Positions 1-46,360 of a stretch of 46,360 bases of DNA are shown here, one piece after another (position 1 is the stretch's first letter; each line of letters begins with the position of its first letter). Source of the stretch: Rhodospirillales bacterium. GTDB lineage: Bacteria > Pseudomonadota > Alphaproteobacteria > Rhodospirillales > JAPHRK01. The position numbers and the translations under genes are program-made. The stretch covers positions 1 through 46,360 of the forward strand of contig JAPHRK010000001.1 of assembly GCA_026196105.1 (NCBI GenBank). The letters run 5' to 3'. The notes beneath the pieces were generated by a model. That model was not told the DNA's origin and searched no databases. It saw only the letters and a program-made list of their open reading frames with translations.

Positions 1-2046
1 AAATTCTTTAAGTACTTGGGTCATTAGCTCCAGGTTATCAGGGTTGTCTTCCACATAAAGAATGGTCCGTGTGCCTTCTGTGACCTCGCTTCCGGGAACA
101 AGAACTAGGTCATTATCAGCGGCTTTTGCTGAAGGTTGGTTCTCAAGAATTTTTGAGGCCTTTGGGATATCAACCCAGAAAGTCGAGCCTTGCCCAACAA
201 CACTTTCAACGCCGATCTCCCCATCCATCAATTCGACCAATTTTTTGGTGATGGTCAATCCAATCCCTGTGCCTTCAATCCCACTATTTTCAGCGTCTAA
301 GCGGTCAAATGGTCTGAAGATATCGGTTAACCCACTTTCAGGGATTCCCTTACCTGTGTCTGAAACACTAAACCGCAGGTAATCTGTTTTAAGGGAGATA
401 CAGTCCAACATGACCTTTCCACCGCTATTGTTATATTTGATGGCGTTGGTCATCAAGTTAACCAAAACTTGTTTCAGGCGAGTATAATCCGCTCTCACAT
501 CAGGCAGCCCGGCATCTGCCGTGGCGTCATGGAAGAGTTGGATTTCAAGATTATCAGCAAGGGGGCGAACCATTTCGATAGACTGAGCAACTAAGGCATT
601 GGAATTGACATCTTCTAAAGAAATAGTCATCCGTCCAGCTTCGATTTTTGCCAGATCAAGGACTTCATTGATCAATTCAAGAAGGTGGTCACCTGCTTTG
701 AGAATATGGTGAACAAAACGTTGCTGAGTTTCCCCGAGCGGTTCACGGGTGTTTTTCTCAAGCAATTGCCCAAACCCGAGAATAGAATTCATCGGGGTAC
801 GGAGTTCGTGGCTCATCCGTGATAGAAATTCTGATTTTGCAAGGTTGGCTTTTTCAGCCTCATTGGTCGCTTGTGTGAGCTCTGCAGTGCGTTCTTCAAC
901 GAGTTCTTGAAGGTGATCGCGGTGCTGCTCTAGCTCGTCTTCAACTTTTTTGCGCTCAGTAATATCTGTTGAAATTGAACAAACACCAAAGGGTTCGTTT
1001 CCTCCAATAGATACTGGGAATTTGATTGTCCAGTAGGTATGGAGTTTCCCATCGCGGTGCTTGATATCCTCTTCCGTTTCAATCGGTCGATTGGCTTTTA
1101 AGGCTTTAAGATCGTGTTGCCATATATTGTCGGCAATATCTTGAGGGAAAACTTCATAGACATTCTTGCCGATATAATCTTCGGGCATAGGACCGTCTAA
1201 TAATTTGAAATTTCGGTTCACCAGGACGACGTCACCATCAAGGCTCTTAATAGAAATTAATGCTGGGCTGTGGTCTAGGATTGCCCTTAACCGGACTTCA
1301 CTTAGCTTAATTTCTTCAACGGATTCTTCTAATTGAGCCTGCATATAGTTAATAGCATTAACCACATCGTCTAGCTCATCAACTTTGCTGGGGTCATTCT
1401 TTTGGCGATCGAGAACCAGAGGTTCCACCGGAGTGTCGAAATCAATAGCCCGGGTATAAGCAGCAAGAACCCCAAGATGCCGGGTAACCATGTGTTGAAA
1501 AAGCAAGAACACAAAACCTGTAACCGAAAAAATGATAAATCCAGTGCTGACTAAAATGGCGACAGCTTTGGTCATAAGGTAATCATAAATACGATCCAAT
1601 CCAGCGATGATCCGCAATGTGCCGATGGCTTCTTGGCGACCTTTGAATTGGTGGATCAGCGGTAAGTCATCTGTCAATGTACCTGAAGAAACGCGCTCAC
1701 CAGCCTCCCACCTTTTCTCCCCATCAATAAAAATAGCAAGATACTCGATTTCAGGCGCTTGAAGAATGGCCTCAAGTTGAAGCTGGGTTAGCTTTTGCTC
1801 AAAGGCCCATACACTGGAGGTCAAACTTTTAAGGTGACCTGCTTTTATCTGTTCAACGCGGGTCGTGATTTGATGTTTGCTGTCTTGATAATCAAAAAAT
1901 AACTGAAGAGCTGTGGTTAATAAGGTAACAACAATACTAAAAAGAACTGTCGCCCCGATCAGACGGCGAGCAATTCTATTCTTCGTTCTTGTTCCATTTT
2001 CAGTTACGTTCACCGTATCTGTGGTTTCGTTTGTTTCATCTACCAT
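1..2046 (-). CDS. Hybrid sensor histidine kinase (3' end cut by window edge)
   Basis: An uninterrupted minus-strand frame runs from ATG at 2046 to base 1 (682 codons, no stop), so the C-terminus lies outside the window. In order I read a short cytoplasmic N-terminus, a membrane segment at about residues 29-49, a periplasmic sensor region, a second membrane segment at about 172-196, a HAMP-like linker, a PAS domain at about 255-370, a coiled coil, a HisKA domain with SHELRTP (phospho-acceptor His413), an HATPase domain (N-box NLMTNAIKYN, DTGKGIP, GTGIGLTI) and the start of a receiver domain (TILYVEDNPDN). The phosphorylated aspartate of the receiver is beyond the edge. AAGG lies 7 nt before the ATG. 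The ligand is unknown. The protein probably autophosphorylates and passes phosphate to its own receiver. Confidence 0.9.
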   Translation of the reverse strand, partial: MVDETNETTDTVNVTENGTRTKNRIARRLIGATVLFSIVVTLLTTALQLFFDYQDSKHQITTRVEQIKAGHLKSLTSSVWAFEQKLTQLQLEAILQAPEIEYLAIFIDGEKRWEAGERVSSGTLTDDLPLIHQFKGRQEAIGTLRIIAGLDRIYDYLMTKAVAILVSTGFIIFSVTGFVFLLFQHMVTRHLGVLAAYTRAIDFDTPVEPLVLDRQKNDPSKVDELDDVVNAINYMQAQLEESVEEIKLSEVRLRAILDHSPALISIKSLDGDVVLVNRNFKLLDGPMPEDYIGKNVYEVFPQDIADNIWQHDLKALKANRPIETEEDIKHRDGKLHTYWTIKFPVSIGGNEPFGVCSISTDITERKKVEDELEQHRDHLQELVEERTAELTQATNEAEKANLAKSEFLSRMSHELRTPMNSILGFGQLLEKNTREPLGETQQRFVHHILKAGDHLLELINEVLDLAKIEAGRMTISLEDVNSNALVAQSIEMVRPLADNLEIQLFHDATADAGLPDVRADYTRLKQVLVNLMTNAIKYNNSGGKVMLDCISLKTDYLRFSVSDTGKGIPESGLTDIFRPFDRLDAENSGIEGTGIGLTITKKLVELMDGEIGVESVVGQGSTFWVDIPKASKILENQPSAKAADNDLVLVPGSEVTEGTRTILYVEDNPDNLELMTQVLKEF

Positions 2047-2149
2047 TAAGTTACCTTACCAAATTTCCCCCTCCTCTAAGGGAAAATCTGACGCCACGCT
2101 AACATACCAAAGTTGTTAGAGCTACAGTTCGAACAACCTTTCTTAAGTT

Positions 2150-3490
2150 TTATTTTCGACAGAAAATAGCCACGGCTTCCATATGGGGGGAATAGGGAAA
2201 CTGGTCTACGGGTATAACGCGCTTTATTTCAAACCCGCCATCGACCAATAGACGCGCGTCACGGGCAAAAGTATTTGGATTGCAAGAAACCCCAACGACT
2301 GTGCTTATTGTCGACTCTGACAAAACCTGTGCTTGTTCTTGTGCTCCTGCACGAGGAGGATCAAATACCACTCCATCATATTCCTTTAGTTCTTTGACGG
2401 ACAAAGGCTGTCTTTCCAAATCCCGGACATTGCCTGTGATATTACCTCCAAGACCTGCCCGCCCTGCGGCTTGTTCCATGGCGGATATCATGACTTGAGA
2501 GGCTTCAAATGCATGAATAAGCGCCGTTTTTGCCATGGGAAAGCTAAAGGTCCCACAACCTGAGAATAAATCGGCAATCTTAGGACAGTCGCCAATTCCT
2601 TCAAGGACCTCATTAACTAATAGGCCTTCACCATCTTCACTCGGTTGTAAAAAACTCCCGGCGGGAATTTCTACAGGAACATCGCCAAAGAGAGCTTTTA
2701 TCGGTTTGCGCTGAACAACCGATTCAGGTGTTCCCCCTTTGTGGCGATTCCAGGAAATGCGTCCAATGTCATGTTTGTCAGCAAAGGCAGAGAGCTTTTC
2801 TAACCGATCAAGACTTAAGTCACCTGGAAGAGCGAAAACAATGTCCAGGAGGCCGTTAACAAAGTTGATTACCACGTCCCCTCGTTCTCCAGCATCCGTA
2901 AGATGGGGGATAAGTTTTTCTAAAGCCGGAATTAGTTGATTGATCTCAGGGACGAGAAGCAGGCAATGATCAATAGGCACAACTTGATGACTTTGACGGG
3001 CATTAAAACCAAAAACTAAACGTCCCCCCGCCCTGATCACCTCAAAAGAAACCCGGCGACGTTGGCCAATAGCTGCACTTTTTACGGGGAGGATTTCAGG
3101 GTGAAGTCCCCGGCGTGAAAAGGCATCAACGACAAGTTGTCGTTTCCAGTCCCCATAAAAGCTGGGTTCAAGGTGTTGTAGGGAGCAGCCACCACAGGTG
3201 CCATAATGAGGGCAGGGAGCCTCAAAACGATGCAGACCAGCTTCTTTGATCTCAACGATTGAGGAAGCAAAACCTTCTCCTCTTTTCGTCTCAGGCTTTA
3301 TGAGCAAACGATCACCTGGCACTGAGAATGGTACGAAATAGGTTTTGTCGTTACTTTTGGCAACACCATCACCTTTGCCGCCAAGAAATTCAATCTCGAC
3401 CTCAAGGGGTTGAGAATCTCTCGGTGAAAGTTTGTTGGCGCGTTTAGGTTTGCCTCGTCGAGGCTTATCCCGCCGTTTGGGAAAACTCAC
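2150..3490 (-). CDS. 23S rRNA (uracil-5-)-methyltransferase, RumA/TrmA family
   Basis: SAM-dependent m5U RNA methyltransferase. A basic N-terminus leads into a TRAM-like RNA-binding domain. A CX5CX2C cluster (CPHYGTCGGC) matches the iron-sulfur ligands of RlmD (RumA). The Rossmann SAM site appears as DLFSGCGTFSFPMA, followed by FDPPRAG and the catalytic cysteine in VSCNPNTFARD. Target specificity (U1939 or another uridine) cannot be read from sequence. I chose the GTG at 3490 because AAGGA sits 7 nt upstream. The frame can be extended to a TTG at 3541, but that would overlap the lipoprotein gene by 23 nt. It is the last gene of the Mla operon, 28 nt behind its neighbour. Confidence 0.88.
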   Translation of the reverse strand: MSFPKRRDKPRRGKPKRANKLSPRDSQPLEVEIEFLGGKGDGVAKSNDKTYFVPFSVPGDRLLIKPETKRGEGFASSIVEIKEAGLHRFEAPCPHYGTCGGCSLQHLEPSFYGDWKRQLVVDAFSRRGLHPEILPVKSAAIGQRRRVSFEVIRAGGRLVFGFNARQSHQVVPIDHCLLLVPEINQLIPALEKLIPHLTDAGERGDVVINFVNGLLDIVFALPGDLSLDRLEKLSAFADKHDIGRISWNRHKGGTPESVVQRKPIKALFGDVPVEIPAGSFLQPSEDGEGLLVNEVLEGIGDCPKIADLFSGCGTFSFPMAKTALIHAFEASQVMISAMEQAAGRAGLGGNITGNVRDLERQPLSVKELKEYDGVVFDPPRAGAQEQAQVLSESTISTVVGVSCNPNTFARDARLLVDGGFEIKRVIPVDQFPYSPHMEAVAIFCRK

Positions 3491-3518
3491 AGATTTATCC
3501 TTAAAATTTAAAACCCCT

Positions 3519-4127
3519 TTAGCGGGATTGAATATCAGCAATAAAGCGTTTGAAAATGGATGCCACAGCTTGGTTCATTGCTGCGACAGCAGTGGAAACA
3601 TTTTCATTCTTGTGGGTGACTTCTTGGCTGTAAGACTTAATAAAAACCAATTTGTCATCGGCCATGCTTTTAAGGCCTATTTCAAGTTCAACCAATACCT
3701 TTGGCTGCTTGCCGCCAATGATGCGTTCCAAATGGCGAATGCGGCCATTAATCGCAAAGTCAGGATTTAAACGCATCTCAGGGGTGATAATATTATCAGC
3801 GACTTTTGCATCTCTTAAGTAGGCAATAAGGCTGTCTTGGATAAGAGATGTCGGGCCTTCGGTCCAAAGATGATAATGGTATTCTTGAACTTCCTGTTCT
3901 TGGCCGGCCTCTGTAAAGAGGAGAGAACGACCTCCAACCAAGCCATCAGCCAGAAAACGATCAACTTCTACAATACCTTTTAAAGGCGAGGTGATAGGGC
4001 CACCCTCACTAACAATGCCCCCCAAGCGGTAATAATGGTCTTTTGGCAAAGGAGGTTGAGTGCAGGCGCTCAGCACAAAAAGTGCGGTTATCAGGATGAA
4101 CCCTTGGTAAAATTTACGATGTCCCAC
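3519..4127 (-). CDS. ABC-type transport auxiliary lipoprotein
   Basis: A 202-residue lipoprotein. The N-terminus is a classical type II signal peptide with lipobox LSAC, so Cys22 would be lipidated and the protein anchored in the inner or outer membrane. The body resembles the auxiliary lipoproteins (PqiC/DUF330-like) that accompany MCE transporters. The start is GTG at 4127, preceded by AGAGGGG. It follows the MlaD-like gene by 22 nt, in the order ATPase-MCE protein-lipoprotein common in alphaproteobacterial Mla loci. Inferred role: outer-membrane-side partner in lipid transfer. Confidence 0.82.
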   Translation of the reverse strand: MGHRKFYQGFILITALFVLSACTQPPLPKDHYYRLGGIVSEGGPITSPLKGIVEVDRFLADGLVGGRSLLFTEAGQEQEVQEYHYHLWTEGPTSLIQDSLIAYLRDAKVADNIITPEMRLNPDFAINGRIRHLERIIGGKQPKVLVELEIGLKSMADDKLVFIKSYSQEVTHKNENVSTAVAAMNQAVASIFKRFIADIQSR

Positions 4128-4149
4128 TATTTTGCCCCTCTTTACCTAA

Positions 4150-5121
4150 TTATTGCGCATTATCTTTAGGAGGTGTTCCCCCCAGAAGTAGTCCTGGGTT
4201 TTGCCGGATATGACGACTGAATTCATTTAAGTTACGGCTCGCCCCCTCAAGGTTTAGATTGATGGAATCAATCCGCCGGGCCGTGGTTTCCATAATGTAT
4301 TTTAAATCAACGACGGACTTATTTAAGTCCTGGCTGTTATTGAGAACCAAATCACTTGAGCCTTTGAGTAGCACATCAGCTTTTGACCGGGTTTTGTCAA
4401 GATTTGCGGTCAGAATTTGTAGATTTCGTGATGATTCTTGCAAGCTGGTCAGGGTGGTTTCCATTTTCTGGCGGTTGCCCGTGCTGAGAATTTCTTTCAA
4501 CTCAACCACGGCCTTGTCCATATTCTCAAGAATAGCAGGGGCTCTGGCGGCTAAAGAAGTGGAGGCTCCTTTAAGGTCGGAAATAATCCCAGTACCATCT
4601 TCACTCAATACCTTGTTGAAGGAGAGAACTGTTTCGTTGAGATTGGCAAGGAATGGCTTAATACTGGTTTCAGAAAGGTCACCAACTTGTCCAGCAACAG
4701 AAGAGAGCGCGGCAAACATGTCAGACTTTTCTCGTGAGGTAATCCGGGTTCCAGGCTTTAAAGCCTCGGTGCTGATACCTGCTTGCACACTGATGGTAAT
4801 GGCCGCAAGCAAACCAGGGGCCGCGATTTGAGCAATCGAATCTTTAGGGATTTTCCAACCTTCTGCCACGCTTAAAGCGACCCGAAACTGCATCCGACCT
4901 TCTTCTTCAAAAGGTTCAATATCTTCAACCTGGCCGATAGGGTAGCCCTCATATCTGATTTGAGTGCCATATTTTACCCCGGAGACGTTGTCATAAACGG
5001 CAAAATAGTTATCCGTTGATCCTGTCCGCCCTGTTAGCAAAGCAATCGCCACCAACAACAATACAACGGTCGTAATGACAAACCCACCAACGACTAGATA
5101 GTTGATTTTTGCGTTTTTCAT
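4150..5121 (-). CDS. mlaD: MlaD-like MCE-domain protein of a phospholipid ABC transporter
   Basis: Periplasmic lipid-binding subunit anchored by one N-terminal membrane helix (about residues 8-30). An MCE domain follows (about 38-115; YDNVSGVKYGTQIRYEGYPI is its diagnostic core). At 323 residues it is much longer than E. coli MlaD (183). The extra C-terminal part, rich in heptad-like Leu/Asn/Lys runs, is probably helical, as in longer MCE proteins that build a tube across the periplasm. It ends in a PPKDNAQ tail. The ATPase gene lies 7 nt upstream. MCE proteins form hexamers that carry phospholipid between the membranes. Confidence 0.9.
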   Translation of the reverse strand: MKNAKINYLVVGGFVITTVVLLLVAIALLTGRTGSTDNYFAVYDNVSGVKYGTQIRYEGYPIGQVEDIEPFEEEGRMQFRVALSVAEGWKIPKDSIAQIAAPGLLAAITISVQAGISTEALKPGTRITSREKSDMFAALSSVAGQVGDLSETSIKPFLANLNETVLSFNKVLSEDGTGIISDLKGASTSLAARAPAILENMDKAVVELKEILSTGNRQKMETTLTSLQESSRNLQILTANLDKTRSKADVLLKGSSDLVLNNSQDLNKSVVDLKYIMETTARRIDSINLNLEGASRNLNEFSRHIRQNPGLLLGGTPPKDNAQ

Positions 5122-5128
5122 ATCTCAA

Positions 5129-5950
5129 TCACCATACTGCATTGGGGCGAACATCGCCGCCAGTCAATCTGTTTAAATATTCCTCAGGGTCGAGGATGTC
5201 TTCCTCACTACGACGGTTGAGCAAATTCTGAATGCGCTCATTGTCGGTATTTTTAATTTCATCAACGGTGCCTGTAATCAGTGTTTTACCACGATCAAGA
5301 ACCGTAATTCGATCGGCAATAGTAAAGGCGCTGTCGAGTTCGTGGGTCACAACAGCAATGGTCATGTTCATGGCATCACGAAGCTTTAAGATGAGCTCAT
5401 CTAGTTGTTTAGAGACAACGGGGTCAAGGCCAGCAGAGGGTTCATCAAAAAACAAAAACCGTGGGTCCATGACAAGAGCCCGAGCGACCGCAGCGCGTTT
5501 GAGCATGCCACCTGAAAGTTCAGAAGGCATAAGCCCTTCAAACCCTGCGAGCTCAACCACCTCTAATTTAAGCCGGGCCATAATTTCCATGGTTTGGGGG
5601 TCAAGGGACGTGTGCTCTGCCAAAGGCAGCATAATATTTTCACCCACTGTCATGGAGCTAATCAAAGCTCCCCCTTGGAAGGCGACGCCGATTTTCTTAC
5701 GAAGATCAAAAGCTTCTTTCATGGGAAGTTTTTCAAGATCCTCCCCCATTAACTTAATGGAGCCCGAGGTGCGTGTTTCAAGACCCATCATGTGGCGCAG
5801 TAAGGTGCTCTTACCAGAACCACTGCCGCCCATTATGACGAGAATTTCACCCTCATAAACATCGAGATTAACATTATCGAGAATCATCCGGTCACCGTAA
5901 TGGGTGACCAAATCTTTGACTTCAATGACTTTTTTGCGTTCGTCCGTCAT
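5129..5950 (-). CDS. mlaF: MlaF-like ABC transporter ATP-binding protein
   Basis: Cytoplasmic ATPase driving the Mla transporter. Visible motifs are Walker A GGSGSGKST (residues 41-49), Q-loop region FQGGALISSMTV, signature LSGGMLKRAAVARAL, Walker B FLFFDEPSAGLDP and the switch histidine in VVTHELDS. The LSGGMLKR signature and the C-terminal tail past the nucleotide-binding fold are typical of MlaF/Mkl ATPases. Length is 273 residues, close to E. coli MlaF (269). It starts 1 nt after the permease gene, which suggests translational coupling. Confidence 0.93.
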   Translation of the reverse strand: MTDERKKVIEVKDLVTHYGDRMILDNVNLDVYEGEILVIMGGSGSGKSTLLRHMMGLETRTSGSIKLMGEDLEKLPMKEAFDLRKKIGVAFQGGALISSMTVGENIMLPLAEHTSLDPQTMEIMARLKLEVVELAGFEGLMPSELSGGMLKRAAVARALVMDPRFLFFDEPSAGLDPVVSKQLDELILKLRDAMNMTIAVVTHELDSAFTIADRITVLDRGKTLITGTVDEIKNTDNERIQNLLNRRSEEDILDPEEYLNRLTGGDVRPNAVW

Positions 5951-5951
5951 A

Positions 5952-6773
5952 TCATCTCGTTACCATGAAAGCGAAAATCATGTCAGTAACGATAATCGCT
6001 GAAATTGATTGTACAACGGCACGGGTTGTCACTCGCCCGACGCCCTCTGCGCCCCCGCGAACAGAAGCCCCATTGCCGATCCCGATGATGGTAATCAGAA
6101 TGGCAAAGATAAAACTTTTCGCCAAACCGTGCAGCACATCATCAAGGGAGAGAATATTGATAACCTGATCAAAAAAAGCGGCGAGGGAAATGCCTAGCTC
6201 AGCCCCCACATAGAGTCCTGCGCCTAAAAACATGATCAATTCTGCCATCCAAGTCAGGAGGGGGATCATAATCATCATAGCGAGCAGAGTTGGGACAACC
6301 AGATAACGAACCGGATTAATTGCCATAACGTGGAGTGCGTCGACCTCTTGATTGATGGTCATGGTGCCAAGCCTGGCAGCAAAGGCAGCTCCAGAGCGAC
6401 CCGCCACCAGAATACCCGTGATCAAAGAGGCAAATTCTCTTGAAACAGAAAGGGCAATACCAAAGGTAACTTGGGATTCGGCACCGAAAATGCGAAGTGA
6501 ATGAATGCCTTGAATTGCCAACATTATCCCGATGGTCAGAGACATAATGGCAACTATGGGAATGGCCTTAATGCCGACTTCCATCATTTGAGCGGCGATC
6601 TGATGAAGACGAACTGGCTGACGAAGTTTTGGCCCGGCAAAAACCCAGAAAATGCTCTCGGCTAGAAGCGACCCGCCATATCCGATTTCCTTTACACTGG
6701 AGACCGCATAGTGGCCGACATTTTCTACAAAGGCTTTTGCTTTATTTGGCTTTTGCTCGTCGGTTTCATCCAT
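5952..6773 (-). CDS. mlaE: MlaE-like ABC transporter permease
   Basis: Integral inner-membrane permease of the MlaE family, 273 residues with about five hydrophobic segments. The conserved cytoplasmic coupling stretch appears as GRSGAAFAARLGTM followed by NQEVDALHVM. The family core LVVPTLLAMMIMIPLLTW is also present. A charged N-terminal extension of about 25 residues precedes the interfacial helix. It starts 6 nt after the STAS gene. In E. coli the permease dimer binds MlaF and the MlaD hexamer and passes phospholipid across the inner membrane. Confidence 0.92.
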   Translation of the reverse strand: MDETDEQKPNKAKAFVENVGHYAVSSVKEIGYGGSLLAESIFWVFAGPKLRQPVRLHQIAAQMMEVGIKAIPIVAIMSLTIGIMLAIQGIHSLRIFGAESQVTFGIALSVSREFASLITGILVAGRSGAAFAARLGTMTINQEVDALHVMAINPVRYLVVPTLLAMMIMIPLLTWMAELIMFLGAGLYVGAELGISLAAFFDQVINILSLDDVLHGLAKSFIFAILITIIGIGNGASVRGGAEGVGRVTTRAVVQSISAIIVTDMIFAFMVTR

Positions 6774-6779
6774 GATCTG

Positions 6780-7103
6780 TTAGCCTATAGCCTCATCAAC
6801 AGAAGTGTGGATGGTAAAAATTTTATCCAAACGGGCCAATTGTAATACCCTCAGTGCTGATTCGCTGACCGCTGCAAGGCAGAAGGTTCCGCCATTTTTC
6901 CGGGCTGTTTGAAAAGATTCAACCAGACAAGCCACACCGGAACTATCAATGTAAGAGACGAGATGTAAATCCACAATAACAGCAGAGTTTTTACTCACCG
7001 CTGCCAGCAGTTCTTTGCGTGCAGTTGGCGAATGCTCCAAATCCACATCACCCTCAAAAGCTACGATAAGGGCTCCGTTTTTTTCTGTAGTACTTATTTT
7101 CAT
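6780..7103 (-). CDS. STAS-domain protein: anti-anti-sigma factor-like, candidate MlaB
   Basis: A 107-residue single STAS domain. The phospho-switch loop YIDSSGVACLVES is intact. The DSSG serines are residues 54 and 55, and in SpoIIAA/RsbV-type proteins a serine of this motif is phosphorylated. It lies 12 nt after the phosphatase/kinase-like gene and 6 nt before the mlaE-like gene. Two roles compete: an RsbV-like anti-anti-sigma factor, or the MlaB subunit that binds MlaF in E. coli. The position directly in front of the permease favours MlaB, while the DSSG motif and the upstream gene favour a phospho-switch. Both could be true. Confidence 0.88.
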   Translation of the reverse strand: MKISTTEKNGALIVAFEGDVDLEHSPTARKELLAAVSKNSAVIVDLHLVSYIDSSGVACLVESFQTARKNGGTFCLAAVSESALRVLQLARLDKIFTIHTSVDEAIG

Positions 7104-7115
7104 CGTTACGCTTTC

Positions 7116-8900
7116 TTATGCGATTTGTTTCATCATTCTCAAGATATTCCCCGTCTCCCCTTCAGGAGGTGGCAAGTAACGTACTCTGTCCATAACTTCA
7201 TTGATGAAGTGAGTTCCTAACCCCCCAGGGCGAATATCATCAAGAGCTCGTGGTTTTATTTTTGTTCGGTCCACTGTGGGGGCAAAATCCCTTAGCTTCA
7301 ACACAATATCACCATTTGACCGCCGAATACTAAGAATTACATCGCCTACACCGCCCCCATAAGCGTGTCGGATTATATTTTGGCAAGCTTCGTCAACGGC
7401 GATAACAACGTCTTGAGCGATACGGTCCGAACAGCCGCATTGCCCGGCGACGTTTAGGGTAGTTTGACGAACCAGTTTTAACATTGAGGCTTTGGAAGGG
7501 AAGTGTAGATCGACAAGCCAGTCAGCCCCAACATCCTGATCTACGTCTTCAATCTCATCTTTACTGGTTGTCGTCGTTTTTTGTTTTTCACTAGCGGCTT
7601 CTTTAAAGCTGGCGCTGAAATCTTGAACAGCGAGGATGGTCAGGTCATCACGCAAAATAACCCCCTCCCAATTGAGCAAGCTTAAAATCTCTTCCAGGCT
7701 TTGTTGCATTGGAAAGTCTTTCTTCTCATCCAGCAAAGCTTTTAGCCCGTCTATACCCAGCTCTTCTCCATTGTTGAGATAGCCTTCAGTAAGGCCATCG
7801 GTGAAGATATATAAGTTCCCTCCATCAAGATAAATTTCTTCAACAGGGAAGATGTCATTTTCAACAATATCGGCTGCAATACCAACCGGGGGGGCCTCAG
7901 CAGGGATATCTCTATAGGTCCCGTGTTTATCTTGATAAAGAGGCGGCTCATGTCCGGCGTTCGCCATGCGAAGTTTGCCCGACCATGGTTCAAGCAACCC
8001 GACAAGCATGGTTACAAAGCGCCCTTGGGTTGCTGTTTCACAAATCTCACGATTGATGTATCCCAAAAGATGTCCTGGGTCGGGAATGGTTTTTGATAAA
8101 GAGCGAAAGAGACTCGATGCTTTTGACATCGTGAGAGCGGCTGCCATGCCTTTACCGGAAACATCACCTAAGCAGAAGCAGATGCGCCCATCGTCTAAGG
8201 TTAAGAAATCAAAAAAATCACCGGAAACTGTACGGGCTGGAAAGTTCAGACCGCGGACGGGATAATCTTCTGGAGGAACATCGGGGATAAGGTAGCGTTG
8301 AATTTCTGCCGCGAGTTCTAGCTCACGTTGGACCTTCTCTCTCTCAACAAGTTCATCTGCCATGCGGGCATTGGTTATAGCTAACCCGGCTGAAGCGCTT
8401 AAGGCCATCAACATGTTCAGATCGTTAGTATTAAACAAACCATTATCACTATGTTTGTTTAAAACCTCGATTGCACCGATTCGCTGTTCTTTCACCCCCA
8501 TTGGGGCGCAAAGAATTGACCGGGTGGTAAAGCCGGTTTCTTTATCAACAGCTCCTTTGAAATTAGGATCTTTTTGAACGTCGCGGACTATTTCTCCGCG
8601 CCCTTCTTCAACGCTGCGTCCAACGATTCCATGTCCTGGATCTAACTCTAATCCGGTAATGTCCACGGGGCCAAAGCAAGCACGGCAGATTAGCTTATTT
8701 TTTATTTCATCAAGGAGAAAAAGAGCGCCCCCTTCAGCATTTAAATAATTGCAAATCCTGACCAGGGCTTTGTTAAGCGAGTCTTCGATATTACGTGAAA
8801 AGGTAAAATCCCGACTCATGGCCGAGAGTAATTCCAAGTGATCCCCGAAATTTTCCCCTACCGTTGCAAAAGCATCGTTTGTTGTAACTTGTTCTGACAT
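7116..8900 (-). CDS. GAF - PP2C (SpoIIE/RsbU) phosphatase - HATPase (RsbW-like) fusion protein
   Basis: A 594-residue cytoplasmic signalling protein. A GAF sensor domain (about 30-180) and a short coiled linker (LVEREKVQRELELAAEIQR) lead into a PP2C-type phosphatase (about 205-410). The phosphatase has its metal-binding aspartates in SGDFFDF, GDVSGKG, FTDGLTEG and RDDLTILAV. A C-terminal GHKL ATPase-like domain (about 465-590) has N-box DEACQNIIRHAY and GGLGTHF. The region usually holding the Asp-x-Gly motif reads LRDFAPTVD and looks degenerate, as is common in RsbW-like fusions. It probably phosphorylates and dephosphorylates the adjacent STAS protein in response to a GAF ligand. It is the first gene of the operon. 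No Shine-Dalgarno sequence is visible before ATG 8900. Confidence 0.9.
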   Translation of the reverse strand: MSEQVTTNDAFATVGENFGDHLELLSAMSRDFTFSRNIEDSLNKALVRICNYLNAEGGALFLLDEIKNKLICRACFGPVDITGLELDPGHGIVGRSVEEGRGEIVRDVQKDPNFKGAVDKETGFTTRSILCAPMGVKEQRIGAIEVLNKHSDNGLFNTNDLNMLMALSASAGLAITNARMADELVEREKVQRELELAAEIQRYLIPDVPPEDYPVRGLNFPARTVSGDFFDFLTLDDGRICFCLGDVSGKGMAAALTMSKASSLFRSLSKTIPDPGHLLGYINREICETATQGRFVTMLVGLLEPWSGKLRMANAGHEPPLYQDKHGTYRDIPAEAPPVGIAADIVENDIFPVEEIYLDGGNLYIFTDGLTEGYLNNGEELGIDGLKALLDEKKDFPMQQSLEEILSLLNWEGVILRDDLTILAVQDFSASFKEAASEKQKTTTTSKDEIEDVDQDVGADWLVDLHFPSKASMLKLVRQTTLNVAGQCGCSDRIAQDVVIAVDEACQNIIRHAYGGGVGDVILSIRRSNGDIVLKLRDFAPTVDRTKIKPRALDDIRPGGLGTHFINEVMDRVRYLPPPEGETGNILRMMKQIA

Positions 8901-9082
8901 GGGGACAATATGACGTGAAATATCTTACTCGGCAATTTTCATGTGCCAAAAAACTAAAAAAATGGCCCAAGAACATCTACCTATTTGCGTTTTTTGATAG
9001 TTGGGGTAAGCTTTCGTCATAGAATTAAAAATTTTTACTAATTAGAAGCGTTGATGTGCTCACAAACTAAAGGGATAAGATA

Positions 9083-9934
9083 ATGGGTGGGAAAGCCAAA
9101 AAGAAAAAAGTTGAAAGTGAAGTTCTGACACCTGGTGACGAGAAGGCAAAGCGCAAAAAGATTAAAAATACCGTTTATGAAGAAGAACTTGCGCGACTTC
9201 ATGTTGAATTAGTTAAGCTTCAAGAGTGGATCAAAGCTAAAAACCTTAAAGTGGTTGTTATCTTTGAAGGCCGAGATGCGGCAGGTAAGGGCGGAACCAT
9301 TAAACGTATTATGGAACCCCTTAATCCGCGTATTTGTCGGGTCGTTGCTCTGGGCACGCCTACCGAGCGGGAAAAAACTCAATGGTACTTCCAACGGTAT
9401 GTGCCTCATCTTCCTGCAGGCGGCGAAATGGTCTTATTTGATCGTAGCTGGTACAACCGGGCTGGTGTTGAACGGGTCATGGATTTCTGTACAGATGAAG
9501 AATATCAGGAGTTTTTACGCTCTTGCCCAGAATTTGAACGGATGCTGGTTCGTTCCGGTATTATCGTCATTAAGTACTGGTTCTCTGTTTCAGACGAAGA
9601 ACAAGAACGCCGTTTCCAAGGTCGAGTTGAGAATCCAATCAAACGTTGGAAACTGAGCCCCATGGATTTGGAATCTCGGGACCGCTGGGTAGAATATTCA
9701 CGGGCTAAAGATGTTAACTTTGCCCATACGGATATTAAACAAGCTCCTTGGTTTGTGGTTGAGGCCGATGTGAAAAAACGGGCGCGGTTGAATTGCATCA
9801 ATCACCTGTTGAGCCAGATCCCTTATGAAGATTTAACTCCAGGTCCAATTAAGCTTGAAAAACGCAAAGGCGATCTTAAGGGCTACGTTCGTCCTCCGAT
9901 CGACGACCAAAGCTTTGTTCCTGAAAAATTCTAA
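9083..9934 (+). CDS. ppk2: Polyphosphate kinase 2 (PPK2)
   Basis: Transfers phosphate between polyphosphate and nucleotides. The 283-residue protein has one PPK2 domain. Walker A is GRDAAGKGG (residues 63-71). The CRVVALGTPTEREKTQWYFQ stretch and Walker B/lid region VLFDRSWYNRAGVERV are family hallmarks. The short, single-domain form fits the group that mainly phosphorylates nucleoside diphosphates, but specificity is not certain from sequence. The N-terminus is lysine-rich and probably disordered. AGGG lies about 9 nt before the ATG. It is transcribed divergently from the phosphatase/Mla operon and appears to be a single-gene unit. Confidence 0.93.
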   Translation: MGGKAKKKKVESEVLTPGDEKAKRKKIKNTVYEEELARLHVELVKLQEWIKAKNLKVVVIFEGRDAAGKGGTIKRIMEPLNPRICRVVALGTPTEREKTQWYFQRYVPHLPAGGEMVLFDRSWYNRAGVERVMDFCTDEEYQEFLRSCPEFERMLVRSGIIVIKYWFSVSDEEQERRFQGRVENPIKRWKLSPMDLESRDRWVEYSRAKDVNFAHTDIKQAPWFVVEADVKKRARLNCINHLLSQIPYEDLTPGPIKLEKRKGDLKGYVRPPIDDQSFVPEKF

Positions 9935-9960
9935 GGTTTCACCTTAGATACATTAGTGTT

Positions 9961-10000
9961 GTCATGGCCGGGCTTGTCCCGGCCATCCACATTTTAGTGG
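9961..10000. repeat. Palindromic intergenic element with 9-bp perfect stem
   Basis: Arms ATGGCCGGG (9964-9972) and CCCGGCCAT (9978-9986) flank the loop CTTGT. A second small hairpin CCAC/GTGG (9987-9990, 9997-10000) follows, and then T7 at 10006-10012. From memory, a very similar palindrome is a frequent dispersed repeat between genes of many alphaproteobacteria. Here it may also act as the terminator of the polyphosphate kinase gene. Only one copy is present in the window. Confidence 0.6.
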
Positions 10001-10032
10001 CTTAATTTTTTTGTATTAGGTTCTTAATATAG

Positions 10033-11424
10033 ATGCCCTTAACTTATATTTCCCAAAAAACAAAAGGGGCAGTCCCTGTAACCCTTTTAACTAAAAACCA
10101 GTTTAAGCGCTGGGTATCGTCACAAAGCAAAGCTGTTAAGGCTTCTCTTGAGACGGCTGAATTTACGGCTGCACCTGGGACATTCTTCTTGCTCCTAAAC
10201 GGCAAGGGGAGACTCCAGCAGGTTATTGCGGGGATTAGTGGAAATGAGCCGATTTGGGATTATGCTTTCCTGCCCTCTGCTTTACCAAAAGGGCGCTATT
10301 ACTTAGACAAGAAGCTAAGCACTAAAGCGGCGACAGAAGCGGCTTTAGGTTGGGTTTTAGGAACCTATAAATTTACCCGCTATAAACCGTCAAAAGCGAG
10401 TTACGCTACTCTTTGTTTGCCACCTAACTGTGATGCTAAAAAGGTGGGTCAATCGGCCCGTTCAATTTATCTGGTACGTGATCTGATTAATACGCCGGCC
10501 GAAGACATGGGGCCAGATGATCTTTATGAAGCCACAATGAAGGTTGCGGAAAGTTTTGGAGCCTCCTGCTCAGCCATCATTGGCGAAGATCTTTTGGAAG
10601 AAAACTATCCTGCCGTTTATGCGGTTGGTAAAGGCAGCGACAACCTTTCTCATCTGATTGACTTAACATGGGGCCAAGAAAACCACCCTAAAGTCACGCT
10701 GGTTGGCAAAGGAGTTTGTTTTGATTCAGGTGGGCTAGATATTAAGCCTGCAGGCAACATGCGTCTGATGAAAAAAGATATGGGAGGGGCGGCCCATACC
10801 TTGGGTCTTGCGCGGATGATTATGGCGGCCAATTTACCCGTTCGCTTGCGTCTTATCATTCCGGCTGTGGAAAACTCTGTTTCAGGTCGTGCCATGCGAC
10901 CCTTAGACGTGGTGCCGACACGTTCGGGCAAAACTATTGAAATCGGTCATACGGATGCGGAAGGTCGAGTAATTTTAGCCGATGGACTTGCTGAAGCCGT
11001 GAGTGAAAAACCTGACTTGCTTATTGATATGGCAACCCTGACTGGAGCGGCTCGTGCGGCCCTTGGCACAGATTTACCAGCTCTTTTTAGCAACAAAGAT
11101 GATTTAGCGGCTGAGGTGGTAGAAGCGAGCAAAACTGCGGGTGACCCCCTTTGGCACATGCCCCTTTGGCACCCTTATCGAGGCATGATGAACTCATCAG
11201 TAGCAGATATTTCCAACGACTCGAATTCTCCTTACGGAGGGGCAATAGCGGCAGCTCTTTTCCTTCATGAATTCGCAGGTGATAAAATTCCTTGGATACA
11301 TATGGACCTGATGGCCTGGAACACATCGAGCCGCCCAGGACGACCAGAAGGAGGCGAAGCGATGGGAATGCGGGCTCTCTATACGCTCATCGCCAAACGC
11401 TGGCCTGCTAAGGGTTCCCGTTAA
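10033..11424 (+). CDS. Leucyl aminopeptidase family protein (peptidase M17)
   Basis: Cytosolic zinc or manganese aminopeptidase of 463 residues. The catalytic C-terminal domain carries the two-metal site: VGKGVCFDSGGLDIKPAGNM, then KKDMGGAA, then HTDAEGRVILADGLAEA (usually NTDAEGR, here with His first). WHMPLWHPYRGMMNSSVAD and GGAIAAALFLHEF follow as in the family. The N-terminal domain is the divergent substrate-binding lobe. Typical PepA is about 500 residues, so this is the slightly shorter alphaproteobacterial type. The Shine-Dalgarno before ATG 10033 is weak. Role: removal of N-terminal amino acids in peptide turnover. Confidence 0.92.
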   Translation: MPLTYISQKTKGAVPVTLLTKNQFKRWVSSQSKAVKASLETAEFTAAPGTFFLLLNGKGRLQQVIAGISGNEPIWDYAFLPSALPKGRYYLDKKLSTKAATEAALGWVLGTYKFTRYKPSKASYATLCLPPNCDAKKVGQSARSIYLVRDLINTPAEDMGPDDLYEATMKVAESFGASCSAIIGEDLLEENYPAVYAVGKGSDNLSHLIDLTWGQENHPKVTLVGKGVCFDSGGLDIKPAGNMRLMKKDMGGAAHTLGLARMIMAANLPVRLRLIIPAVENSVSGRAMRPLDVVPTRSGKTIEIGHTDAEGRVILADGLAEAVSEKPDLLIDMATLTGAARAALGTDLPALFSNKDDLAAEVVEASKTAGDPLWHMPLWHPYRGMMNSSVADISNDSNSPYGGAIAAALFLHEFAGDKIPWIHMDLMAWNTSSRPGRPEGGEAMGMRALYTLIAKRWPAKGSR

Positions 11425-11464
11425 ATCAAGTTAAAAAACTAATAAAAGATTAACAATAACGGTT

Positions 11465-11570
11465 GCCGGGAGGGTCACCCTTCGGCTAAAAAGAGTCGAG
11501 ACCGAAATGATTTTTGGCTAAGGTGAATCCTTTCTAAAAGTCATATTTCGGAAGGTCGAAACCTTGTACG
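11465..11570 (+). other. Possible structured leader upstream of the MarR-type gene
   Basis: The 163-nt gap before the regulator holds several nested complementary stretches. CCGAAAT (11502-11508) pairs with ATTTCGG (11545-11551). AAGGT (11552-11556) and ACCTT (11561-11565) close a CGAA tetraloop. GGG (11472-11474) could pair with CCC (11478-11480). GGCTAA occurs twice (11484 and 11515). I do not recognise a known RNA family, and the pairing has not been tested by folding. Confidence 0.25.
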
Positions 11571-11587
11571 AAAAGTAAGTATCCATC

Positions 11588-11941
11588 ATGTCCATAGACA
11601 TCGAACCAGTCCAAGCTCTCGATCTTTGGCGCGCAGCCATTTTAGAAAGCGTACGCCGTGATTCTCCTGATTTATCAGCTCGCCAAATGGCAATTATCCT
11701 GGCAGTTTACCTAACCCCTCCACCCCACACGGTGCGCGGATTAGCTAAAGAGCTGGATGTTTCTAAACCTGTGATTACCAGGGCAATTGATAAGCTTGGT
11801 CAGCTAGAACTTCTTCGTCGTAAAGTTGATGAAAGTGACCGCCGCAGCATCCTTATTCAGCGCACTGTTAAAGGCTCTGTTTTCTTAAGGGAATTTGGCG
11901 AAATCATTTCAGCTGCCGGCGCTGCAATCGGTGAAAAATAA
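11588..11941 (+). CDS. MarR-family winged-helix transcriptional regulator
   Basis: A 117-residue DNA-binding protein. The winged helix spans about residues 30-100: LSARQMAIILAVYL, then the recognition helix region GLAKELDVSKPVITRAIDKL and the wing VDESDRRSILIQRT. It is shorter than classical MarR proteins (about 140) and lacks most of the C-terminal dimerisation helix, so it belongs to the compact alphaproteobacterial group. Effector and targets are unknown. It follows a leader with possible RNA structure and ends 54 nt before the convergent NDUFA9-like gene. Confidence 0.85.
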   Translation: MSIDIEPVQALDLWRAAILESVRRDSPDLSARQMAIILAVYLTPPPHTVRGLAKELDVSKPVITRAIDKLGQLELLRRKVDESDRRSILIQRTVKGSVFLREFGEIISAAGAAIGEK

Positions 11942-11954
11942 GATTTTTTAAGTG

Positions 11955-11988
11955 TTCAGGGTGCTGAATTATTTATCAACACCCTGAA
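11955..11988. terminator. Stem-loop between convergent genes
   Basis: TTCAGGGTG (11955-11963) and CACCCTGAA (11980-11988) form a perfect 9-bp stem with a 16-nt loop. It lies between the converging ends of the MarR-type and NDUFA9-like genes. No U-run follows on either strand, so it may block read-through or stabilise 3' ends rather than be a classical intrinsic terminator. Confidence 0.5.
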
Positions 11989-11995
11989 TGAATGC

Positions 11996-13009
11996 TTAAG
12001 CCAAACGAGGTGATTGGCTTCGTTGGGGACGGAAGCGTTGTAAGTAGGTAGGCAGAATGATTTCTGCTGGTGTTGGCTCAATGCCGAGTTGCGCCAAACC
12101 TTCCGCGTTAGGGTCCATGATATGGTCACTTTGCAACTGGGTCAGTTGATCCCGTGTCAGTAGAGGGTTAGGGAATTTCTCGATAAACCAAGCACCAAAT
12201 TTAGCAATACCAAAGGGAATTGGCGCCAACAAGCGTTTGCGCCCGGTGTTTTCAAGCAACATCTCCATCAGCTGCTTAAAGCTATAGACTTCTGGTCCGG
12301 CGAGTTCATAGCGTTTTCCGTCAGTAGAGTGATCTTCAACCGCGACCATGATGGCCTTAGCAACATCATCAACATAAACGGGCTGGAATTTGGTCCCGCC
12401 GTCGCCATAGAGGTCAATGTCGATAACTTTATCATCTTTGAAGAAGGATACTTTGGGGATCACTGGGCAGCCAAATACGGGCAGGGCCACGGTAAGGCGC
12501 ATAATTCCGGCAAAGAGATTGAAGAATTGATCTTCAGCACCAAAAATAACATGAGGCCGGAAAATTGTGGCTTCAGGGTAAGCCGCTAAAACGGCTTCTT
12601 CGCCAGCAGCTTTTGTTTTCGCGTAAACTGAAGGAGAGTCGGGGTCAGCTGATTGGGCAGAAACATGAATAAGTTTTGAAACTCCAGCCGCTTTCGCCGT
12701 TTTTGCAATCCGGCCAGCCCCTTCTACATGGATCGTTTCAAAAGACTGTTTGCCCCACTCAGCAAGAATCCCTGTGAGGTTAATAACACAATCGGCCCCT
12801 TCAATGGCAGCCTGCACAGCTTCGTCACTACGGGTCGAAGCTGAAATCGGCACCACCTGCCCGACTTCGCCTGCCGTTTTTAGGTATTCAGCCGCCACAG
12901 CATCGCGCACCGCGACCCTTACTGAAGCACCCGTTGCCGCTAAACGCCGCACAACGTACCGACCTAAAAATCCTGAGCCACCAAAAACGGTTACCAATTG
13001 CTGAGCCAT
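11996..13009 (-). CDS. Complex I NDUFA9-like NAD(P)-binding protein
   Basis: A 337-residue atypical short-chain dehydrogenase. The N-terminal nucleotide-binding motif is GGSGFLGRYVVRRL (residues 10-23), followed by DCVINLTGIL. The usual catalytic Tyr-Lys pair is seen only as SVYAKTKAAGE. PVYVDDVAKAIMVAVED and YELAGPEVYSFKQL are typical of the NDUFA9/39-kDa complex I accessory family. Bacterial members are widespread in alphaproteobacteria. Roles in complex I stability or quinone biosynthesis have been proposed for relatives, but none can be assigned from sequence here. ATG at 13009 is preceded by AGGGGACCCCT-type sequence. Confidence 0.85.
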   Translation of the reverse strand: MAQQLVTVFGGSGFLGRYVVRRLAATGASVRVAVRDAVAAEYLKTAGEVGQVVPISASTRSDEAVQAAIEGADCVINLTGILAEWGKQSFETIHVEGAGRIAKTAKAAGVSKLIHVSAQSADPDSPSVYAKTKAAGEEAVLAAYPEATIFRPHVIFGAEDQFFNLFAGIMRLTVALPVFGCPVIPKVSFFKDDKVIDIDLYGDGGTKFQPVYVDDVAKAIMVAVEDHSTDGKRYELAGPEVYSFKQLMEMLLENTGRKRLLAPIPFGIAKFGAWFIEKFPNPLLTRDQLTQLQSDHIMDPNAEGLAQLGIEPTPAEIILPTYLQRFRPQRSQSPRLA

Positions 13010-13250
13010 AGGGGTCCCCTTATAGAAATAACTAGTCCCTCACCCTGTTCGAGTTTGGGTAAAATATCAATAACAGGTGCTTATAAAGTGTAACTTCCGC
13101 TTTGAGAAGCCGCAACAGACCTCATAAGGCGGATTTTGCTAAATATTCGACAAACTTTGTTGACAAAGAGAGGGGACGGGGCTACCTCCTACGGCCTTCA
13201 TCCCCCTGTCCTCATGACAAGCCTGGATGAAACGCTGCTTTAGATAAAGT

Positions 13251-13337
13251 GCCCAGGTGGCGGAATTGGTAGACGCGCTAGCTTCAGGTGCTAGTGATCG
13301 CAAGGTCGTGGAAGTTCGAGTCTTCTCCTGGGCACCA
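13251..13337 (+). tRNA. tRNA-Leu (anticodon CAG)
   Basis: Acceptor arms GCCCAGG (13251-13257) and CCTGGGC (13327-13333) pair perfectly, followed by discriminator A and an encoded CCA at 13335-13337. The anticodon stem CTAGC/GCTAG encloses loop TTCAGGT, giving anticodon CAG, which reads CUG leucine codons. A long variable arm (TGATCGCAAGGTCG region) marks a class II tRNA, as expected for leucine. The T arm contains GTTCGAGTC. Confidence 0.96.
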
Positions 13338-13525
13338 TTTCTCCTAACGTCAACTGCTCCCGGTGTATTCGATTTCGCTCTGTTAGGGAGCACCATACTC
13401 TTCGAGTAAATTATTAAAGCTAAGCGGATCATTTAGATTATTCTTGATCTTTTCCTGCATAGTTGTCCTTCTTAATATTTTCAGTATATTACTATACTAT
13501 AACGAGCCCCATTATAGAGAGCGCT

Positions 13526-14149
13526 ATGGATACTCAGCCTAATATTAGCTTGCACGTTGGAGACCTTCCCGATGGTTTGACCTTTGGGGGTTCTGTTGCC
13601 ATTGATTCAGAGACCATGGGTTTGAGGCCAGAAAGAGACAGGCTGTGCCTTGTTCAGCTATCTGCTGGTGATGGGAACTGCCATTTGGTGCAGTTCAAAC
13701 AGGGTGAGTATGATGCACCTAATATGCGGAAATTATTGACCGACCCTAGTGTGATGAAAATCTTTCATTACGCTCGGTTTGATGTCGCCATCATGAAAAA
13801 ATTTCTTGGGGTAGAAACATCTCCGGTTTATTGCACAAAAATTGCCTCAAAGCTGGTGCGTACTTATACAGACGGACATGGGCTCAAGAGTGTTTCGAAA
13901 GAGTTGCTGGGTATTGATATGTCAAAAGTTCAGCAAAGTTCTGATTGGGGAGCCGATAGCTTCAGTGATGAGCAGCTCCATTACGCAGCATCTGATGTGC
14001 TGTATCTCCACCGCATCAAAGAAAAACTTGATGTTATGTTAGCCCGCGAAGGCAGAATGGAGCTGGCGCAAGCTTGTTTTGATTTTCTTCCCACCCGGTG
14101 TGACCTGGACCTTCAAGGTTGGCCTGATATGGACATATTTGCTCACTAA
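13526..14149 (+). CDS. Ribonuclease D-like 3'-5' exonuclease
   Basis: A 207-residue protein with one DEDDy exonuclease domain and no HRDC domain, so it is the short RNase D type found in alphaproteobacteria. Motifs are VAIDSETMGL (Exo I), FHYARFDVAIM (Exo II region) and YAASDVLYLHRIKEKL (Exo III, with the Tyr four residues before the Asp). It trims RNA 3' ends, probably tRNA precursors. I chose ATG 13526, preceded by GAGAG. The frame could be extended to a TTG at 13463 but with no ribosome site. It begins the run that leads into the LPS genes. Confidence 0.9.
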   Translation: MDTQPNISLHVGDLPDGLTFGGSVAIDSETMGLRPERDRLCLVQLSAGDGNCHLVQFKQGEYDAPNMRKLLTDPSVMKIFHYARFDVAIMKKFLGVETSPVYCTKIASKLVRTYTDGHGLKSVSKELLGIDMSKVQQSSDWGADSFSDEQLHYAASDVLYLHRIKEKLDVMLAREGRMELAQACFDFLPTRCDLDLQGWPDMDIFAH

Positions 14150-14222
14150 AATTGATAACTCACTTGGCACCGACCCGGTTGCCCAACGCACAAATATAGC
14201 AACCAGACGAGTAAATACAGCC

Positions 14223-15188
14223 ATGAGCGACGCCCCTAAAGATGATTTGGTTACGGCAAAGCAAGTCTTGAATCTTGAGGCAAAAGGCCTGGAAGCCCTT
14301 GGGGATAGCCTTGGGGAAGAATTTATTCGAGCTCTTGATACACTTGGCAAGGTAACGGGACGAATCGTTGTATCCGGCATGGGGAAAAGCGGTCATATTG
14401 GTCATAAAATCGCTGCAACCATGGCCTCAACAGGGGCGCCGGCCTTTTTTGTGCATCCTGGAGAAGCCAGCCATGGCGATTTGGGGATGATTACGGCAAG
14501 TGATGCGGTTCTTGCACTCTCAAATTCGGGGGAAACAACGGAGCTTTCAGATGTTATCGCCCATACCCGCCGATTTGCCATTCCTCTTATCGCGATTACG
14601 GGGAAGGCACAAAGCACCTTAGCCCAAGCAGCTGATATTGCTTTAGTGTTTCCTGAGATACCAGAAGCTTGCCCCATGGGTTTGGCTCCGACCACCTCGA
14701 CCACTATGGCCCTTGCATTAGGCGATGCCTTGGCTGTTGCTCTACTTAATCGCAAAGGTTTTTCCGCCTCTGATTTCCGCCAACTCCATCCCGGGGGACG
14801 CTTAGGTGGGATATTACAGAAGGTAGAAGCCTTGATGCATAGTGGTAATGAAATGCCTCTTATTGATCTTAATTCAAAAATGTCTGACGCTCTGATTGAA
14901 ATGACGGCAAAACGCTTTGGCTGTGTTGGGGCTGTTAATAATGAGGGTAAGCTTATGGGAATTGTGACGGATGGTGATATCCGCCGTCATATGAACCCCA
15001 GTTTATTGGGTAAAACCGTTAAAGAGGTGATGACCTCATCTCCTCGCACGATCACAAGCCAAGCTCTGGCGAATGAAGCCGTGCAAGTAATGAATAGCAA
15101 AGCCATCACCACCCTTTTTGTGGTAGATGTAGATAAACCTGTTGGTATCGTTCATTTGCACGATTGTCTCGCTGCTGGCGCAGCCTAG
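14223..15188 (+). CDS. kdsD: Arabinose-5-phosphate isomerase, KpsF/GutQ family
   Basis: Interconverts ribulose 5-phosphate and arabinose 5-phosphate, the first step towards Kdo for lipopolysaccharide. The 321-residue protein has an N-terminal SIS domain (GRIVVSGMGKSGHIGHKIAA, SNSGETTELSDV, then PTTSTTMALALGDALAVAL) and two C-terminal CBS domains (about 205-320). The DFRQLHPGGRLGG linker is characteristic. The start at 14223 matches the usual family length. The Shine-Dalgarno is weak, and the frame is open further upstream into the RNase D gene. It precedes lptC by 13 nt. Confidence 0.95.
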   Translation: MSDAPKDDLVTAKQVLNLEAKGLEALGDSLGEEFIRALDTLGKVTGRIVVSGMGKSGHIGHKIAATMASTGAPAFFVHPGEASHGDLGMITASDAVLALSNSGETTELSDVIAHTRRFAIPLIAITGKAQSTLAQAADIALVFPEIPEACPMGLAPTTSTTMALALGDALAVALLNRKGFSASDFRQLHPGGRLGGILQKVEALMHSGNEMPLIDLNSKMSDALIEMTAKRFGCVGAVNNEGKLMGIVTDGDIRRHMNPSLLGKTVKEVMTSSPRTITSQALANEAVQVMNSKAITTLFVVDVDKPVGIVHLHDCLAAGAA

Positions 15189-15201
15189 GGGAAAATATAA
15201 G

Positions 15202-15864
15202 GTGGCTCAAGCGACATCACATATGGAGGATACTCCTTTCGAGAAAAGCCCACGGGCTCGTTTGGGGATGACTCCCTATAGTCGCTTTGTCAAATCCATG
15301 AAGCTCTTTTTGCCTTTCTTGGCCCTTATCCTTATTGCGCTGGTTTTGATTTGGCCTCAATTGAGTACCCAAGATCACCGTTTCATGATTGGCTTTTCAG
15401 GGATTGAAGCCCGGGAAGCGGCAGACTTGAATATGGTTAATGCCCGCTATACTGGGATGGATAATAACAACCTGCCTTTTTCCGTTACCGCTGATATTGC
15501 CAAAAACCTCTCTCCTGATGCTATGGAAGTAGAGTTAGAAATGCCGAAAGCGGATATGACCTTAGATGATGGCTCCTGGCTGGTCTTAACGGCTGAGGAA
15601 GGTAAATATCAGCAAGAACAACAAAAACTTGATCTTAAGGGTGCGGTTAACCTCTATCATGATTCCGGCTATGAAATTCGTACTGCTAAAGCCGATGTAG
15701 ACCTGTCCAAAGGGGAGGCCTCCAGTGATGTTAAGGTCAAAGGTCATGGGCCTTTTGGTCAGTTGGAATCGGAAGGCTTTTTACTGAAAGATTTGGGTGA
15801 GCGAATTATCTTCACCGGAAAAGCCCACCTCCTGATTTATCCTGGCGTAGGAGACGCTAAATGA
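15202..15864 (+). CDS. lptC: LPS export ABC transporter periplasmic protein LptC
   Basis: Bitopic inner-membrane protein of 220 residues. A cytoplasmic N-terminus of about 30 residues is followed by one membrane helix (KLFLPFLALILIALVLIWPQ) and a periplasmic beta-jellyroll of the LptC/OstA fold. It takes LPS from LptBFG and hands it to LptA. I chose GTG 15202, with AGGGG about 10 nt upstream. ATG 15223 is an alternative with no ribosome site. The stop overlaps the lptA start (ATGA, 15861-15864), which indicates translational coupling. Confidence 0.9.
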   Translation: MAQATSHMEDTPFEKSPRARLGMTPYSRFVKSMKLFLPFLALILIALVLIWPQLSTQDHRFMIGFSGIEAREAADLNMVNARYTGMDNNNLPFSVTADIAKNLSPDAMEVELEMPKADMTLDDGSWLVLTAEEGKYQQEQQKLDLKGAVNLYHDSGYEIRTAKADVDLSKGEASSDVKVKGHGPFGQLESEGFLLKDLGERIIFTGKAHLLIYPGVGDAK

Positions 15865-16709
15865 GTTTTCGCAAAACAGCCAAGTTTCCTCTGGCTTTAT
15901 ATCTCCTGCTATTTGCTCTTGGCATCATGACCCCCGCTACCCAAAGCTTGGCCCAAAGTGTCAATTTAGGCGGTGACGGCTCAGGAAATCCCATAGAAGT
16001 TTTTGCCGACAATGGCATTGAGTGGATCAAAAATTCAGAGATGCTTGTGGCGCGAGGCAATGCCAGAGCCCTTAAAGGTGATATGACCATCGATACCGAT
16101 GAATTAAGGGCTTATTACCGCAATGCTAAAAAAGGAGGCACCGAAGTCTGGCGCCTTGATGCGGTGGGGGCTGTTAAAGTGGTCTCAGGGGGTGCAACCG
16201 TTCATGGCGATAAAGGGATTTATGACGTCGACAGTAATGTTTTTGTTGTCACGGGTAAAAAACTTAGACTTATTTCCAAAGAAAGTAACTTGACTGCAAG
16301 GGACAGCCTTGAGTACTGGACTGTGCGTGAACTGGCTGTAGCCCGAGGGGATGCCGTTATTGTCCAACAAGGGAAACGCTTGCAAGCAGATGTTCTTTCA
16401 GCCCAGTTTGCCAAGGCAAAAAGCGGCCAATCCGTGGCTAAAAAAATTAATGCTTTTGGAAATGTTCGAGTTGTGACGCAACATGAGGTGGTCACAGCGG
16501 ATAAGGGCGTCTATAATGTCGGGAGCAATATCGTAACTCTCAGCGGCTCAGTTAAGATGACACGGGGCAGCAATCAGCTTAATGGTTGTAGCGCTCAAGT
16601 AAATCTTAAGACTAATGTCAGTAAGCTGTATAGCTGTAAGGGTGCCGGGAACAGCGGAAACCGCGTTCGTGGATCGATATCGCGTGAGGGAAAAACCGTT
16701 ATTAAATAA
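15861..16709 (+). CDS. lptA: LPS transport periplasmic protein LptA
   Basis: Periplasmic LPS bridge protein of the OstA family. The 282-residue product has a signal peptide (hydrophobic core about residues 11-24, cleavage near SLAQS) followed by repeated OstA-type beta strands, for example IEVFADNGIEWIKNSEMLVA and then ARGNARALKGDMTIDTDEL. It is longer than E. coli LptA (185), with a second OstA-like half at about 155-260, so it may be a duplicated-domain form. AGGAG lies 7-8 nt before the ATG. The lptB gene follows 15 nt later. Confidence 0.9.
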   Translation: MSFRKTAKFPLALYLLLFALGIMTPATQSLAQSVNLGGDGSGNPIEVFADNGIEWIKNSEMLVARGNARALKGDMTIDTDELRAYYRNAKKGGTEVWRLDAVGAVKVVSGGATVHGDKGIYDVDSNVFVVTGKKLRLISKESNLTARDSLEYWTVRELAVARGDAVIVQQGKRLQADVLSAQFAKAKSGQSVAKKINAFGNVRVVTQHEVVTADKGVYNVGSNIVTLSGSVKMTRGSNQLNGCSAQVNLKTNVSKLYSCKGAGNSGNRVRGSISREGKTVIK

Positions 16710-16724
16710 GAGATTATCCGCAAG

Positions 16725-17516
16725 ATGGATTTTGAGGTTACAAAAGCAGCTAACCAAGAGCGCGCCAATGCTAAACCGCGTTTGGTGACCCACAATAGCG
16801 GGTTGAAAGCTGAAGCTATCGACAAGCGCTTTAAAAAGCGCCCAGTTGTTCGCGGTATTTCCATGGAAATTCAACGCGGAGAAGTGGTTGGCTTATTGGG
16901 CCCTAATGGGGCGGGTAAAACCACCTGCTTTTACATGATCACAGGACTTATTGCCCCTGACCACGGTAGTATCTCTTTAGACGGACATGATATAACCGAT
17001 CTTCCTATGTATCGTCGCGCCCGTATGGGCATTGGTTATTTGCCGCAAGAAGCGTCTATTTTCCGTGGGCTTTCAGTTGAGAACAATATTCGGGCGGTTC
17101 TTGAGGTTGTTGAGCCAAGTCGCAATAAACGCGAAGCCATGCTTGAGGCTCTGCTGGCTGAATTCTCAATTACCCACCTTCGCCGGACACCGGCACTTGC
17201 TCTTTCAGGTGGAGAAAGGCGACGGGTGGAAATTGCTCGTGCTCTCGCTTCCCGGCCTCACTTTATTTTACTTGATGAGCCTTTTGCTGGCATTGACCCC
17301 ATTGCCGTGGGGGATATCCGTGATTTGGTGAGCCATCTTAAAGATCGTGGCATCGGCGTACTTATTACCGACCACAATGTTCGTGAAACTCTCGATATCA
17401 TTGACCGCGCCTATATTATTCATGATGGCATGATGCTGATGGAAGGAACTCCGTCAGATATCTTAGGAAATGAAGAAGTTCGTCGGGTCTATCTCGGTGA
17501 CCGCTTCAGTATGTAG
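16725..17516 (+). CDS. lptB: LPS export ABC transporter ATP-binding protein LptB
   Basis: Cytoplasmic ATPase that powers LPS extraction by LptBFG. Motifs are Walker [11 protein letters not shown]-loop [13 protein letters not shown], signature [15 protein letters not shown], Walker [17 protein letters not shown] and switch DHNVRETL. These match LptB closely. The protein has 263 residues, about 20 more than E. coli LptB because of an N-terminal basic extension. It is followed after 6 nt by rpoN, the classical order. The lptF and lptG genes are not in the window. Confidence 0.96.
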
Positions 17517-17522
17517 CCGGAT

Positions 17523-19091
17523 ATGTCTTTAGCACCCAGGCTCGATCTAAGACAGAGCCAGACGCTCATCATGACGCCGCAGTTGCAGCAGGCGATTAAA
17601 CTTTTGCAACTTTCGAATATTGAATTAACAGCCTTCGTTGAGCAGGAAATAGAGCAAAACCCTTTGCTAGAGAAAGGCGATCCTGAAGCCGAACGCCCTC
17701 CTGCCGAAACCCCTGAAGACGGACCTTCTGATGCGATTGTTGATGCCCGTCTTGAAGCGGCTTCAGAAGGTGAAGCAGGGAGCTCAGACGAGCTCGCTTC
17801 AATCGACTTAAATCAAAATGAAGATGTCCTATCTAGTCAAACTGAAGGGGCGCTTGATGTAGATTATGACAATACTTGGAACAATGATTCCATTACCGAT
17901 GGGCCTGGACCGGGACCAGGAGGTGACCATGTTTCTTCCAGCTCATCTCAGAGCGGGGGCGGTTTTGACTCAATGGATTCCTCCCTGGAACAAACCTTAG
18001 CTGAAGAAGAATCCCTAAGGGACCATCTGCTTAGCCAACTCACCATGGATATTCAAGACCCTGCTCAACGCCTGATCGGGGTCCAGCTTATCGATATGCT
18101 GGATGAGGCAGGTTATCTTTCCATTACAGTTGAACAGGTTGCAGAAACCTTAGGCTGCGAAGTTGAGCAAGCTGAGCAGGTTCTTGCTAAGCTGCAAAAA
18201 TTCAGCCCGGCGGGTATTTTTGCCCGGAGTCTTAAAGAGTGCCTTGCCCTGCAATTGGCCGAAAAGGATCGCCTCGATCCGGCAATGGAAATCTTTCTTG
18301 AGAACCTAGAACTTTTGGGGAAAAGAGATTTAAAACAACTTTCCAAGCTTTGCAGAGTGGATATGGAAGACATCATGGATATGGTGTCAGAAATTAAAGA
18401 GCTCTCCCCAAAACCTGCCCTAGCCTTTGACCATGTGGTTGTGCAAACAGTTATTCCTGATGTGTTGATGCGTAACAACCCTATGGGCGGGTGGATTCTT
18501 GAACTAAACCCTGAATCCCTTCCCCGTGTTTTGGTCAACAACCAATATTATGCTGAAATAAGTGCCCTCAAGGCTTCCAAGCAAGATAAGCAATATATTA
18601 GTGAATGTTATCAAACCGCCAATTGGTTGGTGAAATCTTTGCATCAACGAGCGACCACAATTTTAAAAGTGGCTACGGAAATTGTGAAACAACAAGATGG
18701 TTTTTTCAAAAAAGGTGTTAGCCACTTAAAACCCCTTATTTTGAGAGATATTGCGACTGAAATTGAAATGCATGAGAGTACAGTCAGTCGGGTGACGTCT
18801 AATAAATATATGGCGACGTCACGGGGAATTTATGAATTAAAATACTTCTTCACAACGTCGATCGGCAGCACAACAGGGAGCGATGGGCACTCCTCAGAAG
18901 CTGTCCGCCATCGCATCAAAAACCTTATTGATAATGAAGCACCAAAGAAAATCCTTTCAGATGACAAAATAGTTGCCCATCTAAAGCAAGAAGGAATCGA
19001 CATTGCCAGGCGAACAGTGGCAAAATATAGAGAAGCGATGGGGATTTCTTCATCGGTTCAACGCCGCCGGGAAAAGGCACATCTTGCCTAA
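17523..19091 (+). CDS. rpoN: RNA polymerase sigma-54 factor
   Basis: A 522-residue sigma-54. Region I is glutamine- and leucine-rich (LDLRQSQTLIMTPQLQQAIK, then LLQLSNIEL), region II is acidic and variable (about 55-165), and region III includes the core-binding part and the helix-turn-helix. The RpoN box is ARRTVAKYRE near residue 500. It directs transcription of nitrogen, motility and other genes and needs an AAA+ activator. Its position between lptB and hpf/ptsN is the usual proteobacterial context. ATG 17523 has only a poor ribosome site and probably relies on coupling to lptB. Confidence 0.97.
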   Translation: MSLAPRLDLRQSQTLIMTPQLQQAIKLLQLSNIELTAFVEQEIEQNPLLEKGDPEAERPPAETPEDGPSDAIVDARLEAASEGEAGSSDELASIDLNQNEDVLSSQTEGALDVDYDNTWNNDSITDGPGPGPGGDHVSSSSSQSGGGFDSMDSSLEQTLAEEESLRDHLLSQLTMDIQDPAQRLIGVQLIDMLDEAGYLSITVEQVAETLGCEVEQAEQVLAKLQKFSPAGIFARSLKECLALQLAEKDRLDPAMEIFLENLELLGKRDLKQLSKLCRVDMEDIMDMVSEIKELSPKPALAFDHVVVQTVIPDVLMRNNPMGGWILELNPESLPRVLVNNQYYAEISALKASKQDKQYISECYQTANWLVKSLHQRATTILKVATEIVKQQDGFFKKGVSHLKPLILRDIATEIEMHESTVSRVTSNKYMATSRGIYELKYFFTTSIGSTTGSDGHSSEAVRHRIKNLIDNEAPKKILSDDKIVAHLKQEGIDIARRTVAKYREAMGISSSVQRRREKAHLA

Positions 19092-19320
19092 ATGCGACTG
19101 AAGAAAGAGGTGTCGTTATGTTTCAAAGACAAAGTACCGATCTCACTTCCACAAGCTATCCACCGGGTTGTACTTGACTAATCATGATCTCAGCACTAGT
19201 TTCCGCCCCTTCAAATACCGCCGTACTTAAGAGGGACTGAAGGATTGCGAGACTCGTTTGCTGTCGCAATAATGCAAAAGCGAAATGCGTGTTTAAGCTG
19301 TTGGACAAAAGACACTTTAA

Positions 19321-19336
19321 AAATAACGCGTTATTT
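19321..19336. promoter_or_regulatory. Perfect 16-bp palindrome upstream of hpf
   Basis: AAATAACG and CGTTATTT form an uninterrupted dyad centred 46 bp before the hpf ATG, in a 283-bp gap that otherwise shows no gene I can support. It could be an operator. No regulator is suggested by the sequence alone. Confidence 0.3.
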
Positions 19337-19374
19337 AAATATTGGTATCCCTCAATTGAATAGGACAGTTCAAG

Positions 19375-19947
19375 ATGAAACTTGAAATCAAGGGCAAGAA
19401 AATCGACGTCGGTGATTCTTTACGGACTCACATGGAAGAGAATTTAAACGCTCGCGTTTCAAAATACTTTAACAATGCGTCTGATGCGACCATCTCACTT
19501 TCAAAACTCGCCCACAATTTCCGGGTTGATGTGACCGTACATGTGGGACGTAACATTGAGGTCCAGGGCCGGGGTGAGGCTGAAGACCCTTATGCGGCTT
19601 TTGATGGAGCTATGGAGCGTATTGGTAAACAGTTGCGCCGTTATAAGCGCCGACTGAAAAATCATCATAATAGCAAAGCCCAAGAAGAGTATCTTGCTGC
19701 TCAACAGTACGTTATTGCGCCAGAAGATGATAGCCTGGATAGTGAACCCGAGGCTGACCAACCAACTATTGTTGCTGAAATGGCGGCAAAAATTGAAACC
19801 CTGACTGTTAGCGAAGCTGTTATGCGGATGGATCTTGCAGATTTACCCACAATTATGTTCAGAAACAGCGCTCATGGCGGTTTAAATGTGGTATACAAAC
19901 GCAACGATGGTCACATTGGCTGGATTGATCCCAGCCTAGTATCATAA
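19375..19947 (+). CDS. hpf: Ribosome hibernation promoting factor, long form
   Basis: Binds the ribosome and makes it inactive in stationary phase. The N-terminal domain (about 1-105) has the YfiA/HPF fold (DVGDSLRTHMEENLNARVSK, basic helix RIGKQLRRYKRRLKNHH). An acidic linker joins it to a C-terminal domain (about 130-190; MDLADLPTIMFRNSAHGGLN, then VVYKRNDGHIGWIDP) found only in long HPF, which dimerises two 70S ribosomes into 100S particles. Length is 190 residues, as expected. AGGA lies 8 nt before the ATG. It sits between rpoN and ptsN, as in many proteobacteria. Confidence 0.95.
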   Translation: MKLEIKGKKIDVGDSLRTHMEENLNARVSKYFNNASDATISLSKLAHNFRVDVTVHVGRNIEVQGRGEAEDPYAAFDGAMERIGKQLRRYKRRLKNHHNSKAQEEYLAAQQYVIAPEDDSLDSEPEADQPTIVAEMAAKIETLTVSEAVMRMDLADLPTIMFRNSAHGGLNVVYKRNDGHIGWIDPSLVS

Positions 19948-19956
19948 GCGCTTTTT

Positions 19957-19965
19957 TGGTATACT
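19957..19965 (+). promoter_or_regulatory. Possible extended -10 promoter for ptsN
   Basis: TGGTATACT contains TATACT (19960-19965) with the TGn extension that compensates for a weak -35 element. It would start transcription near 19972, about 45 nt before ptsN. Confidence 0.35.
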
Positions 19966-20016
19966 AAGGCAAGACATGTTCCGTAAGGTCCATAGGGAAA
20001 CGCTAAAAGGAAAATC

Positions 20017-20481
20017 ATGGAAATCACCGATCTGTTAAATCAGGAAGGTGTCGTCGCAAACCTTCGCGTCACCAGTAAAAAACAGGCCCTCCAAGAGCTC
20101 TCAAAAATGGCTGCCAATATTACCGGCCTCCACGAAAGAGCTGTTTTCGACGTATTGTTGGAACGTGAGCGCCTCGGCACAACAGGAATTGGAAATTCAA
20201 TCGCAATTCCACATGGTAAAATCAGCACCTTGGATCGCCTCTATGGCGTCTTTGCTCGGTTGGAAACACCGGTTGATTTTGATTCTATTGATGAACAACC
20301 GGTGGATTTGATTTTCCTCCTGTTGGCCCCAGAATCAGCAGGAGCAGACCACTTGAAAGCTCTTGCACGGGTCTCTCGCCTCCTCAGAGACAAAGCATCG
20401 TGCGATAAATTGCGCGGAACTGATAACCAAGAAGCTCTTTATGCTCTCTTGACGGCTGAATCATCAAGTCGAGCAGCTTAA
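20017..20481 (+). CDS. ptsN: Nitrogen PTS EIIA component PtsN
   Basis: A 154-residue regulatory phosphocarrier. The EIIA type 2 domain carries the phosphorylated histidine in IAIPHGKI (His66). It receives phosphate from enzyme I through NPr/HPr and, in other proteobacteria, controls potassium uptake, PHB metabolism and stringent-response enzymes. AAAAGGA lies 6 nt before the ATG. A strong terminator follows, after which enzyme I is encoded. No HPr gene lies in the window. Confidence 0.94.
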   Translation: MEITDLLNQEGVVANLRVTSKKQALQELSKMAANITGLHERAVFDVLLERERLGTTGIGNSIAIPHGKISTLDRLYGVFARLETPVDFDSIDEQPVDLIFLLLAPESAGADHLKALARVSRLLRDKASCDKLRGTDNQEALYALLTAESSSRAA

Positions 20482-20497
20482 AGCTTCTATTTTTACC

Positions 20498-20514
20498 TTC
20501 TCCTAAAAGGAGAA
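20498..20514 (+). terminator. Small hairpin after ptsN
   Basis: TTCTCCT (20498-20504) and AGGAGAA (20508-20514) form a 7-bp stem with a three-base loop, just ahead of the larger terminator. It probably adds to 3'-end formation. Confidence 0.4.
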
Positions 20515-20520
20515 AAACTA

Positions 20521-20567
20521 TATAAAAACACCCTCCGACTCTTTGAGAGCGGGGGTGTTTTTATATA
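20521..20567 (+). terminator. Intrinsic terminator of ptsN
   Basis: The arm AAAAACACCCTCCG (ends 20537) pairs with CGGGGGTGTTTTT (20550-20562) with one bulged base and a 12-nt loop. The 3' arm contributes the U-tract and continues TATATA. The A/T-rich base makes the hairpin nearly symmetrical, so it may work in both directions. Confidence 0.85.
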
Positions 20568-20654
20568 TAGGGTATAGTGACCGTTATCACTTGTTTTGTG
20601 AGGCGGGGGCCCTACATAAAAGAGAAGAAAGAATTAGGGATTATTAGGGGCACT

Positions 20655-22415
20655 ATGGGTTCAAAAACCGAACAAAAATTTCCAGGCTTAGGTGTTGCGC
20701 CTGGCGTCGTGGTTGGGGTCGCTCATGTTCGTGAGAGCGGCGCGATTACCATCCCTGAATATTGCCTGACCCCTCAAGCCGTTGATGATGAAGTTCAGCG
20801 CTTTAACGATGCGGTTGAACTGGCCCGTCGCCAAGTACGTATGCTCGGCACCAAAGCCAAAACCCTTCCCGATGCCGCGGCAGAAGAATTTGAAATTCTC
20901 ATTGATGCCTACTTACAAATGCTTGATGGTTCTCGGCTTATTCGCGGGGTGGAACGACGCATAACTGATGAGAAAATGAATGCTGAGTTTGCTGTTCAAA
21001 GTGAACTTAATGTTATGGCAGCTCAATTTGCAGAAATGGATGATGCCTATCTCGCGGCCCGTCTGGAGGATATTCGGGAAGTTTCCTATCGCCTGATCCG
21101 CAACTTGACTAAAACCTGCGAACAGAACATTGGTGACCTTCCAGAAGGAAGTATTGTCATTGCTGAAGAAATGACACCGGCTGATACGGCTCTTATAGAC
21201 CCTGCAAAAGTATTGGGCTTTGCCACAGTTATTGGGGGTGCAGAAGGCCATACGGCTATTATGGCTCGTGCCTTAAGTATGCCGGCTGTTTTGGGCGCGT
21301 CAGGTCTGATTAAAGAGGTGCGTACGGGCGATTTAGTGGTTGTTGATGGGGACAATGACCAACTTATTCTCCACCCTTCTGAAAAAACCCTGCTCAGGGT
21401 TAAAAACCGTCAAGAACTCCAGCGTCAGGATGCCAGTCGTTTACACCAGTTGGCAGACTTAGATGCTGTGACCCGTGATGGGACCCGCGTTACTCTTAAT
21501 GCTAACGTTGAACTGCCTATTGAAATGGACAATGTGGTTGAAAAAGGGGCCGAAGGGGTTGGTTTGCTGAGAAGTGAGTTTATTTTCATGAACCGGAGCA
21601 CCCTTCCCAATGAAGACGAGCAGTACGAGATTTTTAAAAATATCGTAGGACGCATGAAAGGTCGTCCCGTCACAGTACGTACCTTAGACATCGGGGGTGA
21701 GAAAATTGCCCCGGCCCTAGTCAAAGGCTTTGGTGAATCTGCCAAATCAGCCTTGGGCTTAAGAGGTGTGCGTCTTTCCTTGAAGCAACCTGAGATTTTT
21801 GAGGCCCAAATCGCGGCCATTTTACGTGCAGGGGCTCATGGCCCTGTCCGTTTGTTAATTCCGATGGTGACCACTGTCGCTGAGCTACGCAAAACCAAGG
21901 AAATCATTAAGTCGGTACGTAATAAACTGATTAAACGTGGGATTCAGGTTGCTGATCAACTCCCCCAAATTGGGATAATGATTGAAGTTCCAGGCGCGGC
22001 TTTAGCGGCTGATGCTCTGGCAATGGCTTGTGATTTTATGGCGATTGGGTCTAATGATTTGACCATGTATACCTTGGCAACGGATCGTACCGACGAGCAG
22101 GTTGCCCACCTGTTTAACCCATTACACCCAGCAGTTTTGCGCTTGATGCAATTTTGCATTGAAGCTGCTCACAGAGCGAATACACCAATTAGTCTCTGCG
22201 GTGAAATTGCCGGTGACCCGACCTTTACAGCTATGCTTTTAGGCCTTGGCTTACGCGACCTTTCTATGTCGGCTGCCAATATTCCTAAGGTTAAGCAACG
22301 CATTCGTGAACTTGATCTAGACGCTGCAAAAATGCGTGCTAACATGATCATGGGTCAAACTGATAGTGGACGAAGTGCCATGTTGCTTGATGATTTTAAT
22401 GCCTTAGCGAGTTAG
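20655..22415 (+). CDS. ptsI: Phosphoenolpyruvate-protein phosphotransferase (PTS enzyme I)
   Basis: Transfers phosphate from PEP to HPr/NPr. The 586-residue protein has the N-terminal HPr-binding/phosphohistidine part, with the active-site histidine in GGAEGHTAIMARAL (His199). The C-terminal PEP-binding barrel shows GVGLLRSEFIFMNR, VTVRTLDIGGEK, GIMIEVPGAA, SNDLTMYTLATDR and the catalytic cysteine in SLCGEIAGD. No GAF domain precedes it, so it is EI-length rather than PtsP-length. I chose ATG 20655 because AGGGG is just upstream and conserved homology begins there. The frame is open further upstream to 20577. With ptsN next door, its likely use is regulatory. Confidence 0.92.
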   Translation: MGSKTEQKFPGLGVAPGVVVGVAHVRESGAITIPEYCLTPQAVDDEVQRFNDAVELARRQVRMLGTKAKTLPDAAAEEFEILIDAYLQMLDGSRLIRGVERRITDEKMNAEFAVQSELNVMAAQFAEMDDAYLAARLEDIREVSYRLIRNLTKTCEQNIGDLPEGSIVIAEEMTPADTALIDPAKVLGFATVIGGAEGHTAIMARALSMPAVLGASGLIKEVRTGDLVVVDGDNDQLILHPSEKTLLRVKNRQELQRQDASRLHQLADLDAVTRDGTRVTLNANVELPIEMDNVVEKGAEGVGLLRSEFIFMNRSTLPNEDEQYEIFKNIVGRMKGRPVTVRTLDIGGEKIAPALVKGFGESAKSALGLRGVRLSLKQPEIFEAQIAAILRAGAHGPVRLLIPMVTTVAELRKTKEIIKSVRNKLIKRGIQVADQLPQIGIMIEVPGAALAADALAMACDFMAIGSNDLTMYTLATDRTDEQVAHLFNPLHPAVLRLMQFCIEAAHRANTPISLCGEIAGDPTFTAMLLGLGLRDLSMSAANIPKVKQRIRELDLDAAKMRANMIMGQTDSGRSAMLLDDFNALAS

Positions 22416-22425
22416 GATAGATTAA

Positions 22426-23115
22426 GTGTTAAGACAGATAATCTTTTTGAGTGCTTTTTTCTTGTTCACGATGCCAGCTTTTGCGGAAAGGGTGGAAGTG
22501 CTCAATTGGCAAAGCCTTATCCCAAAATCAGAGCCTTTGGTTAATCCCCTTAATAATTTAGAAATTTCCGTTCGCCTTGATATTGAATATTTGGCAACAG
22601 TTCATTATTGGTTCAAAACTGGCCAAATAACCAAGGTGAGCACAGAATATGAAGATGGTCTTGAGCTGGAGCATCAGCTTAAAGACAAAAAAATAGATTT
22701 TGAGCCTCTTATCGCAGAGTATAATGAGTTTCTAGATGAAATTGAGCGGCGTAATAAAACAGTCGTCAAAGAGCTTGAAGGTAAAATGGTCAAAATTCCT
22801 GGCTTTGCCTTGCCGCTGGAAACTTCAGATACGGCAGTCAATGAATTCTTGTTAGTCCCGACGGTTGGAGCCTGTATCCATACGCCTACACCACCGAGTA
22901 ATCAAATGGTGTTTGTTGAGCTTAAACAATCATATAAGCCGAAAAATTTATATGACCCTGTCTGGGTAACTGGGAAAATGAAAATACAAAGCACGAAGCA
23001 ATCCGTTGTTTATTCAGACGGTGAAGCAGGCATTGAAACAGCCTATATTCTTGTAGGTACCCAGATTGAGCCTTATCAGGAAATAATTGAAATACCTCCT
23101 CTCCCAACGAACTGA
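22426..23115 (+). CDS. DUF3299 periplasmic protein (Zrg-type zinc locus partner)
   Basis: A 229-residue secreted protein with a signal peptide (hydrophobic core IIFLSAFFLFTMPAFA, cleaved near residue 20). The family signature is VGACIHTPTPPSNQMVFV, with a Cys and His that could bind metal, preceded by the acidic LNWQSLIP motif. In Vibrio a DUF3299 protein is encoded with the ZrgA-type zinc-uptake genes. Here it begins 10 nt after ptsI (GTG 22426, AGGA about 9 nt upstream) and lies before the putative zinc operator. It may therefore be transcribed with ptsI or from an unseen promoter. Function beyond the family label is inferred. Confidence 0.8.
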   Translation: MLRQIIFLSAFFLFTMPAFAERVEVLNWQSLIPKSEPLVNPLNNLEISVRLDIEYLATVHYWFKTGQITKVSTEYEDGLELEHQLKDKKIDFEPLIAEYNEFLDEIERRNKTVVKELEGKMVKIPGFALPLETSDTAVNEFLLVPTVGACIHTPTPPSNQMVFVELKQSYKPKNLYDPVWVTGKMKIQSTKQSVVYSDGEAGIETAYILVGTQIEPYQEIIEIPPLPTN

Positions 23116-23219
23116 CGTTACCAGTCTTACTTAGTTGATGATAGTGGACACGATTCACGCCAATTTGCACGAAATCTCGTAGTTGATTTCGTTTGAATAA
23201 ACTTATGCTTTACAATAGA

Positions 23220-23253
23220 GTTAAAATGTTATGTTATAACATAACATTTTAAC
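23220..23253. promoter_or_regulatory. 34-bp perfect palindrome, candidate Zur operator
   Basis: The dyad runs from 23220 to 23253 without a mismatch. The core is TGTTATGTTATAACATAACA, flanked by AAAA/TTTT and closed by G/C. ATGTTAT...ATAACAT resembles the AT-rich inverted repeats bound by the zinc repressor Zur. It ends 18 bp before the ATG of the zinc-type gene zrgA, where a repressor would block transcription or translation start. Confidence 0.75.
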
Positions 23254-23271
23254 GTAGAGGCATTCTTAATT

Positions 23272-23871
23272 ATGACTGTTCCCATTGTAAAAAAGGTAAG
23301 AAGTTTATTCTTCCTAATACTAGTAGTTTTTATGGTAAAGCCGTCTATGGCTGAAGAACAGCATCAGGCGCATGAACATGGTGTTGGTAAATTAAATATT
23401 GCTTTTGAAGGTCAAGAAATCGAGATTGAACTTAAGGCCCCAGCAGCAGATATCGTTGGGTTTGAGCATGAGCCAAAAACCGAAAAAGAAAAAAGCCAAG
23501 TAACCAAAGCAATACAAAAATTAACCCAAGCTTCTATAATGTTTACCTTTCCAATGGCCGCTAAATGCCAATTAGAAAAAGTGGAGATTGAATCTGCTTT
23601 GCAAACAGAGGAAAGTACTACGGGCCACAAAGAACATGAACATAATGGGCATGACAAACATGAACATAATGAGCATGACAAGGTGGAAGTTCATTCAGAT
23701 TTTGAGGTTCACTATCGCTTTATGTGTGGGGCGCCAAAGCTGGTTACCTATCTTGATGTTTTGTTTTTTAAAGAATTTAAATCGGCCCATGAGCTAGATG
23801 TTCAATATATCACTCCAAAAGGACAGGGGATGAGAGAATTAACTCCCACTCAATATCGGTTAAACTTTTAG
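23272..23871 (+). CDS. zrgA: ZrgA-family (DUF2796) zinc-binding periplasmic protein
   Basis: A 199-residue protein with a signal peptide (cleavage after MVKPSMA) and the DUF2796/ZrgA fold. The N-terminal HQAHEHGVGKLNIAFEGQEI, then the AAKCQLE and FMCGAP cysteine motifs, and the C-terminal PTQYRL are typical. Between them lies a histidine-rich loop (about 121-138) made of two near-identical HEHNxHDK units, a likely zinc sponge. In Vibrio cholerae ZrgA is Zur-controlled and takes part in zinc uptake. It is the first gene after the palindrome and precedes an ABC ATPase and FtsX-like permease, which together form a probable metal-responsive operon. Confidence 0.85.
   Translation: MTVPIVKKVRSLFFLILVVFMVKPSMAEEQHQAHEHGVGKLNIAFEGQEIEIELKAPAADIVGFEHEPKTEKEKSQVTKAIQKLTQASIMFTFPMAAKCQLEKVEIESALQTEESTTGHKEHEHNGHDKHEHNEHDKVEVHSDFEVHYRFMCGAPKLVTYLDVLFFKEFKSAHELDVQYITPKGQGMRELTPTQYRLNF
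23635..23682 (+). repeat. Two tandem 24-bp units in zrgA
   Basis: 23635-23658 and 23659-23682 match at 22 of 24 positions. They encode HEHNGHDK and HEHNEHDK. Slippage here would change the number of zinc-binding histidines. Confidence 0.85.
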
Positions 23872-23891
23872 CTTAGTATGCTAATTTACAA

Positions 23892-24587
23892 ATGATCGAG
23901 CTCCAAAGTATTATTTTCCGCTGGCGGCCCTCTGACTGCCCCACTCTCCATATTCCTCAATTTGAGGTGCCCCAAGGGGAAAGTGTTTTTATTTCAGGCC
24001 CAAGTGGAAGTGGAAAAACGACCCTCCTAAACCTCTTGGGCGGCGTGGTTGTGCCAGAGGAGGGAAAAGTCACTATTGGAGATCAAGATATTACCGCTCT
24101 TAGCAACCAAGCCCGAGATACTTTTCGGGTTGATAATATTGGTTTTATTTTTCAGCAGTTTAATTTGATTCCCTTTTTGTCAATCCTTGAGAATGTTACC
24201 TTACCAGGTCACTTCTCAAGCCAACGCCGTCAAAATTCTATAGAGCGTAGTGGAAGTTTGGAAGCCGATGCAAAGCGTCTTTTAGCCCACATGGACCTAG
24301 ATCTTAACGAGCTTGAGGGGCGGGCTGTCTCGTTGATGAGTACGGGGCAGCAACAACGGGTGGCTGTGGCCCGTGCTCTACTCGGTGCCCCTCGGATCAT
24401 CATTGCAGACGAACCAACCTCAGCCTTGGATACGGACACGCGCATGGCATTTCTTGACCTTTTGTCCAAAGAAGTTGAGGCCGTCAATGCAACGCTCATT
24501 TTTGTCAGTCATGATCAGAGTTTAGCAAGTCGCTTTAAGAGATCTATACCCTTGGAAGATATAAATACAGCGAAGGGGCATCAATGA
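23892..24587 (+). CDS. ABC transporter ATP-binding protein (LolD/MacB type)
   Basis: A 231-residue ATPase. Walker A is GPSGSGKTTLLN, the Q-loop region is FIFQQFNLIPFLS, Walker B is IIIADEPTSALD and the switch is FVSHDQSLA. The signature reads LMSTGQQQRVAVARAL instead of the common LSGGQQQR, an uncommon change at the ATP-sandwich interface. The family pairs with FtsX-like permeases and usually drives mechanical release rather than uptake. It overlaps the permease gene by 4 nt (ATGA) and follows zrgA by 20 nt. No clear ribosome site is seen before the ATG. Confidence 0.88.
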   Translation: MIELQSIIFRWRPSDCPTLHIPQFEVPQGESVFISGPSGSGKTTLLNLLGGVVVPEEGKVTIGDQDITALSNQARDTFRVDNIGFIFQQFNLIPFLSILENVTLPGHFSSQRRQNSIERSGSLEADAKRLLAHMDLDLNELEGRAVSLMSTGQQQRVAVARALLGAPRIIIADEPTSALDTDTRMAFLDLLSKEVEAVNATLIFVSHDQSLASRFKRSIPLEDINTAKGHQ

Positions 24588-25855
24588 ATTCAGCTTCAGC
24601 AATCGTTAGTTTATCGGTCAAGAGTCTCGCCAACCGCCGTGTGACAGCGGGCCTTACCGTATTTGCTATCGCCCTTAGTGTCATGCTGCTGTTAGGCGTA
24701 GAAAAAGTTCGAACTGAAGCAAAGGCGAGTTTTAGTAATACTATATCGGGGACGGATCTTATCGTTGGGGCGCGGAGTGGGGGAATCCAACTCTTACTCT
24801 ATTCAGTTTTCCGTATTGGTAATGCGACGAATAATATCTCCTGGAAGAGCTATAAAAAAATAACTGATGCCCCTTATGTTGAGTGGGCAATCCCCCTTTC
24901 GCTTGGTGATTCTCATCGGGGTTTTCGAGTTTTAGGGACAAATAATGATTATTTTAAGTATTATAGGTATGGGCGAAAACAAAATTTGCAATTTGTTGAC
25001 GGCAAGGAATTCCAAGATATTTTTGATGCCGTTCTAGGAGCAGATGTTGCTGAATCCCTGGGCTACCGTGTGGATGACCCTATTACTGTTACACATGGAC
25101 TAGGTCAAACAGGCGGTATAAACCATAAGGACAAACCCTTTCAGGTTGTAGGTATTCTTGCCAGGACCGGAACGCCGCTGGATCGGACCATCCATGTCAG
25201 CTTGCAAGGAACTGAAGCTATCCATATTGATTGGCGAGGTGGGTCACCCTTGCCCGGGATGAAGGTTACGGCTGAAGAAGTGAGGCAACTTAAACTTAAC
25301 CCAAAAACGATTACGGCATTTTTAATTGGTTTAGAATCAAAGCTATCCATCTTCAAAGCACAAAGGCAAATCAACCAATATAGAAAAGAGCCCTTACTTG
25401 CTATTTTGCCGGGGGTTGCCCTTCAGGAACTTTGGGATTTGATGGGAACGGCTGAAGCAGCACTTGGCGTTATTTCTCTCCTCGTTGTTGGCACAAGCCT
25501 CCTTGTCATGCTTGCGATGTTGTTTTCAAGTTTAAACGAAAGACGGCGAGAAATGGCGATCCTACGTTCAGTTGGTGCCAGAATGACGCATATCTTTTCA
25601 ATGCTTGTTATAGAAGCGGGGTTGCTAGTGGGTGCAGGCATTATCGTTGGTGTCGCTTTGCTTTATGCAGGTTTATTTATTTTACAACCTGTTATTAATG
25701 CCAAGTTTGGCTTGTTCTTATCATTTGACATAATCACTCTTCGAGATGGACTGATTTTGCTGGGCATTTTTGTGGCTGGTTTATTGTCCGGAGCAATCCC
25801 TGCTTATCATGCTTATCGACAGTCCTTATCAGACGGGATGATTATCCGAGTTTGA
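24584..25855 (+). CDS. FtsX-like ABC transporter permease
   Basis: A 423-residue membrane protein with one N-terminal helix (about 17-40), a large periplasmic domain (about 45-280) and three C-terminal helices (about 290-415), the MacB/LolC/FtsX topology. The FtsX core ERRREMAILRSVGARMTHIF is present. A periplasmic stretch HGLGQTGGINHKDKPF contains histidines. In Zrg-type loci such a permease works with ZrgA. Transport direction and substrate are inferred from context. Its end converges on serA. Confidence 0.87.
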   Translation: MNSASAIVSLSVKSLANRRVTAGLTVFAIALSVMLLLGVEKVRTEAKASFSNTISGTDLIVGARSGGIQLLLYSVFRIGNATNNISWKSYKKITDAPYVEWAIPLSLGDSHRGFRVLGTNNDYFKYYRYGRKQNLQFVDGKEFQDIFDAVLGADVAESLGYRVDDPITVTHGLGQTGGINHKDKPFQVVGILARTGTPLDRTIHVSLQGTEAIHIDWRGGSPLPGMKVTAEEVRQLKLNPKTITAFLIGLESKLSIFKAQRQINQYRKEPLLAILPGVALQELWDLMGTAEAALGVISLLVVGTSLLVMLAMLFSSLNERRREMAILRSVGARMTHIFSMLVIEAGLLVGAGIIVGVALLYAGLFILQPVINAKFGLFLSFDIITLRDGLILLGIFVAGLLSGAIPAYHAYRQSLSDGMIIRV

Positions 25856-25907
25856 TAAATATCACTAAATCTATACCTGCCACTATCCGGTGTTTTCCTA
25901 AAATACC

Positions 25908-27143
25908 CTAAGCCAAGAACCTCGTGCGAATGGTGCCTTCGATACCAGCAAGACCCTTGCGAACGCCCATGCCTGCTTCCAGATCACCAGAAACATCGAC
26001 GACCACGTAACCGACTTCGCCATCAGTCATTAAGTACTGACCCGCGATGTTGAGACCGCGCTCGGAAAACACTTCGTTGATAGAAGACAGCACACCAGGA
26101 ACATTGCGGTGGATGTGCAAGAAGCGGGTGACGCCATCTTGGACAGGCAAGGAAACTTCGACAAAGTTGACTGTGCCAAGAGTAGAGCCGTTGTCGGAAT
26201 AACGCACCAATTTGCTGGTGACTTCATTACCGATATTAGCTTGTGCTTCCTGAGTTGAGCCGCCGACATGAGGTGTCAAGATAACGTTCGGCTGTCCACG
26301 CAAAGGAGAGGTGAACTCTTCATTTTTAGAGGCTGGTTCTTGAGGGAATACATCAATTCCGGCTCCTGAAAGATGACCATTATCTAACGCTTCAACCAGA
26401 GCATTGATATCGACCACATTACCGCGGGCTAGATTGATCAACAGGGCACCGGGTTTCATAGCGAATATATGTTCACGGCGGAACATGTTGTTGGTTTGCG
26501 GCGTGGCGGGAACGTGGAGGCTGACAAAATCAGAGATTTCCAGCAGTTCTTCCATGGTGTCACAAGGTGCTGCATTGCCCAAAGGCAACTTGTCGATAAT
26601 ATCAAAGTAGCGCACCTTCATGCCTAAGGATTCTGCAAGAACAGAAACTTGGCTACCGATATGGCCGTAACCAATGACCCCTAATATCTTTCCTCGTACC
26701 TCATAAGAACCTTCGGCTGACTTAAGCCAACCACCCGCATGAGCAAGGGTGTTTTTATGGGGAACGCCGCGGGCAAGCATAATGATTTCAGCTATGACCA
26801 GTTCGGCAACAGAACGGGTATTGGAATAAGGTGCATTGAAGACGGGCACACCTTTATCCCGGGCGGCACTGAGATCAACCTGATTTGTACCGATGCAGAA
26901 ACAACCAATAGCCATCAATTTGTCGGCTGCTTCTAGAATATCAGCCGTTAGCTTGGTGCGGGAGCGAATGCCCACCATATGGGCGTCGGCGATTTTGGCT
27001 TTTAGCTCGTCGCCATCCAAAGCGCCAGGGAGCAATTCTACATTGTTGTAGCCATGTGCCTTAAAGCTATCGACCGCATTTTGGTGAATGCCTTCCAGTA
27101 GCAGGATTTTTATTTTGTCCTTGGCAAGCGACAGGTTGCTCAT
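25908..27143 (-). CDS. serA: D-3-phosphoglycerate dehydrogenase
   Basis: Oxidises 3-phosphoglycerate, the first step of serine synthesis. The 411-residue protein is the E. coli type (410), with substrate-binding, NAD-binding and C-terminal ACT domains. The NAD site is GVIGYGHIGSQVSVLAE, followed by NLARGNVVDINAL, GIDVFPQEPA and the catalytic His in LTPHVGGST. The ACT domain (about 335-411; HIHRNVPGVLSSINEVFSER) is where serine feedback acts in E. coli. GGAGA lies 8 nt before the ATG. It is divergent from ahcY. Confidence 0.96.
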   Translation of the reverse strand: MSNLSLAKDKIKILLLEGIHQNAVDSFKAHGYNNVELLPGALDGDELKAKIADAHMVGIRSRTKLTADILEAADKLMAIGCFCIGTNQVDLSAARDKGVPVFNAPYSNTRSVAELVIAEIIMLARGVPHKNTLAHAGGWLKSAEGSYEVRGKILGVIGYGHIGSQVSVLAESLGMKVRYFDIIDKLPLGNAAPCDTMEELLEISDFVSLHVPATPQTNNMFRREHIFAMKPGALLINLARGNVVDINALVEALDNGHLSGAGIDVFPQEPASKNEEFTSPLRGQPNVILTPHVGGSTQEAQANIGNEVTSKLVRYSDNGSTLGTVNFVEVSLPVQDGVTRFLHIHRNVPGVLSSINEVFSERGLNIAGQYLMTDGEVGYVVVDVSGDLEAGMGVRKGLAGIEGTIRTRFLA

Positions 27144-27267
27144 AACAGCAGTCTCCAGTTGGGCGATAGCTTTGAAAGAGGGGCAGTGTTTCGATTTAAC
27201 GGGGCGACGTCAAGGGGCTGTGCAATCAGATTTGATGATGTACCAAGAATTATAAAGCCAAACATAT

Positions 27268-27295
27268 AAACATATAAAGAAGTTTTTATATGTTT
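27268..27295. promoter_or_regulatory. AT-only inverted repeat between serA and ahcY
   Basis: AAACATATAAA (27268-27278) and TTTATATGTTT (27285-27295) form an 11-bp dyad with a 6-nt centre. A further direct copy ACATATAAA lies at 27262-27270. It has the look of an operator with an extra half-site. ArsR-family SahR, which controls ahcY and methionine-cycle genes in proteobacteria, is a plausible binder, but the motif match is from memory. Confidence 0.45.
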
Positions 27296-27301
27296 TTCTT
27301 G

Positions 27302-27379
27302 CCTTTGGATTTTGGGGCTGCTATGACCCCTGTCAGATAAGTTAGAAAAGTCACGTCTGTCTGTGGCTGCTACCAAAGG
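27302..27379 (+). promoter_or_regulatory. Possible Shine-Dalgarno-masking leader of ahcY
   Basis: CCTTTGG (27302-27308) is perfectly complementary to CCAAAGG (27373-27379), which contains the ahcY ribosome-binding site AAAGGA. The enclosed 64 nt hold a second stem GGGG/CCCC (27314-27317, 27327-27330). Such a fold could switch translation on and off. I do not recognise the known SAH or SAM riboswitch consensus in it. Confidence 0.4.
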
Positions 27380-27388
27380 AAAACGACA

Positions 27389-28786
27389 ATGTCAGATTAT
27401 AAAGTTGCCGATATGAGCCTCGCCCCTTGGGGCCATAAAGAGATCAATCTCGCTGAAACCGAAATGCCTGGTTTGATGTCTATCCGTGAAGAGTATGCCG
27501 GTTCACAACCTCTTAAAGGGGCTCGGATTGCAGGTTCTTTGCACATGACCATCCAAACCGCTGTGCTTATTCAGACTCTTGAAGCTCTTGGTGCTGATGT
27601 TCGTTGGGTATCTTGCAATATCTTCTCAACCCAAGATCACGCTGCGGCTGCTATTGCTGATGGTGGCACCCCGGTTTTCGCTCACAAAGGTGAAACCCTT
27701 GAAGAGTACTGGGAATACACCCACCGTATGTTCGTCTGGGGTGACGGCGGCGTAGCCAACATGATTTTGGACGATGGCGGTGACGCCACCTTGCTTCTCC
27801 ACCTTGGTAAAGACGCTGAGAAAGATATTTCTGTTCTCGACAATCCTGGTTCTGATGAAGAAGTTATTTTGTTTGCTGCGATCAAAGCGCACATTGCCAA
27901 AGATCCACAATGGTACTCTAAAGCCGCTGCTGAGATTAAAGGTGTGACCGAAGAAACCACTACCGGTGTTCACCGTCTTATCGAAATGGCTGAAAAAGGA
28001 ACTTTGTTGTTCCCAGCTATTAACGTGAATGACTCAGTGACCAAATCAAAATTTGATAATAAATACGGTTGTCGCGAAAGCCTTGTTGATGGCATTCGTC
28101 GCGCAACAGATGTCATGATGGCTGGTAAAGTTGCTGTTGTTGCTGGTTACGGCGATGTGGGTAAAGGGTCTGCTGAATCCCTTCGTGCTTCTGGTTGCCG
28201 GGTTATGGTTACTGAAATTGATCCGATTTGTGCTCTGCAAGCCGCTATGGAAGGTTTTGAAATCCTCACCATGGAAGATGCGGCTCCTCAAGGCGATATC
28301 TTTGTCACCACCACAGGTAACAAAGACATCATCACCGGTGAGCACATGAAGGCCATGAAAGATCGGGCTATTGTTTGCAATATTGGTCACTTTGATAACG
28401 AAATCGAAGTCGCTGCTCTTAAAAATCTGAAGTGGACAAACATTAAGCCTCAAGTAGATGAAATCGAATACCCAGATGGCAAGCGGATTCTCTTGTTGGC
28501 TGAAGGTCGTTTGGTAAACTTGGGCTGTGCAACGGGTCATCCAAGTTTCGTCATGAGTGCTTCCTTTGCTAACCAAACCTTGGCTCAAATCGAGCTTTGG
28601 AACAACAACAGCGATGGCAAATATGGCAACGAAGTTTATGTATTGCCTAAGCACCTTGACGAGAAAGTGGCTATGCTGCACCTCGAAAAACTTGGTGTTA
28701 AGCTCTCTAAATTGAGCCAAGAACAAGCTGATTACATCGGTGTTTCTGTTGAAGGACCGTTCAAGCCAGATACCTACCGTTACTAG
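27389..28786 (+). CDS. ahcY: Adenosylhomocysteinase
   Basis: Hydrolyses S-adenosylhomocysteine to adenosine and homocysteine and so keeps methylation running. The 465-residue protein has the complete fold: substrate domain ([34 protein letters not shown]), NAD site [27 protein letters not shown], and the C-terminal KPDTYRY, which reaches into the NAD site of the neighbouring subunit. It contains the roughly 40-residue insertion (about 135-175) typical of bacterial enzymes. AAAGGA lies 8 nt before the ATG. Regulation may act through the leader and dyad described upstream. Confidence 0.98.
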
Positions 28787-28829
28787 GTTTGATAGGCTGG
28801 TCGCAATTGCGGCCTTTAAAAAAGAATAT

Positions 28830-28866
28830 AAAAAGGGAGTAGCTTAATTGTTGCTCCCTTTTTCTT
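28830..28866 (+). terminator. Intrinsic terminator of ahcY
   Basis: AAAAAGGGAG (28830-28839) pairs perfectly with CTCCCTTTTT (28854-28863) around a 14-nt loop. The U-run continues into TCTT. Confidence 0.9.
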
Positions 28867-28932
28867 ATTTGCGCCTAAGAGTCTCAAAGGCTTATAGTCT
28901 TTTTTAAGTAATAACTTAACGAACAGGGCTAG

Positions 28933-31224
28933 ATGACAGTTCTTGGACCTTTTTTAATTGGTGTCGCAGTCGCGGGTATTCCGGCGGCTTATGGTTTGTT
29001 ACGCCTAATTAAGAAAAGCCGTCGCCAAGAAAGCGGCTTAAAAGCTGAAGAAGCGCGAGCCTTTGCCTTGGAGCAAACCCTTGTTGGTATCCCTGACGGT
29101 TATTATCAATGGGCTGCTGACCAGATTGAAACTTGCTCGTCGCGCCTTGCTGTTTTGCTCAATTTAGAGAAAGGTGTGGAGTCTCAATATAGTGATATCC
29201 TTGCAGCATTTGAGCCTGAGCTTGCGGATCAGCTTGACCGGGCGATTGCGGCACTACATCGGGACAACAAGAACTTTGATTTATTTTTGCCTTTGGCAGA
29301 TGGTCGACGGGTTGTTCAGGCGGTAGGGGCGAGTACTCTGACGAAATCGGGAGAAGCTCTCGGTCATATCCTATGGATGCGCGATGCTTCAAAAGTAGTG
29401 GAAACAGGCGGGAGTTTTAGCCAAAACCAGAGAGGTCTTATCGCCGATAGCTTGCGACTTAAAACCATATCTTCTTCAGTTGATTTCCCAATCTGGTTTC
29501 GTGATGGCGAACTAAATCGAGTTTTCACCAACGAGGCTTGTCCTCGGGAAGATGTATCAAGGGCATTAGCCCATAAAGCGCTTACGGCAGGGGTACCTTT
29601 AAGTGAAGTTACCTCCGTAAAAGTCAGTGGCTTGCCTCATCTTTTTGAAATTACCGAGGCTCCCTTGCCAGAAGGAGCCGGCACCATTGGTATTGCGCTT
29701 GATACAACAAGCTTTGACCAAGAGCCTAGTGACCTTGCTCCGACTCTTGACCCAGAGGCTGAAGGGGCGATCTTACAAAACCTCTCCACCGCAGTAGCCA
29801 TGTATGACGGAGACATGCGCCTGACCTTCTTCAATGCGGCCTTTAACAAGCTTTGGGGGTTAGATGGGGAATGGTTGTCCATGGGGCCGAGTTATGGAGA
29901 TATTCTTGAACGATTGCGTGAGCGTAGACGTCTTCCAGAATATGCGAACTTTAAAGCCTTTAAGGAAGAGCAGCTCAAACTCTTCGATGAACTTGATTCA
30001 GTATTAGAGACCATGCTTCATCTGCCTGATAATGCGTCGTTGCGGTGTGTGGTTAGCCCAGAACCTCAAGGGGGTTTAGTCTTTACTTATGAAGATGTGA
30101 CAGACCGATTGGAGTTAGAGAGTTCATACAAAACTCTCTTGGCTGTGCAACGGGAAACCTTGGATAATCTTTATGAAGGGGTCGCGGTGTTTGGTCCCGA
30201 TGGACGGTTGGAACTCAGCAATCCATCTTTTGTCGGCATGTGGCAACTTGATCCAAATGATTTGTTAGAGCGTCCCCACCTTTCCGATATCGTTGAGGCC
30301 ACGCGTATGTATTACCGTGAAGCCCATGATTGGCCAAAATTTAAGGACTCGTTGCTTTCTTGGCTAATGAGCCGGGAGACAAACTCGGGTAAGTTAGAGC
30401 GCAGTGATGGGACAGTTCTTGAATATGCCAGTGTACCTCTACCTGACGGAGCAACCTTGCTGAGCTATTTAGATATTTCAGATGGAGCTTTGGTCGAGCG
30501 GGCTTTGCGAGAACGTGCTGAAGCCTTACATACTGCCGATCGACTTAAGTCTGAGTTCATTGCTAATTTATCATACGAAGTTCGCACACCGCTCAATACC
30601 ATTGTTGGCTTTTCTGAAATTCTCTCTGAAGAATATTTCGGTAAACTTAATGAGAAGCAGCAAGAGTACAGTAAGGGCATTAAAGAATCCTCTGACACGT
30701 TGCTCTCGTTGTTTAATGACATTCTCGACCTTGCCACTATCGAAGCCGGACAAATGGCTTTGGAACTCGATACGGTGGAACTCCACACCTTGTTGGTTAA
30801 CGTTCTTGGCTTAATCCGCGAGCGTACACGCCAACGTAAAATCAAACTTGATTTCAACTGTTCGCCCGACATTGGCTGGTTTGTCGCAGATGAAAAACGT
30901 ATGAAACAGGTCTTGTTCCATCTGCTGAGTAATGCGGTTAAATTTACTCAAGCTGAGGGTTGTGTAACCCTATCGGCAAGCCGGAAGAAAGACGAAATTG
31001 TGATCCAGGTGAGTGATACGGGTATTGGCATTTCTGAAAGTGATCAGAAAAGGGTTTCCGAAAGCTTAGAGCGAGGCTATGAAGCAGAAACCAGAGACCA
31101 AGCTGGAGCTGGATTAGGCCTAACCTTGGTGAAACGATTTGTTGAGCTGCATGGCGGTCGATTGGATATCCAATCTGAAGCCAACAAAGGTACCACGGTC
31201 ACCTGCTATCTGCCTGGTGGCTGA
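28933..31224 (+). CDS. DivL-like PAS-domain pseudo-histidine kinase
   Basis: A 763-residue kinase-like protein with one N-terminal membrane helix (about 3-22), several PAS-like domains (about 50-520) and a C-terminal HisKA-HATPase pair. The HisKA motif reads NLSYEVRTPLNTIVGFSEIL: tyrosine (Tyr548) replaces the phospho-accepting histidine, as in Caulobacter DivL (Tyr550). The ATP-binding motifs FHLLSNAVKFT, VSDTGIGI and GAGLGLTLVKRF are intact. DivL acts as an allosteric regulator of CckA in the CtrA cell-cycle pathway, and a similar role is inferred here. AGGG lies 5 nt before the ATG. A small unknown gene follows 15 nt downstream. Confidence 0.85.
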   Translation: MTVLGPFLIGVAVAGIPAAYGLLRLIKKSRRQESGLKAEEARAFALEQTLVGIPDGYYQWAADQIETCSSRLAVLLNLEKGVESQYSDILAAFEPELADQLDRAIAALHRDNKNFDLFLPLADGRRVVQAVGASTLTKSGEALGHILWMRDASKVVETGGSFSQNQRGLIADSLRLKTISSSVDFPIWFRDGELNRVFTNEACPREDVSRALAHKALTAGVPLSEVTSVKVSGLPHLFEITEAPLPEGAGTIGIALDTTSFDQEPSDLAPTLDPEAEGAILQNLSTAVAMYDGDMRLTFFNAAFNKLWGLDGEWLSMGPSYGDILERLRERRRLPEYANFKAFKEEQLKLFDELDSVLETMLHLPDNASLRCVVSPEPQGGLVFTYEDVTDRLELESSYKTLLAVQRETLDNLYEGVAVFGPDGRLELSNPSFVGMWQLDPNDLLERPHLSDIVEATRMYYREAHDWPKFKDSLLSWLMSRETNSGKLERSDGTVLEYASVPLPDGATLLSYLDISDGALVERALRERAEALHTADRLKSEFIANLSYEVRTPLNTIVGFSEILSEEYFGKLNEKQQEYSKGIKESSDTLLSLFNDILDLATIEAGQMALELDTVELHTLLVNVLGLIRERTRQRKIKLDFNCSPDIGWFVADEKRMKQVLFHLLSNAVKFTQAEGCVTLSASRKKDEIVIQVSDTGIGISESDQKRVSESLERGYEAETRDQAGAGLGLTLVKRFVELHGGRLDIQSEANKGTTVTCYLPGG

Positions 31225-31239
31225 AAAATGGAGAACTAA

Positions 31240-31620
31240 GTGAGCGAGCCTAAAGTTGATGCCTTCTTTATCAATATTTTGAATTTTGTCGCGGCTAAAA
31301 CTCAAGCTGAAGACGATGGAATTCGCGCGATGATGTTTCACCTCAAGGCCATCGCTAACCAATTAGAGCGGGGCTTGGATATTGTCGTTGCTGGACGTGA
31401 TGCAAAGCTTGCGGCCCGTGGTCTAGCGGGAGTTACTTCATTTATTCATGATCGCATTTTGCCAGAAGCCATGGCAGATGAAAATGATACAGCAATTGAT
31501 CAACTGCAAAAAGCCTCCAAGCTTGCCCTTCAACTGAGTGGGCTCATTCTCAATAAAGTCGGCGACGGCGAAGAGCCGCCAAAGATCATTAGCTTCTCAG
31601 TTTCAGAGTTGAACGAATAA
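31240..31620 (+). CDS. Small conserved-looking protein of unknown function
   Basis: I do not recognise this 126-residue protein. It is mostly helical in composition, with no signal peptide, membrane segment or cysteines. An internal hydrophobic/charged alternation (MMFHLKAIANQLERGLDIVV; IDQLQKASKLALQLSGLIL) suggests a helical bundle. GTG 31240 is preceded by GGAGA. It lies 15 nt after the DivL-like gene and ends at a terminator, so the two are probably co-transcribed. A partner or target of the kinase-like protein is a guess from position only. Confidence 0.75.
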   Translation: MSEPKVDAFFINILNFVAAKTQAEDDGIRAMMFHLKAIANQLERGLDIVVAGRDAKLAARGLAGVTSFIHDRILPEAMADENDTAIDQLQKASKLALQLSGLILNKVGDGEEPPKIISFSVSELNE

Positions 31621-31651
31621 AAAAACGGCGACCCTTTATCAGAGCCGCCGT
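31619..31651 (-). terminator. Bidirectional terminator between the DivL-linked gene and acs
   Basis: ACGGCG (31625-31630) pairs with CGCCGT (31646-31651). Read on the minus strand the stem ends in seven T, a strong intrinsic terminator for acs. Read on the plus strand it is followed by CTTAATTTC, weaker but usable for the convergent gene. Confidence 0.85.
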
Positions 31652-31678
31652 CTTAATTTCTATTGCAAACGAAGTTTG

Positions 31679-33622
31679 CTAGCCGCGATTTTGGCGGTTG
31701 TCGATAAGGTCATCGACAACAGCTGGCTCGGCCAGTGTAGAAGTATCGCCAAGACTGCCAAAATCATCTTCAGCAATTTTGCGCAAGATGCGACGCATGA
31801 TTTTACCAGAGCGGGTTTTAGGAAGTCCTGGTGACCATTGCAGCCAATCAGGGCTGGCGATGGGACCGATTTCTTTACGAACCCAAGTGACCAATTCTTT
31901 CTTGAGTGCATCAGAAGCTTCAATCCCGGCATTAAGCGTTACATAGGCGTAGATGCCTTGACCCTTAATGTCGTGAGGCGCGCCAACAACAGCGGCTTCA
32001 GCTACATCATGGTGAGCCACAAGAGCGCTCTCAACTTCGGCTGTCCCCATACGGTGACCAGAAACGTTGATCACGTCATCGACACGACCTGTAATCCAGT
32101 AGTACCCGTCTTCGTCACGACGACAACCGTCACCAGTGAAGTACTTGCCTTCATAGGTGGCGAAGTAGGTTTGGATGAAGCGGTCATGATCACCAAAGAC
32201 TGTCCGCATTTGTCCAGGCCAGGAATCAGCAATACAAAGGTTGCCTTCGGTTGCCCCTTCAAGAATGTTGCCGTCAGCATCGACTAACTCTGGCTGAACA
32301 CCGAAGAATGGACGGGTTGCTGAACCAGGTTTCAACGCGGTTGCGCCAGGAAGTGGGGTAATCAAGATACCGCCAGTTTCTGTTTGCCACCAGGTATCAA
32401 CGATGGGGCAGCGGCTGTCGCCAACCACTTCATAATACCATTTCCAGGCTTCTGGGTTAATAGGCTCACCAACAGAACCGAGTAAACGAAGAGAAGAACG
32501 GCTGGTCTTTTTGACCAACTCATCGCCTTCACGCATCAAAGCACGCAGGGCTGTTGGCGCGGTGTAGAAGGAGTTGACTTGGTGCTTGTCAACCACTTGC
32601 CAGAAACGAGACGCATCTGGGTAGCTCGGTACACCTTCAAACATCAAGGTGGTGGCACCATTGGCAAGTGGGCCATAAACAATGTAGCTGTGACCCGTTA
32701 CCCAGCCCACATCAGCGGTACACCAGTAGATGTCACCGTCTTTATAATCAAAGACATATTGGTGAGTCATGGATGCATAAACCATGTAGCCGCCTGTGGT
32801 GTGCAGAACGCCTTTAGGCGTTCCGGTAGAACCAGAGGTGTAAAGAATGAACATAGGGTCTTCAGCGTTCATTTCTTCAGGAGCACAGTCGCTAGAAGCA
32901 TCTGCAATTACGTCTTCGTACCAGACGTCACGCCCTTCAACCCAGTTGATGTCATTTCCGGTGCGTTTAACAACGATAACGCTCTTGACCGTTGGGCAGG
33001 TTTCAAGGGCTTTGTCGGTATTGACTTTGAGCGGAACAAATTTGCTTCCACGCAGGCCTTCATCGGCGGTAATCACGCAGTTGGATTTACCATCCTGGAT
33101 ACGACCAGCCAAAGCGTCAGGTGAGAAGCCACCAAATACGATGGAGTGCAGCGCACCGATACGTGTACAAGCGAGCATAGCGACAGCGGCTTCAGGGATC
33201 ATCGGCATGTAAAGGGTAACAACGTCCCCTTTCTTGATGCCTTGAGCTTTCATAGCGTTTGAAAGTTTGCAAACGTCAGCATGAAGTTCTTTATAGGTGA
33301 TCTTTTTGCTGTCAGCGGGGTTGTCGCCTTCCCAAATGATTGCCACTTGGTCGCCGCGGGTCGCAAGATGGCGGTCCAGGCAGTTTGCAGAGGCGTTTAA
33401 GGTGCCGTCTTCATACCATTTGATGGAAACATCTTTAGAGGCAAAGGAAACATTTTTTACTTTGGTAAAAGGCTTGATCCAGTCAAGGCGCTTGCCGTGT
33501 TCCCCCCAAAACCCGTCCGGGTCATTGACGGATTGATCATACATGGCAAGGTACTTGTCATTATCAACCCAAGCTGATTTAGCTAGATCTTCCGGAACCG
33601 GATATACTTCATTGGCAGACAT
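31679..33622 (-). CDS. acs: Acetyl-CoA synthetase
   Basis: Converts acetate, ATP and CoA to acetyl-CoA. The 647-residue protein is full length for the family. Motifs are [12 protein letters not shown] (P-loop), [33 protein letters not shown] and [19 protein letters not shown]. The regulatory lysine is in TRSGKIMRR (Lys607, equivalent to the acetylated Lys609 of Salmonella Acs). GGGAGGAG lies about 10 nt before the ATG. It is a single-gene unit and probably feeds acetate into the TCA cycle and PHA pools. Confidence 0.97.
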
Positions 33623-33825
33623 ATTTCTGGAACTCCTCCCTGAGAAATGTAAGTGCTACGGTCTCCCCCGAGAAACTCCCAATTCCCGGCCCGCGCACGA
33701 ATAATCATGACTATATCAATGAAATTTTCGCAGAAATCAAGGGGGGTAAACTAAAACATTAGGATAGTTTTAAATGCTTAACGTTTACGTTTATGTCTTT
33801 CCCTTTAGGTCGTTAGGCTATTATT

Positions 33826-34236
33826 TTAAGCTGTAATAAAGACCTCTCCATCCTTAACCATTGATTTTATTGGTGTCAGTGCTTTACCGATACAAGGGCC
33901 GGACACGCAGTCCCCATTTTCGATCTGAAAAAGAGCTCCGTGAGTGGCACAAATAATTCGTGATTTATCAGATGTTAGGAATTGTCCTTCCAATAAATCA
34001 AGAGGAACACCAACGTGAGGACACTTATTAATATAAACATTGACCGAATCCTCTTGTCTGACCAAGAGAACCCGAATGTCCTTGCCATTTTGCTGAGCTT
34101 CAAAACCGGCTGACTCCCCTTCTTCAATATCGCTAAGGGCGCAAAGTCGTTGTTCTTGCGGGGGAAGTAAGGGTTCGTCTTTTGCTTTTGGCGCTTCCTC
34201 GCCAGGGGTCATTAAGTCATTAATATCCAAGGTCAA
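33826..34236 (-). CDS. Rieske [2Fe-2S] domain protein
   Basis: A 136-residue soluble protein. The Rieske domain occupies about residues 35-136. The cluster ligands are in CPHVGVPLDLLEG (Cys, His) and CATHGALF (Cys, His). The N-terminal 35 residues are charged and probably flexible. No oxygenase domain is attached, so it resembles ferredoxin-like or nitrite-reductase-small-subunit-type Rieske proteins. The partner is unknown. It overlaps the end of the EVE-domain gene by 4 nt and is probably co-expressed with it. Confidence 0.86.
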   Translation of the reverse strand: MTLDINDLMTPGEEAPKAKDEPLLPPQEQRLCALSDIEEGESAGFEAQQNGKDIRVLLVRQEDSVNVYINKCPHVGVPLDLLEGQFLTSDKSRIICATHGALFQIENGDCVSGPCIGKALTPIKSMVKDGEVFITA

Positions 34237-34640
34237 AGCCCTCCCATTTCACATATGATTTGCCAATCGCTCTCTCCGATAGGCGTTACAGACAGTCTCG
34301 ACTGTTTGAGCAGAGCTAAATGGTCTAACCGTCCGTCTTCTTTGATCTGTTTCAAGGTTACTGGAATTGGAACCGGATGAAGAGCCTTAAAATCTACCAT
34401 GCCAAACCTGTTCGTCGGGTCGGTGTCATCAGGGTAGTATTCTTTCACGACCTCAAGGATACCAACGATCTGCTTTTCTTTGACCGAGTGATAGAAAAAA
34501 GCCTTATCGCCAAGGTTCATGGCTTTCATATTGTTGCTTGCCTGATAGTTACGAACTCCATCCCAACCTTCAACGCCTTTTTTCACATGATCGTCCCAAG
34601 ACCAAGATCCCGGTTCAGATTTAACCAACCAATAAGCCAT
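34233..34640 (-). CDS. EVE-domain protein (thymocyte nuclear protein 1-like)
   Basis: A 135-residue single EVE domain, a PUA-like fold related to YTH that binds modified bases in nucleic acids. Conserved parts are YWLVKSEPGSWSWDDH, GVRNYQASNNMKAMNLGD, AFFYHSVKEK and the C-terminal SDWQIICEMGGL. I chose the second of two adjacent ATGs (34640) because AAGGAG stands about 5 nt before it and only 2 nt before the first (34643). The substrate is unknown. In many bacteria such proteins are housekeeping genes near a Rieske or ring-modifying gene. Confidence 0.9.
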   Translation of the reverse strand: MAYWLVKSEPGSWSWDDHVKKGVEGWDGVRNYQASNNMKAMNLGDKAFFYHSVKEKQIVGILEVVKEYYPDDTDPTNRFGMVDFKALHPVPIPVTLKQIKEDGRLDHLALLKQSRLSVTPIGESDWQIICEMGGL

Positions 34641-34709
34641 CATCTCTCCTTGAAAATGTTGTTTTTATATTTGTGTGCCTTTTAGGAGATTTCAATATTG
34701 ATGGTTCCC

Positions 34710-35630
34710 TTACTCAAAAATCTGTAAAATTTTCTTATACTCTTGCCAATAAAGGTTTTCTCTTCCTTTAGGGACTAAATAAGAGAGGTTTGTTTTGAAT
34801 TCCTCTGTATCTCGGTACAACTTCAAAACCTTGTTAATTGCGGCAATGGCTTTTTCCCCTTGAGGGGTGTCAGAGCAAGCGTAGGCAAGCCAACTAATCT
34901 TATCTTTCACTTCTTTAACTGGAATACTCACCAGTTGATCACCAAACTCCATTTCTTTGCGTTGGTATTTGATCATGAAATCATATTCTAAAGTGTAATC
35001 TACCCTGTTCGCTAAAAGCATTTTCAGCATTCCGTTGATCATGTTTGATCCACTGCGAACATGTATATTTTTGGCTTTATGGAGGTATTGAAGTCGTTCC
35101 AGTGTGTCCATGGCATCAAGCTCAATTCCAGGAGAAATGCCAAGATAATCTGCCAGAATTCGGTTATAAGTAATGCCATAAGGTCGGTTATAACCAAAGT
35201 ACAGGCCTTGATTATGGAGAAGCTCCTTAAAGGAAACCTCCTCACCAAAAAGGTGCCGCTTATTTTTGTGAACGATAACATCATGTTGAAAAAATACGCC
35301 ACTAGGGGCTGAGAGAAGATAAGAGCCTTTAAGGGATGCTCGCTCCTCTGGGGGGCGATACCATAATATTGAGGTGCAAAGAAGCGGCCCTGGCTTCATG
35401 TAGAGAAATTGTCTTTCCCAATTTGGATATATGGTAGTTTGATGGTCATATTGGGGTAATTTCTCTGCCATGAATTTATCCATTAGGTCGCCATACCCTT
35501 GCCCTTTTTCAGAACCTTTGGTTATGTAACCAGGAGGAAAATCAACAGTTCCCCAAACCAATGTTTCTGCAAACAGGGGGGTATTGCCTAAAGTCAGAAA
35601 CAAAAGGGTAAAAACTATTCTTGTTTTCAA
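34710..35630 (-). CDS. Periplasmic solute-binding-like protein (TIGR02285-type)
   Basis: A 306-residue exported protein resembling family 3 solute-binding proteins. A signal peptide (TRIVFTLLFLTLGNTPLFA) is followed by WGTVDFPPGYITKGSEKGQG, which matches the start of the mature fold. The C-terminal lobe includes SGSNMINGMLKMLLANRVDY. No transporter subunits are adjacent, so uptake is not shown; many such orphan proteins bind signals. I chose the TTG at 35630 because GGAGAGG lies about 9 nt upstream and the signal peptide then begins properly. An upstream TTG at 35714 would add 28 residues before the signal peptide. Confidence 0.78.
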   Translation of the reverse strand: MKTRIVFTLLFLTLGNTPLFAETLVWGTVDFPPGYITKGSEKGQGYGDLMDKFMAEKLPQYDHQTTIYPNWERQFLYMKPGPLLCTSILWYRPPEERASLKGSYLLSAPSGVFFQHDVIVHKNKRHLFGEEVSFKELLHNQGLYFGYNRPYGITYNRILADYLGISPGIELDAMDTLERLQYLHKAKNIHVRSGSNMINGMLKMLLANRVDYTLEYDFMIKYQRKEMEFGDQLVSIPVKEVKDKISWLAYACSDTPQGEKAIAAINKVLKLYRDTEEFKTNLSYLVPKGRENLYWQEYKKILQIFE

Positions 35631-35741
35631 GCTACGATCCCTCTCCGTAGGGTTAATTTTCTTGCCCAATATGTAACGTATAAAGATAAGTCTTCTATAT
35701 AATATAGAACTCAAGTAGCCAAAAGAGAAAGGAGGCAGACA

Positions 35742-37202
35742 ATCGGACTTTTAACAATTATCAAAAATCATGCCCGAGAGAAACCAGACCATCCGGCCAT
35801 TGAGGAAGGTGAGCGAATTATTACCTATTCTCAGCTCAGCCGAGAGGTTGAAAAGGTTGCGGCAAATCTATGGGACCAAGGAATTCGTCCAAGTCAGCTT
35901 GTCGCCCTTTACCTCCCTGATTCCGCTGATCACTTGATTGTCGTTTGTGGGTTGATCCGTTTGGGAGCGATTATTTGGCCTCTTGATTTTGACTTAAACT
36001 CTACTTCAGTAAATGCTTACATAGAAGAGCAAGGTGCGAGGGCCATTGTTGCTGCGCCTGAATTGAAGGTAACGAGTAAGGCGGCGCATTTAATTCTGGA
36101 AGACCTTCTCTGTCCCAACAACTCAACCTTTATCGAGCCAGAGCCGGATGATGACAAACCTTTTGCCTTAATTCAGTCATCAGGGACCACAGGTAAGCCC
36201 AAATATGTTTATTGGAATTTTGCGCAATTAAGAGATATTCTGCAAACGTCTAATCCTGCTGAGTACTGGGTAGGGAATGCGCGGTGCTTTTCCCTTGTGC
36301 ATATGTACCAAAACTCTGGTTGCCGATATTTACTCCGTTTCTTAATGGCGGGGGCGACTGTGGTTATTAATAATGCAACCACAGATGAAGAGCTTGTTGA
36401 GGTAATAAAGAGCAAGCAAGTGAGTTATCTTTTGATGCTTCCAACTCATTTGCGTTTGCTGACTAAGTTGGCTGAAAATAAACCTCTGCTTTTTCCAAAC
36501 CTAAAGATTGCGGCAACAATCAGCGCAGCGGTTTCACCTGAGCAACTTAAGCTCGCTCAACAGACAGTTACTCCAAACATCCATGTCTATTACGGTACCA
36601 ACGAATGCGGTTTGGTGGCGATTGCTGCGGGTGAAGATTATGAGAACTATCCTGGTTCAGCTGGCCGCTTAGTTGAAGGGTTTGAAGCAGAAGTTGTAGA
36701 TAAAAAAGACAATAAGTTGCCTCCGGGTCAGGTTGGCCTTCTTCGATTAAGGGCCCCTAATCTTCCAACGGGTTATTTAAACAACCCAAAGGCAACGGCG
36801 TTGCAGTTTAACGGAGGATGGTTTTACCCGGGTGATTTAGCTTTGATAAACGCCAACGGTAATTTGTTTTTCAAAGGGCGCGCTGATGATTGTATTAACC
36901 GCAGCGGTTTAAAGTTTTACCCCACTGAAGTCGAAAAGGTTCTTTTATCTTATCCAGGTGTAATCGAAGCAGCTGTTTTTGGCTGGCCCCATGAGACATA
37001 TGGTGAAGTTGCGGTTGCTTATCTTGTCGCTAAAAAGAGCGTTAAGACCGAAGATCTGCAAAAATTCTGGACTCAAAACCTTCCCCCCCATAAGTGGCCT
37101 ACGACCGTAATGTTCGTTAAGTCATTTCCCAAAAATGCCATGAGCAAAGTTATAAAAAGTAAATTGAAGGAAAACTTTAGCGCCATCCAAACTAAATCTT
37201 AA
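35742..37202 (+). CDS. AMP-binding acyl-CoA synthetase-like enzyme with apparent ATC start
   Basis: Class I adenylate-forming enzyme of about 486 residues. Motifs are IQSSGTTGKPKYVYWNF (ATP loop), YYGTNECGLVAIAAGE, WFYPGDLALINANGNLFFKG, GRADDCINRSGLKFYPTEVE and the C-terminal catalytic lysine region KNAMSKVIKS. It probably forms a CoA thioester of an unknown acid. Homology extends upstream through PDHPAIEEGERIITYSQLS, yet no ATG, GTG or TTG occurs in frame between the stop at 35700 and a TTG at 35934. The best candidate is ATC 35742, 6 nt after a full AAAGGAGG. A start at 35934 would delete the conserved N-terminus. Confidence 0.82.
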   Translation: MGLLTIIKNHAREKPDHPAIEEGERIITYSQLSREVEKVAANLWDQGIRPSQLVALYLPDSADHLIVVCGLIRLGAIIWPLDFDLNSTSVNAYIEEQGARAIVAAPELKVTSKAAHLILEDLLCPNNSTFIEPEPDDDKPFALIQSSGTTGKPKYVYWNFAQLRDILQTSNPAEYWVGNARCFSLVHMYQNSGCRYLLRFLMAGATVVINNATTDEELVEVIKSKQVSYLLMLPTHLRLLTKLAENKPLLFPNLKIAATISAAVSPEQLKLAQQTVTPNIHVYYGTNECGLVAIAAGEDYENYPGSAGRLVEGFEAEVVDKKDNKLPPGQVGLLRLRAPNLPTGYLNNPKATALQFNGGWFYPGDLALINANGNLFFKGRADDCINRSGLKFYPTEVEKVLLSYPGVIEAAVFGWPHETYGEVAVAYLVAKKSVKTEDLQKFWTQNLPPHKWPTTVMFVKSFPKNAMSKVIKSKLKENFSAIQTKS

Positions 37203-37423
37203 GTACAGCAAGAACTGCCTTCCTGAATGGGAGGGCAGGGGATGGTTCCGTATGAACAAAAGACACAGCAGTCCCCTTTTTTTGGTTTCAAAACTACACC
37301 GCAGCCTTTGCAGTCATAGAACCACTGACAAGCATTGGTCGGCATGGTTTCCTCTTCCACATGTCCACATTCAGGACAGGTAAGGGTCGACTGTAAAATT
37401 ATGGAACTCTTGTTATTATCCAT
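37199..37423 (-). CDS. GDCCVxC-domain small cysteine protein
   Basis: A 74-residue protein with a zinc-ribbon-like CPECGH...CKGCG pair and the signature GDCCVFCSYGTIPCPPIQ. Family members occur beside mercury-resistance genes, and some have selenocysteine; this one uses cysteine throughout. Probable role: thiol-based metal handling. It lies 2 nt after merP, and its stop overlaps that of the convergent AMP-binding gene (37199-37202). Confidence 0.85.
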   Translation of the reverse strand: MDNNKSSIILQSTLTCPECGHVEEETMPTNACQWFYDCKGCGVVLKPKKGDCCVFCSYGTIPCPPIQEGSSCCT

Positions 37424-37425
37424 AA

Positions 37426-37743
37426 TCAGACACCGGGTTTGGCAGGATATCCTGCTTCAGTTGAAGCTGTCGCAATAATCGTGGCGGATGCGGTCGTTGG
37501 GTCAAATGTCACGGTGGCTGTTTTTTTATCAAAATTCACTTTAACAGACTGGACCCCTTTGACCCCTTCCATAGCTTTTCGCACTGTTATGGGGCAAAGA
37601 GCGCAGGTCATGTTTTCAATTACGAAGGTTGTTGTCTGTGCTTTTGTCGCTGTTTCAGTTACTGATTGCGCGAAAACAACTGTAGGCGAAGTGGCTAAGA
37701 AGAGGCTTAAAGCCAAAAGCGTTAAGAGGCTGTAGCGATTCAT
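37426..37743 (-). CDS. merP: MerP-like periplasmic mercury-binding protein
   Basis: A 105-residue protein with a signal peptide (LLTLLALSLFLATSPTVVFA) and one heavy-metal-associated domain. The metal site is MTCALCPITVRKAM, the CxxC with following Pro typical of MerP. MerP takes Hg(II) in the periplasm and passes it to MerT. I chose ATG 37743, with GGAGG 7 nt upstream. The open frame extends to 37890 but that part would precede the signal peptide. It follows merT by 22 nt. Confidence 0.9.
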   Translation of the reverse strand: MNRYSLLTLLALSLFLATSPTVVFAQSVTETATKAQTTTFVIENMTCALCPITVRKAMEGVKGVQSVKVNFDKKTATVTFDPTTASATIIATASTEAGYPAKPGV

Positions 37744-37765
37744 CGAGGTTCCTCCAGGAGAAGAA

Positions 37766-38143
37766 TTAATAGAAAAATGGCGCCCACCAATTAATGGTAA
37801 TGGAGAGCAGAACGAGGAGAGTAGCCAACCAAAGGACGGTTTTGGTGGTGCGTGAAGTTTGGGGGCGTGCACAATAGGAACCCTCAACACAGGCAGGTTT
37901 GTTTTTGAAGTACACGTACCAGAAACCCAAGCCGATAAAGATCAGTGCAACAGCGGCAAAATAAGGCTTATAGGGTTCTAAGGCCGTTAGGTTGCCAATC
38001 CAGGCACCAGAAATCCCTACGGTGACAAACATCAAAGGGGCAATGCAGCAGGATGACGCTAGAATGGCGCTGATGATGCCTCCTGTTGCGAGCCAGTTTT
38101 TTGATTGATTTTGGTGTTGATCGGATAAATCTATTTTAGCCAA
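37766..38143 (-). CDS. merT: MerT-like mercuric ion transporter
   Basis: A 125-residue inner-membrane protein with three hydrophobic segments (about 20-45, 60-78, 101-120). The first carries the metal-binding pair SSCCIAPLMF. The loop CVEGSYCARP holds the second cysteine pair, as in MerT. It moves Hg(II) into the cytoplasm, which normally makes sense only with a reductase. No merA is present in the window. Transcription is expected from the MerR-type promoter at 38197-38227. Confidence 0.93.
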   Translation of the reverse strand: MAKIDLSDQHQNQSKNWLATGGIISAILASSCCIAPLMFVTVGISGAWIGNLTALEPYKPYFAAVALIFIGLGFWYVYFKNKPACVEGSYCARPQTSRTTKTVLWLATLLVLLSITINWWAPFFY

Positions 38144-38196
38144 TCTCGCAAACTCCTTAGGTCATAAGAATTGATTCTCGAACTTGTTATCAAAAC

Positions 38197-38227
38197 AAGG
38201 TAAACTCTGTAGTTGCTACAGGATCAA
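38197..38227 (-). promoter_or_regulatory. MerR-type promoter/operator for merT
   Basis: Read on the minus strand: -35 TTGATC (38227-38222), a 19-bp spacer (38221-38203) and -10 TACCTT (38202-38197). The overlong 19-bp spacer is the mark of MerR-family promoters. It contains the perfect dyad CTGTAG-TTG-CTACAG (38207-38221 in plus orientation), where MerR would bind and untwist the DNA. Confidence 0.85.
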
Positions 38228-38268
38228 GAATGTGATTATCACGATCACGTTATCTAAGGATGCATGAA

Positions 38269-38661
38269 ATGAAACGCGGTGAAATCGCCAAACGAACGGA
38301 CTGCAACATCGAAACAGTGCGATATTATGAAAAAATAGGCTTGCTCCCGCCGCCACCACGAACAGACAAAGGGTATCGGACTTATGGCCCTCGGCACGAA
38401 CAAACACTCCGGTTTATCATGAGATCCCGTGAACTGGGTTTCCCAATTGAAGAAGTTCGTGGACTTTTGAGCCTTGTCGATGGAGAAGGTTTTACCTGTG
38501 ATCAAGTGCGAGATAAAACAATCAAGCACCTCAATTCCGTGCGTGAACGGATCGAGGACTTAAATAAATTAGAGCAAATCCTCTCGGCGACTGTTGATAA
38601 ATGTGAAGGTGGGGATACTCCAAATTGTGCTGTCATTGATGCTTTGCTTGAGGAACCGTAA
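38269..38661 (+). CDS. merR: MerR-family metal-responsive regulator
   Basis: A 130-residue regulator. The winged helix is at the N-terminus (GEIAKRTDCNIETVRYYEKI, then GLLPPPPRTDKGYRTYG), followed by the long dimerisation helix and a C-terminal metal site. Cys77, Cys112 and Cys120 correspond in order to the three Hg(II) ligands of MerR (Cys82, 117, 126), with slightly different spacing. I chose ATG 38269, 8 nt after AGGA; an in-frame ATG at 38260 has no ribosome site. It is divergent from merT across the operator. Confidence 0.9.
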   Translation: MKRGEIAKRTDCNIETVRYYEKIGLLPPPPRTDKGYRTYGPRHEQTLRFIMRSRELGFPIEEVRGLLSLVDGEGFTCDQVRDKTIKHLNSVRERIEDLNKLEQILSATVDKCEGGDTPNCAVIDALLEEP

Positions 38662-38697
38662 AAAAAGCGGGGTCGCCCAAAAGGAATGCCCCGTTTT
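38660..38697. terminator. Bidirectional terminator, merR / NAD(P)-binding gene
   Basis: CGGGG (38668-38672) pairs with CCCCG (38689-38693), extended by AAAA/TTTT with one bulged G. On the minus strand it ends in seven T. The loop contains CCCAAAAGGA, which is shared with the terminator at 40584-40619. Confidence 0.85.
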
Positions 38698-38725
38698 AAC
38701 ATTCTCATATACGCCAGTTATCTCC

Positions 38726-39355
38726 CTAGTATGACAGGCCCGGGGTTTGGTGCAGATAAGTATTATCATCAAGTTGCTTCAGCATGAAGTTGGCGACATC
38801 GCCATGAGATATTTTAAGTTTGAGCGAGGTATCGGCAGTAAAGAAACCATGTCGATACTCATCAGTAGCTGGCCCTTTCACAAAGCTGCCAGGGCGAGCA
38901 ATGGTCCAATCTAGCTTGCTGCTTTTTATAAGTGATTCTTGAGCACCATGGTCAGCAAATAGATGTCGCATCAGCAAAGGTGCAAGAAAAAATCGATAGT
39001 AAAATGGCAAAATGTTGAAGCTATCGCCCGTGCCGAGGGAAGATAGGCAGACGAGTCGCCTAACGCCAATTTCTTCCATAGCAGTAACGATGTTCTTCGT
39101 ACCTTTTGCCCTTAAGCCATCTTTGTTCATGAGGGGCATTCCTAAAGCACACATAACCACCTCCTGCCCTTCAATGGCTTTTTTTACGGAGGATGGGTCA
39201 AGGATATCTCCTTTTATTATCTTCAAATTTTCCGAGGTTTGATCAAGCTTTGTCGGGGTTCGTGTGTGGGCTGTAACGTCATGCCCAAGCTCTATTGCTT
39301 GCTTAACAAGCTGCTGCCCAACGTTCCCGGTTGATCCAAATACAACGATTTTCAT
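38726..39355 (-). CDS. NAD(P)-binding (NmrA/SDR-like) protein
   Basis: A 209-residue atypical short-chain dehydrogenase. The nucleotide site is VFGSTGNVGQQLVKQAIELG, followed by VVMCALGMP and VRRLVCLSSLGTG. The proline-rich DWTIARPGSFVKGPATDEY is typical of the NAD(P)H-binding (biliverdin reductase B/NmrA-like) group. Substrate unknown. I chose ATG 39355, with AAGGAG 6 nt upstream; the frame also has a TTG two codons earlier. It is divergent from a TetR gene and probably its target. Confidence 0.85.
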   Translation of the reverse strand: MKIVVFGSTGNVGQQLVKQAIELGHDVTAHTRTPTKLDQTSENLKIIKGDILDPSSVKKAIEGQEVVMCALGMPLMNKDGLRAKGTKNIVTAMEEIGVRRLVCLSSLGTGDSFNILPFYYRFFLAPLLMRHLFADHGAQESLIKSSKLDWTIARPGSFVKGPATDEYRHGFFTADTSLKLKISHGDVANFMLKQLDDNTYLHQTPGLSY

Positions 39356-39375
39356 TTTCAACTCCTTTTGCTTGA

Positions 39376-39397
39376 CACTATGTCAATTGACATAGTG
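39376..39397. promoter_or_regulatory. 22-bp perfect palindrome, probable TetR operator
   Basis: The halves CACTATGTCAA and TTGACATAGTG form an unbroken dyad between the divergent genes. It overlaps the -35 TTGACA (39387-39392) of the TetR promoter, whose -10 TACTTT is at 39410-39415. A further half-site ATGTCAA covers the TetR start codon (39421-39427). Confidence 0.75.
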
Positions 39398-39420
39398 ACA
39401 AGTAGACGTTACTTTACATT

Positions 39421-40020
39421 ATGTCAAGTGATAACTCTGAAACCCGAATTCGCATTTTGAAAGCAACCATTGAGCTTCTGGAAGCCCCCCAGAGCAAAGG
39501 GGTGCGTATGTCAGATATTGCCAAGCGCGCTGGAATTTCTCGGCAAGCCCTTTATCTACATTTCAGCACCAGAGCTGAGTTGCTCATTGAAACAACCTTT
39601 TATAGTGATGAAATAAATAAAAGTGATGAGCGTCTGATCCCAAGCCGAACGGCTAAAACAGGGGTTGAACGTCTGGAAGCTTATGTTGAAGCTTGGGCCA
39701 ATTACATCCCGGAAATTTATGGTATGGGTAAAGCGCTTATGGCCATGAGGGACACCGATGAAGCTGCAGCGAAAGCATGGGATCAGCGAATGTGGGATAT
39801 GAAGGAAGGTTGTGAGGCAGCTATAAATGCCTTGGCACGGGACAAAACCCTTTCTCCTCTGTATCCCCCTGCTCATGCAACCGATCTTCTTTGGGCGATG
39901 CTGTCTATTCGCAATTGGGAACAGATGACAATTGAATGCGGATGGTCTCAGGAAAAATATGTCAAAACGATCAAGTCATTGACGAAGCATACTTTTGTTC
40001 GTGAAGGAAAGACAGAATGA
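39421..40020 (+). CDS. TetR/AcrR-family transcriptional regulator
   Basis: A 199-residue repressor-like protein. The N-terminal helix-turn-helix is VRMSDIAKRAGISRQALYLH followed by FSTRAELL. The C-terminal ligand domain has no clear family match. No Shine-Dalgarno precedes ATG 39421, and the predicted transcription start (about 39422, from -35 39387 and -10 39410) falls on the start codon, so the mRNA may be leaderless. It overlaps the NnrU-like gene by 4 nt. It probably represses itself and the divergent NAD(P)-binding gene. Confidence 0.88.
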   Translation: MSSDNSETRIRILKATIELLEAPQSKGVRMSDIAKRAGISRQALYLHFSTRAELLIETTFYSDEINKSDERLIPSRTAKTGVERLEAYVEAWANYIPEIYGMGKALMAMRDTDEAAAKAWDQRMWDMKEGCEAAINALARDKTLSPLYPPAHATDLLWAMLSIRNWEQMTIECGWSQEKYVKTIKSLTKHTFVREGKTE

Positions 40021-40568
40021 TTTGGGCAGGTATTGGATTGTTTTTTGGCCTGCACTTACTTCCGTCGATACCCAACTTACGTCATCAGTTGATCCACCGC
40101 TTGGGTGAAAATGGGTATAAAGGGGTTTATTCCATATTATCGTTGCTCGGGTTGGTACTCCTCTCCATGGGATATAGCCGAGTTGAATATCAAGAGCTCT
40201 GGTCTACTCCCGTATGGGCGAACCATTTAGCCTTAACTGTAATGCCCCTGGCTTTTGTTCTGCAGGTTGCCGCCGAACTCAAAGGCCATATCCGAAAAAA
40301 AGTTAAGCACCCGATGATCACAGGAATTTTCCTGTGGGCCCTCGTTCATTTGATTAATAATGGGGATATAGCCTCCCTATATTTATTTGGTTCTTTTGCT
40401 CTTTATTCTGTGTTTTCAATTATCTCGTCAACACATCGAGGAAAGCTCCCAAATTACACTGAGCCAAAAATTCAGCACGACTTCTTGGCAATTGGTTTTG
40501 GTTTAGCTCTTTTCGCTGGTTTTTTATGGGGCCACGAATTCCTGTTCGGAGTCGCCCCCATTTTTTAA
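40017..40568 (+). CDS. NnrU family membrane protein
   Basis: A 183-residue inner-membrane protein with about five hydrophobic segments. Family features are an N-terminal GLHLLPSIPNLRHQLIHRLG, then GYKGVYSILSL, and HLINNGDIASLYLFGSFALY. NnrU was linked to nitric oxide reduction in Rhodobacter, and relatives are methyltransferase-fold membrane proteins. No denitrification genes are nearby. Translational coupling (ATGA) with the TetR gene suggests a shared function or control. Confidence 0.88.
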   Translation: MIWAGIGLFFGLHLLPSIPNLRHQLIHRLGENGYKGVYSILSLLGLVLLSMGYSRVEYQELWSTPVWANHLALTVMPLAFVLQVAAELKGHIRKKVKHPMITGIFLWALVHLINNGDIASLYLFGSFALYSVFSIISSTHRGKLPNYTEPKIQHDFLAIGFGLALFAGFLWGHEFLFGVAPIF

Positions 40569-40583
40569 AAGTTATATACCGAC

Positions 40584-40619
40584 AAAAAAGCGGGGCCTCC
40601 CAAAAGGAAAACCCCGCTT
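40584..40619. terminator. Bidirectional terminator, NnrU-like gene / sdhB
   Basis: AAGCGGGG (40588-40595) pairs perfectly with CCCCGCTT (40612-40619). On the minus strand it ends in a run of six T, making it the intrinsic terminator of the sdh operon. Confidence 0.9.
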
Positions 40620-40645
40620 AAATCATTTCAAATGAAACGACACTT

Positions 40646-41431
40646 CTAGAGTTTACGTTCCATGATCATCTTTTTGGTTTCTGCAATTGCTTTGCCGGGG
40701 TTTAGACCTTTAGGGCAGGTTTGGGTGCAGTTGAGAATGGTATGGCAGCGATAGAGCCGGAAAGGATCTTCCAGGTTATCCAGGCGCTTGCCTGTGGCTT
40801 CGTCGCGGCTGTCGACCAACCAACGGTAAGCTTGCAGTAGAACTGCTGGGCCGAGGTAACCGTTTTCGCCGTTCCACCAGTAGCTTGGGCAACTGGTTGA
40901 GCAGCTGAAGCACAAGATGCATTCCCACAAGCCATCAAGCTTAGCTCGGTCTTCAACAGACTGGAGGCGTTCACCATTGGCAGGGGCTGCGGTATCCGCT
41001 TGTATCCAAGGTTCGATTTCCCGGTATTGAGCGTATGGTGTGCTCAGATCGGGGACCAAATCTTTAATGACGGGCATATGAGGCAGAGGATAGATTTTTA
41101 CATCTCCCTTAATGTCCTCAAGCGGCTTCAAGCAAGCCAGAGTGTTTGTGCCATCAATATTCATGGCGCAAGATCCACAAATACCTTCCCGGCAAGAACG
41201 CCGGAAAGTCAGGGTTGGGTCCACTTCATTTTTAATCTTGATCAGAACGTCCAAGACCATGGGGCCACAGTCGGCGAGATCAATATCAAACTTGTCGATA
41301 CGTGGGTTATCACCTGTATCGGGATCAAAACGATAGATCTCGATGGTTCTCACGTTTTTAGCACCGGCTGGAGCAGGAGTGTGTTCCCCTTCAGAGGGAA
41401 CCGAGTTAGCCGGAAGAGAAAATTCAGCCAT
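40646..41431 (-). CDS. sdhB: Succinate dehydrogenase iron-sulfur subunit
   Basis: Carries electrons from the flavoprotein to ubiquinone. The 261-residue protein has the three cluster motifs: [2Fe-2S] [21 protein letters not shown], [4Fe-4S] [12 protein letters not shown] and [3Fe-4S] [18 protein letters not shown] short N-terminal extension is as in alphaproteobacterial and mitochondrial SdhB. It is the last gene of sdhCDAB, 14 nt after sdhA, and is followed by a strong terminator. Confidence 0.98.
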
Positions 41432-41445
41432 TGTTCTAAATCCCC

Positions 41446-43236
41446 TTAGTAGACCCGTGCCTTAGGCACTACGTAGTCAATTTCATCGGTCAGGGTGTAG
41501 GTATGCACCGGACGGTAATCCAAGGTAACCTTGTTCTTATCGTCAACCCAAGCCAAGGTGTGTTTCATCCAGTTTTCGTCATCCCGATCTGGATGATCCT
41601 CATGAGCGTGAGCTCCACGGCTTTCGTGGCGGGCTTCAGCACCGTTAATGGTGGTCAAAGCACAGCCCATGAGGTTTTCAAGCTCAAGGGTTTCCATGAG
41701 GTCTGAGTTCCAGATAAGAGAACTATCGGAAACCTTAAGATCAGACAATTTAGATGCAACCCCATCCATAAGCTCACAGCCTTCTTTAAGAACTTCAGCG
41801 GTTCTGAAGACGGCGGCGTTGTTCTGCATGGTTTTTTGCATCTCAAGACGGACATCAGCGGTTTTGAGAGAGCCCGTAGCAAAGCGGAGGCGGTCAAGAC
41901 GGCCAAGAGCAAAGTCAGCGCTGTCTTTGGCAAGAGCTTTGTGAGAAGCCCCGGCTTTAACAGTTTCGCTGGCCCGGATAGCGGCCGCACGTCCGAAGAC
42001 CACGATGTCGAGTAGTGAGTTTGTACCCAGACGGTTGGCTCCGTGGACAGAAACAGAGGCACATTCACCAATCGCCATAAGGCCAGGGCAAACCGCATCA
42101 GGATCATCTTTAGTAGGTCGGAGGACCTCACCGTGATAGTTGGTTGGAATACCACCCATGTTGTAGTGAACCGTAGGCAGAACCGGAATAGGCTCTTTGG
42201 TCGCATCAACACCAGCAAAAATCTTTGCTGTTTCAGTGATACCTGGCAGGCGTTCCCAAAGAACGTCAGAGCCAAGGTGTTCAAGGTGGAGGAAGATGTG
42301 ATCGTTTTCTTTACCCACACCACGCTTGTCACGAATTTCCATGGTCATGGCCCGAGAAACAACGTCACGAGAGGCCAAATCTTTGGCGCTTGGTGCGTAG
42401 TTTTCCATAAAGCGCTGACCTTCAGAGTTGGTCAAGTAACCGCCTTCACCACGGGCCCCTTCGGTGATCAAACAGCCAGAGCCGTAGATGCCGGTAGGGT
42501 GGAATTGAACAAACTCATGATCCTGAACGGGCAAGCCAGCCCGAAGAGCCATACCATTACCGTCACCCGTGCAAGTGTGTGCAGAGGTGCAAGAGAAGAA
42601 AGCACGACCATAACCACCTGTTGCCAGCACCACTTGGTGGGCGCGGAAACGGTGAATGGTACCATCGTCTAAGTTCCAGGCCATAACGCCGCGGCAGGTG
42701 CCGTCGTCATCCATGATCAGGTCTAGAGCGAAATACTCAACGAAGAACTGAGCGTCATACTTCAAGCACTGTTGGTAAAGGGTATGCAAAATGGCGTGAC
42801 CTGTTCGGTCAGCAGCTGCACAGGCGCGCTGTACAGGTTTTTCGCCAAAGTTGCTCATGTGACCGCCGAAAGGACGTTGATAGATTTTGCCCTCTTCGTT
42901 GCGGGAGAAAGGCACACCGAAGTGCTCTAGCTCATGAACAGCAGGAATAGCGTTACGGCACATATATTCGATGGCGTCTTGGTCACCGAGCCAGTCGGAA
43001 CCTTTTACCGTATCGTACATATGCCATTGCCAGCTATCTTCAGCCATATTGCCAAGTGCGGCACCCACACCCCCTTGTGCCGCAACGGTGTGGCTGCGGG
43101 TTGGGAACACTTTGGTGATACAAGCGGTTTTAAGGCCAGCGGCAGTCATGCCGAGTGTAGCACGAAGACCCGCACCACCAGCACCGACAACAACCACGTC
43201 ATAATCGTGGTCAATAATTTTATAAGCTTCGGTCAT
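41446..43236 (-). CDS. sdhA: Succinate dehydrogenase flavoprotein subunit
   Basis: Oxidises succinate to fumarate at the inner face of the cytoplasmic membrane. The 596-residue protein has the FAD-binding motif [16 protein letters not shown], the FAD-linking histidine in [12 protein letters not shown] (His49) and the active-site regions [20 protein letters not shown] and [19 protein letters not shown]. The C-terminal domain ends in the usual arginine/tyrosine-rich tail (VPKARVY). It starts 6 nt after the end of sdhD. Confidence 0.98.
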
Positions 43237-43242
43237 TTGGTA

Positions 43243-43617
43243 TCAGCCTCCAACGCCGACCTTGAGAACGGAAACAACAGAGAAGACTCCGAGGAAAAAA
43301 GTGCCGAATTTAACCGCAATCAATAGAACGATCTCGACAGGTTTATCATGAATATAGTCTTCAATAACCATGGTGAGACCCATGGAGATGTGCCAGAACA
43401 GGGCAAAGATATAACAGATGATCAGGGCTAATGTCCCTGGTGCGGACATCCATTCCTTGAAAGCGGCATAATCAGAGCCAACACCAGAAAGGATAGAATA
43501 GATGATCCAGATGGTCAGCGGGAAGAGAGCAAGAGCGGTTAAGCGCTCAGCCCACCATTTTTGCGAACCGCTTTTTGCGGAGCCGTGGCCACGAACGTTT
43601 GCTAATTTACTACGCAT
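43243..43617 (-). CDS. sdhD: Succinate dehydrogenase membrane anchor subunit
   Basis: A 124-residue membrane anchor with three helices (about 28-48, 62-86, 96-118). SGSQKWWAERLTALALFP is the conserved N-terminal part. The heme b ligand is probably the histidine in ALFWHISMG, followed by VIEDYIHD, which contributes to the quinone site. It follows sdhC by 15 nt. Confidence 0.94.
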   Translation of the reverse strand: MRSKLANVRGHGSAKSGSQKWWAERLTALALFPLTIWIIYSILSGVGSDYAAFKEWMSAPGTLALIICYIFALFWHISMGLTMVIEDYIHDKPVEIVLLIAVKFGTFFLGVFSVVSVLKVGVGG

Positions 43618-43632
43618 TTTTAGTCTCTCCCT

Positions 43633-44007
43633 TTACACTATCAGCCAAGTGATGATGGTCAGGATGATAGAGCAGACGAAGACGGCTCTACCTGAGCTAG
43701 CATATTGCTCTTTTTCAAAGCCTAAGCCCATATCCCAGAACAAGTGGCGTATGCCGTTGCACATGTGGAAATAAGCAGCAAAGCTCCAGCCGAAAAGGAA
43801 CATGATGCCAAGCCAAGAAGTCATCAGCTCTTTAGAAGCCGCAAAAGCTTCTGGCCCATAGGCGGCAGCGCCGATCCAATAAACGAAGAAAATGCTGCCA
43901 AATGCCATTCCTACGCCGGTGATCCGATGGAGAATGGAAACGACGGAAGTAACTTGAGGCCGGTACACCTGAAGGTGGGGTGATAACGGCCGATTTCCGG
44001 TTGTCAT
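43633..44007 (-). CDS. sdhC: Succinate dehydrogenase cytochrome b556 subunit
   Basis: A 124-residue membrane subunit with three helices. The signature RPLSPHLQVYRPQVTSVVSI leads into LHRITGVGMAFGS, and the heme-ligand region is HMCNGIRHLFWDMG. With SdhD it binds heme b and ubiquinone. It is the first gene of the operon. The 233-bp upstream gap contains a possible sigma-70 promoter (minus strand -35 TTGACT 44161-44156, 17-bp spacer, -10 TAAACC 44138-44133). Confidence 0.95.
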   Translation of the reverse strand: MTTGNRPLSPHLQVYRPQVTSVVSILHRITGVGMAFGSIFFVYWIGAAAYGPEAFAASKELMTSWLGIMFLFGWSFAAYFHMCNGIRHLFWDMGLGFEKEQYASSGRAVFVCSIILTIITWLIV

Positions 44008-44132
44008 GATCGCGCCCCTCTAGAAACTAAATATCCGTAAAACAAATATCGCGCTTAGATATAAACTTAAAATAAAAAGACTTAAGATGGCATAATCCCC
44101 CCAAAATAGGAGCATCAGCAAGCCATTAAATG

Positions 44133-44161
44133 GGTTTACCTCCCCAGTGCCCCTAAGTCAA
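44133..44161 (-). promoter_or_regulatory. Possible sdh promoter
   Basis: TTGACT and TAAACC with a 17-bp spacer on the minus strand, about 125 bp before sdhC. The -35 fits well and the -10 poorly. It is the only pairing I could support in the gap. Confidence 0.25.
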
Positions 44162-44240
44162 CGCCATCAACTGCATGAGAGCTATGAAAAATATGCAGGA
44201 ATTGTAAAAAGACGTAAGAGTAATTCGGATATTGAGGAGA

Positions 44241-44684
44241 TTATTTTGCCCAATCGACGATATAATCTTCTAGATCACCTGCGTCTCGTTCTGAAACGAT
44301 TCGTCCTTTGACGGATTTTTGTACTCGGTGGACGGTTTCTCGGTCGCCGCAGATGAGGTAGTGCCAGGGGGGAAGGTCTTTACCTTCATTAAGGAGGCGA
44401 TAGGCACAAGTAGAAGGCATCCACTTGAGGTCAGCGATATTTCGAGGCAGAAGTTCGACACAATCAGGCGCGGCAAGGGTTCGGGCCTGATAGTCAACAC
44501 AGCGGCACGTATCAAGGTCGAGAAATCGACAAGCCACATTGGTATAAGCGATCTCGCCTGTGTCCATGTCTTCGAGCTTATTTAAGCAACATTTCGCACA
44601 ACCATCACACAAGGATTCCCACTCGTCCAGGGACATATCCTTGAGTGATTTCGTTTTCCAAAAGGGAAGCTCTAAATTTACCAA
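44241..44684 (-). CDS. ycgN: YcgN/UPF0260 cysteine-cluster protein
   Basis: A 147-residue soluble protein with a conserved cysteine pattern: CDGCAKCCLNK, VACRFLDLDTCRCVDY, PDCVELLP, STCAYRLL and ICGD. The pattern suggests a bound zinc or iron-sulfur cluster; the function is unknown. The family homology begins at PFWKTKSL, so the start must be upstream of the first ATG. The only usual start is TTG 44684, which has no clear ribosome site. It is 110 nt downstream of phaZ. Confidence 0.86.
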   Translation of the reverse strand: MVNLELPFWKTKSLKDMSLDEWESLCDGCAKCCLNKLEDMDTGEIAYTNVACRFLDLDTCRCVDYQARTLAAPDCVELLPRNIADLKWMPSTCAYRLLNEGKDLPPWHYLICGDRETVHRVQKSVKGRIVSERDAGDLEDYIVDWAK

Positions 44685-44710
44685 TGGAACAGACTCGACT
44701 AATCACCTAA

Positions 44711-44742
44711 GGCCACAACTGTGGCCCGCCAACCGTTTGGCG
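44711..44742. terminator. Two adjacent perfect hairpins between phaZ and ycgN
   Basis: GGCCAC/GTGGCC (44711-44716, 44721-44726) and CGCCAA/TTGGCG (44727-44732, 44737-44742) stand side by side, each with a four-base loop. Neither has a U-run. They may mark the 3' end of phaZ mRNA. Confidence 0.5.
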
Positions 44743-44794
44743 TAAGCCTGAGTGGTGTTTGAACGAAGATTGATGTTAACCAATCTTGAAATTC

Positions 44795-46012
44795 CTAAGC
44801 ATTGTCGCGAATAAATTTGTGAATGCGTGGGACGATTTCGTCGCGCCAGCGTTTGCCGTTAAAGACACCGTAGTGACCAACGTTTGGCTCAGTGAACTTT
44901 ACTCGTTTTTTCTCAGGAATATTGGGGCAGAAATCATGAGCAGCGTGGGTTTGGCCTTGGCCCGTAATATCGTCACGGCCGCCTTCAACAGTCATCAAAG
45001 CGGTTTCATTAATCGCTTTTGTGTTAACCAAACGGCCTTCGCTCATCATTTCACCTTTGGGTAAATCATGACGTTGAAAGACAGTTTCAACAGTTTGCAA
45101 ATAGAACTCAGCAGGAAGGTCCATTACAGCAAGGTATTCGTCATAGAATTCACGGTGAGCTGCTGCGCTGTCTCCATCACCTTCAATCAAGTGTTGATAC
45201 ATGTCACGCTGGGCGTTTTGATGACGGTCCAAGTTCATGGAGATAAAGCTGCCAAGTTGCATAAAGCCTGGATAAACTTTACGCATAAAACCAGGATAGA
45301 AAGCTGGTACTGTAGAGACCATATTTTTTTCAAACCACTCAATAGGCCGCTCTTCTGCGAGCTTATTCACTTCCGTTGGATTCACCCGAGTATCCATAGG
45401 GCCACCCATTAGGATCATGGAGCGAGGCTTACAGTGCATTTTGTCTTCAGCCATCAAAGCAACAGCGGCCATGACTGGTACGCCCGGTTGACATACGGCG
45501 AGGACATGGACGTCTGGGCCAAGCATTTCCATGAAATTGACGACGTAATCAATATAAGTATCGAGGGTAAACTCGCCGCCAGCGAGAGGGATGTTACGGG
45601 CGTTGCGCCAATCGGTGATGTAAACATCATGGTTCGGCAGCAATTCTTCAACCGTTCCCCGTAGCAAGGTCGCATAGTGTCCAGACATTGGGGCGCAAAT
45701 CAGGACTTTAGGGTCTTTACGATCTGTATCGCGCTTGAAGTGCAGCAAATTGCAGAAGCGCAGGCTTAAAACGAACTCTTCTTCAACATCAACTACTTTG
45801 CCATCAATCATGGTCGTTGGTAATCTGAAATCTGGGCGGGCATAATGACGCAGAGCCCTAGAAACGATTTCGGCCTTTGCAGCAATAGAGCGACCAAAGT
45901 GGGTGTATGACACCGGCAACATAGGGTGTCTATAGAGCTCCTGAATGACATCAGCCATCACACGCATAGGAGCACTGGCCATATTTTTAAATTCGTTCAT
46001 TTGATAGAGCAT
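44795..46012 (-). CDS. phaZ: Intracellular polyhydroxyalkanoate depolymerase
   Basis: Mobilises stored poly-3-hydroxybutyrate. The 405-residue protein is of the granule-bound intracellular type, with an alpha/beta-hydrolase core. The nucleophile is cysteine in AVCQPGVP (Cys174), the acid probably Asp in VEGGRDDITG and the base His in NVGHYGVFNG. No signal peptide is present, as expected. The ribosome site before ATG 46012 is poor; ATG 46000 is an alternative. A TGC-rich dyad at 46073-46087 lies upstream. PHA storage fits the acs and ptsN genes in the window. Confidence 0.94.
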   Translation of the reverse strand: MLYQMNEFKNMASAPMRVMADVIQELYRHPMLPVSYTHFGRSIAAKAEIVSRALRHYARPDFRLPTTMIDGKVVDVEEEFVLSLRFCNLLHFKRDTDRKDPKVLICAPMSGHYATLLRGTVEELLPNHDVYITDWRNARNIPLAGGEFTLDTYIDYVVNFMEMLGPDVHVLAVCQPGVPVMAAVALMAEDKMHCKPRSMILMGGPMDTRVNPTEVNKLAEERPIEWFEKNMVSTVPAFYPGFMRKVYPGFMQLGSFISMNLDRHQNAQRDMYQHLIEGDGDSAAAHREFYDEYLAVMDLPAEFYLQTVETVFQRHDLPKGEMMSEGRLVNTKAINETALMTVEGGRDDITGQGQTHAAHDFCPNIPEKKRVKFTEPNVGHYGVFNGKRWRDEIVPRIHKFIRDNA

Positions 46013-46072
46013 GGGGAATCATCAATCAGGTAAGAGTTCAAATATTAGTATGCTTATAAAATGAACGAATTT

Positions 46073-46087
46073 TTGCTGCAGTGCAAC
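46073..46087. promoter_or_regulatory. TGC-rich site upstream of phaZ, candidate PhaR box
   Basis: TTGCTGCAGTGCAAC contains TTGC/GCAA arms around CTGCAG. The PHA-responsive repressor PhaR binds TGC-rich sequences of this type before phasin and pha genes in other proteobacteria. The site is 61 bp before phaZ. Confidence 0.35.
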
Positions 46088-46144
46088 ATATTTTATTAAC
46101 TGATTGATTTGTATTGTTTTTTTGTATTACCGGTCTTTGAAAAT

Positions 46145-46360
46145 TTAGACTGCACGGTCAATAAGGTGCAAAAAGGAACCAAAAACCCGCCCATTAATGA
46201 GCCCGGCGCCCCCTTTTGAGTTGCCCGAAGCATCTTCACAATCAAATATGGGCTGACCCTTTTCGTGGATAATTGAAGCATAATGGAATTCATGGCCTTT
46301 AAAGGCTTCACCTTTAGCGCCAAAGGGTGTTTCACATTTAAGGACACCTCGACGATAACC
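46145..46360 (-). CDS. cobB: Cobyrinate a,c-diamide synthase, C-terminal fragment (cut by window edge)
   Basis: The minus-strand frame entering at 46360 reads 71 residues to a TAA at 46145-46147. It contains GYRRGVLKCETPFG, the glutamine amidotransferase motif KGHEFHYAS with its catalytic histidine, and FGSFLHLIDRAV at the end, which match the CobB/CbiA C-terminus. The enzyme amidates cobyrinic acid in vitamin B12 synthesis. The remainder of the gene is outside the window. Confidence 0.8.
   Translation of the reverse strand, partial: GYRRGVLKCETPFGAKGEAFKGHEFHYASIIHEKGQPIFDCEDASGNSKGGAGLINGRVFGSFLHLIDRAV

Follow-up and report, generated by a model that had tools for sequence, protein, structure and literature searches.

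The partner switches RsbV/RsbW/RsbU and SpoIIAA/SpoIIAB/SpoIIE have a sigma factor as their output. The operon described here shares with both, by sequence and fold matches, a STAS protein, an RsbW-like kinase and a PP2C phosphatase, but the output of its module is likely the linked ABC transporter. In SypE/SypA of Vibrio fischeri, according to the accessible portion of the study, one dual serine kinase/phosphatase likewise targets Ser56 of a STAS protein, but controls biofilm formation rather than a linked transporter (PMC8256260).

On the transporter side, E. coli MlaFEDCB has, as here, a free STAS protein, MlaB, and a C-terminal extension of MlaF with a Tyr-x3-Leu-like pattern, which in E. 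coli grips MlaB; it differs, so far as the available text of the two papers goes, in an mlaC gene in the operon, a short MlaD, Thr52 at the site of interest and no named kinase (PMC7367683, PMC5016091). According to the accessible part of one of them, incorporation of MlaF into the complex depends on MlaB, the contact surface with MlaF in MlaFB includes the phospho-site, and MlaB T52E loses MlaF (PMC7367683); the other, in what is available of it, describes MlaB T52A as assembled yet inactive, so the residue may have a role that involves no phosphorylation (PMC5016091). Both suggest MlaB phosphorylation as a control, and the accessible text of one of the two calls it an open question, without experimental evidence. 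The Mla-Pqi chimeric (Mpc) transporter of Hyphomicrobiales, as presented in the available part of its description, combines MlaE, MlaF, a long MCE protein and a PqiC-like lipoprotein with no MlaC in the operon, all features shared with our locus, but carries its STAS domain as an N-terminal fusion to MlaE (PMC12436622). Among titles and abstracts of the open literature (subscription papers and preprints lay outside the search), we found none describing the association of a kinase/phosphatase, a STAS protein and a transporter that is reported below.

Gene content and transporter type

The window, i.e. the whole 46,360-nucleotide stretch analysed, carries six ORFs on the minus strand at 3519–8900, separated by gaps of 12, 6, 1, 7 and 22 nt in that order; the ORF listing and Pfam matches exceeding their cut-offs bear out the genes, order and spacing given in the preliminary description. 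The first gene (7116–8900) encodes a 594-residue fusion, a predicted sensor, phosphatase and serine kinase, in which a GAF domain (residues 36–175; 8376–8795) precedes a SpoIIE/PP2C phosphatase domain (residues 236–426; 7623–8195) and an RsbW-like HATPase_c_2 kinase domain (residues 467–591; 7128–7502). Downstream lie genes for a STAS protein of 107 residues (6780–7103), the permease MlaE (5952–6773), the ATPase MlaF (ABC_tran; 5129–5950), a long MlaD/MCE protein of 323 residues (4150–5121) and an auxiliary lipoprotein of 202 residues (ABC_trans_aux; 3519–4127). This last gene, previously called simply a lipoprotein, can be placed in the PqiC-type family PF03886. A second STAS protein of the genome adjoins a SpoIIE-REC-HATPase protein.

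The operon had been labelled Mla, and MlaE, MlaF, MlaD and a free STAS protein are indeed present, as is a C-terminal extension of MlaF (residues 246–273; 5132–5215) containing Tyr258 and Leu262 in a Tyr-x3-Leu arrangement. There is no mlaC among the operon's six genes, all of which are assigned otherwise, and the STAS protein scores 25.2 bits against the 90-bit cut-off of the MlaB model. With its long MCE protein and PqiC-type lipoprotein as well, the operon is closer to Mpc than to E. coli Mla and is better called Mpc-like. It differs from Mpc in encoding STAS and MlaE as separate genes and in the ancestry of its permease: in the MlaE tree the 24 fused-type rows group together (100/98), and the window MlaE falls in the other group (99/97), apart from the Mpc clade.

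The two types also differ in what accompanies the STAS domain. At the site equivalent to the predicted phospho-site of the window, the fused domains of 23 Mpc-type loci have Thr in 21, Ser in one and Val in one. A tail matching [YW]x3[LFIM] was found in 47 of 48 linked MlaFs, whereas only two of 23 Mpc MlaFs contain the pattern, in both cases inside the core; these counts exclude L105, which ends at a contig end, and, as over-long ORFs under a distance rule, L072 and, for Mpc, L110. The motif was likewise not found in the other MlaF of the window's genome (L099). A structure model of the window MlaF places a helix at residues 255–262, but its mean pLDDT, from a two-row alignment, is 44.8, and the model was not used. 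Around the other, less similar MlaEs, none of 25 loci had HATPase or GAF-PP2C matches. Together these patterns suggest a rule whereby a free, Ser-bearing STAS protein is accompanied by a kinase and an MlaF tail, and a fused, Thr-bearing STAS domain by neither.

Linkage of the module to the transporter

In 60 genomes of the same order, the module and this MlaE type occur together in 44, the module alone in two, MlaE alone in none, and neither in 14 (Fisher value 7e-12, which ignores relatedness; two genomes matching PP2C parts only, G028 and G055, were left out of the module count). Four families (f14, f18, f22 and f23) each include a member with neither and another with both. Adding five genomes from a class sample and four from a phylum sample brings those with this MlaE type to 53, and in 51 of them STAS lies directly upstream of MlaE with the HATPase next upstream, counting G034, where the HATPase sits at the end of another contig; this linkage is therefore not chance. 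Among retrieved loci of the order and class sets whose MlaE is intact, STAS is immediately upstream in 50 of 50 and the HATPase lies upstream in 49 of 50, the remaining one being at a contig break.

The exceptions are few. G281 has the transporter without an adjoining module and carries HATPase-STAS and GAF-PP2C-STAS pairs elsewhere, the STAS proteins of which are 33% and 32% identical to that of the window; in G242, MlaE lies close to the start of its contig, and no MlaF match exceeds 10 bits within 7 kb. In G017 and G018 the module is retained but the transporter is not intact. The phosphatase is adjacent in 50 of 52 genomes (not in G002 and G186) and shares an ORF with the kinase in 36.

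Outside the order of the window's host the module seldom occurs: only six of 144 class-sample genomes have this MlaE type, so the alphaproteobacteria as a whole, over which a survey had been proposed, are too wide a frame. Within the order, the expected co-occurrence of module and mlaE is borne out, and the module stands apart from mla in only two of 46 genomes bearing it rather than in most relatives. A scan of named genomes returned two loci, L051 and L052, the former a Thalassospiraceae MAG whose ORFs make up the full operon; a plasmid search returned no match.

This linkage bears on whether the STAS protein and HATPase instead exert classical control of transcription through a sigma factor or another regulator encoded elsewhere, their place in the operon serving simply co-expression. 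Such a role would fit the best-scoring profile models, namely an anti-sigma antagonist for STAS and RsbW for the HATPase, as well as G017 and G018 and the company of the second STAS protein. We nonetheless consider it unlikely, given that none of the 44 genomes with this MlaE lacks the module, that the MlaF tail co-occurs with a free STAS protein, and that no sigma factor gene occurs among the Pfam-scanned genes at 2150–13009; moreover, the available part of a study of the R. capsulatus RsbVW pair reports that no sigma partner was found when it was tested (PMC3999984).

Conserved residues and a candidate switch

The DSSG motif noted earlier in the window STAS protein recurs in all 53 linked STAS proteins. 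Aligned with E. coli MlaB it corresponds to DTGG (51–54), Thr52 being equivalent to Ser54, which narrows the predicted phospho-site from Ser54/55 to the first serine (codon 6942–6944). The predicted STAS structure, in which Ser54 begins a helix, has as its top match RsbV of the RsbV/RsbW complex (Z 16.6); MlaB gives Z 10.3–11.8. The predicted domains for the opposing activities proposed beside STAS also look intact, with the kinase Glu, Asn (N-box) and Asp and the GGLG glycine motif kept in 52 of 52 loci and the phosphatase Asp residues in 47 to 50 of 50. In the GAF domain, N, K, F and D of what we take to be an NKFDE-like motif are kept in 46–49 of 50, the last Glu being mostly Leu; cyclic nucleotides are possible ligands.

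Conservation of this kind argues against a constant structural STAS subunit, such as MlaB is taken to be, whose serine serves MlaF catalysis while the kinase and phosphatase tune another process. The inactive yet assembled T52A protein (PMC5016091, in the portion available) and the fused Thr-bearing domains with no kinase match nearby would agree with a constant subunit; invariant kinase residues, and kinase-STAS adjacency kept at two loci where PP2C is not adjacent (L054 and L136), make it the least probable of the alternatives.

We instead favour, with a probability of about 0.7, an envelope lipid transporter with a detachable STAS subunit switched by a dedicated kinase/phosphatase. The transporter would comprise an MlaE-MlaF core, a long MCE channel and a PqiC-like lipoprotein. 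Unphosphorylated STAS would dock on MlaF, held by the MlaF tail, and the transporter would need it to assemble and work; the HATPase domain would bind the same STAS face and phosphorylate Ser54, thereby releasing STAS from MlaF, the PP2C domain would undo this, and the GAF domain would set the balance between the two activities in response to some signal.

For the preliminary proposal of a phospholipid transporter gated by STAS phosphorylation, the linkage, intact catalytic and phospho-site residues, tail co-occurrence and the lack of module and MlaE together from members of four families speak in favour, but STAS-MlaF covariation is no higher than in controls. In an underpowered comparison of 45 loci (mutual information with average-product correction), top values with STAS were 0.378 for HATPase, 0.294 for MlaE, 0.279 for MlaF, 0.390 for MlaD and 0.369 for the lipoprotein; neither STAS-MlaF nor STAS-HATPase was singled out, the former falling below the MlaD and lipoprotein controls, and with so few sequences the analysis gives no support.

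The same parts and contacts would also serve a switch running in reverse, in which MlaF and the kinase compete for STAS and the module senses the transporter's state and relays it onward through the fusion protein. The position of the phospho-site in MlaFB, as given in the accessible text of PMC7367683, suggests that MlaF and the kinase should exclude each other. Pfam recognised no further output domain in the fusion and no output gene in the operon, and we regard signalling in this direction as decidedly improbable.

The locus quite plausibly represents a third architecture of MCE lipid transporters, in which ATPase-permease assembly is controlled post-translationally by a dedicated serine kinase/phosphatase with GAF input, its target being a detachable STAS protein: a partner switch with an ABC transporter, not transcription, as its output. 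Since the candidate kinase and phosphatase share an operon with the transporter, often as one protein, the phosphorylation idea becomes testable with purified parts, and the retention of the switch set in many relatives offers a direct test of on/off control by phosphorylation for such transporters. If correct, partner switching would reach beyond transcription and control an ABC transporter directly, showing how envelope lipid traffic could be switched on and off fast.

A predicted partner-switch operon of conserved order

The operon consists of six ORFs on the minus strand (8900 to 3519), separated by gaps of 12, 6, 1, 7 and 22 nt, with Pfam matches, all exceeding cut-offs, to GAF + SpoIIE/PP2C + HATPase_c_2, STAS, MlaE, ABC_tran, MlaD and ABC_trans_aux. 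Divergent and upstream lies a PPK2 polyphosphate kinase gene (9083–9934), and the lipoprotein gene is overlapped at its end by an ORF (2150–3541) that partially matches a tRNA (uracil-5-)-methyltransferase. A single weak promoter-like site, at 8949–8922 of the minus strand, was not above chance expectation.

Gene order was counted across 50 loci retrieved from the order and class sets, each with MlaE intact. STAS lies directly upstream of MlaE, and MlaF downstream, in all 50; the HATPase is upstream in 49 (in the exception, G034, a contig end interrupts the locus), and the MCE and lipoprotein genes occur in 49 and 47, the misses being loci that reach a contig end. Of 52 genomes, 36 encode GAF-PP2C and HATPase as a single ORF and 14 as two; a few of these 14 show in-frame stops, perhaps erroneous ones. 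In the other two (G002, G186) GAF-PP2C is non-adjacent. One locus (L105, G106:C57, 1276–2009) carries a tandem pair of STAS genes, both DSSG, between HATPase and mlaE.

Within loci combining module and transporter (‘linked’ loci), the D-S-S-G site is present in 53/53 STAS proteins, the kinase N-box Glu and Asn, following Asp and GGLG motif in 52/52; the Asp residues of the phosphatase motif are retained in 47–50 of 50. A structure predicted from the single STAS sequence (mean pLDDT 80.8; three of five models below 50) places Ser54, the predicted phospho-site, at a helix start. Its top fold match is RsbV of the RsbV/RsbW complex (Z 16.6, 1.5 Å over 99 residues), with further matches to SpoIIAA (Z 13.8), Pseudomonas aeruginosa MlaB (11.8) and Escherichia coli MlaB (10.9).

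Joint distribution of module and transporter

Comparisons with the fusion protein, MlaE family and STAS across 60 genomes of the order, our own included, found module and window-type MlaE together in 44, neither in 14, the module alone in two (G017, G018) and window-type MlaE alone in none. Because four families each include a genome with the pair and another with neither, the two seem to have been gained or lost jointly, several times. In G018 (L067, G018:C10, 6453–9251) fusion and STAS are intact, mlaE is shortened to 82 aa, a lipoprotein remnant lies downstream and MlaF and MlaD matches are absent; this is an operon caught in decay. The G017 module has no adjoining transporter gene.

Thresholds in the class and phylum surveys were strict, and their counts are thus lower bounds. 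Window-type MlaE occurs in at least six of 144 class genomes, own included, all six with STAS and HATPase upstream. G186, of the class set, holds a diverged HATPase-STAS-MlaEFD-lipoprotein operon (L136, G186:C3, 13377–17396) without adjacent GAF-PP2C; by inspection, the Walker A, signature and Walker B motifs of its MlaF are altered, and in the tree its MlaE sits on a very long branch. This transporter is possibly inactive or repurposed. In the phylum set window-type MlaE occurs in at least six of 398 genomes (own, G088, G329, G342, G281, G242): G329 and G342 are two further cases with STAS and HATPase, G242 has MlaE alone, and G281 has the transporter with no module adjoining it, a GAF-PP2C-STAS pair and a HATPase-STAS pair both lying elsewhere (L158, G281:C96; L156, G281:C35).

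At three other loci (L102, L103, L104) a STAS relative, 47–50% identical and with DSSG, has neighbours resembling, on reading, ispDF or ispF, and in two of them a gene read as cutA-like is nearby. The kinase may have a second client in this relative.

Free and fused STAS proteins

Class-sample MlaEs 35–45% identical to the window MlaE are of the Mpc type, described as MpcE with an N-terminal STAS, MpcF, a long MpcD and a PqiC-like MpcA (PMC12436622); a STAS match was found in five of five tested, four exceeding a cut-off. Whereas the window STAS is free and carries Ser, the Mpc STAS is fused to MlaE and its site is mostly Thr (Thr 21, Ser 1, Val 1; n = 23). No HATPase or GAF-PP2C matches were found at 25 loci of other MlaEs, one of them canonical-type, and the MlaE tree separates fused (24 rows, 100/98), canonical (3 rows) and window (55 rows, 99/97) types.

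A second MlaE gene of our own genome is paired with an mlaF on contig 49, where none of the genome's STAS matches fall; this genome's other MlaF lacks the C-terminal tail described below. A second partner-switch set, STAS then a SpoIIE-REC-HATPase protein (G000:C7:42972–44975; L005, L017), is positionally unrelated to the transporter.

In E. coli, Tyr261, Leu265 and Leu266 of the MlaF extension, identities we checked in the sequence, are described as occupying a groove by MlaB (PMC7367683). Linked MlaFs share a conserved C-terminal stretch like QNLLNRR..E...DPDEYLRRLTGE, with Tyr and then Leu four places on. Since [YW]x3[LFIM] matches 47 of 48 linked MlaFs versus two of 23 of the fused type (both inside the core), whose C-termini lie shortly past HPWIREYFHG, the tail accompanies free STAS. 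The two co-occur as in E. coli; one history could account for much of this.

A proposed phospho-switch

In partner switching, a STAS protein is both binding partner and substrate of an RsbW-like kinase and is freed by a PP2C phosphatase. The parts of such a switch, their linkage, the conserved residues and the MlaF tail are all present in these loci; STAS binding and phosphorylation, the direction of control and the signal are what we infer. The individual parts are already known, and the titles and abstracts searched gave no description of their combination. The nearest functional analogue found, SypE/SypA, likewise pairs a dual kinase/phosphatase with a STAS protein but has a different output (PMC8256260).

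Against this reading stand the two module-only genomes and the two MlaE-bearing genomes without the module beside MlaE, and a covariation test (45 loci, few sequences) gave no support. Moreover, E. coli MlaB T52A is reported as inactive though still assembled (PMC5016091), so the Thr52-equivalent residue may matter without phosphate. For a phospho-switch speaks the MlaFB work, in which MlaF needs MlaB to stay with the transporter and is lost when Thr52 is replaced by a phospho-mimic (PMC7367683). Joining this dependence with partner switching, phosphorylation of the STAS protein would switch the transporter between on and off states.
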